DNA from: Planctomycetota bacterium
GTDB lineage: Bacteria > Planctomycetota > UBA1135
Assembly: GCA_024229395.1 (NCBI GenBank)
Contig: JAAESM010000050.1
Coordinates: forward strand, 184,043-248,042
Direction: 5' to 3'
DNA length: 64,000 nt
Positions 1-64,000 of the stretch are shown here, piece after piece; within the stretch, counting starts at the first letter, position 1; each line of letters opens with the position of its first letter. The notes under the pieces are model-generated. The model saw only the letters and a program-made list of their open reading frames with translations. It had not been told where the DNA came from and ran no database searches. Made by a program: the position numbers and the translations under genes.

Positions 1-2240
1 ATGGAAGTCTGATCCACGCTTGGCCAACTGGCGACCATCAGCATGTCTTCCCCACCGCGCAATTGCTCCGGAACTTCGGCCCACAGGGCTTCGCTGAGGA
101 ACGGTGTGAAAGGGTGGAGCAGCTTCAGGAGGGTTGCGAGCGTGTGACCGAGGGTTGCACGGGCTGCGGCAGCACTGGCGGCTTCAGGGGAGCCCTCAGC
201 AGCCCCCTCGCCATCCCATAGGCGGCGCTTAGCAGCTTCAACATACCAATCACAGAAGTCGTCCCAGGTGAAGCGGTACAGCGCTTGGGCTGCATCGTGG
301 AAGTCGTAGTTATCCAATGCTGTGGATACGGACTCGGTGGCGCCAGCAAGACGCGACAAGATCCATTGGTCTTCCAATGCATCCGACTGTGGCACCTGCC
401 CCGCTTGACCGAGATCGCTAGCGCCTTGCAAGTTTTGCAGCACGAAGCGCGCGACGTTCCAGATTTTGTTGCAGAAGCGTTGGCCCAACTCGAAGCGGTT
501 CTCTGCCAGCTTCACGTCTTGCCCTTCGCGAGTCAGGATCATCAGCGAGTAACGCACCGCATCGGCACCGTACTTGTCGATCATTACGACCGGATCGATA
601 CCGTTGCCAGCAGACTTGGACATGCGTCGGCCATGGCCATCCAAAACCGTGGCGTGGATGTAGCACGTGGAGAACGGATTGCGCTTGGATTCCGGCAGGT
701 CTTCCAACAGCTCGTAACCGGCCATGACCATGCGTGCCACCCACAAGTAGATGATGTCGCGGCCAGTGGACAGGAACTGGGTTGGGTAATAGCGCTTCAT
801 ATCAGCGCTCTGCTCCGGCCAACCGAGGGTGGCGAATGGCCACAACCACGACGAGCCCCAGGTATCGAGCACGTCTTCGTCTTGGCGCACGATGGGCTTG
901 CCGGTCTGCGGGTGTGGTGCGCCGATCTCAAGGTCTTCGACCGATGCGACCGGGACATTGTCCTCGTCGTACCACACCGGGATGCGATGGCCCCACCACA
1001 ACTGGCGCGAGATGCACCAGTCATGCACGTTCTCAAGCCAATCCAGGTAGACCTTGGTCCAACGCTTGGGCTTGAAGTTCAGGGTGCCATCCTTGACTGC
1101 GCCGATAGCCGGCTGCGCCAACTCTTTCATCTTCACGAACCACTGCTCGCTGACCAAGGGCTCGATTGGAGTCTTGGAGCGATCGGAGATCGTGACGTTA
1201 TTGGTGATGCTCGCTTCGCCCTCAAACAGGCCCAGTTCCTCGAATGCGGCAATCACTTGCTTGCGCGCTTCTTCACGCGGCAGTCCTTCGTAAGGACCAC
1301 ATTCGGCGTTCATCGTGCCATCCTTGTTGAGGATGTTGATGATCGGCAAGTTGTGACGATGGCCACGCTCGTAGTCCGCAGGGTCATGGCCAGGCGTGAC
1401 CTTCACAGCACCGGTACCGAACTCCGGATCGACCGATTCATCAGCGATGATCGGGATCTCTCGATCGGTCAACGGCAACAGGATCTTCTTGCCGACCAAG
1501 TGCCCGAAGCGCTTGTCGTTGGGGTGCACGGCCACACCGGTATCACCGAGCATGGTCTCTGGGCGGGTGGTGGCCACGCTCAAGAACTCATCGGAATCCT
1601 TGACCGGGTAACGCAAGGTCCAAATCGAGCTCTTCTGCGTGACGTATTCGATCTCATCATCGGAAACCGCAGTTTGCAGTTTGCAGTCCCAGTTGACCAA
1701 GCGCGCACCGCGATAGATCTTCTCTTTCTCCCACAGGCGCACGAAAGAAACGCGCACTGCATGGGCCATATCTGGATCCAGCGTGAACTTGGTGCGCGAC
1801 CAATCACAGCTCGCACCCAAACGCTTGAGCTGGCTGAGGATTACGTCGCCGTGATGCTCGCGCCATTTCCAGATCTCATCGACGAAGGCCTTGCGGCCCA
1901 TCTCCTTGCGGGTCTTGCCGTCTTCGGCGAAGAGTTTCTTCTCGACTACCGCCTGGGTGGCGATGCCAGCGTGGTCTGTGCCTGGCACCCACAAGGCATC
2001 AAATCCACTCATGCGCTTATGGCGGATCACGATGTCCTGCATGGTGTTGTTGAGCGCGTGGCCCATATGCAGCACGCCCGTGACGTTGGGCGGCGGAATC
2101 ATCACCGTGAAGGTTGGGCGGTCGCCGCCTTCGGCTGGTGGGGACATCAGACCACTCCGCTCCCACTCGGCATAGAGGCGCTGCTCGAATTCTGCCGGGG
2201 TGTAACGGGTGGAAAGAGTGTTCGCTGGAGTGTCGCTCAT
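1..2240 (-). CDS. valS: Valine--tRNA ligase, C-terminal end truncated by the window's left edge
   Basis: Minus-strand frame open from ATG at 2240 to the window edge: MSDTPANTLSTRYTPAEFEQRLYAEWERSGL...; HIGH-type PPPNVTGVLHMGHAL, KMSKS-type GRRMSKSAGN, WWGHRIPVW. Absent from the ORF track because it runs off the edge. Confidence 0.97.
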   Translation of the reverse strand, partial: MSDTPANTLSTRYTPAEFEQRLYAEWERSGLMSPPAEGGDRPTFTVMIPPPNVTGVLHMGHALNNTMQDIVIRHKRMSGFDALWVPGTDHAGIATQAVVEKKLFAEDGKTRKEMGRKAFVDEIWKWREHHGDVILSQLKRLGASCDWSRTKFTLDPDMAHAVRVSFVRLWEKEKIYRGARLVNWDCKLQTAVSDDEIEYVTQKSSIWTLRYPVKDSDEFLSVATTRPETMLGDTGVAVHPNDKRFGHLVGKKILLPLTDREIPIIADESVDPEFGTGAVKVTPGHDPADYERGHRHNLPIINILNKDGTMNAECGPYEGLPREEARKQVIAAFEELGLFEGEASITNNVTISDRSKTPIEPLVSEQWFVKMKELAQPAIGAVKDGTLNFKPKRWTKVYLDWLENVHDWCISRQLWWGHRIPVWYDEDNVPVASVEDLEIGAPHPQTGKPIVRQDEDVLDTWGSSWLWPFATLGWPEQSADMKRYYPTQFLSTGRDIIYLWVARMVMAGYELLEDLPESKRNPFSTCYIHATVLDGHGRRMSKSAGNGIDPVVMIDKYGADAVRYSLMILTREGQDVKLAENRFELGQRFCNKIWNVARFVLQNLQGASDLGQAGQVPQSDALEDQWILSRLAGATESVSTALDNYDFHDAAQALYRFTWDDFCDWYVEAAKRRLWDGEGAAEGSPEAASAAAARATLGHTLATLLKLLHPFTPFLSEALWAEVPEQLRGGEDMLMVASWPSVDQTS

Positions 2241-2249
2241 CGGTCTAAA

Positions 2250-3164
2250 TCAATCATTCGCCACAGCCTCAAAGGGGGTGGCGAAAGTGCGGGAGAGGGA
2301 TTGTCGCAAATCCGGCGGCTCCCATACGAGTTCCTTGATGGCTCGTTCACAATCCAGCTCCAAGCGCAGGCTGCGTGGCGGGCCGTCGAATTCGGCGGCC
2401 AAGCTGGCTTCGAAGTTAGGCTCCACTCCTGCGACCTCACAGGCACGCTGCCCCAGCTCGTAGCGGCTGACGGCCTGGGATCCAGCCAAGTGGAAGATTC
2501 CGGTGTGGCCTTCGCGCGCAATCTTCTCGAGCATGGGTGCGACAAAATCGACATGAACCGGAGTGCGGATTTCATCGGTGAAGAGGCTCATCGCCCTGCC
2601 GCTTCGGACCGCTTGGACTACCGCCGTATCGGCCCCCATTCGCCCTGGGCCGGCTGAACCGCCGAGTAGCAGCGGTAGACGCACCACTGCGCCCCCAAAC
2701 TCCAGAACTCTGCGCTCCGCTGCTGCTTTGGTACTGCCATAGACGGTGCGTGGACTGACCGGGCTATCTTCAAAGTAGCGCTCGGCATAGCCGTCGAAAA
2801 CTTGTTCGGTGGAGACGTAGACTACGAAGCTATCGGCGAACACAGCACTGGCGAGGAGCTCCTCGACCGCCTCGATATTGACCTTGTGAGCATGCTCTGG
2901 TTGCTGCTCACAATCGGCTGCGCGCGAAACACATGCAGCATGAATCACCACGCCGGGACGCAATTCGCCCATTATGCGCGCCAACTCGCCGCGGGCGGCC
3001 AAGTTCACCCGTACTGCCGGAGTCACGGGCCACGCGGGTGGGCGATTTTGTCCCGCGACCACGTGAATGGCCTGTGGAGGCTGAGCCGCCACGCCTAAGC
3101 CCAGTACGCCACCCATCCCGGTCATCAACCATGGCGCAAATCTCCTACTCTCCCGCATCGACAC
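2250..3164 (-). CDS. RmlD-like extended SDR / dTDP-4-dehydrorhamnose reductase-family protein (start may be 3125)
   Basis: Gly-rich TGMGGVLGLG near the N-terminus; STEQVFDG and YGSTKAAAE (YxxxK) typical of RmlD-type SDRs. 9 nt upstream of valS, same strand. Confidence 0.8.
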   Translation of the reverse strand: MSMRESRRFAPWLMTGMGGVLGLGVAAQPPQAIHVVAGQNRPPAWPVTPAVRVNLAARGELARIMGELRPGVVIHAACVSRAADCEQQPEHAHKVNIEAVEELLASAVFADSFVVYVSTEQVFDGYAERYFEDSPVSPRTVYGSTKAAAERRVLEFGGAVVRLPLLLGGSAGPGRMGADTAVVQAVRSGRAMSLFTDEIRTPVHVDFVAPMLEKIAREGHTGIFHLAGSQAVSRYELGQRACEVAGVEPNFEASLAAEFDGPPRSLRLELDCERAIKELVWEPPDLRQSLSRTFATPFEAVAND

Positions 3165-3220
3165 AGGCTACCTGCCCCCGCCAAAGATGTCATCCACCAG
3201 GCTAGACTCGAAAACGCACC

Positions 3221-6079
3221 ATGCCTGCTCTCCTACCTTTGATCGCGATCTTCCTCCTGGCCGTCGGCTGCCAAGCTCAGCAACCCGGACAGCCTTGGGA
3301 TCCTTCCCAACCCACCCCCTTCCAACCCGTTCAGTTCGGTGACAAGGAAGGCTATGAGTGGACCAAGGAATTCTTTCCCGGCAGCCAGTACCTGGATGGA
3401 ATCACGACCCCCGACGAAATCCTTGAGCAACAACTCGGAAGTCGACTCGCTCATCACGACGAGATTCTGCAGATCTTCCACCTGTGGGATAAGCAATCCG
3501 ATCGCCTTCAGCTGTTCGAGTACGGGCACACCTACGAAGGACGGCCGTTGGTCTATGCCGTCATCACCGCGGCCAGCAACCACGCGCAAATCGAGGAGCT
3601 GCGTGCTGGCAACCAACGTTTGTCCAATCCGCGCGATCTTTCGGCAGCCGCTGGCAAACGATTGGTAGAGCAACTTCCGGCTGTGGCATGGATGGGGTAT
3701 TCGATTCATGGTGATGAGACTTCGGGCGCCGACGCCTCGATGGCAGTGGCCTATCACCTCGTTGCGGAACAAAGTGATGAGACCGAGCAGATTCTCAAGA
3801 ACACCATCGTAGTCCTTGATCCATGCATGAACCCAGATGGGCGCATGCGCATCGTGCCCATGACTGAACAGCTGGCAGGCTTCCGCACCAGCCTGGATCC
3901 TGCATCAATGAGTCGCGGCCATTGGCCCTATGGTCGTGGCAACCATTATCTGTTCGACATGAACCGCGACTGGATGGCTGGCATCGCACCGGAAACACGA
4001 GGGCGCTGGGCAGTCAATCAAAAGTGGCGTCCGCAACTATTCGTGGATGCGCATGAACAAGGAGGCAGTGACACCTTCCTGATGTACCCACAAGCCAAAC
4101 CGCGTCACCCCGAGCTGCCTGCTGAATTACTGAAGTGGCAAGGTGTTTTCGCCGACGAGCATGGCGCCGCTTTTGATGGTTACGGTTGGGGTTATTACAC
4201 CCGTGAATGGGCCGATGCTTGGTACCCAGGCTATTCCGACGCCTGGGGTTCCTTGAATGGCGCGATCGGCATGCTTTATGAGCAAGGGCGCTATGCGGGT
4301 CAGCCCTATGAACGTCCTTCTGGGGAAATTGTTCCTTACCGTCGTGCAGTTCATGCTCAGACATTGGCCTCCATCTCCAACTTGAAGACGCTGGCCAAGA
4401 ATCGCCAGGCGGTGCTGACCGATTACCTGACACACCGCCGTCAACAGCTATCCAGCGATGGCCCCGACGGCAAGCGCGCATTCATCCTGCCAATGTCCTT
4501 GCATGATTCTCGCGTGCGCACTTTCTTGACGACCCTTGCTGCCCAGGGCATTGAAGTCTCCATTGCGACCAAAACCTTCACGGGCACCGATGCCGTCAAC
4601 AGCATGGGCAGCAGAATCGAGCAACGTGAATTCCCCAAGGACACCGTGGTGATTCATGCACGTCAAGCGCAAGGAGCACTGGTACGCGCGTACTTGGATT
4701 TTGATCCGCGTATGTCGAAGGAGCTCTTAATCGAAGAACGCAGATCGTTGGAGAGTGATGAAGGCTCAAAGCTCTACGACATCACCGCGTGGGACTTGAG
4801 TCGTGCTTATGGCCTGGATGCATGGTGGGCCGACGTCGATGGCTTAGAAGGTGCCGAATTGTGGCATTTGGGTCCAAGCAAAGGACTTGCCTATCAACCC
4901 CATGTAGAGCAAGCCTTCGCCTGGGCCGTTAACTCCAGCGACGACCGCATGTTGGTTTTTGCTGCACGCGCCATGGAGCGTGGCTTGAAACTGCATCTAA
5001 GTGATGAAGCCTTCGTCGGCCGCAATCACAAGGAGAGTTTCGAATTCGACCGCGGCTCCCTGCTGCTGCGACGCCATGAGAATCAAGGCATCGACTTGGA
5101 TAAGTTGGTGACCGAGGTGGCTCTTGAAACGGGTGTGGTAGCCATCGCTTTAAGTACTGGCCGTGCACCTGATCTGGAGAAGGCTGACCTAGGCGGCCAC
5201 CACTTTGACCTTTTGCGGCGCCCGCATGTCGCGTTGCTTGCTGGCCCTTCGGTCGGCACCAGTAACTTCGGCCATGTTTGGCAGTACCTCGACGAAGAGC
5301 TCGGCATTCCATTGGCCCTGCTTAACTTTGATGGCCTCGGCTGGGCAGACTTGCGTGAGTACAACGTGATTGTTGCGCCACCGGGTGCATCTCTTGGTGA
5401 AGCGGAACGCGCCTTAAGCACCTGGGTACGTAATGGTGGCACTCTGATCGCAATCGGCAGTGCGGCGTCATCGATTGCCGATTCAGACCTATCTTCGGTC
5501 AAACTACGCAGTCGTGCGCTAGATGAATTGGATGACTTCGCATTCGCCGTTGAGCAGCAACGCGCTGCCGGCGGTGAGATTGACTTTGAAGATCTTTGGG
5601 GCAGCTTGGATGATGAAGAGGTCAGGCCGGAACAAGAACAAGAACAGGAGCAAGGCAAAACGGATAAGACGCCTGTCGATAGCGATAAGAAACGCCGAGA
5701 TGCGTGGATGCGACGCTTCTCTCCGCAGGGTTCGATTCTGCGCGTGGCCTTGGACCAAGAGTCCTTCCTCACCGTCGGTCGCAACGCCGAGATTCCGGTG
5801 CACACTGCCGGCCGCAGCGTGTTCCTTTCGACTCGAAAGGTTGCTGGGCGATACGCTGCTGAATTCGAACTGCGCTTGGGCGGTTTATTGTGGCCCGAGG
5901 CGCGCGAACGCCTCGCGGACTCGGTGTGGCTGATGCGTGAATCCCACGGCCGCGGCCAAGTGATCCTATTCGCTCAGCATCCGGTTTTCCGCGGCGCCTG
6001 GCGCGGCACTGCCCGCCTGCTTGGCAACGCAGTGATTCTTGGCCCCGGCGCTGGAGCCGATCCACCTCCCGGGCGTTAA
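3221..6079 (+). CDS. M14-family zinc carboxypeptidase-like lipoprotein, 952 aa
   Basis: Lipobox-like LLAVGC; M14 signatures YEGRPLVYAVIT, SIHGDETSGADAS, LDPCMNPDGR; long C-terminal half with GATase-like segment RPHVALLAGPSVGTSNFGHVW. Confidence 0.85.
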   Translation: MPALLPLIAIFLLAVGCQAQQPGQPWDPSQPTPFQPVQFGDKEGYEWTKEFFPGSQYLDGITTPDEILEQQLGSRLAHHDEILQIFHLWDKQSDRLQLFEYGHTYEGRPLVYAVITAASNHAQIEELRAGNQRLSNPRDLSAAAGKRLVEQLPAVAWMGYSIHGDETSGADASMAVAYHLVAEQSDETEQILKNTIVVLDPCMNPDGRMRIVPMTEQLAGFRTSLDPASMSRGHWPYGRGNHYLFDMNRDWMAGIAPETRGRWAVNQKWRPQLFVDAHEQGGSDTFLMYPQAKPRHPELPAELLKWQGVFADEHGAAFDGYGWGYYTREWADAWYPGYSDAWGSLNGAIGMLYEQGRYAGQPYERPSGEIVPYRRAVHAQTLASISNLKTLAKNRQAVLTDYLTHRRQQLSSDGPDGKRAFILPMSLHDSRVRTFLTTLAAQGIEVSIATKTFTGTDAVNSMGSRIEQREFPKDTVVIHARQAQGALVRAYLDFDPRMSKELLIEERRSLESDEGSKLYDITAWDLSRAYGLDAWWADVDGLEGAELWHLGPSKGLAYQPHVEQAFAWAVNSSDDRMLVFAARAMERGLKLHLSDEAFVGRNHKESFEFDRGSLLLRRHENQGIDLDKLVTEVALETGVVAIALSTGRAPDLEKADLGGHHFDLLRRPHVALLAGPSVGTSNFGHVWQYLDEELGIPLALLNFDGLGWADLREYNVIVAPPGASLGEAERALSTWVRNGGTLIAIGSAASSIADSDLSSVKLRSRALDELDDFAFAVEQQRAAGGEIDFEDLWGSLDDEEVRPEQEQEQEQGKTDKTPVDSDKKRRDAWMRRFSPQGSILRVALDQESFLTVGRNAEIPVHTAGRSVFLSTRKVAGRYAAEFELRLGGLLWPEARERLADSVWLMRESHGRGQVILFAQHPVFRGAWRGTARLLGNAVILGPGAGADPPPGR

Positions 6080-6120
6080 ACTCTGTTCAGCTTCGGTCAG
6101 GCCGGAGCTGCAGTCACCGC

Positions 6121-7017
6121 ATGCAAGTCGAGATCCTCGTCAACCCATCCTCCGGCCGAGGCATGGGACCCGAACGCGCCAGCCGCATCGCTGAGCTGCT
6201 GAGCGCACGCGGCCACAACGTTGGCGTGCAGATGGGACGCAACCGCAACGACGCCATCGATTGGACCACCCATGCTTGTCGGGTGGCGGAACGGCTGGTC
6301 ATTGTTGGCGGCGACGGCTCGTTGAACGCGGTCGTCAATGGCCTGCCGCAAGATGCTCCCCCCATCGCCCTGTCGCCGCTCGGTACTGCCAATATGTTGG
6401 CGCATGAGTTGGGCATCACCAAGCGACCGGAAGATACCGTGGTGTTGGTCGAGCGCGGTCAACGCCAAGCACTGGACCTGCCCTGTGTGTCTTATATGGA
6501 TGGCCGCATGCGCCGCCAACGTCGCGCCTTCCTGTGTTTGGGTTTCGGTTACGACGGCGAGCTGATGCGCATGATGCACGAACAGCGTTCCGGTCCTATT
6601 CATAAGGCCCAGTACCTGAAGATGTTCGGCGATGTGTTGCGCAAATGGCAGCCGCAGCCGCAGCGCATCATTGCCGACGGCGTCGATTGCGGTGAGTACA
6701 TCTATGGCCTCATCTCCGGTGTGTCGATTTACGGCAGTCCATTGATCAAGCTCGGCAAGTGCGGCCTCGACGACGGCGCTTGGGAGCTTTTCCTGTTCAA
6801 GGACATCAACCTGCTGCGTGGTGGTTTGATGGCGATGGCCGCCGCCGGTGGCCAACTTGAGAAACTGCCAGATGTACGTCGGCTGAAAGTGCGTCAAGTG
6901 CGCATTGAAGGTGAACAGTCCTCGCCGTTGCAGGTCGATGGCGATTACGTCGGCACCACGCCGCTAGAATTCCAAGTCGACGGGCTGCAGGTCCCCATGC
7001 TCGTCGCACGCCCGTAA
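6121..7017 (+). CDS. Diacylglycerol/lipid kinase family protein (YegS/BmrU-like)
   Basis: ILVNPSSGRG near the N-terminus, VGGDGSLNAVVNGL, PLGTANMLAHELGI. Confidence 0.9.
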   Translation: MQVEILVNPSSGRGMGPERASRIAELLSARGHNVGVQMGRNRNDAIDWTTHACRVAERLVIVGGDGSLNAVVNGLPQDAPPIALSPLGTANMLAHELGITKRPEDTVVLVERGQRQALDLPCVSYMDGRMRRQRRAFLCLGFGYDGELMRMMHEQRSGPIHKAQYLKMFGDVLRKWQPQPQRIIADGVDCGEYIYGLISGVSIYGSPLIKLGKCGLDDGAWELFLFKDINLLRGGLMAMAAAGGQLEKLPDVRRLKVRQVRIEGEQSSPLQVDGDYVGTTPLEFQVDGLQVPMLVARP

Positions 7018-7841
7018 TGAAAACCGTTTCCATCTGTTCTGACATGCTCATCGGCAAAGGCCATGCACCTTTGCTGCTCGCTGGCCCATGCGCGATCGAA
7101 GGACCGCAGACTGTGGAACTTGCCAAGCGCATCGCTGAGCAGATTCAGGACTTGGGCTTCCAGTGGGTGTTCAAGGCTAGTTTCGACAAAGCCAATCGCA
7201 CTTCAGCGGGCTCCAAACGCGGGGTTGGCCTGCATCAGGGACTCGAGATCCTTGCCGAGATCAAAGAGACCTTGAAGGTGCCACTGGTAACCGATGTGCA
7301 CCTGCCGGAGCAATGCGGCACAGTCGCCGAAGTGGTCGACGTGCTGCAGATTCCAGCCTTCTTGTGCCGCCAGACCGACTTGCTGGTAGCCGCCGGCGAG
7401 ACTGGCAAGACCGTCAACGTGAAGAAAGGTCAGTTCCTGGCGCCGGCCGACATGGAATATGCCGCGGCCAAGGTCGCTTACAGTGGCAATGAGAACATCT
7501 TGCTGACCGATCGCGGCACCTTCTTCGGCTACGGCCGCCTAGTGGTGGATTTTGCCTCGCTGCCAGAGCTAAAGTCAGCCGGTTATCCCGTTTTGATGGA
7601 TGCCACCCATGCGGTGCAAGCTCCCGGTGGTATGCAAGGCAAGACTGGCGGTGACTGGAAACGCGCACCGCTGTTGATGCACGCTTCTTCCGCGACTGGC
7701 TTCGATGGCTATTTCATCGAGACGCACGATGACCCTTTGTCGTCGCCTTCCGATGGTCCGAACATGATCCCGCTGGAACACCTGCGTGGAATCTTGCAGA
7801 CCACTTTGGCGGTGCGCGCTGCGGTTGCTGGGCAGGCCTGA
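7017..7841 (+). CDS. kdsA: 3-deoxy-8-phosphooctulonate synthase (KDO-8-P synthase)
   Basis: GPCAIEG, FKASFDKANRTS, VTDVHLPEQC, IPAFLCRQTDLL, NVKKGQFLAP, DATHAVQAPGG. Overlaps the preceding stop (TAATG). Confidence 0.96.
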   Translation: MKTVSICSDMLIGKGHAPLLLAGPCAIEGPQTVELAKRIAEQIQDLGFQWVFKASFDKANRTSAGSKRGVGLHQGLEILAEIKETLKVPLVTDVHLPEQCGTVAEVVDVLQIPAFLCRQTDLLVAAGETGKTVNVKKGQFLAPADMEYAAAKVAYSGNENILLTDRGTFFGYGRLVVDFASLPELKSAGYPVLMDATHAVQAPGGMQGKTGGDWKRAPLLMHASSATGFDGYFIETHDDPLSSPSDGPNMIPLEHLRGILQTTLAVRAAVAGQA

Positions 7842-7868
7842 TCGGCTGAGCCTCCAGGGAGTCCTTGC

Positions 7869-8645
7869 CTAGATTTTTTCTTCGAAGCGGACCTTCAAGC
7901 GCTCCATGATTCGGCCGAGGATCTTCGACACACGCGATTGCGAGATGTCACGGATTTCTCCGATCTCACGCAAGGAGTAGTCGAGGAAGAAACGCATGAA
8001 CAGGATCTCGCGTTCTTCAGCATCGAGGGTCTGCGAGATCAACTCGAGCAGTTCCCTGGAGTGCGCGCCATCATCGGGGCTGTAGTCGCGCGGGTCTTCA
8101 TAGAAATCCAATGTGCCTTCGGCATCGCCTTGGTCAGTTGCTGGTTTACCGCCAGCCAACACCGGCGTGTCACGGCCACCACAGTAAAGACGGTGGTATT
8201 CCTGCAAGTCGATTCCCAGATCAGCAGCGATCTCGATTTCATTGGGTTCGCGCTCCAAGGTGCTGCGCAACTTCTCCATCACGCCCTTCAACTTGTTGAG
8301 GCGGTTACGCACCGGACGCGGCACCCAGTCATGACGACGCAGCTCATCCAAGATGGCTCCGCGGACTCGATACTCACAAAAGGCTTCGAAGGGAACGCCA
8401 CGACCTGGGTCGTAACTCTGTACAGCTTGAATCAAGCCGACATCACCCGCGCCTTCCAAGTCACCGAACTCTACCGAGCGTGGCAAACGCGCCTTCACCT
8501 TGCGCGCCACCATCACTGCGTAAGGACGGTAATACTCGATCAAGGCATTGCGTGCCTCGAGCCGTTCACTGTCGCGGTACTCGCCCCACAATCGAACCAA
8601 GGTTCGGTTGACATCTTTGTCGAGGCGCGCGCGTTTTACCATCAA
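7869..8645 (-). CDS. RNA polymerase sigma factor, FliA/WhiG-type
   Basis: Region 2: RNALIEYYRPYAVMVARKVKARLPRSVEFGDLEGAGDVGLIQAVQSYDPGRGVPFEAFCEYRVRGAILDELR; region 4: SLREIGEIRDISQSRVSKILGRIMERLK. Start 8645 or 8642. Confidence 0.93.
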   Translation of the reverse strand: MMVKRARLDKDVNRTLVRLWGEYRDSERLEARNALIEYYRPYAVMVARKVKARLPRSVEFGDLEGAGDVGLIQAVQSYDPGRGVPFEAFCEYRVRGAILDELRRHDWVPRPVRNRLNKLKGVMEKLRSTLEREPNEIEIAADLGIDLQEYHRLYCGGRDTPVLAGGKPATDQGDAEGTLDFYEDPRDYSPDDGAHSRELLELISQTLDAEEREILFMRFFLDYSLREIGEIRDISQSRVSKILGRIMERLKVRFEEKI

Positions 8646-8753
8646 GCAGGGTCAGGAATTCGTTAGCAGGGTAGCCGGAGCCACCTCTGCTATTGCGATT
8701 GGACGGAATTCCATTTCGCATTACAAGAGAAACGCAAAAAAACTTTTCGCCAC

Positions 8754-9197
8754 TTAGCCCTGAAGTACGCGCGATTCAGCCGTGCGCATCGCTGAACGAG
8801 TGTCGTCATCGTGGTCATCGAAACCCAATAAGTGCAGGGCGCCATGCACCACATACAATTCAACTTCGCCCTGAATCGGCAAATGGCGCTCGTTCGCCTG
8901 CTCTGCCGCCATATCAAGATTGACCAGGATTTCGCCGAACAGGTCCTCGTCGCCATAAGGAAAAGCCATCACATCGGTCGGTGACGGGTCGTCAAGAAAT
9001 CTTGCGTGTAATTCGCAATGTTCCTGCTGAGACATCCAAACAACTTCGACTAATGCGTTGTCAGGGCCTTCGAACAACTGCCAGGCACGTTGCAGCAACT
9101 GCAGGACACGCTCCTCGTTGAGCGCCTCAAGGCCCGCGTGATCACTGGTCTGTGCACGCGCGGTCAGGCGTAAGCGCGGTCCAATTTCCTTAGTCAT
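8754..9197 (-). CDS. ybeY: Endoribonuclease YbeY / rRNA maturation factor
   Basis: Metal-binding motif HGALHLLGFDDHDD; PTDVMAFP. True start MTKEIG at 9197 overlaps the phoH stop; the tracked ORF start at 9386 is an over-extension. Confidence 0.92.
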   Translation of the reverse strand: MTKEIGPRLRLTARAQTSDHAGLEALNEERVLQLLQRAWQLFEGPDNALVEVVWMSQQEHCELHARFLDDPSPTDVMAFPYGDEDLFGEILVNLDMAAEQANERHLPIQGEVELYVVHGALHLLGFDDHDDDTRSAMRTAESRVLQG

Positions 9198-10224
9198 CGT
9201 CGCCGTAAGCTTCGACGATGCGTTGCACCAGACTGCTGCGTTGCACATCTTCACTGCGGAACTCGACCATGCCGACACCTTCCATGCCGCGCAGGCGACG
9301 CATGGCATCTTGCAAGCCGCTGGAACCGCGTGGCAAGTCGGTTTGCGAGATATCGCCGGTGACGACCGAGCGGGTACGTTCACCAAGGCGGGTCAGGAAC
9401 ATCTTCATCTGCCCCTTGGTTGCGTTTTGCGCTTCATCAAGGATCACGAAGCTGTCATTCAAGGTACGACCACGCATGAATGCAAGCGGCGCGACTTCAA
9501 TCATGTCCATATCCTTCATGCGGCGGGCCGCCGAAGGGCTGAGTAGGTCGTTCAAGGCGTCGTACAGCGGACGCAAGTAAGGATCGACCTTGTCTTCCAG
9601 GTCACCTGGAAGGAAACCCAAGTGCTCGCCGGCCTCGACGGCAGGACGGGTGAGCACCAAGCGCTGCACCTTGCCATCACGCAAGGCACGCACGGCAGCT
9701 GCGACTGCCAGGAAAGTCTTGCCGGTGCCGGCAGGACCTGCAGAGAACACCAACTCCTTCTCCGCCAACAGATCCAGGTAGACCTGCTGGGTCTTGGTGC
9801 GGGCGGTCGGCAAGCCGTCGCCACGCGACAGCAACACGCTGCTGACTCCATCACTCACGCCATTGCGGTCATGATGACTATGGCCACTGCCGTTACCGCT
9901 ACCGTTGCCGTTTCCATTGCCGCCACCGTTACCGTTACCATTGCCGTGGAAGCCATTGCCATGACCATTGCCATCACGGCCGAACAGGCGGTTGGCGATA
10001 TCACTGGGCGAAAGCTCCTTGCCTTTACGGATCCGCTCGAGCAGTTCCTCAACACGACCGGCAAGTACGGACACGACGTCGTCGGGGCCCTGCATACGCA
10101 AGGTGCCGCCACGCGAACTGAAACGAACCTTGAAACGTCGGGATATTTGCTTGACGTTGCGGTCGTGTGGGCCGAAGAGAAGTTGCTCCTCTTCGATGGA
10201 AAGCAGTGGGATGCGGGTCTCCAA
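9190..10224 (-). CDS. phoH: PhoH family ATPase with Gly/Asn/His-rich linker
   Basis: Walker A GPAGTGKTFLAV, VILDEAQNATKGQMKMFLTRLGERTRSVVTGDISQTDLPRG; N-terminal KH-like segment. Confidence 0.94.
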   Translation of the reverse strand: METRIPLLSIEEEQLLFGPHDRNVKQISRRFKVRFSSRGGTLRMQGPDDVVSVLAGRVEELLERIRKGKELSPSDIANRLFGRDGNGHGNGFHGNGNGNGGGNGNGNGSGNGSGHSHHDRNGVSDGVSSVLLSRGDGLPTARTKTQQVYLDLLAEKELVFSAGPAGTGKTFLAVAAAVRALRDGKVQRLVLTRPAVEAGEHLGFLPGDLEDKVDPYLRPLYDALNDLLSPSAARRMKDMDMIEVAPLAFMRGRTLNDSFVILDEAQNATKGQMKMFLTRLGERTRSVVTGDISQTDLPRGSSGLQDAMRRLRGMEGVGMVEFRSEDVQRSSLVQRIVEAYGDDD

Positions 10225-10262
10225 GATGAATGGAAGGGCTTGTGGCGAATGCGCCGCCCTTC

Positions 10263-11087
10263 TTAAGAACTATACACGGTCAAAAGCAGGTAACCATGCA
10301 ATGCTGGCGCTGCAATCAGAAAAGAATCGACCATGTCGAAGGTGCCGCCGAATGCCGGCACGGTGGATGCGGAGTCCTTGGTTTCACAACCGCGTTTCAA
10401 CAGACTCTCCGCGAGGTCGCCGAACTGCGCGCCGACGTTGGTGATGATGGCTGCCGGAATCCAAATCGCAGCTTCGACCCGACCGCCAAATGCCCACTCC
10501 ATGACCAAGTAGCCACCGATCACGGCTCCCAGCAGCGAGGCTGCTGCGCCTTCCCAAGATTTATTTGGGCTGACCTCGGGGATGAGCTTGTGCTTGCCGA
10601 TGGCGCTTCCGACCAGATAGGCGGCGCTGTCTCCGACCTTGCAGCACACGATCAGCAGCATCAGCCAATCCCAACCGTCTTTCTCGAAGCCACGGATATG
10701 CACCGCGGAACTCAATAACAGCGGCACGACCAGCCAACCAAGCAAAGTGGTACCGATGCGCGTGGGTGCATCCTTGGGGTTGCGACCGAGGATCTCGACC
10801 ACTAACAACAACACCAACATGCCGACCAACAAGGGCAGGCCATAGGAGGAGTCGAGCCACCAAGCTGCTGCTAGGGTCACGGCACCGAACAATGCACCCA
10901 TGGCGCGGCGGGCGCGCAAACCATGACGTTCAAGCATGCCGTAGAACTCATGCTGTGCAGCCAAGGTCAACAATCCCAACACCACCATGGCAATGCCTGG
11001 CAGGTAGTCGCGATCCAGGATGAACAAGCCAACGACCGCGGCGATGAGGATGGGACCGAAAGTCAGCCGTTGTTTCAGGTCCTTCAT
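10263..11087 (-). CDS. cdsA: Phosphatidate cytidylyltransferase
   Basis: Polytopic membrane protein; C-terminal signature KVGDSAAYLVGSAIGKHKLIPEVSPNKSWEGAAASLLGA, GAQFGDLAESLLKRGCETKDS. Start MKDLKQR at 11087, ATGA overlap with uppS. Confidence 0.95.
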   Translation of the reverse strand: MKDLKQRLTFGPILIAAVVGLFILDRDYLPGIAMVVLGLLTLAAQHEFYGMLERHGLRARRAMGALFGAVTLAAAWWLDSSYGLPLLVGMLVLLLVVEILGRNPKDAPTRIGTTLLGWLVVPLLLSSAVHIRGFEKDGWDWLMLLIVCCKVGDSAAYLVGSAIGKHKLIPEVSPNKSWEGAAASLLGAVIGGYLVMEWAFGGRVEAAIWIPAAIITNVGAQFGDLAESLLKRGCETKDSASTVPAFGGTFDMVDSFLIAAPALHGYLLLTVYSS

Positions 11088-11842
11088 GCTTGATGCCCCT
11101 CGACGGCTGGATCCTTCTTCAACACCTTGCCGAAACGGCGCACGCGGCCATCGTAATCCTGCAGCGCATGCAGCAGATGCTCGCGACGGAACTCCGGCCA
11201 CATGATGTCAAGGAAGTGGAACTCGGCGTACGACGCTTGCCACAACAGGAAGTTCGACAGACGTACTTCCCCTGCGGTGCGGATGATCAGATCCGGATCC
11301 GGCATTTGCGGATCGTAAAGACGGCTTTCAATGCTGGTGGCATCTACATCTTCCGGCTTCAGGCGACCGGCAGCCACATCGCCTGCAAGTTGCTGGATGG
11401 CGTCGGTCAGTTCTTGGCGACCGCCATAGGACAAAGCCAAACGCAAAGTCATACGTGTGCCATGCGCCGTAGCTTCTTCGACATCACGGATCTCGGCCTG
11501 CACCGATTCCGGCAGGTCAGAGACGCGGCCAAGCACGCGCATACGGATGCCGTCGCGCAGCATGGTGGCCTTCTCCTTGCGCAGGAACTTCTCAAGAAAG
11601 CGCATCAAGCCACTGACTTCAGCGCGTGGCCGCTGCCAGTTCTCGACCGAGAAGGCAAACAAGGTGAGGTGTTCAATACCCCACTCCGCTGCTGCTTCAA
11701 CCGTATCGCGCACCGCATCGATACCGGCTTCATGACCACGCAAGCGGATCAAACCGGCACGTCGCGCCCAACGCCCATTTCCATCCATGATCACGCCGAC
11801 GTGGCGCGGGACTGGAAAGTTGGGCTTGAGGGGATCGGCCAT
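11084..11842 (-). CDS. uppS: Undecaprenyl diphosphate synthase
   Basis: VGVIMDGNGRWARRAG, LTLFAFSVENWQRP, DLIIRTAGEVRLSNFLLWQASYAEFHF. Confidence 0.97.
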   Translation of the reverse strand: MADPLKPNFPVPRHVGVIMDGNGRWARRAGLIRLRGHEAGIDAVRDTVEAAAEWGIEHLTLFAFSVENWQRPRAEVSGLMRFLEKFLRKEKATMLRDGIRMRVLGRVSDLPESVQAEIRDVEEATAHGTRMTLRLALSYGGRQELTDAIQQLAGDVAAGRLKPEDVDATSIESRLYDPQMPDPDLIIRTAGEVRLSNFLLWQASYAEFHFLDIMWPEFRREHLLHALQDYDGRVRRFGKVLKKDPAVEGHQA

Positions 11843-11850
11843 TCAGTAGC

Positions 11851-13149
11851 TTAAGCGGGAGCTTGCGCCGGATCGCATTCGAACATCTGCTTGCGGCCGG
11901 GACCTACCGAAAGGCAGATCACAGGCACTTGCATCTGTTTCTCGATGAAAGCGACGTAATCGCGACATGCTGGAGGCAGATCCTCGAGGCAGGTTGCCTG
12001 GGTAATGTCTTCGCTCCAACCTGGCAGGGATTGGAATACCGGCTTGATCTCGTTGATCGAACCAAGTTCGGCTGGGTAGTCGGTGACTTGGGTGCCATCG
12101 GGCAACTCATAAGCCACGCACACGCTGATCTCTTCAAAACCGCTGAGCACATCGAGGTTGGTGACGAACACGCCATCCAGGCCATTCAACGCACAGGAGT
12201 AACGAGCTTGCAGTGCATCGAACCAGCCGCAACGACGTGGGCGGCCAGTGGTGGCGCCATACTCATTGCCTTGGTCGCGCAATTTCTGACCGGTCTCGCA
12301 ATGCAGTTCACTTGGGAACGGGCCTTCGCCTACGCGTGTGCAGTAGGCCTTCGAAACTGCCAAGGAACGATCGATGCGGTTCGGCGGGAAGCCAGCGCCA
12401 CCGGCAATGCCAGCAACACCGGTCCATGACGAAGTCACGTAGGGATAGGTGCCGGCATCAAGGTCCAGCATCACGCCTTGAGCCCCTTCGAACAGGATGC
12501 TCTGACCAGCTTGATGTGCCTTGCGTGCCAAGTCGCCACCATCGACAACCAGCGGGCGCAGGCGTTCGGCAAGCGCGCGGGTCTTCTCAAACAAGTCATC
12601 GTAAGGCTCGGGCTCGACGCCATAGACCTTGCTCATGATGGCGGTCTTCTCAGCCAACGCAGCGCGCAAGCGAGCTTCGAAGGTTTCCGCTTCGAGTACG
12701 TCGGCCAAACGAATGCCGGTACGGGCGACCTTGTCAGCATAAGCCGGGCCAATGCCGCGACCAGTGGTGCCGATGCGACCTTCGCCACGCCAAGTCTCGA
12801 CCAGACCATCGATCTGGCAGTGATACGGGAAGATCACGTGCACGCGACCGTCGATGCGCAAGCGCTCCTCGACCGGCACGCCGCGCTCCTTGAGGCCGTC
12901 GATCTCTTCGATCAGCGCTTCCAGGTCGACGACGACTCCACGGCCAATCAGGTTGGTCTTTCCTTCGTGCAGGATGCCGCCTGGGATGAGGTGCAAGACG
13001 TACTTATCTTGCCCCACCCAAACGGTGTGGCCGGCGTTATTGCCGCCAGCAAAACGGACAACGAGATCGGCATCGGCAGCGAGGCTATCGATGACCTTTC
13101 CTTTACCTTCGTCTCCCCATTGGAGACCGATGACTGCGGTGGAGGGCAT
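11851..13149 (-). CDS. purA: Adenylosuccinate synthetase
   Basis: MPSTAVIGLQWGDEGKGKVIDSLA; GGNNAGHTV; GTTGRGIGPAYADK; EGAQGVMLDLDAGTYPYVTSS. Tracked ORF to 13563 is an over-extension. Confidence 0.97.
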   Translation of the reverse strand: MPSTAVIGLQWGDEGKGKVIDSLAADADLVVRFAGGNNAGHTVWVGQDKYVLHLIPGGILHEGKTNLIGRGVVVDLEALIEEIDGLKERGVPVEERLRIDGRVHVIFPYHCQIDGLVETWRGEGRIGTTGRGIGPAYADKVARTGIRLADVLEAETFEARLRAALAEKTAIMSKVYGVEPEPYDDLFEKTRALAERLRPLVVDGGDLARKAHQAGQSILFEGAQGVMLDLDAGTYPYVTSSWTGVAGIAGGAGFPPNRIDRSLAVSKAYCTRVGEGPFPSELHCETGQKLRDQGNEYGATTGRPRRCGWFDALQARYSCALNGLDGVFVTNLDVLSGFEEISVCVAYELPDGTQVTDYPAELGSINEIKPVFQSLPGWSEDITQATCLEDLPPACRDYVAFIEKQMQVPVICLSVGPGRKQMFECDPAQAPA

Positions 13150-13256
13150 GTGTTCGAGGGTGTTCGCGTAACGCGGAAGAGGAGATTGTCCCCTCACCGC
13201 CCAGGATGGCAAGTGCTTGCTTCGGCTTCCAGAAAATCTTGGGTTAGTATGGAAAA

Positions 13257-13925
13257 ATGCCCCCCACCTCCGCTGCCGACGCAACCCGCGTCTTGCTGCT
13301 CCAACGCCCTGATTTGGAGTTGGCGGTGCAGCGCTGGCGACAACGTCTGCCGCGGCCCGAGGCGCTTGGAAGTGCCACCGACATCCTCGACGACCTAGCT
13401 GGAGCCCTTTGGCTAGAGCTGGCGGCCTGTGCCAAGCCCATGGAGCAGCGTTATCGCTGTTTGCGCCGTGTGCTCTACCGCGAGCACGAATGCGGCTGGA
13501 GGCTGCCCTATGTTGGCCTGGGCGCCACCTTGAGCAGTCCCTTGAGCTCGGCACCGCCACCACAACCGGCTACGGGCTCGGCTGCAGAAGAGTTGGACCT
13601 GCCGCGCCACCTGTGGGCTTGGGCACAGAGCTACCTCGATCAGGGTGGTCCACAAGGGCGCTTGGACTATGGTGCAGCCCTTTGTGGCTCCAGACGCCTA
13701 ACACGTCTTCGCAACAGCGCCCTCTTCAAAGCCCTCGCCGACGGACGTTACGTTGCAGATTTGCGCAAGCGTGCGGCTAGGTTGCTGTCCGCTGCGGCGA
13801 TTGATGGTGCCCATAAGGCGCACCGCAAGGAAGCGCGCGCCATCTTGTGCATGCTGAAGATGCTTGAGCCCACGGCGGAGCACAGCGTCATGCGCCTTGC
13901 GCTTAGTAGAATCGCGGCGCAATGA
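13257..13925 (+). CDS. Hypothetical protein, 222 aa, divergent from purA
   Basis: Open frame in the gap right of purA with Arg/Leu/Ala-rich helical composition; no family recognised. Confidence 0.5.
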   Translation: MPPTSAADATRVLLLQRPDLELAVQRWRQRLPRPEALGSATDILDDLAGALWLELAACAKPMEQRYRCLRRVLYREHECGWRLPYVGLGATLSSPLSSAPPPQPATGSAAEELDLPRHLWAWAQSYLDQGGPQGRLDYGAALCGSRRLTRLRNSALFKALADGRYVADLRKRAARLLSAAAIDGAHKAHRKEARAILCMLKMLEPTAEHSVMRLALSRIAAQ

Positions 13926-15549
13926 AAACCGGCAGGTCACGCTGGAATGGCGGAATCCGCCAACGCGTGAATGGCACTTCATGCCAAGGCTCTAGGAAAA
14001 CCAACCTGACGCCATCGGCAGTCGTGCGACGCCAAATCACCGCCTTCATGCGCAAACTATGACCAGGAGGCTCCTGATAACGGTGCTCCGGTTGCCACTC
14101 GGGATTGATCTTGCGACTCGCGTAGATATAGACCGAGAAGACATCGGACTGCACGCCGAGTAACTCCTGTACGCGCGCTTGGGTTTCCTGATCAAGTTCC
14201 TCGGCACCGAAGCCATCGACCTCAGCAAGTTCTTCGATGGTCTTGAGGAAATGCTTGGGCTCCGGCTCCAGCTCGCCATACAGAGATTGGCGCAACTCGC
14301 GATCTTCGGAATCCTCTTCGGCGTTCTCTTGTTCCTCAAGAGCTTCTTCGTCGACTTCATCGAGCCATTCGATCAAGCGTTCCACCTTTGCAGGTGACAG
14401 ATCCTGCGGAGAGAAATAACCCTCCAGCACGGCGCGTGAAGCTGTGTTGAGGTTGATCTTGGTTCCAATCGGAGGCTCGCCATCCAGCACACCTTCCATG
14501 CCACCTTCACCATCGCGAGTATCCGTCTCATCTTGGCTTCCATCGATTCCGCCGGTGTCACCGGTGTCACCGGTTCCAGCATCTGCAGAAGCCGGTGCAC
14601 TCTCCGGATCAGTGATACCCGAGTCGCTGGTAGCAGCATCGTCTTCCAAACTGCCGGTGCCAGGCCCATCGAAGGTTGGCGTGGTCCAAATCGTGAAGAT
14701 CGATTCCAAACCAGGGGCGATGATCTCGAAATCACCTAGCTGGTCATAGAACAATGATGCTGGGACCGATTCCAACAGCATCAGCTCCTCGAGCGAGGAA
14801 AGCATGATGTACTCATCTTCCTCATCTAAGGAGTGGCGCGGCATTTGTGGCAGGTCAAGGTTGCGCCCGCCGACCTGCATCCAACGCATGATGTCATCGA
14901 TGATGATGCGCGCATCGGTCTCACCCAAATCGCCATCCATGTCTTCGCGCAGGTAATCCAGAATCCGCACGGCGCGTTCATAGTTTTCCGTGGCCTCCTG
15001 TTCATCTTTCACCAACAGTAGATGAAGGTTGAACTTGGAGTTCTCGTCTTGAACGAAGGTGGTGACCTCGATGTCATCCATCATCACGCGCAAAGGGCGA
15101 GCCCAAGCATCCTCGAAGGAATCAGAGTTGCTGGCATCCTCCTCTTCATCTTCACCTTCCTCGCCGCTGCCTTCGTCACCGTAACCGGTCTCGGAAGCTC
15201 CATTGCCGAAGCCGCTGCCACCGGAATCACCAAGCGCGCCGGCCATTCCCTCCATGCCTCCCATCCCACCCATGCCACCAAGAGCACTGCCGAGACCACC
15301 GGAAGCCTCGCCGGTGGCATCATCCGAGATCATGGTGAGAATCTCTTCCGAAGCCGAACGGATCGCCAAGCGCATGCGCAGGCGATTGCTGCGGTTCATG
15401 GTCGCTTGATGCGCGACCTCGGCGCCGAGGGTCAGTTGTGCGATCAGGGCAATGACCAGGAACAATACGAACAGTGTCAGAATCAATACGACGCCACGCT
15501 CACCGCGACGGGCGGTGCTTAATGCGCTGATTCGTGGAGAGGTTCGCAT
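13903..15549 (-). CDS. gspK: Type II secretion minor pseudopilin GspK-like protein
   Basis: Prepilin-like N-terminus ARRGERGVVLILTLFVLFLVIALIAQLTLGAEVAHQ; FVQDENSKFNLH; INLNTASRAVL; GspK-type KIN-A-type C-terminal half. Contains Gly/Met-rich and acidic insertions. Confidence 0.82.
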   Translation of the reverse strand: MRTSPRISALSTARRGERGVVLILTLFVLFLVIALIAQLTLGAEVAHQATMNRSNRLRMRLAIRSASEEILTMISDDATGEASGGLGSALGGMGGMGGMEGMAGALGDSGGSGFGNGASETGYGDEGSGEEGEDEEEDASNSDSFEDAWARPLRVMMDDIEVTTFVQDENSKFNLHLLLVKDEQEATENYERAVRILDYLREDMDGDLGETDARIIIDDIMRWMQVGGRNLDLPQMPRHSLDEEDEYIMLSSLEELMLLESVPASLFYDQLGDFEIIAPGLESIFTIWTTPTFDGPGTGSLEDDAATSDSGITDPESAPASADAGTGDTGDTGGIDGSQDETDTRDGEGGMEGVLDGEPPIGTKINLNTASRAVLEGYFSPQDLSPAKVERLIEWLDEVDEEALEEQENAEEDSEDRELRQSLYGELEPEPKHFLKTIEELAEVDGFGAEELDQETQARVQELLGVQSDVFSVYIYASRKINPEWQPEHRYQEPPGHSLRMKAVIWRRTTADGVRLVFLEPWHEVPFTRWRIPPFQRDLPVFIAPRFY

Positions 15550-15633
15550 GAGGAAGGCAGCTGCCAGGATAACGCCTTGCCGACGTCATTCCGACGCTTG
15601 GCAAATCGTGCTTCTTCCCGACACTCGGCGAGC

Positions 15634-16959
15634 TTATTCGGTGGAACCTGCTTCGTCGAATGGATCGAAGAGGTCACCGAAACGGTTGATCGACGGACGA
15701 TCCTTGAGAATCGGACGAATCACGAAGAAAACCTCGGTCTTGTCTTCGGTAGTCTCTCGCGAGGAGAACAGCCAGCCGATGATTGGCAGGTCGCCGAGCA
15801 AAGGAACCTTGCTCTCGTTGACCTGTTCACCGGTCAGCACCATACCGCCAATCACCACCGATTCCCTGTTCCGTACATAGACCTCAGTTTGGGCCTTTCG
15901 GGTAGTGGTCGATGGTGCGGAAATAGCATCAGACCCTGCAAGCCCCAGCTCAAACTCACCAGCGATTCGTGAGACGTTCACATCAATCACTAGGTGAATC
16001 GTGTCCGCGCCAACCAGAAATGGGGTTACGTTCATAGTGATACCGATTTCATTCTTGTTGACCTTATAAGTCACATTGTTGGCGGTGATGCCAGCGACCT
16101 CAAGGAAGGGAATGTTCTCAGTGTTCTGAACGGAGGCGGCCACACCATTTCGAGTGACGATCCGCGGGCGAGACAAGATATCGACCCAACCTTCTTTCTC
16201 TAGCAACTTCAGGGCAGCGCTGATCTGGAATGAGGAATCGAGCATACCCATCTCGAAGGTGCCGCCACTGGTCGGTGTCGGGAAGGACCCGCCAATAGCT
16301 CGCAAGAAGGTCTGACCATCTTCATCGGCGAAGATGTCGACGCCAGCTAGCTCCGAAACACCACGTTCGAAACTGTCGGTACGGCGAGTCTCGAAGACCT
16401 CGGCCTGAATCTCGATCTGGGGACCAGAGTTGAACCAAAGATCGATAATGGAGAAGATCTCGCGTAAGTCATTCTCAGCACCCGTAACCAGGATGAGGTC
16501 TTCGATAGGATCGAATTTCCCGCCTCCATCCCATGCCTTATTGGAACCGTTGTAAACGAAACCACCGTTCGGCTTGGCTTCGATGGTGGCACTCGGATTC
16601 TCACCCTGCAGACAAGAAGCGAAGGAGGTCAAGCTACCGGTCACATCAGTGGAACTTCCTTTCGGAATTGTAATGATGGCGGTGTAAGTACCATCCAGAT
16701 GATCCAACATCCGGATGTACTGGAACTCATCCTGAAAGGTGAAGCTCTCATCGATACCAGAGGCTTCACTCTCTTGTTCAATCGAATTACCTTCAGCATC
16801 CATCGGTTCATCTCGCTCACCGAATAAAGATGAGCAGGATCCGAGTAGAAACACCGCTAGAACCAGAGGCCCGAACCGCAGGTTGGGCCAGCGGTGAAAG
16901 GTGCTATGGGTATTCAGGGGTGCTCCCCTAAAGGGCCGCGATGATGTCTGAAGTAGCAT
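15634..16959 (-). CDS. Secretin (GspD/PilQ family), short, lipoprotein-like N-terminus
   Basis: Secretin C-terminal signature TEVYVRNRESVVIGGMVLTGEQVNESKVPLLGDLPIIGWLFSSRETTEDKTEVFFVIRPIL; lipobox-like FLLGSCSS. Confidence 0.9.
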   Translation of the reverse strand: MLLQTSSRPFRGAPLNTHSTFHRWPNLRFGPLVLAVFLLGSCSSLFGERDEPMDAEGNSIEQESEASGIDESFTFQDEFQYIRMLDHLDGTYTAIITIPKGSSTDVTGSLTSFASCLQGENPSATIEAKPNGGFVYNGSNKAWDGGGKFDPIEDLILVTGAENDLREIFSIIDLWFNSGPQIEIQAEVFETRRTDSFERGVSELAGVDIFADEDGQTFLRAIGGSFPTPTSGGTFEMGMLDSSFQISAALKLLEKEGWVDILSRPRIVTRNGVAASVQNTENIPFLEVAGITANNVTYKVNKNEIGITMNVTPFLVGADTIHLVIDVNVSRIAGEFELGLAGSDAISAPSTTTRKAQTEVYVRNRESVVIGGMVLTGEQVNESKVPLLGDLPIIGWLFSSRETTEDKTEVFFVIRPILKDRPSINRFGDLFDPFDEAGSTE

Positions 16960-17347
16960 CGGTCACGTGAGTGTAACCGGAGATGCCGCCTTCTTCGACG
17001 ATGAGGGTGAAACCCTTATCCTTGGCGACTTTTTTCAGGGCAGCTTTATAAGCTTTGGTGGCCTGGCCAATCAACTTGTTGTAACGCGCGCTACCCTTCT
17101 CAAGACCTTCTTTCCTGATGGTCTTGTAAGCGGTGATTTCGTCGTATACGTCCGTAGAACGGACCGTGCCAACAGTGGCAGTACCTTTGACATCGAATTT
17201 CGAAGCATTACCCCAACGCACCTTGGTCCGATCGAGCTTGACCTCTTCCATACTGATGATGGAATTTTCCACACCAGCTTGCACCTGAGGTGCAACAACG
17301 GAGAGAGACAAAAGTCCGAGGAGTAGGGTCAGTAAGGCGATTTTCAT
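16928..17347 (-). CDS. Small secreted protein, OmpH/Skp-like C-terminus
   Basis: Signal peptide MKIALLTLLLGLLSLSVVAPQVQAG; C-terminal ALKKVAKDKGFTLIVEEGG...THVTDATSDIIAAL resembles the OmpH/Skp ending. 32-nt overlap with the secretin ORF. Confidence 0.55.
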   Translation of the reverse strand: MKIALLTLLLGLLSLSVVAPQVQAGVENSIISMEEVKLDRTKVRWGNASKFDVKGTATVGTVRSTDVYDEITAYKTIRKEGLEKGSARYNKLIGQATKAYKAALKKVAKDKGFTLIVEEGGISGYTHVTDATSDIIAAL

Positions 17348-17481
17348 TTCGTATCAGGAACCTAAGTTCACAGTCTATTCCTGTAACGCGGCTAACGGAA
17401 GAATATTTGCAAGAAATTCCACCCTAAGGGCCTTTTCTCGGCAATTTCTAGTAATTCCCTTTAGCAACTACTACATCTAGT

Positions 17482-17520
17482 AAAAAAAACGGCCAAACTC
17501 CCACAAGAGAGTCTGGCCGT
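17482..17520 (-). terminator. Rho-independent terminator downstream of pnp
   Basis: On minus: ACGGCCAGACTC-TCTTGTGG-GAGTTTGGCCGT followed by TTTTTTT. Confidence 0.85.
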
Positions 17521-17541
17521 AAAGCTGTCCGCAAGGCGGTA

Positions 17542-19839
17542 TTACACGCGTTCGCGGCGTCCGCGGTCGCGATCTCGCCCGCCGCGGTCGTCACGGTCAC
17601 GTCCGCGACCTCCACGATCGTCGCGGCCACGGCCACGACCACGATCATCACGGCCGCGTGGCGGACGCGAAGGACGCGAGGCTGCCTCGATGGCACCTGC
17701 GACTTCCTCTTCCGGCAGCATGGCGATGCGGCGGCTCAGGCGGATCTTGCCGGAGCGCTCATCGACGTTGACCACGATGACATCAAGATCATCGCCCTCG
17801 TTGCAGACGTCTTCGACCTGTTCGGTACGCTCGACATCCAGCTCGGAGATGTGGCACATGCCTTCTTGGCCGCCACCCAGGTCGACGAAGCAACCGAAGT
17901 CCTTGACGCCGGTGACCTTGCCAGTGAAGCGCTCACCGATGCCGATGACGCGTGTCTGCTGGCGGATGCGCTCGATGCAAGCATCGACGTTCTCCACAGG
18001 CGTACCGGAAACCTGAACGTTGCCTTCGTCATCCATGATGTTGACGTTGACACCGAAAGTCTCCTGCAGGTCGCGGATGTTGGCACCCTTAGGACCGATC
18101 ACGAAACCGATCTTCTCGGCTGGAATCTTGATCGACTTGTTGGCAGGTGCGTATGGCGAGATGCTCTCGCGTGCACCATCGAGTGCCTCAGCCATCTTGC
18201 CCAAGATGTGCAAGCGACCATCCTTAGCCTGACCGATGGCTTCGGCGAGGATCTCATTGCTGAGGCCCTTCACCTTGATGTCCATCTGCAGACCAGTGAT
18301 GCCGTCTGAAGTACCGGTGACCTTGAAGTCCATGTCGCCATGGTGGTCTTCGGAACCGAGGATGTCGGACAAAACATTGTACTGCCCAGTTTCCTCATCC
18401 ATGATCAAACCCATGGCGATACCAGCGACTGGTGCCTTCATGGGCACACCGGCATCCAGCATGGAAAGACAACCGCCACAAACCGAAGCCATCGACGACG
18501 AGCCGTTCGACTCGGTGATGTCCGACACGATGCGGATGGTGTAAGGGAAGTCATGGTGATCTGGCAGCATTGGGCGCAGTGCGCGCTCAGCCAAGTTGCC
18601 GTGGCCCTTCTCACGACGCGAAGTACCGCGCAGCATCTTTGCCTCGCCAGTACAGAACGGTGGGAAGTTGTAGTGCAGGTAGAACTTGTTCTTGGTCTTC
18701 TCTGCATTCAGGCCATCGATGAACATCTCGTCATCGACCGAGCCCAAGGTGGTAGCAACAATCGCTTGAGTCTCACCACGGGTGAACAAGGTCGAACCGT
18801 GTACACGTGGCAGCAAGCTGGTCTCGATATCGATCTGGCGAATGTCCTTGCCATCACGACCATCGACGCGCTTGTTGTTCAAGGTCATCTTGCGCTCGAT
18901 ATCGTTCGCAACCTTCTTAGCGCCTTTCTTGTAACGCTTCTGCTCAGCTTCATCCTCTTCGGAATCGCCCTCAGGAGCCATTTCGGCGATCACTTGTGCG
19001 ACGAAAGCATCGACGGCGCCGTAACGCTCGAACTTGCCTTCGGTGAGCAGCACCTTCTCGACGGCCTCTTCGCCGTACTTGGCGAGGACTTCGTCGGCAG
19101 TGGCAGTGTCTTCGACTGGAGCTTCTACAGCCAGCTTTTCCTTGCCGCACATGTCGCGCAGCTCGTCAAGCATGGTGATGATCTCCTTGATGACCTCGTG
19201 GCCGGCGGCGAGTGCGCCTGGGACCTCGGAGTCAGGAAGTTCTTTTGCACCAGCCTCTACCATGCAGACTGCAGTTGCAGTTCCGGACATGGTCAGGTCG
19301 AGGATGTTGTTGTCCATCTCCAACACCGACTTGGTCGGGTTGATGATGATGTTGCCATCGACGTAGCCCAAGCGCACTGCGCCCATGCCACCTTCGAAAG
19401 GAATGTGCGAAAGATGAATCGCAGCCATGCCGCCGATCATCGACAACACTTCTGGCTCGTTTTCCTGGTCAAAGGAAAGTACCGACGACATGATCTGGAC
19501 TTCGTTCTGGAAGCCAGCAGTGAACATCGGGCGGACCGAACGGTCCAACATACGCATGGCCAAAACCTCTTTCAGGGTTGGAGCTGCCTCGCGCTTAAAG
19601 AAGCCGCCAGGAATCTTGCCTGCGGAATAAGTTTTTTCACGGTAATCCACCGTGAGGGGAAAGAATGGCAAGTCCTTTGGACCGCCGTCCACGACTGTGG
19701 ACATTACTACCGTTTCGCCATAGCTGACAATAACGGAGCCGGTTGCCTGCTTGGCAATCCAACCGGTTTCAATGGTGAGCGTACGGCCACCAATCTCGCG
19801 TGAGACTGAGCGTACGTTTTTGTTGGAAGAGATCGTCAT
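17542..19839 (-). CDS. pnp: Polyribonucleotide nucleotidyltransferase (PNPase)
   Basis: PNPase core (SVRPMFTAGFQNEVQIMSSVLSFDQENEPEVLSMIGGMAA; TLGSVDDEMFIDGL; RGTSRREKGHGNLAERAL), KH (IGFVIGPKGANIRDLQE) and S1 (GKVTGVKDFGCFVDL) domains, RG/RD-rich tail. Confidence 0.97.
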   Translation of the reverse strand: MTISSNKNVRSVSREIGGRTLTIETGWIAKQATGSVIVSYGETVVMSTVVDGGPKDLPFFPLTVDYREKTYSAGKIPGGFFKREAAPTLKEVLAMRMLDRSVRPMFTAGFQNEVQIMSSVLSFDQENEPEVLSMIGGMAAIHLSHIPFEGGMGAVRLGYVDGNIIINPTKSVLEMDNNILDLTMSGTATAVCMVEAGAKELPDSEVPGALAAGHEVIKEIITMLDELRDMCGKEKLAVEAPVEDTATADEVLAKYGEEAVEKVLLTEGKFERYGAVDAFVAQVIAEMAPEGDSEEDEAEQKRYKKGAKKVANDIERKMTLNNKRVDGRDGKDIRQIDIETSLLPRVHGSTLFTRGETQAIVATTLGSVDDEMFIDGLNAEKTKNKFYLHYNFPPFCTGEAKMLRGTSRREKGHGNLAERALRPMLPDHHDFPYTIRIVSDITESNGSSSMASVCGGCLSMLDAGVPMKAPVAGIAMGLIMDEETGQYNVLSDILGSEDHHGDMDFKVTGTSDGITGLQMDIKVKGLSNEILAEAIGQAKDGRLHILGKMAEALDGARESISPYAPANKSIKIPAEKIGFVIGPKGANIRDLQETFGVNVNIMDDEGNVQVSGTPVENVDACIERIRQQTRVIGIGERFTGKVTGVKDFGCFVDLGGGQEGMCHISELDVERTEQVEDVCNEGDDLDVIVVNVDERSGKIRLSRRIAMLPEEEVAGAIEAASRPSRPPRGRDDRGRGRGRDDRGGRGRDRDDRGGRDRDRGRRERV

Positions 19840-19892
19840 TTCCGCTTTATCCGTTCAGGATTTTTGTTGTTGTTTCTATCGTTCCGCTAAAA

Positions 19893-19931
19893 CCGTCTGT
19901 GTGGACTTGTAGTCCGATTGTTTGCAGACGG
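19893..19931 (-). promoter_or_regulatory. Nested hairpin in the rpsO-pnp intergenic region
   Basis: Outer stem CCGTCTG/CAGACGG (19893-19899 / 19925-19931), inner stem GGACT-TGT-AGTCC (19903-19915); followed by TTTT on the minus strand. Confidence 0.6.
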
Positions 19932-19937
19932 CGGGCC

Positions 19938-19997
19938 CTCTGACGTCGGCCCTGGAAAGTGATTCGGGCACCGCAAAAGCGATGCCCGATGTCAGAG
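19938..19997 (-). promoter_or_regulatory. Enclosed double stem immediately downstream of the rpsO stop
   Basis: Outer stem CTCTGAC/GTCAGAG (19938-19944 / 19991-19997) enclosing CGGGCACCGC/GCGATGCCCG (19965-19974 / 19979-19988, one mismatch). Confidence 0.6.
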
Positions 19998-19999
19998 TG

Positions 20000-20272
20000 C
20001 TAGCCGCGAATGCCGAGTTTCTCAACCAGCTCGTGATGGCGGTGAGAATCGGTGTTCTTCAAGTAGCGCATAAGCCGGCGGCGACGCGCCACTTGGCCAA
20101 GGAGGCCACGGCGGGTGCCATTGTCTTTCTTATGAGATTTGAGATGCTCGGTGAGCTCTTTGATGCTTTGCGTGAGCAAGGCGATCTGAACTTCAGCGGA
20201 GCCGGTATCACCCTCAGAGCGGGCGAATTCCTTAACAATTTGGGCTTTAACTTCTTTATCGATGACGGGCAT
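20000..20272 (-). CDS. rpsO: 30S ribosomal protein S15
   Basis: [90 protein letters not shown]. Confidence 0.98.
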
Positions 20273-20360
20273 GATTTCTCCTCTTTTGCTTCGTCGGCGT
20301 AGGCGGATTGCCTACTACGCCTCAAACCCAGAACGAGGTTTCCAGAAATGAGGACGGAGG

Positions 20361-20366
20361 ATTATA
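20361..20366 (-). promoter_or_regulatory. Candidate -10 box of the rpsO promoter
   Basis: Perfect TATAAT on the minus strand about 90 nt upstream of the rpsO start; no convincing -35. Confidence 0.45.
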
Positions 20367-20381
20367 GCGACCGACCGCCGA

Positions 20382-20421
20382 CACAGCGAATTTCCGCTCT
20401 TCGAGCCCGGAATTCGCTGTG
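20382..20421. repeat. Inverted repeat between the Big_5 lipoprotein gene and rpsO
   Basis: CACAGCGAATTtCCG ... CGGAATTCGCTGTG: 11 + 3 bp stem with a single-nt bulge, 11-nt loop, no U-tract. Confidence 0.75.
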
Positions 20422-20435
20422 AATTGCCTGCTTGC

Positions 20436-23348
20436 CTAGAAATCCAGGGTTGGCGAGTCGGCCGACTGGGCCCAGGCTTCGTAATCGCGCTCTAGCTGAG
20501 AGAAGAAGAAGCCGCGCTCAATGAAGCCAAAGGACATGCTGAAGGCCTCCATCGAGGCGGTCCAGTTGCCACCACTCGAGGTGTCTAGTGGCGGAGTTCC
20601 GACCGTACCACCCGTAGTTTCCTTCAGGGTAGGCAAAGTCAAGCTGCCGCCGACGCCAGCACTTCCGGCCACCCAGATGTGCCAGCTGCTGGATTCCACA
20701 GCGCTGTCGGTGATGGTTAGGCGGTAATAGCCCTGATCCCCCGTCAGGGTGTCGGTGAAGTCGCGGCTGAAGGGATAACTGGCGCCCCCCCATGCTGCGG
20801 TGACTTCCGGTACATCGGGCAAGGCGATTGGCGTGGCTGCCGGTGCGGCTTCCACCGTGAGGGTGGCGCGCGCCTTAGCCTGGTCGCCATCACTATCGAT
20901 GGCGTGGATTTGCAACTGCACGCTGGCGGCCGACGCACCTTCGGCGACTGCGGTATCAAACAGCGTCAATTCCAACTCGGCAGCACCATTGATGCCCCCG
21001 CTAGAGAAATCCACCGCCCCTGCACCGACGGCGCATGGACCCGTGATTCCTGGAATGCTGGTGGTGATCAGCGAGTTACCGGACACCGGTGGCAACGAAA
21101 GGCCAGTGCCACCCGAAGCTTGGATCGGGTAGATGTAGTTGGTGGTGCCAGCGATCTGGTTAGTGCTCTCGACCATGTCAAACTCTGGCGTGACAACGGT
21201 ACTTCCGGAAGTTGGATCAACCAGCACGCGACTATCAAGCGAAACGAATCGGAAGTAGCGATTGGCAGCCGGGAAATCGGCCACGTCGTGGAAAGCGGCG
21301 AACCAACCGGGGCGGTTCAAGCGCACATCCAATCCACTTGCGAACAAGTTCTCCAAGTCATAGGTCTGGAGGCCATCGGCATCTGGTTCGCCGTCGTTGG
21401 TGGTCAGCAAGTTACTACTGATGCTGGAGACGCCGGTACTCAAGCCAGTGATCAATGGACTGAGTGATGCGGTGACGCGGCCTTTCGCGATCATTGGGAT
21501 CGACAGCTCGCCGGCATCGAAGCCCATCAAGCTGACGGCGTGGAAGCCCTCGGCTTGGATGGTGATGGTCTGCGCACCGCTGCGGCCAGTAAAGGTGACG
21601 GAACCGTTACTGCCGGTGTTCGCACTGTCTTCATTGCCACCACCGAAGTCCTCGATGAAGACTGTTGCACCACTGACTTGGTAAAGGCCTTCGCGATCGA
21701 AAGCGACGACGTTGACTTCACCGCCAGTGATCGGACTGGCCGAAAGGAAACCGCGGAACTCGACCACGCCTGGCGACTCACTGGACGCGGCGTTGCCAGC
21801 CTTGTCGGTTAGCGTGATATCGAAAGCCAACGGTCCCTCGGCAATGACCAACGGATTGAATGCTGGGCCGATGAAGAAGTTAGCGGTGGATGGTGATGCT
21901 ACGTCGCGGGTTTGGGCACCGACGCCTGGCGGGAAGGATGCCTCGATGCGAGCGATACGTTCACTGGCAAGACCGTATGGGCGGAAGAACGGAGTATCGG
22001 TAATGAACTGACTACCGAAGGCGCCCGATGGCGGCCCGTAGCTGAACAACAGAGGGCGCACGGTGTCATGCGCGACCACTGCCTCATTGCCATCGCCATC
22101 ACGATAAGTCTGCACCGAACTGCGTAAGCCATCACGCTCCACGTATCCGCCCAGCACCAAGTCGGCACTGGAAGAGAACACGGGTGCACCGAAGGCTCCG
22201 GTGAGATCCAAGTCGAAGGCAGCAAGCCCACCACCAGCGATCATCGAGGCGCTGACGAAATCCGATTCATTGGTCTCATGCACCATCAAGGTGATGGTGT
22301 CAGAACTCAACACCGAGACTGGCGTAGTGACTTCGACGGGCAGCAGGTCGACGTTCTGCAGATTGACCGCAGGATCAAAGGGCGCGAAATCGACATCGTC
22401 GAAACCGATCGCAGACGGGCGACCGAAAGCGAGCGTATCCCACTCTGCGCGGTAAGCCTCGGCCAAGAATTGCGGTACGAACTCGGCATCCGTAATGCTG
22501 GTGTCAACATCAAGGCGCATGGTGACACCAAGGTCGTTGCCATCCCCGAGATGCGGGAACTCGAACACACGGTTGCCGACATGACGGAACTCGAGGTCAC
22601 CTGCGGTGTCGTAATCACCAGCGCCAGTTGTGGTGCGGTTGGTGAACGTGACTGCCCCAGTAAGGCCAGTGAAATCCATCGGCTCTGAGAACACCACAAT
22701 CGCCGGTGTATCGTTCGGCTCATTGACGCTGCCTGCAGGTGGGAAGGAACCTAACACCTGTGGTGAAATGCCAGCCAAGGAAGTGGACGTGCGAAAACGG
22801 AACAACAAGCCACTACGCGGCATGTCGATACGCTCCCCTTCCAAGTCGGTGATATCCGTAGTGGCCACCACTTCGTACAGCGTGTCCGGCAACAAAGTGC
22901 CGACGGGTTCCACTACCAAACAACGATCACTAGCCAACCAAGTGAAGGTCAGCGACACACCCAACAATGGGTTGTCGACCGGACGCAACAATAAGGAAGT
23001 GTTGGTGATGGTGTCGGCGCGCAAGCTTTCGCTGAACCACAAGGCCAAGGCGGCATTGGGATCGATGCCGGTAGCAGAGCTGGCCGGAGCACTGGCTGCT
23101 AAAGAAGGAGGGCCATCTTGAAGCATGGCGCCTGCCATAGGAGCAGCCGAAGGACCATCCTCGAGAGGCGGAGTTCCCCCGCCACCACCACCCTCACCAC
23201 CGGAGCTTCCACCGAGGTTGTCAGGGTCGAGAAAGGTACTCGGGTTACCGGTACTTCCACATGGACCAGCGAACAAACCCAGCGTGATGAGCAGGGCGAA
23301 GGCCGGTAATGTGCGGCTTGCAATAGACGAGGTGCGGCTGGCCAGCAT
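20436..23348 (-). CDS. Large predicted lipoprotein/secreted protein with Big_5-type Ig-like domains and a carboxypeptidase-regulatory-like domain
   Basis: Signal region ending LGLFAGPCGS; Big_5-like repeats (ALALWFSESLRADTITNTSLLLRP..., TPAIVVFSEPMDFTGLTGAVTFTN...); ATVFIEDFGGGNEDSANTGSNGSVTFTG. Alternative GTG start 23357. Confidence 0.75.
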   Translation of the reverse strand: MLASRTSSIASRTLPAFALLITLGLFAGPCGSTGNPSTFLDPDNLGGSSGGEGGGGGGTPPLEDGPSAAPMAGAMLQDGPPSLAASAPASSATGIDPNAALALWFSESLRADTITNTSLLLRPVDNPLLGVSLTFTWLASDRCLVVEPVGTLLPDTLYEVVATTDITDLEGERIDMPRSGLLFRFRTSTSLAGISPQVLGSFPPAGSVNEPNDTPAIVVFSEPMDFTGLTGAVTFTNRTTTGAGDYDTAGDLEFRHVGNRVFEFPHLGDGNDLGVTMRLDVDTSITDAEFVPQFLAEAYRAEWDTLAFGRPSAIGFDDVDFAPFDPAVNLQNVDLLPVEVTTPVSVLSSDTITLMVHETNESDFVSASMIAGGGLAAFDLDLTGAFGAPVFSSSADLVLGGYVERDGLRSSVQTYRDGDGNEAVVAHDTVRPLLFSYGPPSGAFGSQFITDTPFFRPYGLASERIARIEASFPPGVGAQTRDVASPSTANFFIGPAFNPLVIAEGPLAFDITLTDKAGNAASSESPGVVEFRGFLSASPITGGEVNVVAFDREGLYQVSGATVFIEDFGGGNEDSANTGSNGSVTFTGRSGAQTITIQAEGFHAVSLMGFDAGELSIPMIAKGRVTASLSPLITGLSTGVSSISSNLLTTNDGEPDADGLQTYDLENLFASGLDVRLNRPGWFAAFHDVADFPAANRYFRFVSLDSRVLVDPTSGSTVVTPEFDMVESTNQIAGTTNYIYPIQASGGTGLSLPPVSGNSLITTSIPGITGPCAVGAGAVDFSSGGINGAAELELTLFDTAVAEGASAASVQLQIHAIDSDGDQAKARATLTVEAAPAATPIALPDVPEVTAAWGGASYPFSRDFTDTLTGDQGYYRLTITDSAVESSSWHIWVAGSAGVGGSLTLPTLKETTGGTVGTPPLDTSSGGNWTASMEAFSMSFGFIERGFFFSQLERDYEAWAQSADSPTLDF

Positions 23349-23377
23349 GATTTCCACCTATAATGACGCAAACCACG

Positions 23378-25117
23378 ATGAGTTTCCGCCCAGAATTTCA
23401 GTCTCTTGCAATCCTTTGCCTCGCCGGCCTTATTGGCGGGTGCCAAGGAAGCCACCCAAAGACCACCGCACCGGAGCCTCCGCCGCCGGTTCCGGAGAAC
23501 CCATCCACCCCGGAAATCGACCATCAGGTGGAGCCCGAGCAGCAAGCGTCGATCGAGGAAATCCGCGCTCTAGCGGCCCAGGACGCCGCTGCAGCCCTCA
23601 ATGAGCTGGATAAATTCGACGAACTGGATGCCGAATCGGCGATGCTTTTCGGTGACACCAGCATGAATCTGTTCAGTCAGAAAGCCGCCGACGGCAGCCT
23701 CAGCCCAGCCTTGGCAGAAGATCTGATGTTTGAAGCAGAATCCGCCTACCAACAGGCTTTTGAGCTTGGCGCGGACCCCATCGAAGCGCTCAGCGGCATG
23801 CTCAACGCCCGGCGCTTAGCTGGAGACCCCCAGGGCGCCTGGCAAGCTGGGCAGTGGTTATTCGAGCGTGTGGAGCCACAACTTGCTTCTGGAGAATATG
23901 TTGCCTCGAGAACCCTGCTCGACATTGGTCTCGCCGGTCTGGATTTCACCGTTGCTTCGGTGCAATCGGGTGATCCTCCGCCAGCCTCGGCATACAAGGC
24001 CGCTGCAGCCCTTGAGGCCGCCTTGGGCATGGGTTTTATCGGGGCGGCTCTACCCTTGGCCGACCTCTACGCATGGCAAAATGAGCCTGAATTGGCACTG
24101 GAGATCCTTTGTCAGGGCCTAGAACTGACTCCCGATGACCTGACCCTGTTCGGCCGAGTGCAGAACCTGGGCCCAAACAACCGCAACCTACAGGTGGAAG
24201 TGCTTGAGAAGCTGCGCTTGGATTGCCCAGGCGAGGCCACCCCATTGTGGTACCTGGGTGAAGCGCGCTACTGGCAAGGGCGCGACGCCCGAGCCGCAGC
24301 TGACTATCTAAAGGCTTTGGAATGCTGGGACCGCGCAGAAGAGTCTTTTGAGCAGGCTGCGGCCCTAAACTCTTACTTCGAAACTACTTGCGGCGATTGG
24401 TTGCATTTTGTCCGAACCCAACGAGGCTGGACCCTGCGGGATGAAGGGCGGATTGCCGATGCTGCTTCCAGTTTCATCAACACGCTGCAGACCGACCCCT
24501 CGCGCTTGGAAGCGGAGTCGGATCCGAACAGCCTGCGCCTTGGAATTGATGCCATCACCGCTGATTTCTACCGCACCAATAGTCTCAAGGAGGCGCGTGG
24601 ATTCCTCCGCCAAGTGTGCGCCATCCATGACGCTAACTCCAACTGGACCAATAACTTAGGCTTCTTCTGCCGAGACCTCGGCACCGCTGCCTTAGCCAGT
24701 GGCGCGGAAGAATTGGCCGCCCAATATTTCCAGGAATCGTGGGAAGCTTACAGCCGTACGGTGGAATTAAACCCCGATGACGCCCGCTTGGTCAATGATC
24801 GTGCGCTGATCTCGATCTACTACTTGGATGAGCATTGGGATTTCGCGGAACAGGAGTTGCATAGAGCGATAGAGCTAGGCAACAAAACCCTCGCTGAAAT
24901 GACCGAAGATGTTCCCCAGGCGGAACGTGAATACTTCGAAGAGGCCGTTGGCGATGCCTGGGAGAACCTAGCCTTCCTCAATCTTATCCGCAGAGGTGAG
25001 ATCGGCGATTCCGAAACCTACATCAAGAATAGTCTCAAACATTTCCCCTTCGAGGAGCGCGACGGCATCCCACCGCTGCAAGCCAAGCTCGAAGAACTGC
25101 GACAAAACAACCGATGA
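23378..25117 (+). CDS. TPR-repeat lipoprotein
   Basis: Lipobox-like LAGLIGGC then a Pro-rich segment; helical TPR-like repeats. Tracked start 23363 lies inside a TATAAT box, so 23378 is preferred. Confidence 0.75.
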   Translation: MSFRPEFQSLAILCLAGLIGGCQGSHPKTTAPEPPPPVPENPSTPEIDHQVEPEQQASIEEIRALAAQDAAAALNELDKFDELDAESAMLFGDTSMNLFSQKAADGSLSPALAEDLMFEAESAYQQAFELGADPIEALSGMLNARRLAGDPQGAWQAGQWLFERVEPQLASGEYVASRTLLDIGLAGLDFTVASVQSGDPPPASAYKAAAALEAALGMGFIGAALPLADLYAWQNEPELALEILCQGLELTPDDLTLFGRVQNLGPNNRNLQVEVLEKLRLDCPGEATPLWYLGEARYWQGRDARAAADYLKALECWDRAEESFEQAAALNSYFETTCGDWLHFVRTQRGWTLRDEGRIADAASSFINTLQTDPSRLEAESDPNSLRLGIDAITADFYRTNSLKEARGFLRQVCAIHDANSNWTNNLGFFCRDLGTAALASGAEELAAQYFQESWEAYSRTVELNPDDARLVNDRALISIYYLDEHWDFAEQELHRAIELGNKTLAEMTEDVPQAEREYFEEAVGDAWENLAFLNLIRRGEIGDSETYIKNSLKHFPFEERDGIPPLQAKLEELRQNNR

Positions 25118-26577
25118 TTCTTAGCTCCCTCATCCTTCTAGCCATGCAGTCCGGCGGCATGGAAACTTCCATTGCCGACGCCGCTGCACTTGGTGAACAG
25201 CAAAACTTCAAGGGTGCCGTGCAACTCTTGAAAGACGCCGGCGTCGAGAAATCCGACGACGCGACCGCATGGAATGCCTATGGCATGTGGTCCACCCGCC
25301 TCACCGAATCCGGCATCGCCAGTGGACAGATCACGGGTCTGGATGCCATTGATGCGTGGAACGATGTGGCATGGATTTTCGAATCCGCTTCCAAGCTGAG
25401 CGATGCACCTGCTGACATTTGGGTCAACTGGTCGGAAGCCTTGCTCAACGCCGGCGACATCAAGAACAGTCTGCGCTCCTGCGATGACGGTTTGAAGCTG
25501 CACGCCAAGTCCGCACCTTTGTTGCTGCAACAAGGTCGCGTATCGATGGCGCAAGCGCGCGCAAGTTTCGAGATGGGCGACGAAAAGAATGGCGCGAAGA
25601 ATTACCAAAACGCCGAACAAGCCTTCCGCAAGGCCATGGATGCCGCTCCTAAGACCGCAGCACCATGCATGCGCTTGGCCGAACTGCAATGGACTTTGCT
25701 CGCAGAAGGCGGCGATCCAGCCCTCAAGGAAAAGGCCATCAGCCTCTGGAAGTTGGCTGCAGAACGTGAGCCTAGTGGCGTCGACGGTGGTCTGATTACC
25801 GCTTGGATGGGTTTCGACTCGGTCAAGGTCTTCGACATCCTGGTCGAGAAGCAGCCCGAGCAAGTGCTGCACTATTGGTACCGCGGCTCGGCTTACTACG
25901 CTGCCGGCCCGGACTACTGGACCAATACGCGCGACGATTTCCAGATGGTGTTGAAGCTCAACCCGGGCTTCACCAACGCCTATTACTTCATGGCCAATGG
26001 CGCCATGGGCCGTGGTGCTCAACTATCCGGTCAAGGCGATCAAGAGACTGCCGAGAAGGCCTACAGCGCTGCTGGGAAATACTGGGCGCTTTACCTGAAA
26101 GACTTCGGCGGTGATTACTTCAATCAGCAAAAGGCAGCTGGCGGCACTGCGCTAAACGATGCAGCCACCAATATGAACTGGCTGGCTGGCAAGGTGCGCG
26201 CCCCGGAGCACATGATCACGCTGCTGCGTTTCGCGACCAACGCCAACCCGGATTTCGGCGATGCCTGGAACAACCTGGCATTGATCTACCGCGATACCGG
26301 GCAGGCCGAGCCTTCGCGCTCCGCCTACGAGAAGGCGCTGAAGCTGAACCCTACCGACCCGCAGTTGATGAACGACTATGCGGTGATTTACCACTACTAC
26401 CTGCATACCGAAGATGACCTGGCGCGTGAGCTCTACACCAAGGCCATCGACCGGGCCCAGGAAATGCTGGATGGCGGCGAAGTCGCCGAGGCCGATCTGG
26501 AGCGAATTCAGGTCGCCCTGCGCGACGCCAAGAACAACCTCAAGAAGCTCGACGCCGGCAACCGCAAGAACGGCTAG
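25114..26577 (+). CDS. TPR-repeat protein
   Basis: ATGA overlap with the preceding TPR gene; repeats such as AWNNLALIYRDTGQAEPSRSAYEKALKLNPTDPQLMNDYAVIYHYYL. Confidence 0.8.
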   Translation: MILSSLILLAMQSGGMETSIADAAALGEQQNFKGAVQLLKDAGVEKSDDATAWNAYGMWSTRLTESGIASGQITGLDAIDAWNDVAWIFESASKLSDAPADIWVNWSEALLNAGDIKNSLRSCDDGLKLHAKSAPLLLQQGRVSMAQARASFEMGDEKNGAKNYQNAEQAFRKAMDAAPKTAAPCMRLAELQWTLLAEGGDPALKEKAISLWKLAAEREPSGVDGGLITAWMGFDSVKVFDILVEKQPEQVLHYWYRGSAYYAAGPDYWTNTRDDFQMVLKLNPGFTNAYYFMANGAMGRGAQLSGQGDQETAEKAYSAAGKYWALYLKDFGGDYFNQQKAAGGTALNDAATNMNWLAGKVRAPEHMITLLRFATNANPDFGDAWNNLALIYRDTGQAEPSRSAYEKALKLNPTDPQLMNDYAVIYHYYLHTEDDLARELYTKAIDRAQEMLDGGEVAEADLERIQVALRDAKNNLKKLDAGNRKNG

Positions 26578-26599
26578 GCCCTAGGCTTTCAGCTCCCCC

Positions 26600-26634
26600 A
26601 ACGACCCGCAAGGAATGTCTCCTTGCGGGTTGTT
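26600..26634 (+). terminator. Hairpin terminator after the TPR pair
   Basis: AACGACCCGCAAGGA-ATGTC-TCCTTGCGGGTTGTT, 15-bp stem with one G-U; weak U-tract after it. Confidence 0.65.
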
Positions 26635-26647
26635 ATCATTTCCAGAC

Positions 26648-28009
26648 ATGAGGATTACCATCGGCGGAGAAGACGCTGTCGCCTTCCGTCTCGCGGAGGC
26701 CTTGATGGCGGATCACGAGGTCACCTTGATCGTTCCTGAGGGAACGAGAGACACGGCCCTCGAGAAGCTAGACGTGCAGACCATCCACGGTCCGACGTCG
26801 TCCGGCAAGACCTTGAAGGCTGCCGAAGTCAGCCAAGCCGACCTGTTCGTTGCGTGCACCCCTGCCGACGAACGCAACTTGGTGGCATGTGCTGAAGCCA
26901 AACGTTTGGGTGCGCTGAGCGTGACTTGCTTCTTGCGTCGCCATGAAGTGCAGACCAACGAATCGGAAGCGCAATCGCTTGCCACGTCCCTGCACATCGA
27001 TCAGGTAATCCTGCCGGCCGCTCGCCTGGCGCGCGAGATCCTGCGCATCGTGATGGTGCCCGGCGCCTTGGAAGCCGAAGCCTTCATCAATGGCAAGGTG
27101 CGCTTGGTGAAACGCAGTATCGAGAAAGATGCGCACTTCACCGAAGGCACCCTGAAAGAAATCGGCGTGCCGAAAGATGTGGTGCTGGTGATGGTGCAGC
27201 GCGGCAAAGAGACCTTCATCCCAAGTGGCGACACCGCTTTCCAGGAGGGTGACCTGATCACCGCAATGGGAACCATGCAGGGCATCAACCGCCTGCTCAC
27301 GCGTTACTTGACCAACCGCAAACATGGGCGTGATCCACGTCGTGCTTTGGTCGTCGGTGGTGGCGCGGTCGGTTTCGCAGTCGCCGAAGGGTTGGAGAAG
27401 GCCAACTGGGATGTGAAGCTAATCGAGGCCAACGAGAAGCGTGCGCTGGAAATCGCGCCGCAGTTGAAGTCCTTGGTCCTCTACGGCGATGGCACCAATC
27501 TCGAACTCCTGCGCGAAGAACACATCGCGGATTACCCAGTGTTGATCGCGGTCACCAGCAACGATGAGAAGAACCTGCTGGTCTCGCTGCTCGCCAAACA
27601 ACAAGGTGTGCAGCGCATCATCACGCGAGCCGACAAGGAATCCAATGAGATGCTGTTCGAGAGCGTCGGCATCGATGTGGTGCGATCGGCAACCGGCGCG
27701 GCAATCCGCACCGTGGTCAAGCGCACCAACCGCTCCGAGAATGACTTGATGGCCGAGTTCGAGCATGGCCTAGTCAAGGTGTTGCGCATTGAAGTACCTG
27801 CCGATCAGCAACCGCAAGAGTTACACCTGGTCAAGGCTTCGATGTTCGCGATCATCGGCGCGATCCTGCGCGATGAGAAGGTCATCATCCCGCAAGGCCG
27901 TGACTCCATCCAAGGCGGCGATCAGTTGTTGGTCTTCTGTAAGGCCGACGATGCCGAAAGCACGCGCCACTTCTTCGAGAACCTTCCACCACTGGAAGCC
28001 AATACCTAA
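26648..28009 (+). CDS. trkA: Trk potassium uptake regulatory subunit TrkA (two RCK modules)
   Basis: MRITIGGEDAVAFRLAEAL..., second Rossmann ALVVGGGAVGFAVAEGL...GDGTNLELLREEHI; two TrkA-C segments. Confidence 0.93.
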   Translation: MRITIGGEDAVAFRLAEALMADHEVTLIVPEGTRDTALEKLDVQTIHGPTSSGKTLKAAEVSQADLFVACTPADERNLVACAEAKRLGALSVTCFLRRHEVQTNESEAQSLATSLHIDQVILPAARLAREILRIVMVPGALEAEAFINGKVRLVKRSIEKDAHFTEGTLKEIGVPKDVVLVMVQRGKETFIPSGDTAFQEGDLITAMGTMQGINRLLTRYLTNRKHGRDPRRALVVGGGAVGFAVAEGLEKANWDVKLIEANEKRALEIAPQLKSLVLYGDGTNLELLREEHIADYPVLIAVTSNDEKNLLVSLLAKQQGVQRIITRADKESNEMLFESVGIDVVRSATGAAIRTVVKRTNRSENDLMAEFEHGLVKVLRIEVPADQQPQELHLVKASMFAIIGAILRDEKVIIPQGRDSIQGGDQLLVFCKADDAESTRHFFENLPPLEANT

Positions 28010-28012
28010 ACC

Positions 28013-29497
28013 ATGCGCATCGCGCTCGTCCTTGGCGTCATTGGACGCCTGCTGAAGATCTTCTGCTTCGCATTCGTGCCGCCATTGTGTTTGGCGGCGT
28101 GGGATGCTTGGCAGGGTGATGGCAGCTGGACGGAAGCCGGACACTTCGGCATTTCCCTGGGTGTCACCTGGTGCAGCGGCTGGCTCGCTTCGCAGCTGTT
28201 CGTGCCGAAAGCTGATTTCCGACGCGCGGAAGCCCTTGCGGTGGTCGCCGGCACCTGGATGGTGATCGCGCATTTCGCCGCAGCGCCGTACATGTTCGCC
28301 GGCCTTAGCTATGTGGATTCCTTCTTCGAGTCCATCTCGGGACTGACCACCACTGGAGCCACCATCCTCACGGACTTCGATGCCCATGGTCGCGCCTTCT
28401 TCCTGTGGCGCTCGATGACCCAATGGTTCGGAGGCCTGGGTGTAATCGCCTTGTTCGTGGTCGTCTTGCCGCAGCTTGGCATCGCCGGTCGCCAGATTCT
28501 GTTCGCCGAAGGCAGCGATGCGACTACGGATGTAATCTCACCGAGCGTGCGCGAATCGGCACGACGCTTGTGGATCCTTTATTGCTTCCTGACCGGCCTG
28601 GAAATGCTGCTGCTGCGCATGGTCGCCGGTATGAACTGGTTCGAATCGGTCTGCCATTCGCTGACCACCATGTCGGCCGGCGGTTTCTCGCCGAACGGTG
28701 CTTCGATCGCCGGCTACGCCAACCCGGCCGCGGAATGGATCATCATCCTGTTCATGATCTTCAGCGGCATGAGCTTCCCGCTGATCTGGTTAGGCTTCAC
28801 CCGCCGTCCGAAAGAAATCATTCGCGATGGCGAATGGCGCTTCTACATGATGTGCATGGGCGTCGGTGCATTCGGTGTTGCCGCCATGCTCGCCAGCGGC
28901 CTGCCAAGTCTGGATGAGATTCGCATCGGCCTGTTCCAGTCGGCCAGCTTGATCAGTTCTACCGGCTACGCAAGTGTCGATTATGCCCAAGCTCCGTGGA
29001 CCGACGGTATGCGCATCCTGCTGCTGTTCGTGATGATCATCGGCGGTTGTGCCGGTTCGGCCGCCGGTGGCCCGAAGGCGATCCGTAACTTGTTGTCGCT
29101 GAAGTTCATGTGGCGCGAGTTCACACGCGTGTTGCATCCACGTGGCGTGATCCCGTTGCGCCACCGCGGCCATGCGGTTCCTGAAGACGCCATGCGCGCG
29201 ATCATCAACCTGGTACTGACCTACATCGTCTTGTACCTGGTCGTTGGTGCCTTAGTGGTCATGCTCGGCTCCGGCTTGGTTGAAGGCTTCACGGCATCGT
29301 TAGCTTGCGTCGGCAACATCGGTCCTGGCTTTGGCGCGGTTGGCCCCATGGAAAACTTTGCCAGTCTGCATCCAATGTCCAAGATCATCCTGTCGCTAGG
29401 CATGTGGATGGGGCGGCTGGAACTGGTGACCGTGCTGGTGCTGCTTCACCCCGACGTCCTGCGTCGCCTGCGTTGGCGTGGAGATCGTCGCCATTGA
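28013..29497 (+). CDS. trkH: Trk potassium uptake transmembrane subunit TrkH
   Basis: Polytopic; selectivity-filter motifs ISGLTTTGATIL, LTTMSAGGFSPNGAS, LISSTGYASVDYAQAP, NIGPGFGAVGP. Confidence 0.95.
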   Translation: MRIALVLGVIGRLLKIFCFAFVPPLCLAAWDAWQGDGSWTEAGHFGISLGVTWCSGWLASQLFVPKADFRRAEALAVVAGTWMVIAHFAAAPYMFAGLSYVDSFFESISGLTTTGATILTDFDAHGRAFFLWRSMTQWFGGLGVIALFVVVLPQLGIAGRQILFAEGSDATTDVISPSVRESARRLWILYCFLTGLEMLLLRMVAGMNWFESVCHSLTTMSAGGFSPNGASIAGYANPAAEWIIILFMIFSGMSFPLIWLGFTRRPKEIIRDGEWRFYMMCMGVGAFGVAAMLASGLPSLDEIRIGLFQSASLISSTGYASVDYAQAPWTDGMRILLLFVMIIGGCAGSAAGGPKAIRNLLSLKFMWREFTRVLHPRGVIPLRHRGHAVPEDAMRAIINLVLTYIVLYLVVGALVVMLGSGLVEGFTASLACVGNIGPGFGAVGPMENFASLHPMSKIILSLGMWMGRLELVTVLVLLHPDVLRRLRWRGDRRH

Positions 29498-30504
29498 TCA
29501 AGTACCTTGGTTCCAAGCGGCTGCTGATTCCAGCCATCGTTGAAGTCGTGCAGGACATGCTGCCAAGCGGCACCGTGTTGGACCTGTTCTCCGGAACTTC
29601 GCGTGTTGGTCATGCCTTGAAAGAGGCTGATTATCGCGTGGTCTCGAATGACGTTAATCAATACGCCGCCACGCTGGCGCGTTGTTATGTCGAGTGCGAT
29701 CACGAGGCTCTTGCCGAGCAAGCGCAAAGGTGGATCAACAAGCTGCAAGACACCACTCCCAAAGCTGGTTGGTTCACCGAAACCTATTGCGAGCAAAGTC
29801 GCTTCTTCAAACCAGAAAACGGCGCGCATATCGAGGCGATCCGCAACGCCATTGCCGAAGCTGACCTGGAGCCGCAACTGAAAGCGGTGCTGTTAGTTTC
29901 TTTGATGGAAGCCGCCGACCGCGTCGATTCCACTACCGGCTTGCAGATGGCTTATCTTAAGAGTTGGGCACCACGCGCATCCAATGCGCTACAGCTGCGC
30001 TTGCCGAAACTACTGCCACAACCAACTCACGGTGCCTGTGAGGCGTGGTGTTCGGAAGCCGTTGACGCCGCCGCACGCTTCCGCGGTGACTTGGCTTATT
30101 TGGATCCGCCGTACAACCAGCACTCCTATTTGGGAAACTATCACATTTGGGAAACCCTGGTGCGATGGGATCAACCCGAGGTCTATGGCGTGGCCTGCAA
30201 ACGCATCGATTGCCGCGAACGACGTAGTGCCTTCAACTCACGTCCGGCTTTCGCAGGCGCCTTCCGCGAAGTGGTCGAAGCTCTAGCCGGCAAGCAGCTG
30301 TTGGTGTCCTTCAGCGATGAAGGTTATCTGCAGCGCAGTCAGCTCGAGGAAATCCTTGGAGCCCACGGCAAGGTCAGCGTCATCGAACGCGACCACCCCC
30401 GTTATGTGGGGGCGCGCATCGGTATCCATAACCCGCAAGGTAAGCGGGTCGGCAAGGTCAGCCACGTCCGCAACAGGGAATTCCTGTTCAAGGTGCAGCC
30501 ATAA
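29494..30504 (+). CDS. D12-class (Dam-like) N6-adenine DNA methyltransferase
   Basis: TTG start overlapping the trkH stop (TTGA): (M)IKYLGSKRLLIPAI, VLDLFSGTSRVGHALK, catalytic YLDPPYNQHSY. Tracked start 29305 over-extends into trkH. Confidence 0.88.
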   Translation: MIKYLGSKRLLIPAIVEVVQDMLPSGTVLDLFSGTSRVGHALKEADYRVVSNDVNQYAATLARCYVECDHEALAEQAQRWINKLQDTTPKAGWFTETYCEQSRFFKPENGAHIEAIRNAIAEADLEPQLKAVLLVSLMEAADRVDSTTGLQMAYLKSWAPRASNALQLRLPKLLPQPTHGACEAWCSEAVDAAARFRGDLAYLDPPYNQHSYLGNYHIWETLVRWDQPEVYGVACKRIDCRERRSAFNSRPAFAGAFREVVEALAGKQLLVSFSDEGYLQRSQLEEILGAHGKVSVIERDHPRYVGARIGIHNPQGKRVGKVSHVRNREFLFKVQP

Positions 30505-30581
30505 CCCGCGCTGCAAAGCGACTTGGGGGAATGCCGCGGGACTAGAGAATGGCGGGCTTCGCGCACCGCCGCGCCCGAGCC

Positions 30582-30998
30582 TTATCCTTCCGCCTGAGCG
30601 ATGTAGTCGCGCATTTCGCGGACTTCATCTTTGATCAAATCACGAATAGACAACACGCCAGCCAGGTTGCCTTGGTTATCAAGGACCGGCAAGTGGCGAA
30701 TGTGATGACGCTTCAATAGGAAACGCGCATCGTTCGTGGTGTGGCCAAGCTCGGCGCAGATTAGGTCGCGCGTCATTACGTCGCGGACCAATACTTCATC
30801 TACATCCAGGTTGCGCAAAAGGACGCGCTTCAGCACGTCTCGCTCGGTGAACAAGCCAACAAGCTTCGTTCCATCCATGATCGCAGCGGCCCCAACATTG
30901 GCCTCAGCCATAGCTTTGGCGGCATCGCGTACGGTGACGTGGTTGCTAATCGAAACTACGCGTTTCTGTTTACCAACCAGATTTTCAAGTTCTGTCAT
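30582..30998 (-). CDS. CBS-domain-pair protein
   Basis: Two CBS modules: VTVRDAAKAMAEANVGAAAIMDGTKLVGLFTERDVLKRV and VRDVMTRDLICAELGHTTNDARFLLKRHHIRHLPVLDNQGNLAGVLSIRDLIK. Confidence 0.9.
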   Translation of the reverse strand: MTELENLVGKQKRVVSISNHVTVRDAAKAMAEANVGAAAIMDGTKLVGLFTERDVLKRVLLRNLDVDEVLVRDVMTRDLICAELGHTTNDARFLLKRHHIRHLPVLDNQGNLAGVLSIRDLIKDEVREMRDYIAQAEG

Positions 30999-31072
30999 TC
31001 AATTTCCTCCGTGCCTCCACCCTACACCGGAATACAGCCGACGTAAAGGCATTATTTGGAAGAGGTTAAGAG

Positions 31073-31555
31073 TTAGGCTTCCAAAACCTCATCATCGGCC
31101 TGGTTCAGACGAGGCCAAACTAATTTCCTCAACTTCGCGTAAATAAGCGATGTCTGAATCTGCGCGATCTCTTTGCGGGTAGTGAAAGAGTCCAGGGCCA
31201 GATTGCGCAAGTGGTCTGCATCGCGCACTGCCACGTGCACCAAGAAATCGAACTCACCAGTCACGTGGTAATAGCCAATCACCTCAGAAACACCATTTAA
31301 ATGCTCCTGAAGGTCTTCAACGTGGCCCCGTGAGTGACGTGCCAAACGCACTTGGATCATTGCTTGAAGGCCAACGCCAAGGGCAGCTGGATCAACGTCG
31401 GCGTGAAAACCGCGCAAGACTCCACTGGCGGCCAGGCGGCGCGTGCGTTCTAGGCAGCTGGATGGAGCCAACTTGACCCTGGCGGCCAGTTCTTTGTTAC
31501 TGAGCCGTGCATTATTCTGCAATTCATGGATGATTCCGAAGTCGATTCTGTCCAT
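31073..31555 (-). CDS. Lrp/AsnC family transcriptional regulator
   Basis: MDRIDFGIIHELQNNARLSNKELAARVKLAPSSCLERTRRLAASGVLRGFHADVD; AsnC domain HVTGEFDFLVHVAVRD. Confidence 0.93.
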   Translation of the reverse strand: MDRIDFGIIHELQNNARLSNKELAARVKLAPSSCLERTRRLAASGVLRGFHADVDPAALGVGLQAMIQVRLARHSRGHVEDLQEHLNGVSEVIGYYHVTGEFDFLVHVAVRDADHLRNLALDSFTTRKEIAQIQTSLIYAKLRKLVWPRLNQADDEVLEA

Positions 31556-31625
31556 ACGGCTATCTTACCGCATAATCCGCAACCTATTCGATGGACTGCA
31601 ATGGAATTCCGGGCGAAGCTACGAC

Positions 31626-32843
31626 ATGGACTATCACCTCCAGACCCAGGCTGTTCATGCAGGCCGCGACGACCTCCGCGACCTTGGCGTCCACGCACCC
31701 CCGCTGGACTTTTCGACCACTCACCCGGTTCGCAGTCTTGCCAGCGGGCGAGACAGCATCGATCAACTCGCCGAAGGTGCCGCGAGCGCCGACTCCGCGA
31801 TCTACTCGCGTCTCCACAACCAGACGGTGCACCGCTATGAGGTGGCTTTCGCCCGCATGGAGGGCGCCGACGACGGCATCGCTTTCGCATCCGGCATGGC
31901 CGCTATCACCGCAGTGTTCCAAGCACTGCGCGTGCGCGAGATGGAAGAAGGTGTGCACCGCAATCACATCGTTGCGGTCCGGCCCATCTATGGCTGCACC
32001 GATCACCTGCTGTCCTGCGGATTGCTGGGATACGATGTCGACTGGGTCGAGCCGGACCAGATTGCCGCCACCATCACCGAACAAACGGCGCTGGTGGTGA
32101 TTGAGACCCCTGCCAACCCCACCTTGCACCTGGTCGACATCGCCGATGTAGTCCGCCAAGCCGGCAATATTCCGGTCATGGTCGACAACACTTTCGCCAC
32201 TCCAGTACTGCAGCTGCCGCTGGCTCTAGGTGCGACCTTCTCGGTACACAGCGGCACCAAGTACCTCGGAGGCCATGGTGATGTGCTTTCCGGACTGGTG
32301 GCAACCGACAAGACTTGGGCGGCACGCATTCGCCAGGTTCGCATCTTGACCGGCGCGAATTTGCACCCAATGGCAGCCTACCTGCTGCATCGAAGCCTGC
32401 CCACCTTGCCCCTGCGAGTCTTGAAGGCACAAGAAAACGCCGTCATCCTGGCTGGCAAGATTGCCGCTCATCCAGCGGTCTCTGCGGTCTACTTCCCCGG
32501 CTTTGGCGATTCGGACCCAACCGACATCGTCGGGCGCCAAATGAAGGGTCCGGGCTCGGTCATTGCCTTCGAGATGAAGGGTGGCTTTGATTCTGCCGGC
32601 CGCACCATGCTGGCAACAGAGTTGTTCCTGCCGGCTGTGAGCCTTGGCACCACCGATAGTCTGATCGAACATCCGGCGGGCCTCACCCACCGCATCGTGT
32701 CCGAAGAAGGTCGCGATAGCGGCGGCATTACGGAAGGATTGCTACGGGTGGCCGTGGGCATCGAACATGTCGACGACCTCTGGAAGGATCTAGAGCACGC
32801 CCTCGACCAAGGCCTAGCGGCGAACGCCCTGTTTAGACTTTGA
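31626..32843 (+). CDS. Cys/Met metabolism PLP enzyme (methionine gamma-lyase / cystathionine gamma-synthase-like)
   Basis: IYSRLHNQTVHRYEVAFARMEGADDGIAFASGMAAITAV; VVIETPANPTLHLVDI; VDNTFATPVLQ; PLP Lys SVHSGTKYLGGHGDVLSG. Confidence 0.93.
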   Translation: MDYHLQTQAVHAGRDDLRDLGVHAPPLDFSTTHPVRSLASGRDSIDQLAEGAASADSAIYSRLHNQTVHRYEVAFARMEGADDGIAFASGMAAITAVFQALRVREMEEGVHRNHIVAVRPIYGCTDHLLSCGLLGYDVDWVEPDQIAATITEQTALVVIETPANPTLHLVDIADVVRQAGNIPVMVDNTFATPVLQLPLALGATFSVHSGTKYLGGHGDVLSGLVATDKTWAARIRQVRILTGANLHPMAAYLLHRSLPTLPLRVLKAQENAVILAGKIAAHPAVSAVYFPGFGDSDPTDIVGRQMKGPGSVIAFEMKGGFDSAGRTMLATELFLPAVSLGTTDSLIEHPAGLTHRIVSEEGRDSGGITEGLLRVAVGIEHVDDLWKDLEHALDQGLAANALFRL

Positions 32844-32882
32844 CCCCATGGAGATACGCAGAACGGATTTCCATGGGGTCAA
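32840..32882. repeat. Perfect 13-bp inverted repeat overlapping the PLP-enzyme stop codon
   Basis: TTGACCCCATGGA (32840-32852), 17-nt loop, TCCATGGGGTCAA (32870-32882); no T-run on either side. Confidence 0.9.
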
Positions 32883-32891
32883 TCGGTCCAA

Positions 32892-33725
32892 TTAGCGAAT
32901 CACGTGGCGAAAGAAGAAATTTCGGGCCACGGGTGTAATTAGGTCGTAGTGCGAATTCAGGATCCCATGCCCGGCCTGCGGGAAGATCAGTTCCTCGTGG
33001 TGCACGCCGACGGCGTCGGCGCGATTGGCCAAGTCGATCGCGTGTTGGATCAGGATCGATGGATCGCGCAGTCCATGCACAATCAAGAAGGGCGGGTCGG
33101 TGGAGTCCAACTCATTGATCCGCACGAGGCGGCCACTGATCTCACACAGGGCCTGGAATCGACTGGAGTAGCCCCAGTGATTCATGTTGAGGCCGATGAC
33201 CAGGTCATCAAAGGCGGCGGCTAGGCCGCTGATGGCGCCGGAACTGGAACCGCCCAACATGATGCGGGCAGGGTCGATGCGATAGGTGGCAGCATTGGCG
33301 CGTAGCCAACGTGCGACCGAAGCCACGTCGCCGGCACCATAAGCCGGGTTTATGGTTTGACTTCCGCTCAAACGAACCTGACGGAAGTTCGGGCATACGA
33401 CCACGTATCCACGCTCAGCGAAGTCCTCGCCAAGAGGCATGAGATCCGACTTGTCTCCGCCTGAGAACGTGCCACCATGTACCCAAACCACGACAGCCCG
33501 CAATGGGTCCGGATCGTTGGCAGGCTCGTACATATCCAACTTCAGAGTCTCCATGCTCTGGAAAGAAGGGTTGTAGACGGTGCCGTAGTCGATGTCGGTG
33601 GTTACGACGGATTCGTACATCGAATCCAGGTAACGCACCCCGGGGGGCGGGTTGCCCAGTTGGTCCTGGGGGAGGGAGGCAAGAACAGAGGGGAGCAGGG
33701 AAAGCAACGAGATTGCGCCCAGCAT
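32892..33725 (-). CDS. Alpha/beta hydrolase (esterase/lipase, BD-FAE-like), secreted
   Basis: Signal peptide; LDMYEPAND, VVWVHGGTFSGGDKSD (HGG oxyanion hole), IMLGGSSSGAISGLAAAF (GxSxG), catalytic HGLRDPS, AGHGILNSH. Confidence 0.87.
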   Translation of the reverse strand: MLGAISLLSLLPSVLASLPQDQLGNPPPGVRYLDSMYESVVTTDIDYGTVYNPSFQSMETLKLDMYEPANDPDPLRAVVVWVHGGTFSGGDKSDLMPLGEDFAERGYVVVCPNFRQVRLSGSQTINPAYGAGDVASVARWLRANAATYRIDPARIMLGGSSSGAISGLAAAFDDLVIGLNMNHWGYSSRFQALCEISGRLVRINELDSTDPPFLIVHGLRDPSILIQHAIDLANRADAVGVHHEELIFPQAGHGILNSHYDLITPVARNFFFRHVIR

Positions 33726-33827
33726 TGTTCCGATACTAGCAGAAAAAGCGCGAGGTTTAAGGCTAACCGCAGGGAAATAGGATCCTGCGATTTGACCGGT
33801 TGCTCTCAGCCGAGGATTGCTTGAGGC

Positions 33828-35813
33828 TCAGCTCAGTTTCAACTCAGGTCGATCGCGGAAGAAATCGAGCGCCTCAGGGTTGGCCAGCGCTTCGGTGTTC
33901 TTGATCTTGCGACCATGCACCACATCACGCACGGCGATCTCTGAGATCTTGCCGCTACGCGTACGTGGGATATCAGAGACCGCCAAAATCACCGCCGGCA
34001 CATGGCGTGGCGTGGCGTTGGCGCGGATTTCAGTGCGGATTTGAACCACCAATTCTTCCGTGAGTTGCTGCTCTTTGCTTAAGCGCAAGAACAACACCAC
34101 ACGTTGATCACCATCGCCGGTGTCTTGGCCAATCACGATGGCCTCTTCAATCGATGCGAACTGCTCCACCTGACGATAGATTTCAGCGGTACCGATACGC
34201 ACGCCACCAGGGTTCAAGGTTGCATCGGAACGGCCATAGACAATCAAGCCACCATTCTTGGTGAGCTCGACCCAATCACCATGGCGCCAAATGCCCGGAA
34301 AGAAGTCGAAGTAAGCTTCTTGGTAGCGACTACCATCGGCATCGTTCCAGAAACCGGTTGGCATGGATGGGAAGGACTTGGTGCAAACCAGTTCACCGGG
34401 TTCATCGACAAGACTCTGTTCGAGATCGCCCCAGACATCGACAGCCATACCAAGGCCACGCTTCTGCAATTCGCCGCGGCGCACCGGAGCGATCGGACAA
34501 CCAAGTGCGAAGCACGACACGATGTCGGTGCCGCCTGTGATCGAGGCCAACATCAAGTCGGCCTTGACGAACTCATAGATCCAATCGAAGGATTCCGGCA
34601 CCAGTGGCGAACCGGTGGAAAGAACGGAACGCAAGCCACTTAAGTCGTGCGTGTTAGCCGGTGCGAGTCCGGCCTTCTTGCATGCATCGAGATACTTCGC
34701 AGAAGTGCCGAAGACCTGAATGCCTTCGCTAGCGACCATATCCCACAAGGCCACTGCACTGGGTCGGAAAGGGTTGCCGTCGAACAGAACGATGGTGGAT
34801 CCGCCGGCAAGCGCCGTCACCAACCAGTTCCACATCATCCAACCCGTGGTCGTGTAGTAGAACAGCTTCTCGCCTTCGCGCAGGTCGCAATGCAAGGCAT
34901 GCTCCTTGCGGTGTTGCAGCAAAGTGCCACCCTGACCATGCACGATGCACTTCGGCTGGCCGGTGGTGCCCGAACTGAACATCACATACAAAGGATGATC
35001 AAAGGGCAGTTGCTCGAACTTCAACTCCGTTGCTGGCGCCACATTCAAGGCTTCTGCCCATGTATGGCGCGCTGGCTGCGGTCCTTCTCCCCCAGCATTG
35101 CCAGCCCGACGCCATTCGCGCACCGCTTCGTCATCCGTAAACGGCAACATGACGACGTTCTCGACAGTCGGCAAGCCAGCGATGATGGCATCGAGCTTTT
35201 CGCAGCAATCAAAGCGCTTGATCTTGAACAGATAACCATCGGCTGCGAGCAGGACCTTCGGTTCGATTTGACTGAAGCGATCCAGCACCCCTGCCACGCC
35301 AAAGTCTGGTGAACAGGAAGCCCACACCGCGCCCAAGCTCGAGGCGGCCAACATACCGATCACTGCCGCTGGGCAGTTCGGCAGGAAGCCAGCGATGCAA
35401 TCGCCAGCCTTCACGCCCCACTGTTGCAAAGCGCCGCGCATCAAGCGCACTTGTTCGGCCAGTTCATCGCGACTGATGACTTGGCGATTGCCACCTTCGC
35501 CGCGGAACAGAATGGCCGCTTGCTCACCACGATGTGCGAGTAGGTTCTCGGCGAAGTTCAGGCGAGCGTCGGGAAACCAAGCTGCGCCCGGCATGCTGTC
35601 GGCGGCCAAGGTACGTTCGCCTTTGTCACCGACTACGCCTGTGAAATCCCATAGCAACGACCAGAACTGTTCGCGATGATCGGTCGACCATTGCCACAAG
35701 GTGTCGTAACCGTTGTCCTCACCAACCAACTCTACCCCCGCCAGTTTGGCGAATGCGGTCATGTTGGAGGCAGTAACGGCCTCTTCGCTTGGCTGCCACA
35801 GGATTTCTGACAT
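33828..35813 (-). CDS. Acetoacetyl-CoA synthetase
   Basis: AMP-binding YVMFSSGTTGQPKCIVHGQGGTLLQHRKEHALHCDLREGEKLFYYTTTGWMMWNW; N-terminal ACAS_N WWPS-like and PGAAWFPDARLNFAENLL; C-terminal RTRSGKISEIAVRDVVHG. Confidence 0.92.
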   Translation of the reverse strand: MSEILWQPSEEAVTASNMTAFAKLAGVELVGEDNGYDTLWQWSTDHREQFWSLLWDFTGVVGDKGERTLAADSMPGAAWFPDARLNFAENLLAHRGEQAAILFRGEGGNRQVISRDELAEQVRLMRGALQQWGVKAGDCIAGFLPNCPAAVIGMLAASSLGAVWASCSPDFGVAGVLDRFSQIEPKVLLAADGYLFKIKRFDCCEKLDAIIAGLPTVENVVMLPFTDDEAVREWRRAGNAGGEGPQPARHTWAEALNVAPATELKFEQLPFDHPLYVMFSSGTTGQPKCIVHGQGGTLLQHRKEHALHCDLREGEKLFYYTTTGWMMWNWLVTALAGGSTIVLFDGNPFRPSAVALWDMVASEGIQVFGTSAKYLDACKKAGLAPANTHDLSGLRSVLSTGSPLVPESFDWIYEFVKADLMLASITGGTDIVSCFALGCPIAPVRRGELQKRGLGMAVDVWGDLEQSLVDEPGELVCTKSFPSMPTGFWNDADGSRYQEAYFDFFPGIWRHGDWVELTKNGGLIVYGRSDATLNPGGVRIGTAEIYRQVEQFASIEEAIVIGQDTGDGDQRVVLFLRLSKEQQLTEELVVQIRTEIRANATPRHVPAVILAVSDIPRTRSGKISEIAVRDVVHGRKIKNTEALANPEALDFFRDRPELKLS

Positions 35814-35821
35814 GGCTTTGC

Positions 35822-37048
35822 TCAGGAGATCACGCCGTGTTTACGACCGACCTTGATGAAGGCTGCCACAGCTTGATCGATATGCGCGGGTGTATGCCCA
35901 GCGGAGATCTGCACGCGAATCCGTGCTTGGCCACGCGGCACCACAGGGAAGCTGAAGCCGATCACGTAGATGCCTTCTTCAAGCATGTCGTTGGCAATAT
36001 CCGCTGCAAGCTTGGCGTCGCCCAACATGATCGGGCAGATCGGGTGCACACCAGGCTTGATGTCGAAGCCAGCTTTGGTCATCTGCTTGCGGAAGGACAT
36101 GGTGTTTTCTTCAAGGCAATCACGCAGTTCGGTGGTTGCCGAAAGACGCTCGAAGACGGCAAGGCTTGCAGCCACAATCGGCGGAGCCACCGAGTTCGAG
36201 AACAGATAAGGACGCGACTTGTTGCGCAGGTAATCGATCACTGGTTTGGATGCACAAGTGAATCCACCACTGGCACCACCAAGAGCCTTGCCCAAGGTGC
36301 TGGTGATGATGTCGACCCGACCCATCACGCCGCAATGTTCATGGGTGCCGCGACCGGTCTTGCCCATGAAGCCGCTGGAGTGTGAGTCATCGACATGGAC
36401 CAAGGCGCCATACTTATCTGCCAGGTCGCAGATTTCATCCAGCTTGGCGACGAATCCATCCATGGAGAAAACGCCGTCGGTGCTGATCAAGATGCGACGT
36501 GAGCCTGCTTCTTGAGCCTGCTTCAAGCACGATTCCAGTTCCGCCATATCGTTGTTGGCGTAACGGAAGCGCTTGGCCTTGGAAAGACGAATGCCATCGA
36601 TGATCGATGCATGGTTCAACGAATCACTGATTACCGCATCATCCACCGTGAGCAAGGTTTCGTAGAGACCACCGTTGGCGTCAAAACACGAGGTGTAGAG
36701 GATGGTGTCCTCGAAGCCGAGGAAAGTGGAGATGGACTCCTCTAACTGCTTGTGAATGTCTTGCGTGCCGCAGATGAATCGCACCGACGACATGCCGAAA
36801 CCGCGTTCATCCAGGCAGTCACGTGCCGCGGCAATCAACGATGGATCATCGGACAGACCCAGGTAGTTGTTGGCGCAGAAGTTCACCACCTTGGCGCCAC
36901 CAGCGACCTCGATGTCAGCATCTTGTGGAGTGACGATTACGCGCTCGGACTTCCATAGACCGGCTTCGCGGATTTCATGCAGTTCCTGTTCGATGCCAGC
37001 GAGAAAAGCCTTCTTGCCAGCGGTGATCGTTGGGGAGGAATCAGTCAT
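35822..37048 (-). CDS. kbl: Glycine C-acetyltransferase (2-amino-3-ketobutyrate CoA ligase)
   Basis: [72 protein letters not shown]. Confidence 0.95.
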
Positions 37049-37049
37049 T

Positions 37050-38120
37050 TCAACAGGTTGGGTCTAGGACCACTTTGTGCGCATGGCCGCCATCAAGCAG
37101 CGCCATGCCTTCGTGGAAGGAGGACAACGGCAAACGGTGCGTGACGATGTGCTCTACATTCAAGCCACGCTGCAGCAGGCTAAGCATCTCATCCCAAGTT
37201 GCGAACATGCGTCGGCCAAGGATGCCGCGCCAAGTGATGCCCTTGAAGATGAAATCCTTGGAGAAGTCATGGACCATCAAGTCGGTTGCCGACGGAATCC
37301 CGAGCTGCATCATTTCGCCGCCTGGGTAAAGCATCTGCATGCCGGCTTGAATCGCTGCAGGCGCGCCCGACATCTCGAGTACGGCGTCGACGCCGCCACA
37401 AGTCTGCTCCTTGACCTTGTCGACCAGATCTGGTTCTTCGGCGGGGTTATGCAGGTAGACCGGGATGCGATCATCCAAGCCATCGATCCACTTGCGCGCG
37501 CGCTCCAAGTGACCCGGTTGCACCTCAGTGATGGTCAAGCTCTTAGCGCCTTCGAAGTGCACGACCGCTGCGGCCATCGCGCCGATCGAGCCATAACCCG
37601 ACATCAACACATGACGACCCGCGATGCTACTGGCGGATTGCACCGTATGCACGGCATTGCCAAGGGCATCAAGGAAGGAACCAATGTGCGGTGGCACGAT
37701 CGATGGATCCAAGCGCACCAAGTTGGTGGCGGGCACGACGACGAACTCAGCGAAGCAACCGTTGCGGTGCAGGCCGGCGATCTGCGTGTTCTCGCAGATG
37801 TGATGATTGTTCGCCTGGCATGCGCGGCAACGATTGCACACGATGTGCATTTCAGCCGAGACGTAGTCACCTTGATTCCATCCTTCGACGCCATCGCCGC
37901 AAGCATGGACATAACCGCAGAACTCATGACCGATGGTGACCGGCGGCGTGAGCATATGAGACACCGAAGGGTCCCAGTGGAAGATGTGCCGGTCGGTACC
38001 ACAAATGGCTGTGTTTGCGATGCGCACGCGCACCTCGCATGGGCCGGGTGTGGGAACGTCGAGGTCGTCGACGACTACGGCTGCCCCCGCTTCGGGTCGG
38101 GCCATCTGGATTGCACGCAT
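37050..38120 (-). CDS. tdh: L-threonine 3-dehydrogenase (zinc alcohol dehydrogenase family)
   Basis: [60 protein letters not shown]; directly upstream of kbl. Confidence 0.9.
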
Positions 38121-38156
38121 TGGCCAGATTCTAGCAGTGCGTGGCGGCGAAAATGC

Positions 38157-39293
38157 TTATGCCTCGAAGGCCTTCGCCGAGAATAGCGGCGCTCGTTCAG
38201 CCCCCACGGCGACCGCTGCGCCCACCGCAAGCCCGCTGATGATCATCGAGCTGCCTCCAAAGCTGACCATCGGTAGCGGCAGGCCGGTTGTTGGCCAAAC
38301 CCCCAAGGTTACGCCGACATTTAGACACAAATGCACAAGGAAATGCACGCCGATGCCGGCCAGCGTCATGCGCGTGAAGGGGTCGCGATACCTGCCGGCA
38401 AAAGCCAGCAACGAAAAGCCGAGGCTGGCATAGAGCAAGAGGAACAAAGTGGAGCCGATGAAGCCGAACTCTTCCGCCAACACCGGGAACACGAAGTCGT
38501 TATGACGTTCCGGTAGACGATCGAGGCGGTTTTGCGGCCCTTCTCCCCAACCAAGACCTGTGACACCACCGGAGCCGACCGCCATCTTTGAATGCCAAAG
38601 GTGGAAGCCACCATCAACCAATTGCTCCTGTGTGAGTTCATCCTGGTGATACCAAGTCAAGATGCGCTCCTTCTGATAATCCTGGATCACCAACCAACCA
38701 GCAGGTGCGATCAACAACGGGATCAGAAGCAACCAACGGAAGCTCCGCCAAGGAAGCCCCGCCAGCCACACCATCGACAAGAACAATGGCGCGAATACCA
38801 AAGCAGTGCCGAGGTCCGGTTCGATCAGGATCAGGAAAGCCGGCACTGCTGCCAGCAAGCCCGGTTTCCAGATATGCTCCAACTTCGAAGGGCGTGGATG
38901 ATCGGCGAACCAACGCGACAAGGTCAGGATCAACGCCAGCTTCATGAACTCGCTGGGTTGCAACTTGAAGCCAGCGGCGACGTCGATCCAGCGGCGCGAA
39001 TGATTGGTGGCGCGGCCCACGAATAACACCAGGATTAACAATACCAAAGCACCTGCATAGAACAGGAATGCCGGGTTGCGCCAATGTTTAGCACTCCACG
39101 CCACGGCCGCGAAAGCGCAAAAGCTCAACACACCTACACGTAAGACATGGCCCGACGGCAGCTGCAAGTCAGGGTCGACACTCCATTGCAAGATCACGCC
39201 GACCATGATGATGGCCGCTGTGATGGGTATGACCGGCCAACAAGTGCGGCGCAAGAAAGAGGTCAGGCGGTAGCGCAACGACGGGCCTTTCAT
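38157..39293 (-). CDS. rodA: Rod shape-determining protein RodA (SEDS glycosyltransferase)
   Basis: SRRWIDVAAGFKLQPSEFMKLALIL; LILIEPDLGTALVFAPLF; HNDFVFPVLAEEFGFIGS; GLPLPMVSFGGSSMI. Confidence 0.96.
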   Translation of the reverse strand: MKGPSLRYRLTSFLRRTCWPVIPITAAIIMVGVILQWSVDPDLQLPSGHVLRVGVLSFCAFAAVAWSAKHWRNPAFLFYAGALVLLILVLFVGRATNHSRRWIDVAAGFKLQPSEFMKLALILTLSRWFADHPRPSKLEHIWKPGLLAAVPAFLILIEPDLGTALVFAPLFLSMVWLAGLPWRSFRWLLLIPLLIAPAGWLVIQDYQKERILTWYHQDELTQEQLVDGGFHLWHSKMAVGSGGVTGLGWGEGPQNRLDRLPERHNDFVFPVLAEEFGFIGSTLFLLLYASLGFSLLAFAGRYRDPFTRMTLAGIGVHFLVHLCLNVGVTLGVWPTTGLPLPMVSFGGSSMIISGLAVGAAVAVGAERAPLFSAKAFEA

Positions 39294-41947
39294 CGTGGAG
39301 CCTCCTCGTTGCCGTTGGCGGTGTTGGATGCAGCTTCACCCAACAAAACCTTGCCTTCTTCAGTGAACAGGAATTCCTTGAGGATATACGAAGCGATCTG
39401 CCCACCATGCAATCCAGTGTTTTCACACAGGACGGCGAATGCGTAACGCGGTTGATCGGCTGGGAAGTATCCAGTGAACCAGGCGTGCGTGGGAACATTC
39501 TTGGCCACTTCAGCAGTGCCAGTCTTACCAACAATCTGCCATTCCGCTGGGAATTCGGTGCGATAAGCAGTACCACCGTTTTCGTAAACCACCGCCGACA
39601 ATGCTTCAGCGATGCGTTCACGCGTTTGCCACGAGATGTTTAACTGCGGCAAGGCTTCCACTGCTGGTGAGGCGCCTCCACTTTCCAGCACTAGCTTCGG
39701 GCGCACCAATTCTCCAGTGGCCAGCCAGCCGAAGAGACGCGCCATCTGCAAAGGACTGGCAAGCACACCGACTTGGCCGATCGAGGTTCGCATGCGCGCG
39801 AGGATATCTCGCTGCAATTCTTTCAAAGGTGCAAAGTAGTTCGCTTTCCGTTCCAAGCGCGTGGCCAGACTCAACTCATGACCGGTGCCGGACTGGGCAC
39901 TATCGAAACCGAGCTTGCTAGCAGTCTCGTGCAGGACGCCGGCGCCGAGATCGTTGCCAAGCTCATAGAAATACACGTTGCATGATTTCTTCAAGGCCTC
40001 GCGCATGTCGATCTCGCCATGGCCCGTACGTTTATCGCAATGGATCGGCTTATTGGCTGCCGAAGGCTTGATCGCGCCGGTACAGGTGTAGCGTCGATTC
40101 CAAGTGCTGGGATCCAGAGCCATCGCCGCAGCAGCCACCATTGGCTTGAAAGTCGACCCTGGATACGGCTGTTCGTTGCCGTAGTAACCACCGCCCAGAG
40201 CACGATTGCGCAACGGCGTGCCATCCCGCATATCCTTCAACTGGTCGTAGTTGTCGCGATATTCTTGGCGCGACACGTTTGGTGTACTGACCAAGACCGG
40301 CACCTCACCCGTCTCAAGATCGAGGATCACGAAACCGACCCGCTGCGCATTCGGATTGAATTGCTGCAAAGCCTTGGTGAGATTGGCGGGCCGCTGTGCA
40401 TGCAATCGCGGCACCGTATCGCGATAGACCTTAGGGATGACGCGCTCAGCAGCAGCAATCATGTTGGCATCTAGCGAAAGCTTGATATCGATGCCGTTCT
40501 GCGGTGGCGAGAACAACAGCTCCAACGGCAGTTCACCGTCGGCGCCGCCTTCCAGTTCCTGCAGATACCCACGGCTACCGCGCAACACTGGCTCATAGAC
40601 CTTCTCGATGCCCTCTTGGCCTTTGCGCTCATTGGCGGCCAAGGAATCACTCCACCACCAATCACGCAGGCGTCGGAACTCTGCCTCCTCGGCATCGGTG
40701 CGGAATAGCTGCCGGCGTAGATCCTGGAATCGCTCACGCTTGAGTTGGTCCTCGATCAGGTCATCCTCGGTGGGCAAGCGCAAAGAACCGACCACCATGC
40801 GCGCGACTTCAATCGGATACATGCGTTGCGTAACTTGCTGCAGATATAGGCCGGGATAATCGTCAGGCTGTTGCGAGAGCAGGTCGACCAGATCAAAATC
40901 GAGATCTCGCTCCAGGGCAATCACGCGCAATCGATGGATGCGGCCAGTCTGCGCGCGCAAGACGCCACTGACATCATCGAGCGCGACCACGCGCAGATGG
41001 GCAAGGACAGCCTCGATTACTTGCGCCTGCTGCAGCGGCTCCAGTTGCTGAAAGTCTTCGAAGGCTTGTTGGTCGGCACTCAAAGGTTCGCCTTCCTCGG
41101 CGATGCTGTGGCGACGAGACATAGGCGCCAACACCGTGCCGAAGTGTGCCAGAGTTCCATCCAACTCCCAGCGTTCATGCAAGTGACCAAGGATCTCTTC
41201 ACGCTGTTCGCCCGGCTTCGACAACTGTGTGCGCACCCATGAGGAAGTACTGCTGTAGACCCTAGCTGCGGCATCTTGCAGTGCAGCACGCGCGACCATC
41301 ACTTCGAGTTGCTGGCGGCGATCTTCCAGGCGCTGCAGCAAGGAGCCTGGCTCTTCGACTTCCAGCAGGCGTTCGAGGAATTGCAGGTTATGGCGCGCCT
41401 CGATAAGACTCTGATGGAAGTAGTCGCGGGCATCGGGGAAAGCGCTGGCAAAGGTGGTGTTGCCTTGATCGAACCAATCCTGCACCGCGGTGCGGCGAGC
41501 GAAACTGCGATTACCGGTCAGGCCAGTCAGGTAGAAACGCAAGTCATCCTGCAGCGGCGTATCCATGCCGGCCAAGTTCTCTGGCTTCAGCAACAAACAC
41601 CATTCGCCTAACTGCTCGCCGTTCTGCAAGCAATCGACCAAGCCAGCCTGCGGATATTCGAGCAGACGCAGGGCCTCGAGCAGCTGTGCCGCCACGAAGC
41701 CGCGGCGGAAATCGCGGTAGCGGAAGTAGAGGTCAAAAGCTTGGCGGTCGGCGGCGAGGACCGCGCCATTACGATCCAGGATGCGGCCACGTCGGAACGG
41801 GATGGTGTTCTGTCCAATCCGACTATTGCGCGCGGTCTCGGTCCAATACTCATGTTCCAACACTTGTAGCTGGAACAGGCGCGCGATCAACAGCAACAAG
41901 ACTGCCACAAACACCAAGGCAAGGCGCTGCAAACGCTGCGCTCTCAT
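39290..41947 (-). CDS. mrdA: Penicillin-binding protein 2 (elongasome transpeptidase), unusually long, 885 aa
   Basis: N-terminal TM; FRRGRILDRNGAVLAADR; catalytic YPGSTFKP (SxxK), KKSCNVYFYELG (SxN), VGKTGTAEV (KTG). ATGA overlap with rodA. Confidence 0.95.
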   Translation of the reverse strand: MRAQRLQRLALVFVAVLLLLIARLFQLQVLEHEYWTETARNSRIGQNTIPFRRGRILDRNGAVLAADRQAFDLYFRYRDFRRGFVAAQLLEALRLLEYPQAGLVDCLQNGEQLGEWCLLLKPENLAGMDTPLQDDLRFYLTGLTGNRSFARRTAVQDWFDQGNTTFASAFPDARDYFHQSLIEARHNLQFLERLLEVEEPGSLLQRLEDRRQQLEVMVARAALQDAAARVYSSTSSWVRTQLSKPGEQREEILGHLHERWELDGTLAHFGTVLAPMSRRHSIAEEGEPLSADQQAFEDFQQLEPLQQAQVIEAVLAHLRVVALDDVSGVLRAQTGRIHRLRVIALERDLDFDLVDLLSQQPDDYPGLYLQQVTQRMYPIEVARMVVGSLRLPTEDDLIEDQLKRERFQDLRRQLFRTDAEEAEFRRLRDWWWSDSLAANERKGQEGIEKVYEPVLRGSRGYLQELEGGADGELPLELLFSPPQNGIDIKLSLDANMIAAAERVIPKVYRDTVPRLHAQRPANLTKALQQFNPNAQRVGFVILDLETGEVPVLVSTPNVSRQEYRDNYDQLKDMRDGTPLRNRALGGGYYGNEQPYPGSTFKPMVAAAAMALDPSTWNRRYTCTGAIKPSAANKPIHCDKRTGHGEIDMREALKKSCNVYFYELGNDLGAGVLHETASKLGFDSAQSGTGHELSLATRLERKANYFAPLKELQRDILARMRTSIGQVGVLASPLQMARLFGWLATGELVRPKLVLESGGASPAVEALPQLNISWQTRERIAEALSAVVYENGGTAYRTEFPAEWQIVGKTGTAEVAKNVPTHAWFTGYFPADQPRYAFAVLCENTGLHGGQIASYILKEFLFTEEGKVLLGEAASNTANGNEEAPR

Positions 41948-42435
41948 GAACGTCCCCTACTGAAGGCTTTCTTCTTCAACTGCGGACGAGTGAACAGGGC
42001 GACCAACAAACCAACCGAAAGGCAACGCATCCACACGTCGGCGCCGTCTAGTGGTGTGCCAAGTCGCTCGGCAACCAGGCGATCCAACACCGTCAACGGG
42101 ATGGCGGCGCAGAAACCGGTCAGGAAACGCGGCAGGAATCGATATTCATTCAAACGCCGCGACAGGGCTTCGCGCACGAAAAGCGCCGCTCCCAATCCGC
42201 CCCATGCCACGAAGGGTGAGACCACGGTCACGCTGCTGCGCAATAGACCAAATAGGAAGACCAGCTGGATCGGGCGCCGCCAGGAATCGGGGGCTGGCAC
42301 CGGCACCGCCAGCAACAACATCAGCAACCATAGATCAGGGAAACCACTACCGCCGGGCAACAAGCGCAACATAGGCGAGAAGATTGTCAGCAGGATCGCC
42401 ACCGGCACAATGATGCGAAGACGTGGTGTTCTCAT
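41944..42435 (-). CDS. mreD: Rod shape-determining protein MreD
   Basis: Small polytopic protein in the conserved position between mreC and mrdA with 4-nt overlaps. Confidence 0.8.
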   Translation of the reverse strand: MRTPRLRIIVPVAILLTIFSPMLRLLPGGSGFPDLWLLMLLLAVPVPAPDSWRRPIQLVFLFGLLRSSVTVVSPFVAWGGLGAALFVREALSRRLNEYRFLPRFLTGFCAAIPLTVLDRLVAERLGTPLDGADVWMRCLSVGLLVALFTRPQLKKKAFSRGRS

Positions 42436-43625
42436 TGCGTTTCTCCCACAACATCATCCGCTTGCACGATGACAGTCAAGGCCGACGACGGCAACCGTGC
42501 CGCTTGATCGCGAAAGCCCAACCACAAACCGCGCGGCACTCCGTGGCCACCACGTGTAAACAATGGCAAGGCCTGTTCTGCCTGTTGCCAATCGGTGCAG
42601 TCCAGTACCGAACTACTTTCTGCGTGCAGAGCTACCGCGCGCCCTTGCCAACTGGAAGGTTCAGCAATGCGGAACCAGCCCCAGTTGCCGCGCCAACTGC
42701 TGCACCAACCACCGACCTGGCCTTGATCGGCATAGACTGCCGGCTTGATGCTGGTATCGGCGGCAATCGCACACCAACCACTCCCCAGCACCGCATCATC
42801 CAGCAGTAAACGGCGAGCTTCTGTACGGACCTGCAAGGGCTCTGCCACAAGGCGTTCCCCGACCGCGCTGGCGGCGACGTAGAGGCGGCCCTCTGCAGCT
42901 GCAGGCAAATCACCATCGATGGTCCAGACCGCTGTGCCGCGCTGTTCGTCGCCATCCCGCTGGGCTTGACCCAAACGCAACTTGGCCGCGTGCAAGTTCG
43001 GAGGATCCAACGGCCGCGACCGCCAAGTCAGCACCTGCCCTTCGGAAATGTGATCGGCCTCTTGCAGCCATGGCAATACGGCTGGACCAGCACGCCCCCT
43101 CCCCAAGCTCACTGCTTTACTGGTGACACCCATCTCATCCTTCAGCAACACTCCCGTGCGCACGTTCGGTGCCGTCACCAACTCGACCACGGCTTGATGG
43201 GCACTGACATCGGTGACCCGCCCTAAGTAGCGATCGCCATAAGCCACGACTTGGCCACTGGCGATATGGAAGTCCGAACCAGCCGCCAAAGTTATGCGCC
43301 CCACCTCTGGATCGAGCGACAGGACTGGCACTTCCAGCCACTCCATGCCGGGCAGTGGTTCGGGTTTGCCCAAGCGTCGCTCCATCTCCACCAACACCGA
43401 ATGATCTAAGGTCTGCAGACTGTTGGCGGGCTCGGCAGTAGGCAAGACTATTTCGGAGGCCGCAGCACTCAGTTCTGCGATCGGTCGAGTCAGCGGCCCA
43501 AACAAACGATTGCAGCCATCCTCAAGCGGTTGCCATGGCAACACCGCCTGCACAATCAGCACCACGATTACCCCAGCGCAGAACATCACCCGCCGGTAGC
43601 GCTCGGCCCCTGGCAGCAAAAACAC
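42432..43625 (-). CDS. mreC: Rod shape-determining protein MreC with long C-terminal extension
   Basis: One N-terminal TM, MreC beta domain (VLSLDPEVGRITLAAGSDFHIASGQVVAYGDRYLGRVTDVSAHQAVVELVTAPNVRTGVLL), position in the mreBCD order. Confidence 0.85.
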   Translation of the reverse strand: MFLLPGAERYRRVMFCAGVIVVLIVQAVLPWQPLEDGCNRLFGPLTRPIAELSAAASEIVLPTAEPANSLQTLDHSVLVEMERRLGKPEPLPGMEWLEVPVLSLDPEVGRITLAAGSDFHIASGQVVAYGDRYLGRVTDVSAHQAVVELVTAPNVRTGVLLKDEMGVTSKAVSLGRGRAGPAVLPWLQEADHISEGQVLTWRSRPLDPPNLHAAKLRLGQAQRDGDEQRGTAVWTIDGDLPAAAEGRLYVAASAVGERLVAEPLQVRTEARRLLLDDAVLGSGWCAIAADTSIKPAVYADQGQVGGWCSSWRGNWGWFRIAEPSSWQGRAVALHAESSSVLDCTDWQQAEQALPLFTRGGHGVPRGLWLGFRDQAARLPSSALTVIVQADDVVGETQ

Positions 43626-43643
43626 GCGCCGCTACTCCCTGGA

Positions 43644-44696
43644 CTAGGCCAGGTCCTCGCCGTCGGAAAGGAAGGTCGCGTACAGGTCCAAGTCCTCGAG
43701 GAACTTAGCAGTGCCGCGCGCAACTGCAGTGAGTGGTTCCGAATCGATGGCACAAGGCAGGCCAGTGCTCTTGGAAACATATTGATCCAAGCCTGGCAAC
43801 AACGCGCCACCACCAACGATGGTGATTCCTTGTTCGAGCAGGTCCGAACCGATTTCCGGTGGAGCCATCTCGAGGCAGTCCAACACCGCACGCATGATGC
43901 CGCGCAACGGCGTATCCAAGGCATCGCGGATCTCCTCAGAATTGAGCACCAACTTCCGTGGCATCAAGTTCAAGGAATCGCGACCAGCGACCTCGATGGT
44001 CTTTTCGCTATCCAACGCCCAAGCCGAACCAATGGTCTTCTTGACCAGCTCCGCGGTCAGTGGACCGATCTGCAAGTTGTGGGTCTTGCGCACGAAATCG
44101 ACGATGGCGTCGTCCATGTTGTCGCCAGCGACCTTTACCGATTTGACCGTGACTGGACCACCAAGTGCAAGAATGGCGACCTCTGTGGTACCACCACCGA
44201 TGTCGACCACCATCGAACCTTGTGCTTCGGTAATCGGCAACTCCACACCAAGGCCTGCGGCCATAGGCTCATCGACCAAGTAGACCTTGCGCGCGCCAGC
44301 ACGTTCGGCCGAATTGATCACAGCGCGACGCTCCACAGTAGTGATTCCGGAAGGCACCGAGATCACCACGCGCGGGCGAACCCAGGAGCGACCTTCATGA
44401 GCCTTGCGCAAGAAATAGCGCAGCAACTTCTCGGTGATCTCGAAGTCTGCAATCACACCACCCTTCAAAGGGCGCACTGCTTCGATATTGGTTGGCGTCT
44501 TGCCGAGCATGCGGTAGGCCTCGTCGCCGACTCCCATGCCATCAAGGATCACCTCATTGGTGCCTTTGTACACCGCGACCACAGAGGGTTCATCAAGCAG
44601 GATGCCGCGATCCTGAGAGGCCACCAGCGTATTTGCTGTGCCTAAATCGATGCCGAGATCTTCGGACAAGGAAAACCGACGGAAAAGCCAATCCAT
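43644..44696 (-). CDS. mreB: Rod shape-determining protein MreB (bacterial actin)
   Basis: LGIDLGTANTLV, RPLKGGVIADFEITEKLLRYFL, VISVPSGITTVERRAV, LVDEPMAAGLG, MVVDIGGGTTEVAIL. Confidence 0.97.
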   Translation of the reverse strand: MDWLFRRFSLSEDLGIDLGTANTLVASQDRGILLDEPSVVAVYKGTNEVILDGMGVGDEAYRMLGKTPTNIEAVRPLKGGVIADFEITEKLLRYFLRKAHEGRSWVRPRVVISVPSGITTVERRAVINSAERAGARKVYLVDEPMAAGLGVELPITEAQGSMVVDIGGGTTEVAILALGGPVTVKSVKVAGDNMDDAIVDFVRKTHNLQIGPLTAELVKKTIGSAWALDSEKTIEVAGRDSLNLMPRKLVLNSEEIRDALDTPLRGIMRAVLDCLEMAPPEIGSDLLEQGITIVGGGALLPGLDQYVSKSTGLPCAIDSEPLTAVARGTAKFLEDLDLYATFLSDGEDLA

Positions 44697-44740
44697 GTTT
44701 GCGTGTAGCGGGGAACCAGAAGCGGTTAATGCTTGTGAGG

Positions 44741-44769
44741 AGTATAGGGATTGGCGGGGCTTGGTTAAA
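44741..44769 (-). promoter_or_regulatory. Candidate sigma-70-like promoter of mreB
   Basis: Minus strand TTTAAC-N17-TATACT, lying between the upstream terminator and the mreB start. Confidence 0.4.
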
Positions 44770-44777
44770 CCGCTAAA

Positions 44778-44820
44778 CCAAAAAGGAGAAGGTCGCCCCC
44801 CATTGAGGGACGACCTTCTT
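44778..44820 (-). terminator. Terminator after the Lys-rich/coiled-coil gene pair
   Basis: Minus-strand GAAGGTCG...CGACCTTC stem with extra G/C pairs, then TCCTTTTTGG. Confidence 0.7.
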
Positions 44821-44840
44821 TCACCTGGGGCCGAAAGGCT

Positions 44841-45098
44841 CTACTCAGAAGCCTCGTAACCGTCCTTGAACATCATGCCGGAACCAAACTGGTGGCCCTT
44901 TGCATAATCGACCAGGACGAGAGCGGCAATCATCATGATGCCGGTCACAATGCTCATGACGACCTCGATTGGAGGGCCTGGGCTTACTTCCTTAGGCTCC
45001 TTGGCTGCCTTAGCCTTCTTTGGCTTAGCCGCTTTGGCCCTCTTACCGCCACCCTTAGGTGCGGCTTTCTTTGCGTTCTTACGACGTGCTGCCATCAA
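44841..45098 (-). CDS. Small Lys/Ala-rich, single-TM protein (85 aa; start 45098 or 45095)
   Basis: MMAARRKNAKKAAPKGGGKRAKAAKPKKAKAAKEPKEVSPGPP then hydrophobic IEVVMSIVTGIMMIAALVLVDYA; tight spacing (8 nt) to the upstream gene and downstream terminator. Confidence 0.8.
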   Translation of the reverse strand: MMAARRKNAKKAAPKGGGKRAKAAKPKKAKAAKEPKEVSPGPPIEVVMSIVTGIMMIAALVLVDYAKGHQFGSGMMFKDGYEASE

Positions 45099-45106
45099 TC
45101 AGCTCC

Positions 45107-45961
45107 TTACAGGCGAGTGGTGACACGGTCGCCGGAAGCGATCATGCCGTTACCAGCCATCTCCAGCGTTGCTGCAGACTTGGACTCGTTGACGGTTTGA
45201 ACGTAGATCTGCCCCTTGTAGGTCGAACCGTTGTAGACATCGTAGGTGAAGCCTGGCTGCACGGAATCATGCTTGCCAAGGTTGATAACGACGTAGGTGG
45301 TGCCTTCGACGGTGTCGACGCTCAACACGGAGCCTTCCATTTGAGGCTGTGCACCGATGCTTTGCAGGTCAACCTTGTAAAGGCTCACGACAGTCTGAAG
45401 CTTGGCTTCTGCGACTGCTGCGCGCTCCTCGGAGCGTGCCAGCTGCAGAGCGAGGTCGGTTGCGCGACCTTCAGCCATGTTCATGGAATCGGTTGCCGAG
45501 TTGGCGGTGGAGTTCGCAGCGTCGCGTGCATCCAGTGCATCGTCGCGCTCTTCACGTACCTTCTCGTACTGGTTGCGAACACTATCCAGGTCGCTTGCCA
45601 GTTGGCCGTTGGTGCCTTCTAGATCACTCAGCTTACCTTCGATGCCAGTAAGACTTTCGCGCTGGTCAGCGTTCTGCTGGCGCTCGGTCTCAAGGCTCTC
45701 GGTAAGAGCGGTCTTCTCAGCATTCAGGTTGCTGTTGTCAGCAAGTAGACGCTGGGACTCAAGAACAGCTTGATCGCGTTGGCTTGCCATTTTCTCTTTC
45801 TCTTCAGAAAGGGAAGTTTCAAGGTCAGCCTTAGCTTGGACTTCTGTCTCATACTGCTTACGGTAGCTGTCGCTTTCTCCAATCAAGGAGGCAGACACGC
45901 CCACGAAGAGCGCTGCTAGTGCAAGGTTTAGGACAACGAAAAATTTTCCGATGGTACTCAT
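45107..45961 (-). CDS. TM-anchored coiled-coil protein with C-terminal MreC-like beta domain
   Basis: N-terminal TM (FFVVLNLALAALFVGVSASLI), ~170-residue coiled coil, C-terminal EGSVLSVDTVEGTTYVVINLGKHDSVQPGFTYDVYNGSTYKGQIYVQTVNESKSAATLEMAGNGMIASGDRV. Confidence 0.8.
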   Translation of the reverse strand: MSTIGKFFVVLNLALAALFVGVSASLIGESDSYRKQYETEVQAKADLETSLSEEKEKMASQRDQAVLESQRLLADNSNLNAEKTALTESLETERQQNADQRESLTGIEGKLSDLEGTNGQLASDLDSVRNQYEKVREERDDALDARDAANSTANSATDSMNMAEGRATDLALQLARSEERAAVAEAKLQTVVSLYKVDLQSIGAQPQMEGSVLSVDTVEGTTYVVINLGKHDSVQPGFTYDVYNGSTYKGQIYVQTVNESKSAATLEMAGNGMIASGDRVTTRL

Positions 45962-46066
45962 CCCAGGTGGTTCAGACGGGTTTTTTTTGGGGAGGCGGTG
46001 CGCAGGATTGCGCGGGTGCCAGTCTAGGCGTTCTCGGGCATTGGGTTTACGCCTGTTAGAAGGAAA

Positions 46067-46095
46067 AATCTATCTATGCCCCCGCAAAGGGTCAA
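46067..46095 (-). promoter_or_regulatory. Candidate sigma-70-like promoter of the coiled-coil/Lys-rich operon
   Basis: Minus strand TTGACC-N17-TAGATT in the intergenic gap downstream of lnt. Confidence 0.5.
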
Positions 46096-46108
46096 GCAAG
46101 CATCTGAG

Positions 46109-47740
46109 TTAACCATCAGTTGGCTGTGCCGCGGCCACCTGACGCTTGCGGCCAAACAGGCTAATTAGCCCAATAAATGCCGTACATAGGGTCCAAAGAG
46201 GCAGCAATGCCCACCCCCAACTGCGGTAGGCCGTAGCGGTCCCGGAGCTTGGAGCGATTGGCAAATCAGCCTGCCACCATGAAATTTCTCCGGGCGCGGG
46301 GCCTAAATCGACACTGCCGTCGGGGTAAACCAGACAGGTTTGACCAGTATTGGTGCACCGAAGGATGGCTAAACCGCTCTCGAGGGCCCGCAATCGGGTG
46401 GCAGAGACCATTTGATCCATCTCAATGCCGTCGTAACCGAACCAATCCTCGTTGGATAAAATCACAAAGGCCTGGGCACCATCGTCTGCCTGGCTGCGAA
46501 AAGCGCTTTCAAACACGTTTTCCCAGCAAACTGCGCCGCCAAGCCGTGGTAATTGGCCCGTAGCCTGCAGCGGACCGGTCTGCTCGGTGCGACCGAAGTC
46601 TGGGCGTAGACCAAAAGTGCGATGCGCCCAGCGCACGAAGCCGGCGCTTCCGGGAAGGGCCCCTCCCATAGGTAGGCTCTCGCCAAACGGCACCAGCTCC
46701 TGCTTCGAGAAGTGCTGGATCAGGCTGCCGTAGCGGTCAAACAGCACGAACTCGGTGTTGCGCGGCGAATACTCGCCGTCGGGGGCGCTGGCTGCTACTG
46801 GATAGTAGAAATGCGCGCCGGTCAGGAAGTACACCGGACGCTCAGGCGGATTGGTGGCCAGCTCCAAGGCCACTTTGACCATGGTCTTTTGGCGTGTGCG
46901 AACCGTTTCCATGCTGTGTACCTCATTCGGCAATCCAGCCCAAGGCCGACGCATCTCGCCGACGGCCTCCTCTTCCACGCCCGGGAATGGCCACATGGTT
47001 TCGGCCCACAGGAGTAAATCAGGTTGCACCCCCGCCTCAAAGGCTGAGTCGGTGACCTCCATCTGGACCTTGAAGAAATCCGACGCCGACAGGATGCGGT
47101 TTTTGTCCTCTACTCTTACAACCGGCTGAATGCTCAGGCAGCTCAGCGTGCTCTCGGCCTGGACAGGTGGTCGATGCATGACCAGCGCGACGATCAACAA
47201 CACGATCGCCGGAATGGCCAAGGTCTTAGATGCTTGGCCGATTACCACCAACAGCAAGGCACCACCGAAACTCGCGAACAACACCAGCCCCGATTCGCCG
47301 AGCACGTCCGCAAGCGCGATCAATGGCGAGGACTCCAGTGCGAAACCGAGCGACGCCCATGGAACCCCTCCTACCAAGAGGTAGAACCAAGTCATGCGGA
47401 TGTACTCCGCTGCAGGCAGGGCAAACATGGCGGCTAGATGACTGGAAAGACGGCGACTCAGCAAGCGATAGAGCAGACCTTCGACGAACCAACAACTACC
47501 CAAGATGAAGGCGGCGCCGACTGGTGCGAGCGGATGCACATGCACCAAGAAAACGAAGGACAAGCCCCAAAACACCACCCCAGCTAGATAGTCGAACCAA
47601 AGATTCGATTTGCGTTGCCACCCGACATAGCGCAGGGCCACCGCCACGAAGATCAGCGGCCAGCCCCAACCGCCGAGCCAGCCGGGCATTGCCACGGCGC
47701 GGCACAGGGCAGCTAGAAGGTAGAAGAGCCAGGTAGGCAC
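46109..47740 (-). CDS. lnt: Apolipoprotein N-acyltransferase
   Basis: Polytopic N-terminus plus nitrilase domain with Glu (LLWAETMWPFP), Lys (FSKQELVPFGE), Cys (GGAVCWENVF). Confidence 0.93.
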   Translation of the reverse strand: MPTWLFYLLAALCRAVAMPGWLGGWGWPLIFVAVALRYVGWQRKSNLWFDYLAGVVFWGLSFVFLVHVHPLAPVGAAFILGSCWFVEGLLYRLLSRRLSSHLAAMFALPAAEYIRMTWFYLLVGGVPWASLGFALESSPLIALADVLGESGLVLFASFGGALLLVVIGQASKTLAIPAIVLLIVALVMHRPPVQAESTLSCLSIQPVVRVEDKNRILSASDFFKVQMEVTDSAFEAGVQPDLLLWAETMWPFPGVEEEAVGEMRRPWAGLPNEVHSMETVRTRQKTMVKVALELATNPPERPVYFLTGAHFYYPVAASAPDGEYSPRNTEFVLFDRYGSLIQHFSKQELVPFGESLPMGGALPGSAGFVRWAHRTFGLRPDFGRTEQTGPLQATGQLPRLGGAVCWENVFESAFRSQADDGAQAFVILSNEDWFGYDGIEMDQMVSATRLRALESGLAILRCTNTGQTCLVYPDGSVDLGPAPGEISWWQADLPIAPSSGTATAYRSWGWALLPLWTLCTAFIGLISLFGRKRQVAAAQPTDG

Positions 47741-47764
47741 GAAGATGAAAGCCAGAGAGCGTGA

Positions 47765-49012
47765 TTAAGGGTTGGCCAGCGGCAGATAAGCCACGCGGTC
47801 GCCAGCATGCAGATGACTGCCAGGGGTCAAGTAGAGCAAGGCATTGGCATAAGCCAACGAGGTCCAATCGCCGGAGCCGGATTCTTGACAGGGCGTGACC
47901 TGCAATTCGGTGCCATCGTGATCGCCGCTGAGGAAGCATGGCAACCAACGCGGACGTTTATGACTGCGCAACTCGGTGGTGGTGGTGCCGTATCGCAAAG
48001 GTCGCGGGTAAGAAGTGGTGGCACCGCCGAGGCGATCGACCACCAAGCGTCCGAACAACTCCAAGACCGTGAAGGAACTCACCGGATTGCCCGGCAAGCC
48101 AAGCACGATGGTGTTGCCGCGGATGCCGGCCCATACCGGCTTACCTGGCTGCAACGCCACCTTATGGAATAGGAACTCCACTCCGCATTGGGCGAAGACG
48201 CGCGGCATGAAATCCTTATCGCCCATACTCACACCACCTATGGTGATGACCAGATCACATTGATCCAGCGCATTACCGACGGCCTCCATCAAGGCCTCTT
48301 CCTGATCCGGCACATGCTGATCCATGGTGACCTTGGCGCCGAAGCCTTGCAGTTGCAACTGCGAGGCCAAGCGATTGCTATCGCGTACTTGGTGCAACCC
48401 CGGTGTTTCCGAGTAGTGCACGACCTCATCGCCGGTGGCCAACACCGCGGCGGTTGGCTGCGTATAGACCAGCACTTTGCTCGCTCCACAAGAAGCGGCG
48501 GCAGCTAAGTCCCCTGCAGTCAGTCGACGGCCCGCTTTCAGGATGACACGACCTTTGTGCCCCATCTCGCCAGCAGCCCGCACATGCTTATTGGCAGGCG
48601 GCGCGGTTTCGAGCAGCAGTTGGTCGCCCTCACGCTGGGTGAGCTCCACTGGAACCACGGTATCGGCGCCATTTGGCACGGTTCCGCCAGTCATGACGGC
48701 CATCGCTTGGCCACTTTGGATGGTCGGAAGTCCGGATGTGCCTGCATATAACACGCCAATGATATTGCGTGGTGCAGCCCCATCGCTGGAGATGACGGCG
48801 AATCCATCCATTGCGGAACGTCGGACCGGGGGTTCATCGCGATCCAGTGCAACCTCGGCGGCTAATACGCGGTCCAAGGCATCGGGAAGTGAGACTTCCG
48901 CTACCGTCGGCGCAAAAGACTTGCAGCGACTCTCCAACAAGGACAGGGCCTCTGCGTAAGGGAGCAAAGGTTTCCTGTCGGATCCCCGGCTTTTGGTGTC
49001 TTGACTCTCCAT
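47765..49012 (-). CDS. moeA: Molybdopterin molybdenumtransferase MoeA
   Basis: RVLAAEVALDRDEPPVRRSAMDGFAV, MTGGTVPNGADTVVPVE, TGDEVV, ITIGGVSMGDKDFM, VLGLPGNPVSS. Confidence 0.95.
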   Translation of the reverse strand: MESQDTKSRGSDRKPLLPYAEALSLLESRCKSFAPTVAEVSLPDALDRVLAAEVALDRDEPPVRRSAMDGFAVISSDGAAPRNIIGVLYAGTSGLPTIQSGQAMAVMTGGTVPNGADTVVPVELTQREGDQLLLETAPPANKHVRAAGEMGHKGRVILKAGRRLTAGDLAAAASCGASKVLVYTQPTAAVLATGDEVVHYSETPGLHQVRDSNRLASQLQLQGFGAKVTMDQHVPDQEEALMEAVGNALDQCDLVITIGGVSMGDKDFMPRVFAQCGVEFLFHKVALQPGKPVWAGIRGNTIVLGLPGNPVSSFTVLELFGRLVVDRLGGATTSYPRPLRYGTTTTELRSHKRPRWLPCFLSGDHDGTELQVTPCQESGSGDWTSLAYANALLYLTPGSHLHAGDRVAYLPLANP

Positions 49013-49079
49013 TTGTTCCCCCCGTCAACGCGGCAAGATACACCATAATAGAGGAACCTTGCGCCAGCTTCCTTACCCG

Positions 49080-50363
49080 ATGATCGCACACCCCCTCCCA
49101 CTCTTTTTGCTGGCCGCTATCGTGCTGGCACCTGCTTGCTCTCGTTTCACGGATTCAGAGGATTCCGGGGACCAAGAAACCGGTACCACCAGCCAAGAAG
49201 AGGGCACTTCCTCCAATGTGGAAGACGAGGGCGAAGACCAAGGCGAAGGTGATTCCCCGCAGGCCAAGAAAAAGGATCCACAACTGGTACGGGTTGCGCC
49301 GTTACGCGTAGGCCCAGTCGAGCGCCTGCTCGAGGCCACCGCCAATGTCGAGTCCCTGGATGTGGTCGACGTCATGCCCGAACGCGCCGAACCGGTGACC
49401 GCTGTATTGGTCGAAGAGGGCGATGCTGTGAAAAAGGGCCAAGTGTTGGCGCGCCTGCGAGATTCCAATGCTAAGTTGGCCGTCGCTGAGGCTGAGGTGC
49501 GTGTCACCGAAGCGAAGTTCGCCATGGACTTGGCTGAGCGCGAGTTGAAGCGTGACCAGCAGTTGGTCGACAATCCCGGGCCTACCGTGATCGTTTCCGA
49601 CCGCGACCTGGAGACACGTCGGCAAACTTGGGAGACCGCCAAGACCGCTTTCCAGACTGCCGAGGTGGCACTGCAGCGTAGTCAGCTGGATCTAGCCCAG
49701 TGTGAGTTGGTCGCTCCGATTGCTGGCACCATCAGCGTGCGTGATATCTCGATTGGCGACATGGCTTCGGTGGGAACCCGAGTTTTCCAGATCACTGATT
49801 TGTCGCAGCCGAAGGTGATCATGTACCGCCCGCAGCGCGAGTTGATGGACCTAAAGGTTGGCCAGCGCCTGACCGCCAAGTCCGAAGCCCTGCCCGGAGT
49901 GGTCGTTCCTGGCGAGATCGAACGCGTGGCCCCGACCATCGACCGGGAGACGGGCACCGTCAAGGTGACCGCCGCTTTGGAACCTGGCGAACTACGCATC
50001 CCTGCAGGAATTCTGGTCAAGCTGGAGTTGGTCCTAGACCGTCATGAAGACGCCCTGTTGATTCCAAAGAAGGCGCTCTTCCATGAAGGCGATTACGTCT
50101 ACTGCTTCGTGGTCCGTGAAGACAAGGCAGTTCGCGTAGAGATTTTCGGCGGTTATGAAACGGATGAAGAGATTGAAGCTGGTGAAGGTACTGAGCTCCT
50201 GGCTAGCGACATGGTGGTCGTGGTCGGCGCCGACCGTCTTGGCGATGGCGATGAAGTCGCGATCGCGGAAGATACGGACTCGGAGGAAAGCGAATCCGAG
50301 GAATCCAGCTCTGCTGAAGAAAATACCGAAGAAGCTGAAGAGACCGCTTCGGAGAACGGCTAA
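49080..50363 (+). CDS. RND efflux periplasmic adaptor (membrane fusion protein), lipoprotein
   Basis: Lipobox-like VLAPAC; biotinyl-lipoyl-like halves (DVVDVMPERAEPVTAVLVEEGDAVKKGQVLARL; LDLAQCELVAPIAGTISVRDISIGDMASVG). Acidic segments at both ends. Confidence 0.9.
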   Translation: MIAHPLPLFLLAAIVLAPACSRFTDSEDSGDQETGTTSQEEGTSSNVEDEGEDQGEGDSPQAKKKDPQLVRVAPLRVGPVERLLEATANVESLDVVDVMPERAEPVTAVLVEEGDAVKKGQVLARLRDSNAKLAVAEAEVRVTEAKFAMDLAERELKRDQQLVDNPGPTVIVSDRDLETRRQTWETAKTAFQTAEVALQRSQLDLAQCELVAPIAGTISVRDISIGDMASVGTRVFQITDLSQPKVIMYRPQRELMDLKVGQRLTAKSEALPGVVVPGEIERVAPTIDRETGTVKVTAALEPGELRIPAGILVKLELVLDRHEDALLIPKKALFHEGDYVYCFVVREDKAVRVEIFGGYETDEEIEAGEGTELLASDMVVVVGADRLGDGDEVAIAEDTDSEESESEESSSAEENTEEAEETASENG

Positions 50364-50365
50364 GC

Positions 50366-53300
50366 ATGAGCGACTCGGAACAACGTAGCGGCATCGGCGG
50401 GCTCTTCGCCCTTGGTGTGAAGCGCCCGGTCGGCATGGGCATGATCGTTGCTGCGGCGGTGGTCTTTGGTTGGATCAGCTTGCAGAAACTGCCGGTGGAC
50501 TTGCTGCCGCCAGTCAACTATCCGTCACTGACGGTGCGCACTACCTACAGCGGCGCGGCGCCGGAAGATGTCGAGGAACGTGTGACCGAACGCTTGGAGG
50601 ACATGTTGTCCACCGTCGGTCATCTGGTGAACATCTCCTCGAGTTCGCGCGCCGAAGTCTCCGAGATCCTCATGGAATTCGAGTGGGGTTCAAATCTGCC
50701 GTTTTTGATACAGGATGTGCGCGAACGTTTGGATCGTGTGTTCCTGCCGAATGGCGTCGATAAGCCGCTGATCTTGCGTTACGACCCAAGTTTGGATCCG
50801 GGGATTCGCGTGGCTCTTTCCGGCGGTTCGGATTTGGTGCGCCTGCGTGATATCGCCGAGTCGGAAGTGGAACGTCAACTGGAAGGCCTGCCTGGTGTGG
50901 CCGCGGTGCGTGTGAAAGGTGGACTGGAAGATGAAGTCCACGTGCTGATCGACCCGCAACGCTTGGCCTTGTTCAAGGTCTCCGGCGAAGACATCCGCAC
51001 ACGCCTGCAAGAAGAGAACCTCAACGTGCCAGGCGGCAAGCTTGAGGAAGGCTCGGTGGAATATGTGGTGCGGACCCTGAACCAATTCCGCAGCCTTGAG
51101 GAGATCGAGGCCTTGCCGATCAAGACGGTCAATCAGACCATCGTCAAGCTGCGCGACTTGGCCACCGTCAAGCGCGCCAACAAGGACCGCGACGTAATCC
51201 AACGTGTTGGCGGCGAGGAATCGGTCGAGATCGCCGTCTATCGTGAAGCTGGTGCCAACATCGTGGCCGTGGCTGAGGAAGTGCGCGTCAAGCTATTCGG
51301 CAAGCCTGTCACGATGAAGCGCGGTCCGCCAAAAGATGGCAGACCGCAAGCTCCCCCCACCCACGTCGCTTCCAAGCTGCCGAGCGACGTCAAGCTGACC
51401 CTGCTTTCCGACCAGTCCACCTTCATTGCCGACGCCATCTCGGAAGTGAATCGCGCCGCCATCTTCGGCGGCATCTTCGCGGTGCTGGTTTGTTATTTCT
51501 TCCTGCGCCGTTTCGGCACCACCTTCATCATTGGCCTAGCGGTGCCGATCTCGATCGTTGCCACCTTCGGTGCGATGTACAGCTCCGGCGTTTCAATGAA
51601 CATCATGTCCCTGGGTGGTCTTGCCCTCGGAATCGGCATGTTGGTCGACAACGCCATCGTGGTGTTGGAATCGATCACGCGCTGTCGGGAAGAAGGCGAT
51701 TCTCCCCACCGCGCCGCCATCCGTGGCGTATCGGAAGTCGGCAGTGCGGTGACCGCAAGTACCTTGACCACCATCGCGGTGTTCGCACCGATCATCTTCG
51801 TGGAAGGGATTGCTGGTCAGACCTTTGGTGACCAAGCGCTGACGGTAGTCGCTTCCTTGCTGATCTCGCTGGCGGTCGCATTGTTCTTCATCCCTGGTTT
51901 GGCTGCGCGGATTCGCTTGTCGGACTCGGATAAAGGCAAAAGCACTTGGAAGAAAATCACCGGTGAACTGTTCCCGCATATGCGCTCGGGCAAGTTCTTC
52001 CGCAACACCGGCCTCAGTAAGAGTAAGTTACTGATTGGCCTTGCCATCGCTGGCCTAGCCGCTGGTGGAGCACTACTCGCGATCATTATCCCTGGCATGG
52101 ATGATGAGTGGATCAAGCCAGGCACCAAGATCGAAGGCAATTGGAGTCCGGTTCCACCCGAGGTACGCGAAACCATTGCAGCAGTGAAACTGTTCGCCTA
52201 CGCATGTTTCATCCCTCTGGCTTGGTTGGTGATCGTTCCATTGACCACCTTGGCCGCGCGCTTCGCCTTTGACCTGTTCGGCGTCGCCTTCTTCTACGTA
52301 CGTGCGATTTTCGCTGCTTTGTTGGCCGTCGTATGGGCGATCTGCTGGATACCGGCAGCTCTCATCAACCTAGTCTTCCGCGCCAATGAAGCGATCTACC
52401 CGAAGGTGCTCAAGGGTGCGATTCGTGCACCGATCCTGGTCTTGCTACTCGCTGCCGCCGTCGCCTACGGCACCTTCCAAGCCGCCGGCAACATGGGCCG
52501 CGAATTGCTGCCGGAAGTCTTGCAAGGCGAGTTCACTGCCGAGCTATTCTTCCCCGCAGGAACACCGCTGACCGAATCGGACCGAATCGCTTCGAGCTTG
52601 GAGCGTTCGATTCGCAAACTGGATGGCGTCGAGGAAACCGCGATTACGTCGGGATCCGACCGTGACACCGTCTCCACGGAAGAGACCGGCCCGCATACTT
52701 CACGCATCTCAATCCGCCTCAATACCAGCGGCAAGGATCCACATGCCTTGGAACTCAACGCTGAAGAACGGATTCGTACTTTGCTCGGCAAGGAACCGGC
52801 GCTAGCACGTTACAACCTGCGTCGCCCGACCTTGTTGGCACTGAATGCACCACTCGAGGTGGATATTATCGGTGACAACCTAGCCACCATCGGCAAGGTC
52901 GCGCGTGATGCCGAAGATGCCTTGAGTGACATCCCTGGATTGGTCGATGTGCGCTCGTCATTGCGACGCGGCAACCCTGAAGTCCGTATCACACCCGATC
53001 GTGAGAAGCTTGCACGGCATAACCTGACCGCAGCCCAAGTCGCCAATCGTTTGCGCTTGGCGGTAGAGGGCGAGACCGCATCCACCTTCCCCGGTCGTGA
53101 TGAACGCATCGACATTCGTGTGCGCGCCGACACCAATGCCCTGAAGCACATCGAACAGCTCAAGGATCTGCCGGTCAACCCCGATGCCGATCACCCTCTG
53201 CCACTCAGCGCAGTCGCTGATTTCGAGATTCAAGACGGCCCTAGTGATATTCGCCATATCCGCGGACGCAGGGCGGCGGTTCTGTCCGCCTCGCTTTCTG

Positions 53301-53950
53301 GTTTCGACCTTGGAGCGACCGGCGAAGCTGTAGAGGCACGCCTGCAAGACTTACCACGTCCGCCGGAAGTGTCGGTCTCCGTCGGTGGTCAGACCGATGA
53401 GATGGCGTCAGCCCTGAGCAGCTTGTTGTTCGCCTTGGGCCTGGCTGTGTTCCTGGTCTACGCGGTGATGGCTGCGCAGTTCGAGAGCTTGCTGCAACCA
53501 TTCTTGATTCTGTTCTCAGTACCGCTCGCCGCGGTCGGTGCCATCTGGGCGATGATCGTGACGAACACGCCGATTTCGGTAGTGGCCTTATTAGGTGCCG
53601 TGATTCTGGCGGGCATCGTGGTGAACAACGCGATCGTGTTAGTCGACCGAATCAACCGCAACCGCGAATCCGGCATGAGCGTTGACGATGCCATCCTAGA
53701 AGGTGCACGCACACGCTTGCGCCCAATCTTGATGACCACCACCACCACGGTGTTGGGCATGCTGCCGATGACCGGTTGGATTCCTTTCCTTGGCGGACAA
53801 CAGGGTGCGGAACTGCGCACGCCTATGGCTTTGGTGGTGATCAGCGGCCTGATTTCCTCCACCTTATTGACTTTGATCGTGATCCCGACTGGCTACCGCC
53901 TGTTGGCCAAGATCGATCGCAAGAAAGTGCCGGAGACCAGCAATGGATAA
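50366..53950 (+). CDS. RND efflux permease (HAE1-like), 1194 aa with extra membrane segment
   Basis: PVDLLPPVNYPSLTVRTTYSGAAPEDVEERVTERLED; MSLGGLALGIGMLVDNAIVVLESI; RRLRPILMTTTTTVLGMLPM-like RTRLRPILMTTTTTVLGMLPM. Confidence 0.93.
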   Translation: MSDSEQRSGIGGLFALGVKRPVGMGMIVAAAVVFGWISLQKLPVDLLPPVNYPSLTVRTTYSGAAPEDVEERVTERLEDMLSTVGHLVNISSSSRAEVSEILMEFEWGSNLPFLIQDVRERLDRVFLPNGVDKPLILRYDPSLDPGIRVALSGGSDLVRLRDIAESEVERQLEGLPGVAAVRVKGGLEDEVHVLIDPQRLALFKVSGEDIRTRLQEENLNVPGGKLEEGSVEYVVRTLNQFRSLEEIEALPIKTVNQTIVKLRDLATVKRANKDRDVIQRVGGEESVEIAVYREAGANIVAVAEEVRVKLFGKPVTMKRGPPKDGRPQAPPTHVASKLPSDVKLTLLSDQSTFIADAISEVNRAAIFGGIFAVLVCYFFLRRFGTTFIIGLAVPISIVATFGAMYSSGVSMNIMSLGGLALGIGMLVDNAIVVLESITRCREEGDSPHRAAIRGVSEVGSAVTASTLTTIAVFAPIIFVEGIAGQTFGDQALTVVASLLISLAVALFFIPGLAARIRLSDSDKGKSTWKKITGELFPHMRSGKFFRNTGLSKSKLLIGLAIAGLAAGGALLAIIIPGMDDEWIKPGTKIEGNWSPVPPEVRETIAAVKLFAYACFIPLAWLVIVPLTTLAARFAFDLFGVAFFYVRAIFAALLAVVWAICWIPAALINLVFRANEAIYPKVLKGAIRAPILVLLLAAAVAYGTFQAAGNMGRELLPEVLQGEFTAELFFPAGTPLTESDRIASSLERSIRKLDGVEETAITSGSDRDTVSTEETGPHTSRISIRLNTSGKDPHALELNAEERIRTLLGKEPALARYNLRRPTLLALNAPLEVDIIGDNLATIGKVARDAEDALSDIPGLVDVRSSLRRGNPEVRITPDREKLARHNLTAAQVANRLRLAVEGETASTFPGRDERIDIRVRADTNALKHIEQLKDLPVNPDADHPLPLSAVADFEIQDGPSDIRHIRGRRAAVLSASLSGFDLGATGEAVEARLQDLPRPPEVSVSVGGQTDEMASALSSLLFALGLAVFLVYAVMAAQFESLLQPFLILFSVPLAAVGAIWAMIVTNTPISVVALLGAVILAGIVVNNAIVLVDRINRNRESGMSVDDAILEGARTRLRPILMTTTTTVLGMLPMTGWIPFLGGQQGAELRTPMALVVISGLISSTLLTLIVIPTGYRLLAKIDRKKVPETSNG

Positions 53951-56900
53951 TACTCACGAGCATCGCGAGAACTCGACCCTGGTGCGCTTCTTCCGCACCC
54001 TGGTGCAGCACCCGATTGGGGTGCTGATGATCTCGATCGCGTTGCTCGGCATGAGCTTCATCGCGGCCAAACGGATCCCGCTGGAGTTGGTCCCCTCCGG
54101 TATGACCAACTCCTCGATCTCGATCAACGCTGCTTGGGATGGCGCCAACCCCAGTGAGTTGGAACAGAAGGTCTTGAAGCCTTTGGAGAAGGAGCTGCGC
54201 ACGCTTCCAAACCTGGAAGAGATCATCGCTTGGGCGTCGGACGGTTCGGTCGGATTCAATCTCGACTTCCCTGGCAACCTGGACATGGACTTGGTCTATG
54301 CCGAGGTCGCCGACCGCGTCGAACGGGCGCGACCATTGCTGCCCACCGAGGTCGACCGAATCAATGTCCGCAAGGAAAGCATGGACCAGATTCCGGTCAT
54401 GTTCGCCGGCGTGCAATACCCCGGCATGGACAGCACCGTGGCGCAGGACCTGATCTCCAATGTGATGGTCAAGCGCGTCGAAGCGATCGATGGCGTAGCG
54501 AGTGCTTCGTCGATGGGATTGACGCCCTTGTCGATCCGCATCTGGTTGGATGAGGAACGCACCTTCGCCAACCGCGTCGACATTGGAGCTTTGGTGCGAC
54601 GCCTGCAGAGCGACAATATCTCTGCCCCGGTCGGCGACTTGGATGATTCTGGTGCGCGCACCATCATTCGTGTGGACTCACGCTTCAAGACCCTTGAAGA
54701 TATCGAGAACTTCCCGGTACGGCCGGGCCTGTTGATCAAGGACATCGGTCGTGTTGAGCAGGTGCGCAGCGCACCGGAGTTCTTCTTCCGTTTTGATGGC
54801 GTCTATGCCACTACCTTGCAGATCACCAAGGAAAGCTCGACCAATACTTTCGACCTATGCGAGAAGTTGCGCATCGCTTTCGAAGAGGAGTTCCCGGCAG
54901 ATCCGGTGCTCGGGCGTTTCGATTACCTGATCTACTTCAACCAGGGTGAGATGATCGGCGCAAGCATCGAGAACCTGGTCGATGATTCGCTATTGGGCGG
55001 CGGCATCGCCTGTATCGTGCTGTTCCTATTCCTGCGACGTTTCTCCTATACGCTGCTGATCACGCTGTCGATTCCGTTTGCGGTATTGATCGCTTTGAGC
55101 TTCCTTTACTTCAGCGGCCGCAGTCTCAACCTGATGTCGATGATGGGCATCACCATCTCCATCGGCATGCTGGTCGACAACTCGGTTGTGATCGTGGAGA
55201 GCATCTTCAAGCGTCGCGAGACCGGTGCTTCCACCAACGACTCCATCAGCCGTGGACCAGCCGAAGTCATGCTGGCGATCGTCACCGCCACACTGACCAC
55301 GGTGGTGGTGTTCCTGCCGCTGATGTTCCTGACCGAAGACCGCACCCAGCGCGTGGTCGCCGGCGCCATCGGCATGCCGCTGATCGTGGCCTTGCTGTCA
55401 GCACTGGTGTTGTCGATCGTGATGGTGCCTGTGGCCGCACGCTTCCTTCAACATAAAGGCAAGCGCGGCAAGAAAGATGCCAAGAACGCCGGCCATATGC
55501 CGGACTGGATGACCAGGCCATTATTGGCGACGGTGAACTGGTCGATTCACCATCGTTTCCGTGCGATCCTGTTCTGCGCGTTGATCCTCATGTCAAGCTC
55601 CATCGCCAAGGCGGGGCGTGCTGCAGCAGGTAGCGGTGGTGACGGCGACGGTCAGATCGAAGTCAGTTTCGACTTCACCGAAGGCACCACCCTGTTGAAC
55701 GGTGATGAAGAAGTGAAGCTGATGGAAGAGGCCGCGATCGGTTCGGCCGAGTTCAAGCAACGCTTCCCCTACGTGGCTTCCGGTTTGTGGTTCAACAAGA
55801 CTATGGGCCAGATCATGATCTGGCCAGAGCGCCCACTGAAGGTCCAAGAGAGTGAAGAGCTCATGGATTACATGAAGGAGAAGCTGCCGAAGCGCGCACG
55901 CGTCAAATACCGCTTTGAGAAGGAGTTCAACCAAGGGGCCAGCAACGACGTCGAATGGACGCGCATCCGCGTCGAAGGTGAGGACAGCCAAACCGTGCAG
56001 CGCATCATCGATGACATTCGAATCGCCGGGGCCAGCAGCAAGGACTTCACCGAAGTCAGCAAGGAGCGCAGTAAGGACCGCGAGATCCTGGTTAGCATGG
56101 ACCGCGACCGCATGAGCCGTTTGGGCATCAACAGCAGCAGCGTGATTGGCAATATCGAATGGACCATGCGCGGCTTCATGGTTTCACGTTTCGAGACTCC
56201 GAACTTGGATTTACCCCTAATCATCGAGCATGACAAACTGGTCAACCCAAACCGTTCCAAGCTCGAGGAGATGGTCATCGCCACCGCCAACAATCTGGTG
56301 CCGCTCTCGACCTTCGCCGAGTTCACCAATTCGCGCTCGCGCAGTGGAATCTTCCGTCGCGATGGCAAGCTGTCGGATTCCGTTGGCCTGAAGGCCAAGA
56401 GCAAGGATGTCAAAGAAGCCTATGTCGCAGCAGCACGCTTGATGGAAGACATTGATATCCCCGAGGGGTATCGCTGGACTCAAGACGGTGGTTGGCAGAA
56501 AGCGGAAAGCGATATGCAGGAGTTGATGTACGCATTGCTGCTTGCCGTCGGCCTGGTGTTCCTGTTGATGGGCTTGCTGTTCAACTCGGTGGTGTTGCCG
56601 ATTTCCGCGCTCACCACCATCGCCTTCGCCATCCTTGGCGCCGACTGGGCCTTCTTCATGATGAACACTGCAGTCGGCCCGATGGAGTTCATTGGCATGA
56701 TCGTTTTGGCTGGCGTGGTGGTCAACAACGGCATCGTTCTGATCGACCGAATCCTGCAATTTGAGCGCAGCGGCATGGCGGTCAATGATGCCATCCTCGC
56801 GGCCGTGCGCGACCGCATGCGCCCAGTCTTCATGACCGCGCTGACCACGGTCTGCGGCCTGCTGCCGATTGCGCTGTCGGAGCCGACCGGCAACGGTTTC

Positions 56901-57101
56901 TCCTTCCAAGGATTGGCCATCGGTATCGTCGGCGGCATCACCGTCGCCACCTTCTTCACGCTGACAGTCGTACCGCTGTCCTTCTCATTATTGCGCGACC
57001 TCGGCCACCTGTTCGCCAACGCCTTCATGGGCCGGCCACTGCCGTGGGCCTTGCGTGAGGACACCCCGCAAAGCGACACCACGCCGAAACCGAATTCCTG
57101 A
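53943..57101 (+). CDS. RND efflux permease, second subunit
   Basis: IPLELVPSGMTNSSISINAAWDGANPSELEQKV; MSMMGITISIGMLVDNSVVIVESIFKRR; RDRMRPVFMTALTTVCGLLPIA. Overlaps the first permease (ATGGATAA). Confidence 0.93.
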   Translation: MDNTHEHRENSTLVRFFRTLVQHPIGVLMISIALLGMSFIAAKRIPLELVPSGMTNSSISINAAWDGANPSELEQKVLKPLEKELRTLPNLEEIIAWASDGSVGFNLDFPGNLDMDLVYAEVADRVERARPLLPTEVDRINVRKESMDQIPVMFAGVQYPGMDSTVAQDLISNVMVKRVEAIDGVASASSMGLTPLSIRIWLDEERTFANRVDIGALVRRLQSDNISAPVGDLDDSGARTIIRVDSRFKTLEDIENFPVRPGLLIKDIGRVEQVRSAPEFFFRFDGVYATTLQITKESSTNTFDLCEKLRIAFEEEFPADPVLGRFDYLIYFNQGEMIGASIENLVDDSLLGGGIACIVLFLFLRRFSYTLLITLSIPFAVLIALSFLYFSGRSLNLMSMMGITISIGMLVDNSVVIVESIFKRRETGASTNDSISRGPAEVMLAIVTATLTTVVVFLPLMFLTEDRTQRVVAGAIGMPLIVALLSALVLSIVMVPVAARFLQHKGKRGKKDAKNAGHMPDWMTRPLLATVNWSIHHRFRAILFCALILMSSSIAKAGRAAAGSGGDGDGQIEVSFDFTEGTTLLNGDEEVKLMEEAAIGSAEFKQRFPYVASGLWFNKTMGQIMIWPERPLKVQESEELMDYMKEKLPKRARVKYRFEKEFNQGASNDVEWTRIRVEGEDSQTVQRIIDDIRIAGASSKDFTEVSKERSKDREILVSMDRDRMSRLGINSSSVIGNIEWTMRGFMVSRFETPNLDLPLIIEHDKLVNPNRSKLEEMVIATANNLVPLSTFAEFTNSRSRSGIFRRDGKLSDSVGLKAKSKDVKEAYVAAARLMEDIDIPEGYRWTQDGGWQKAESDMQELMYALLLAVGLVFLLMGLLFNSVVLPISALTTIAFAILGADWAFFMMNTAVGPMEFIGMIVLAGVVVNNGIVLIDRILQFERSGMAVNDAILAAVRDRMRPVFMTALTTVCGLLPIALSEPTGNGFSFQGLAIGIVGGITVATFFTLTVVPLSFSLLRDLGHLFANAFMGRPLPWALREDTPQSDTTPKPNS

Positions 57102-57157
57102 GCCCTCCGGCCATGGCGTAACGCTGGCAATGCCGTACAATATGCGGCTAACCAGTC

Positions 57158-57676
57158 ATGGCGACGTTCCTTGAAGGCATTCCGACTCTCACTACCGGCC
57201 GCTACGCGGTCGTAGTTGCACGTTTTAACTCCGACATCACCGAGTCCCTGCTTGATGGCTGTCTGCACGCTTTCGAGCGCGCCGGCATCCCAACCAGCAA
57301 CGTCGATGTCGCCCGGGTTCCCGGAGCCTTTGAGCTACCCCTGGCTTGTGAACGCCTTGCTGCCAGCGGCCGCTATCGCGCCGTGATTGCACTTGGCTGT
57401 GTCATCCGCGGCGGCACTCCGCACTTCGATTATGTCTGTGGCGAAACCAGTCGCGGCATCATGGATGTTGCACTACTTCATAAGCTTCCAGTGATGATGG
57501 GCGTGTTGACTTGTGACACCCTTGAGCAAGCTCAGTTCCGCGCCGACCGCGACGTACTCACCGGCAGCAATCAAGCCGCCGACGACCGCACCGAAAAGAT
57601 TACTCCACGCTCGAATAAGGGCGCGGAAGCTGCTGAAGCCGCCTTGGAGATGGTGGCCTTGCTGGACAAGATTTGA
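57158..57676 (+). CDS. ribH: 6,7-dimethyl-8-ribityllumazine synthase with C-terminal insertion
   Basis: VARFNSDITESLLDGC, VPGAFELPLACERLA, ALGCVIRGGTPHFDYVCGE, GVLTCDTLEQAQ, NKGAEAAEAALEM. Confidence 0.95.
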   Translation: MATFLEGIPTLTTGRYAVVVARFNSDITESLLDGCLHAFERAGIPTSNVDVARVPGAFELPLACERLAASGRYRAVIALGCVIRGGTPHFDYVCGETSRGIMDVALLHKLPVMMGVLTCDTLEQAQFRADRDVLTGSNQAADDRTEKITPRSNKGAEAAEAALEMVALLDKI

Positions 57677-57689
57677 ACCCCTCAGAATC

Positions 57690-58298
57690 ATGGCTGTACC
57701 TCTTCGTCGTCGAACCCGCGCCCGCGAGCTGGCGCTGCAGTTCCTTTATATGTTGGAGCTGAGTGGCAACGATGCCATGGAAGAGCTCATCCCCTTCGTG
57801 GAGCACCACACCAAGGGCAGTCGCGATACCAAAGGTCGCGGCGAGGTCGCTGAGTTCACCTTGGCTCTAGCCCGCGGCGTGGTCGAGAACCGCGAGGAAA
57901 TCGACACCTGGATCGAAGCCATCGCACGCAACTGGCGCCTCGACCGCATGGCGCATCTGGACCGCAACATCCTGCGCATCGCGATCTTCGAGTTGGTCTT
58001 CCAGGCCGATACGCCATACAAGGTGGTCATCAACGAAGCGATCGACATCGCCAAACGTTTCTCCACCTCGCAGTCGGGCAGTTTCGTCAACGGCATCCTC
58101 GACCGCGCACGCATCCTGATCGAAGAATCGCGTGCTAATAACGAGGGCCACCCGGTTCCACCGAAGAACGCCGCGATGAAATCGATGCCAGTGCCTGCCC
58201 CGCGCGGCCCCATCGAACCCGAGAGCGACGGTTTCACCTCGGTATCCAGCTTCAATCCGCCCGTACCGCGTGGGCGTAACAGCCGCCACGAAGACTAG
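57690..58298 (+). CDS. nusB: Transcription antitermination protein NusB
   Basis: RRRTRARELALQFLYMLELS; MAHLDRNILRIAIFELVFQADTPYKVVINEAIDIAKRFSTSQSGSFVNGILDRA. Confidence 0.95.
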   Translation: MAVPLRRRTRARELALQFLYMLELSGNDAMEELIPFVEHHTKGSRDTKGRGEVAEFTLALARGVVENREEIDTWIEAIARNWRLDRMAHLDRNILRIAIFELVFQADTPYKVVINEAIDIAKRFSTSQSGSFVNGILDRARILIEESRANNEGHPVPPKNAAMKSMPVPAPRGPIEPESDGFTSVSSFNPPVPRGRNSRHED

Positions 58299-58318
58299 AC
58301 CACCAAGATTCAGCAGAC

Positions 58319-59248
58319 ATGGTTTTCTCGAGATTCCGTAAGGGCTTGACCCGCACCCGTAATCGCATCTCCAATGCGATGCGCCGTCTTGGCGGAGACA
58401 CCAGTGCCGCTGACACCATTGAGGCGCTCGAAGAAGTACTCTACACGGCCGACGTCGGCCCGCTAGCCACCGAGCTACTCGAAGAAGCCGAAGGCCAGCT
58501 GAAGAAAGGCAATCTTGCCAAGGCTGGTGAAATGCCGACTTGGTTGCGCGGCCGCCTGCTCGATGTGTGCAAAGGCCCTGAAGGTGAGCCACTGCCGATG
58601 GAAGCGATTGATGGCCCGTGCGTGGTGCTGGTTGTTGGCGTGAATGGTTCGGGCAAGACCACCTCAATCGCCAAGCTGATTCATTGGTTGCGCGGTCAGA
58701 ATAAGTCGGTGCTGGTCGCCGCTTGCGACACCTTCCGCGCTGCCGCGGTCGAGCAACTGAGCATTTGGTGCGAGCGCACCGGCGTGGAAGTAATCAAGGG
58801 CCAGCAAGGCGCCGATCCTGCTGCCATCGCCCACGACGCCGCCGCCGCCGCCAAAGCACGTAATGTCGATGTGCTTTTAGTCGACACTGCCGGTCGTCTG
58901 CACACGCAGAAGAACTTAATGGCCGAGTTAGAGAAAGTCTCGCGTGTGATTGGGCGTCAGATTGATGGAGCCCCCCATCACACCGTGCTAGTTCTCGATG
59001 CAACCACCGGCCAAAACGCCGTCCAACAAGCTCGCCAGTTCGGCGAGACCGTGCCGCTGACCGGCGTCTTCCTGACCAAGCTGGATGGCACCGCAAAGGG
59101 TGGCGCCACCTTGTCGATTGGCCACCAACTCGGCCTGCCGGTACTTTTCGTCGGCCTCGGCGAAGGCATGGATGACATCGAAGTCTTCGAACCAGAAGAG
59201 TTCCTCGATGCGATCCTGGAGCCGCGCAGTGCGGAGGCAGAGGCCTGA
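58319..59248 (+). CDS. ftsY: Signal recognition particle receptor FtsY
   Basis: VVGVNGSGKTTSIAKLI, AACDTFRAAAVEQL, VLLVDTAGRLHTQKNLMAEL, LTKLDGTAKGGATLSI, FVGLGEGMDDIEVF. Confidence 0.97.
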   Translation: MVFSRFRKGLTRTRNRISNAMRRLGGDTSAADTIEALEEVLYTADVGPLATELLEEAEGQLKKGNLAKAGEMPTWLRGRLLDVCKGPEGEPLPMEAIDGPCVVLVVGVNGSGKTTSIAKLIHWLRGQNKSVLVAACDTFRAAAVEQLSIWCERTGVEVIKGQQGADPAAIAHDAAAAAKARNVDVLLVDTAGRLHTQKNLMAELEKVSRVIGRQIDGAPHHTVLVLDATTGQNAVQQARQFGETVPLTGVFLTKLDGTAKGGATLSIGHQLGLPVLFVGLGEGMDDIEVFEPEEFLDAILEPRSAEAEA

Positions 59249-59289
59249 AGGCCCAGCTGAGGTTTCCTGAGTTAGCGGCTGCAGCTTGT

Positions 59290-61170
59290 GTGCTGGTTCC
59301 GCTATGGAGTTATTCCAACTGGCGTTTGGATGAACCGCGTGCCGACGGCGCCATGTTCTCCTTGCTGGTGTTGTTGTTCGCCGCCTTCACCTTGTGGAAG
59401 CAGCGCCGCCTGGAATTGGTGGCCGGCTCTAAGTTCTTCGGTGCTGCGCTACTGTGCGGCCTGATTCCATTGATGATCCTGTCGGGTAATCCCAGCGGCT
59501 GGGCACCTGCTCTTGGCGGACTGGCCGACCGCGCACCTCTGCTGAGCGCGTGGATCTTTGCTTGTGCGATAGCCAGCTGGCGCGAGTTCGATAAAGCCAG
59601 GCTGCTGCAAGCCGTGTTGGTAGTCGGTGCACTGGCTTCGCTCTACGCGTTGCCGCAAGCTTTCGGCTGGGTTCCGCCTGGCTGGGAGGCCATTACTGTC
59701 CGCCCGTCCTTCCCCTATGCCGGCATCATTCATGCGGTGGAAGTGGTGGTTCCAATGCTGCTGCTGGCTTTAGCCGCCCTACCCACCCTGCCGCAAGCAC
59801 CGCGCCTGTGGTTGCTGGTGGTCGCACCGCTGGCCATCCACGCTGGCGTAATCGGCTCCAACGCCGGACGCCTCGGTCTGATCGCCGGCGCCCTGCTGCT
59901 ATTGCGCGCTATCCCCGCCCGTCGCGCCGGCACCGCCATCGCGCTGGTCTTGGTACTGATCGGAGAACTGTGTCGTGCCCTCTTTGGCGGCGGCCAAAAC
60001 ACCGGCGACGTACTCCCGCAAGGCGAGTCCATCCGTCCCAGCCTCTATGCCGATACTTTGGTGCATTCGGCAACCCATCCGCTGGGTATCGGCATCGGAC
60101 GCTTTCAGAGTGACTTCCCAGAGTGGCGTTCGGAAGAGACCGCGCGCCTGCTGTCCAGGGATTGGACTCTGCATGAGCACCGCACGCCAAAGACCGCTCA
60201 CAGCGAACCGCTGATGACCCTGGTCGAACTCGGATGGGCAGGCTCCCTGCTGCTTGTCGGTGGCCTGTGGCTGCTGTGGCGTCAACGTCGGCTGGCCACC
60301 AGCCAACATGTCCTCTTCGACACTACGCCGGCGTGGATCGCGTTGTTGATCTCAGCGGCGGTGCGTTCGCCCTTCACCGACAACCCCGCCGCCCTTGGTC
60401 TTGCAGCACTGCTGATGGGCCTCGACATTCGCGCCGCCTTGGCCAGCCAACCTACCGCCTCGGCAAAGGCTGCGCAGCCAGCTTGGCGCAGCGCCCTGCC
60501 AACAGTAGTGGTGATGGTCGCAGCCCTTGTCACCGTGCGCCCGGCCTGGGCACAACTCCGCGGCGAACAACTGGTCGCCCAAGCCGCTCAAGACGAAGGG
60601 CACTTCGCCGAGCACATGATCGCCGCCACCGAGGCGCGGCCATGGGACACCCAAGCTTGGGTCTTGTTGGGCAGCTATTACTACGCCAGACAAGAGTGGG
60701 AATGGGCGCGTGACTGCTTCTATGAAGCCATCTGGTACGACGCCACCAACCTGTCGGCAATCACTGCCTTGATGCGCGTCGAGATGCAAGCCGCCGACGG
60801 CACCGAAGCCAATCTCGTGGCTCTGATGGCGCGCGCCGAACAATTCGCGCCGAAGCACCCTTCGGTCATCGAAGCACGCATTGCCTGGCTAACCGCACAC
60901 CAGGAGCGTTTCCAAGTCGAGGCGGCGCGCCGAGTACAAACGGGTGCGCGCGATGCAGGTTTGTGGTGGGCAGCTTCCTTCCTGGCAGAGGCACAAATCG
61001 CTGCTGCGGAAGGGCGTCGCGATGACGCTTCCAAGGCTTTGTACCGCGCTTCGGTGTGGGCGCCAAGTCACAAAGCGTTGGTGGAGCGCACCGCGCGCAA
61101 GGAAGAGATTGATCAGCAGACCATCGGCAAGCTGACACGCGAGATCTTCCCGACTTGGCCACGTTTGTAG
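59290..61170 (+). CDS. O-antigen ligase-like polytopic membrane protein with C-terminal TPR-like region
   Basis: About 10 hydrophobic segments; Wzy_C-like SNAGRLGLIAGALLLL and HPLGIGIGRFQSDFPEWR...HSEPLMTLVELGWAGSLLLV; helical C-terminus. Translation may begin further upstream, overlapping the ftsY stop (frame open to CTG 59245). Confidence 0.8.
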   Translation: MLVPLWSYSNWRLDEPRADGAMFSLLVLLFAAFTLWKQRRLELVAGSKFFGAALLCGLIPLMILSGNPSGWAPALGGLADRAPLLSAWIFACAIASWREFDKARLLQAVLVVGALASLYALPQAFGWVPPGWEAITVRPSFPYAGIIHAVEVVVPMLLLALAALPTLPQAPRLWLLVVAPLAIHAGVIGSNAGRLGLIAGALLLLRAIPARRAGTAIALVLVLIGELCRALFGGGQNTGDVLPQGESIRPSLYADTLVHSATHPLGIGIGRFQSDFPEWRSEETARLLSRDWTLHEHRTPKTAHSEPLMTLVELGWAGSLLLVGGLWLLWRQRRLATSQHVLFDTTPAWIALLISAAVRSPFTDNPAALGLAALLMGLDIRAALASQPTASAKAAQPAWRSALPTVVVMVAALVTVRPAWAQLRGEQLVAQAAQDEGHFAEHMIAATEARPWDTQAWVLLGSYYYARQEWEWARDCFYEAIWYDATNLSAITALMRVEMQAADGTEANLVALMARAEQFAPKHPSVIEARIAWLTAHQERFQVEAARRVQTGARDAGLWWAASFLAEAQIAAAEGRRDDASKALYRASVWAPSHKALVERTARKEEIDQQTIGKLTREIFPTWPRL

Positions 61171-61285
61171 GTCGCACGGGTCTTTCGTCCCGATGCCGCA
61201 GGCATCGTCCAGTGGCCACGCCTGAAACCTCCCAGTGCCCATGCCTGTAAGGTAGGAGCATGCTGTTCCCCCACCTTGAATCCGC

Positions 61286-61741
61286 GTGATCACATGCCGA
61301 CCACAGGGATTCCTGGCGAGCGGGTTCTTCCTGGAGGGTGACGGTTGGCGCGCTGCGTTGAATATCCGTTGGTTGACCGAGCAAGGCTCCATCCAACTCG
61401 GAGACCAGGACTTCGAGACTCGCAAGCATGGCCCAATGAGTGGCCATTGGAGCCTGAAGCTCGGAGGCAAGGAATATGCGTCGGGCAAGAAGCCGTCGCC
61501 CTTCACTAGGACGGTAGTGATTTCCAGCCCCATGGGTGAGCTGCGCCTGGTGGCAGAGACCATCTTTACACGGGGTTTTCAGCTCGAAGCCAGCGGCAAA
61601 GTCATCGCGCGTATGCAGCCAAACCATGTCTTCACTCGACATGCCAAGATCAAGTTGGAGAGCGCGGATATGGACTTGCCAACCCTCTGCTTCGCCTTCT
61701 GGCTGGTGCTGATCTCGTGGCGACGTTCCCACGGGGCCTAG
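61286..61741 (+). CDS. Hypothetical protein, possibly 5'-disrupted
   Basis: Coherent composition (LEGDGWRAALNIRWLTEQG..., SPMGELRLVAETIFTRGFQLEASGKVIARMQPNHVFTRHAKIKLESADMDLPTLCFAFWLVLISWRR); GTG start only, no good RBS in frame. Confidence 0.45.
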   Translation: MITCRPQGFLASGFFLEGDGWRAALNIRWLTEQGSIQLGDQDFETRKHGPMSGHWSLKLGGKEYASGKKPSPFTRTVVISSPMGELRLVAETIFTRGFQLEASGKVIARMQPNHVFTRHAKIKLESADMDLPTLCFAFWLVLISWRRSHGA

Positions 61742-61810
61742 CCCTGGCAGCCCTCCAACCCCAGCTCGCTGCAGCCTAGGTTGGTGCCAGCAACACCGTT
61801 TTTTCGCGGC

Positions 61811-61848
61811 AAACAAAAAGAGCGGGCCACCCCGAAGGATGGCCCGCT
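61811..61848 (-). terminator. Rho-independent terminator of the PpiD/SurA-like gene
   Basis: Minus strand AGCGGGCCA-tccttcgggg-TGGCCCGCT then CTTTTTGTTT. Confidence 0.88.
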
Positions 61849-61882
61849 GAATCGTGCAGAACTTAGCCCCACCAAAGGTTGA

Positions 61883-63679
61883 TTACTCAGCCGTTTCGTC
61901 TTCGACCTCGATGATCACCTTCTTCAGACCGTAGCTATCAGCGAAGCCTTCGAAGGACAGTTGATCGGTGATGAACTCGGTCCGCGCGGTCTGGATGGCG
62001 CGGGCGCGCGCATTGTCCAGCTCGGCAGGCCACATCGAATCGACATCAGCATCGCGACGCCCCTTCAGGTGTGCGACAGCAATGCCATCCTCACCAAAGT
62101 CTTCTGGGCCAACAATCTGGGTATCGAGCAGGTCATCAAGTTCGAAACCAACGCGACTGCGTAGGCCACGCAAGACGGTGGCATCGGTTGGCCATACAGG
62201 ATCAACAGTGCGGCGTGCTTGACGCGACAACCACCCCATCTGCTCCAAGGCGCGTCCTTCGGAACCCACGGCGTTGGCGAAGGTCTCTGCATCGACGGTG
62301 ACCGGGTCACCTTCGACATAGTCCTCTCCACGTGGCAAGGCAGCTACGAAGGCGTCGGCGGCTTCTTCAGCCAAGCGCTCCTTCTGCTGATCGCGCCACA
62401 GGGCGACGACGTCTTCGCGGATGTCAACCAGCTCTGGCATGGTGCGCTCACGCTTCTCGGTGACGCGCACGTAGTAAGTCATGCCACGCTTCTTCAGCGG
62501 CTGGCTTGACCAAGTGCCTGCTTCCGACTGGAACAAGACGTTGAGTTGCAAGTCGCCGATGCGATCCACATCGACCAGCTCCGATGGCGGAACCATTTCA
62601 GCGTAGACCAAGTGCTCGGCACCCTTCTCAGTGGCGAATGCAGCGCTGTCTTCTGCGCCGACCAAATCCAGACCGAGTTGGCCGATGGCTTGGTTCAGCA
62701 AGTAATCCTTGCGAAGGTCATCGCCGATCTCTTCCTTGCTCAACAGACGACCCAACTCTGGATCGACTTCGACGCCTTCTTCAGGCTCAGGGCGCAGGTA
62801 GATGCGCGACTTGTTGATCTGGTAGAAACCGTTGAGCTCCTCTTCGGTGGGCTCGGTTGGGGTGAACCAAGCCTTGACTGCGTCGGACTCCAGTGCATCG
62901 GCACTGAGCAGGACGGCCTCGAAGGTCACGGCCTGTGGAATCTCCAACTTGCCACGCTCGTAAGCACCGAGGTCCTCGTCGAAGAAGGTCTGAAGTTCTT
63001 CCTCGGTAGGCTCCAGGGCTGCCGCCGCATCTTCAAACTGCGAGGGGTGCCATACGGTGTACTGCACATCCATCTCTTCGTTGTCCTTAGTCCAGGTATC
63101 GAAAACCATGGCTTCGGTCGGCACGGCGGCAGCCGACAGCAGGTCGAGCACGATCAGCACCTTCAAGGCGCGGGCGATCTGAGCCTCGAACTGAGGGGCG
63201 GTGCCGTAACCCAAATTGCGGTAGTACTGCTTGTAACCAGCTTCACCAGCGGCGGCGAAGGGCGACAACACTCCCTGCAACTGGTCACCAGTGACCATCA
63301 CGCCAAGGTCATCGGCGAGCAGCATCAAGGTGCAGTAGGTCAGGATGTCTTCTTCAGTATCGCGACCGAAGAAAGGATCCAAGCGCATCTGGGCAGGCAG
63401 GTTGCCAGCGAAGTGCTTCAGCGAAACCGCGGTGCGGTAAGTGTTTACATTGATTTCGGTGTGGCCACCTTCAGGTAGCTCGACGGTCGCGCGCAATGGC
63501 GGACCACCACCGAACATGCCTCCAAGGACCTGAGTCATGGAGCCAGTTACCGAGAAAATCAGCAGACAGAAAACCGCAACACCAATGATGCTCCAGCGCT
63601 TGAGCGGAGACATGGTGTCGGTGTGAACAGCCTCATGCTGATCCACAGGCTTGGGCTTGGTTTGTTTATTCTTACTCAT
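61883..63679 (-). CDS. Membrane-anchored SurA/PpiD-like periplasmic folding factor
   Basis: Lys-rich N-terminus, one TM (WSIIGVAVFCLLIFSVTGSM), SurA_N-like helical region and central rotamase-like segment; no clear catalytic parvulin signature seen. Confidence 0.65.
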   Translation of the reverse strand: MSKNKQTKPKPVDQHEAVHTDTMSPLKRWSIIGVAVFCLLIFSVTGSMTQVLGGMFGGGPPLRATVELPEGGHTEINVNTYRTAVSLKHFAGNLPAQMRLDPFFGRDTEEDILTYCTLMLLADDLGVMVTGDQLQGVLSPFAAAGEAGYKQYYRNLGYGTAPQFEAQIARALKVLIVLDLLSAAAVPTEAMVFDTWTKDNEEMDVQYTVWHPSQFEDAAAALEPTEEELQTFFDEDLGAYERGKLEIPQAVTFEAVLLSADALESDAVKAWFTPTEPTEEELNGFYQINKSRIYLRPEPEEGVEVDPELGRLLSKEEIGDDLRKDYLLNQAIGQLGLDLVGAEDSAAFATEKGAEHLVYAEMVPPSELVDVDRIGDLQLNVLFQSEAGTWSSQPLKKRGMTYYVRVTEKRERTMPELVDIREDVVALWRDQQKERLAEEAADAFVAALPRGEDYVEGDPVTVDAETFANAVGSEGRALEQMGWLSRQARRTVDPVWPTDATVLRGLRSRVGFELDDLLDTQIVGPEDFGEDGIAVAHLKGRRDADVDSMWPAELDNARARAIQTARTEFITDQLSFEGFADSYGLKKVIIEVEDETAE

Positions 63680-63735
63680 CGGGTCAGACGCGGCGAATCG
63701 TAGCCCGGAAGTTTACCCCCTCCGAGCCGAATCGC

Positions 63736-64000
63736 CTACTTTCCTGTCGAAGACTCGGTAGCGGGTGATTCTGGCTCTAGGCCAGCGCTTTCCACGGCCG
63801 ACGCCTCTGCGCCAGCTGGGCTTTCTTGTTTTGCAGCTGGAGCGCCCTCGGCAGACTCCGCTACAGCTTCACTATCGGCCATTTTGGCCTTGTCGCTGCC
63901 TTCTTCCGTCTGCTCAGCTCCACCAGCCTTAGCTTCCTTCGGCTTGGCAGTGGCTTCTGCGGCAGCCGGCGCGGCTGGCTCAATGCCCACTCCCTGCTCA
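63736..64000 (-). CDS. C-terminal Ala/Glu/Pro-rich tail of a protein cut by the right window edge
   Basis: Frame is open to the window edge (EQGVGIEPAAPAAAEATAKPKEAKAGG...ATESSTGK*), so the tracked start at 63990 is probably not the real start. Confidence 0.55.
   Translation of the reverse strand, partial: EQGVGIEPAAPAAAEATAKPKEAKAGGAEQTEEGSDKAKMADSEAVAESAEGAPAAKQESPAGAEASAVESAGLEPESPATESSTGK

Follow-up and report, generated by a model that had tools for sequence, protein, structure and literature searches.

What do two unnamed genes placed between lnt and the rod-shape genes contribute to a planctomycete cell? What organizes the envelope of the Planctomycetota is an open question: members of the phylum have no FtsZ and no detectable RodZ, divide in an unusual manner, and one species tested can spare most of its wall genes (PMC5147048, PMC6952346, PMC10632474). 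In Planctopirus limnophila, mreB, ftsI and ftsW are dispensable (PMC6952346); most genes for peptidoglycan (PG) synthesis are non-essential in this organism, and 108 of its essential proteins are of unknown function and specific to Planctomycetes (PMC10632474). The stretch of DNA analysed here (64,000 nucleotides from a member of the phylum, hereafter the window) carries on its minus strand a gene for a bitopic coiled-coil protein (CC) and, directly behind it, a gene for a small bitopic protein, the two lying between lnt and mreBCD-PBP2-rodA (Table 1). A search of the open literature returned no description of this pair. An earlier sequence-only reading had proposed an accessory elongasome or a nucleoid-to-membrane tethering module.

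Table 1. Features of the locus, in positions of the window.
Feature	Positions	Strand	Basis or remark
rodA	38157..39293	(-)	Pfam scan
PBP2/mrdA	39290..41947	(-)	Pfam scan
Membrane protein at the MreD position	41944..42435	(-)	position; no Pfam match
True mreC	42432..43625	(-)	PF04085, over cut-off
mreB	43644..44696	(-)	PF06723, 418 bits
Intrinsic terminator, gap from small gene to mreB	44787..44819	(-)	strong: 15 pairs, 3-nt loop, T run
Small bitopic partner protein	44841..45095	(-)	ORF, 84 aa, ATG start
Single TM helix of small protein, residues 43-62	44910..44969	(-)	
Lys/Ala/Pro-rich N-terminal tail of small protein	44970..45095	(-)	specific to the window's family
Shine-Dalgarno AAGGAG of small gene	45103..45108	(-)	overlaps CC stop codon
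CC gene	45107..45961	(-)	ORF; 284-aa bitopic coiled-coil protein with C-terminal beta-barrel
CC six-stranded small beta-barrel, residues 205-284	45110..45349	(-)	sequence FlgT_C-like, fold MreC-like
CC coiled coil, residues 33-195	45377..45865	(-)	period-3.5 signal, near-invariant length
CC N-terminal TM anchor, residues 7-27	45881..45943	(-)	conservation
Candidate sigma-70-type promoter, lnt-CC gap	46067..46095	(-)	modest, 9/12 matches
lnt, upstream neighbour	46109..47740	(-)	Pfam/NCBIfam scan

Gene layout and conservation

The open reading frame and an AlphaFold2 model bear out the description of CC as a protein with one transmembrane (TM) segment, a long coil and a C-terminal beta domain. 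The small protein, given previously as 85 residues beginning 8 nt downstream, most likely starts instead at ATG 45095 behind AAGGAG, which leaves 84 residues and an 11-nt gap after the CC stop codon; the longer version corresponds to an alternative TTG start one codon earlier. The terminator claimed for the pair is present, as is the promoter as a candidate site, and the mreB cluster does follow downstream. Scans of Pfam and NCBIfam place neither protein in a named family, in agreement with the first reading, and the many weak matches to the pair are mostly generic coiled-coil matches. Two neighbours merit separate mention. The protein at the MreD position is a membrane protein of 163 residues with no Pfam match; MreD was reportedly not detected in the proteomes of PVC bacteria (PMC5147048). 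The PBP2 of the window has 885 residues, with its PBP_dimer match stretched over residues 50-463, which suggests a large insertion.

An orthologue of CC, mostly full-length, was found in 57 of 61 relatives, and comparison with genome G005 gave dN/dS values of about 0.14 for CC and about 0.17 for the small gene, indicative of purifying selection. Values of about 0.15, together with orthologues across the phylum, rule out spurious reading frames, and we regard it as virtually certain that the pair is a real conserved unit. Of the 294 Planctomycetota genomes sampled, 289 were matched by a CC profile of 86 rows at E<=1e-6 and about 255 with an E below 1e-18, the weaker matches probably being cross-matches to other coiled coils. 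Spread beyond the phylum was judged from one scan of GTDB genomes with N-terminal patterns, in which the 43 relatives recovered were titled either Planctomycetota or unclassified 'bacterium'. The pair is best read as a phylum-wide and unnamed module of the Planctomycetota, probably of the inner membrane.

Within the window's taxonomic order, the arrangement MoeA-Lnt-CC-small-MreB-(MreC-MreD)-PBP2-RodA is the rule, with mreB directly downstream of CC on the same strand in 48 of 50 loci and the remaining two ending at contig edges. Among phylum-wide loci taken one per family (representatives picked by strongest CC match), CC lies directly upstream of mreB in 33 of 40, several of the others being short contigs; the placement beside mreB first noticed in the window is thus conserved well outside it. 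Families with weak CC matches contributed twenty mreB loci, which divided evenly, ten with CC directly upstream and ten without. The pair lies apart from mreB in families f17 and f30 and in the majority of the f32 genomes examined, and in two f49 loci (L199, L200) the order is MoeA-Lnt-MreB, where lnt runs straight into mreB and the pair is cleanly missing.

Several variants were also encountered. At L077 (G002), CC is split over two frames (residues 1-96 and 107-284), which reflects a frameshift or an assembly error. Three f32 loci (L246:6253-6927, L248:6705-7370, L250:6266-6949) carry, directly upstream of CC, a protein of 220 residues with the N-terminal TM motif of CC that is likely a paralogue. 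A second planctomycete family of ~500 residues (L262:1022-2530 (+), L263, L265:968-2431 (+), L266) shares the TM segment, coil and FlgT_C-like barrel of CC and carries a further domain of some 150 residues at its C terminus.

The small partner protein

In 108 of 118 loci the next reading frame after CC encodes a single-TM protein of 40-190 residues. Such a frame trails control genes rarely or never (MreB 0/101, PBP2 0/65, RodA 1/65, Lnt 1/57, MoeA 1/59); the 8 of 18 found behind MreC come from an unclean control, as a membrane protein normally comes next there. An overlap of 20-26 nt between the small gene and the CC stop, present in several lineages, suggests that the two genes are translationally coupled, and in many lineages a YGxGxF-like tail comes after the TM segment.

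The N-terminal tail was the basis for the proposal of a nucleoid-to-membrane tether, in which a Lys-rich, histone H1-like segment would bind DNA and the pair would anchor the chromosome to the envelope. Within the family of the window, this tail does carry a net charge of +6 to +16 and Lys/Ala/Pro repeats. The module is otherwise unchanged in other families, but there the tail is short, and its charge is neutral, acidic or only mildly basic (about -10 to +6). The predicted cytoplasmic tail is lineage-variable, and with its Lys-rich form confined to one family the general argument for DNA binding falls away. A histone-like tether was rejected on these grounds, and we consider tethering of the nucleoid very improbable indeed as the role of the pair.

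Architecture and kinship of the coiled-coil protein

The full AlphaFold2 model of CC (pLDDT 86) comprises a helix over residues 3-195 and six strands over residues 209-281, and the beta domain modeled in isolation reaches a pLDDT of 93.5. Hydrophobic periodicity in the coil peaks at 3.5 residues, at 2.7 versus 1.0 in shuffled coils, and a fully helical segment from residue 33 to 195 is calculated to extend ~24 nm. Given the short N terminus and the single TM segment, the coil would lie in the periplasm. The length of the protein is tightly held: 117 divergent sequences average 284.7 residues (sd 3.1, range 274-298), and this constancy persists as identity to the window CC drops to 15-20%. For MreC in the same loci the sd is 71, but the comparison is only rough, since truncated contigs are included. 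The most conserved parts are the N-terminal TM segment and the beta domain, with Met1, Ser2, Gly5, Phe8, Asn12 and Gly21 standing out at the N terminus along with a GKxFxVxN motif; within the coil few residues do so, among them Ala142 and Ala149, one heptad apart. A sequence search of the PDB with the CC alignment returned generic coiled coils only (myosin, tropomyosin, crescentin).

The resemblance to MreC that had been noted at the outset holds for layout and fold and fails for sequence kinship. Compared by structure with the PDB, the full model matches Listeria MreC best (2j5u, E 8.7e-4), and FlgT (3w1e) comes at rank 18. Compared on its own with Foldseek, the C-terminal barrel also ranks MreC first (7eft), at an E of only 7e-3 and thus above 1e-3. 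The same search returned FlgT 3w1e and the barrels of V-ATPase, alanine racemase and riboflavin synthase, and several TM-scores exceed that of MreC, so that a match in fold alone is no proof of kinship. In sequence, the window CC has no match to PF04085 at E<=1, whereas the neighboring mreC product does, and hhalign of the barrel against two MreC alignments gave probabilities of 44% and 4%. A paralogue of MreC was considered and rejected, given the missing PF04085 match and an hhalign probability of 44% that covers only 28 columns. CC is not an MreC, although its layout and fold are MreC-like.

Sequence points elsewhere. Across 47 homologue barrel domains, the Pfam family FlgT_C matched 32 (best 6e-8) and MreC matched six, weakly (best 0.016), and FlgT_C is the only family other than coiled coils to match the barrel repeatedly. 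FlgT docks in the Vibrio flagellar H ring, and by analogy the pair could belong to another trans-envelope machine, with the FlgT_C-like barrel of CC binding to a ring or channel in the periplasm; the appearance of 3w1e among the structural matches might also indicate this. However, the CC members scanned in detail fall below the Pfam cut-off (the window barrel at E 0.14, with 13.1 of 27 bits), the N-terminal and middle domains of FlgT are absent, and no flagellar or secretion gene recurs in the neighborhoods surveyed around the pair. We hold such a docking role to be improbable.

Relation to the elongasome

A more serious contender is that the two proteins are dedicated elongasome subunits, which replace RodZ or supplement MreC and link MreB filaments to PBP2 and RodA across the membrane. 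The tight placement between lnt and mreBCD-PBP2-rodA over most of the phylum is in keeping with this, as is the MreC-like fold of CC. So too is the lack of RodZ: a profile search for RodZ_C was negative in all 119 genomes with six controls positive, in agreement with the absence reported in PMC5147048. HTH_25 elsewhere in the genomes gave weak and often partial matches, and it rings in archaeal controls as well. The pair itself contains neither HTH_25 nor RodZ_C in Pfam and NCBIfam scans, and together with the RodZ_C result this led us to reject the identification of either protein as RodZ.

Four planctomycete genomes at 99% completeness bear most directly on this alternative. In profile searches, three of them (G219, G254, G316) have no MreB, no SEDS and only sub-cut-off MraY-like matches, and the fourth (G176) has a divergent MreB, no SEDS and no bona fide MraY; as judged by these searches, PG synthesis appears to be absent from all four. 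Each nonetheless keeps a full-length CC with the small TM gene directly behind it, and G254, which has no mreB, still shows the order MoeA-Lnt-CC-small. Retention of the pair where wall synthesis is unrecognizable makes wall synthesis an unlikely core function. Conversely, genomes of families f49 and f78 retain MreB, SEDS and MraY but lack a convincing CC, which argues that the function of the pair is replaceable. The co-loss that dependence on MreB or the PG machinery would predict is not observed, and retention without SEDS and MraY, combined with loss where both are present, means that an accessory elongasome, a proposal that fits the placement beside mreB, cannot be the whole function. The unlinking from mreB in f32, f17 and f30 speaks against dedicated subunits as well, and the only part of the pair that might face MreB, the cytoplasmic tail of the small protein, is unconserved. 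We regard the elongasome explanation as doubtful, if the strongest of the alternatives.

A proposed spacer of the planctomycete envelope

The explanation we prefer, to which we would assign a probability of about 0.5, is that the pair forms a fixed-length periplasmic spacer or scaffold of the planctomycete envelope. CC would be held in the inner membrane by its conserved N-terminal TM segment and, presumably as a homodimer, would project into the periplasm a ~24-nm coil of near-constant length that ends in the barrel. The small protein may pack against the conserved TM segment of CC, its lineage-reshaped tail facing the cytoplasm, and together the two could set or sense the geometry of the periplasm. 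It is reasonable to postulate that the pair ancestrally worked beside the rod-shape machinery while its core function is independent of MreB and PG synthesis, and that in rod-shape lineages it may also couple to MreB. Interaction with a fixed partner, and not a role as spacer, can also account for the constant length of CC. Only tentatively would we extend the proposed spacer to a near-universal envelope system, in which a 24-nm coiled-coil ruler and its membrane partner operate independently of PG and are separable from the mre genes.

The pair occurs in most members of the phylum, is strongly constrained in length and persists in genomes whose wall synthesis can no longer be recognized; it looks like a basic and unstudied part of the planctomycete envelope. 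It is a concrete candidate for an organizer of that envelope, and one that is approachable in the genetically tractable P. limnophila.

Comparison with known systems

CC shares with MreC (PF04085) an N-terminal TM segment, a coiled coil, a C-terminal small beta-barrel and membership of the same gene cluster. It differs in having one barrel (residues 209-281 of the AlphaFold2 model) where MreC has two, in its coil of about 160 residues, in lying beside a separate true mreC, and in being retained without recognizable PG synthesis. With the C-terminal domain of FlgT (PF16538) the CC barrel shares the motif VxINxGxxDGVxxGxxFxV...GxIxV...GDxV; in place of the other two FlgT domains, which Pfam scans do not find in it, CC has a TM segment and a coiled coil. 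With RodZ undetected in the phylum, the pair would fill its place as a bitopic linker close to mreB, but the small protein has no HTH_25, RodZ_C is lacking, and there is no dependence on MreB. Compared by layout rather than by sequence, CC resembles Lpp, OmpM, SlpA, TolA and the lambda spanins in having a coiled coil that could reach across the periplasm, and is set apart from them by its probable anchor in the inner membrane and by the beta-barrel at its tip.
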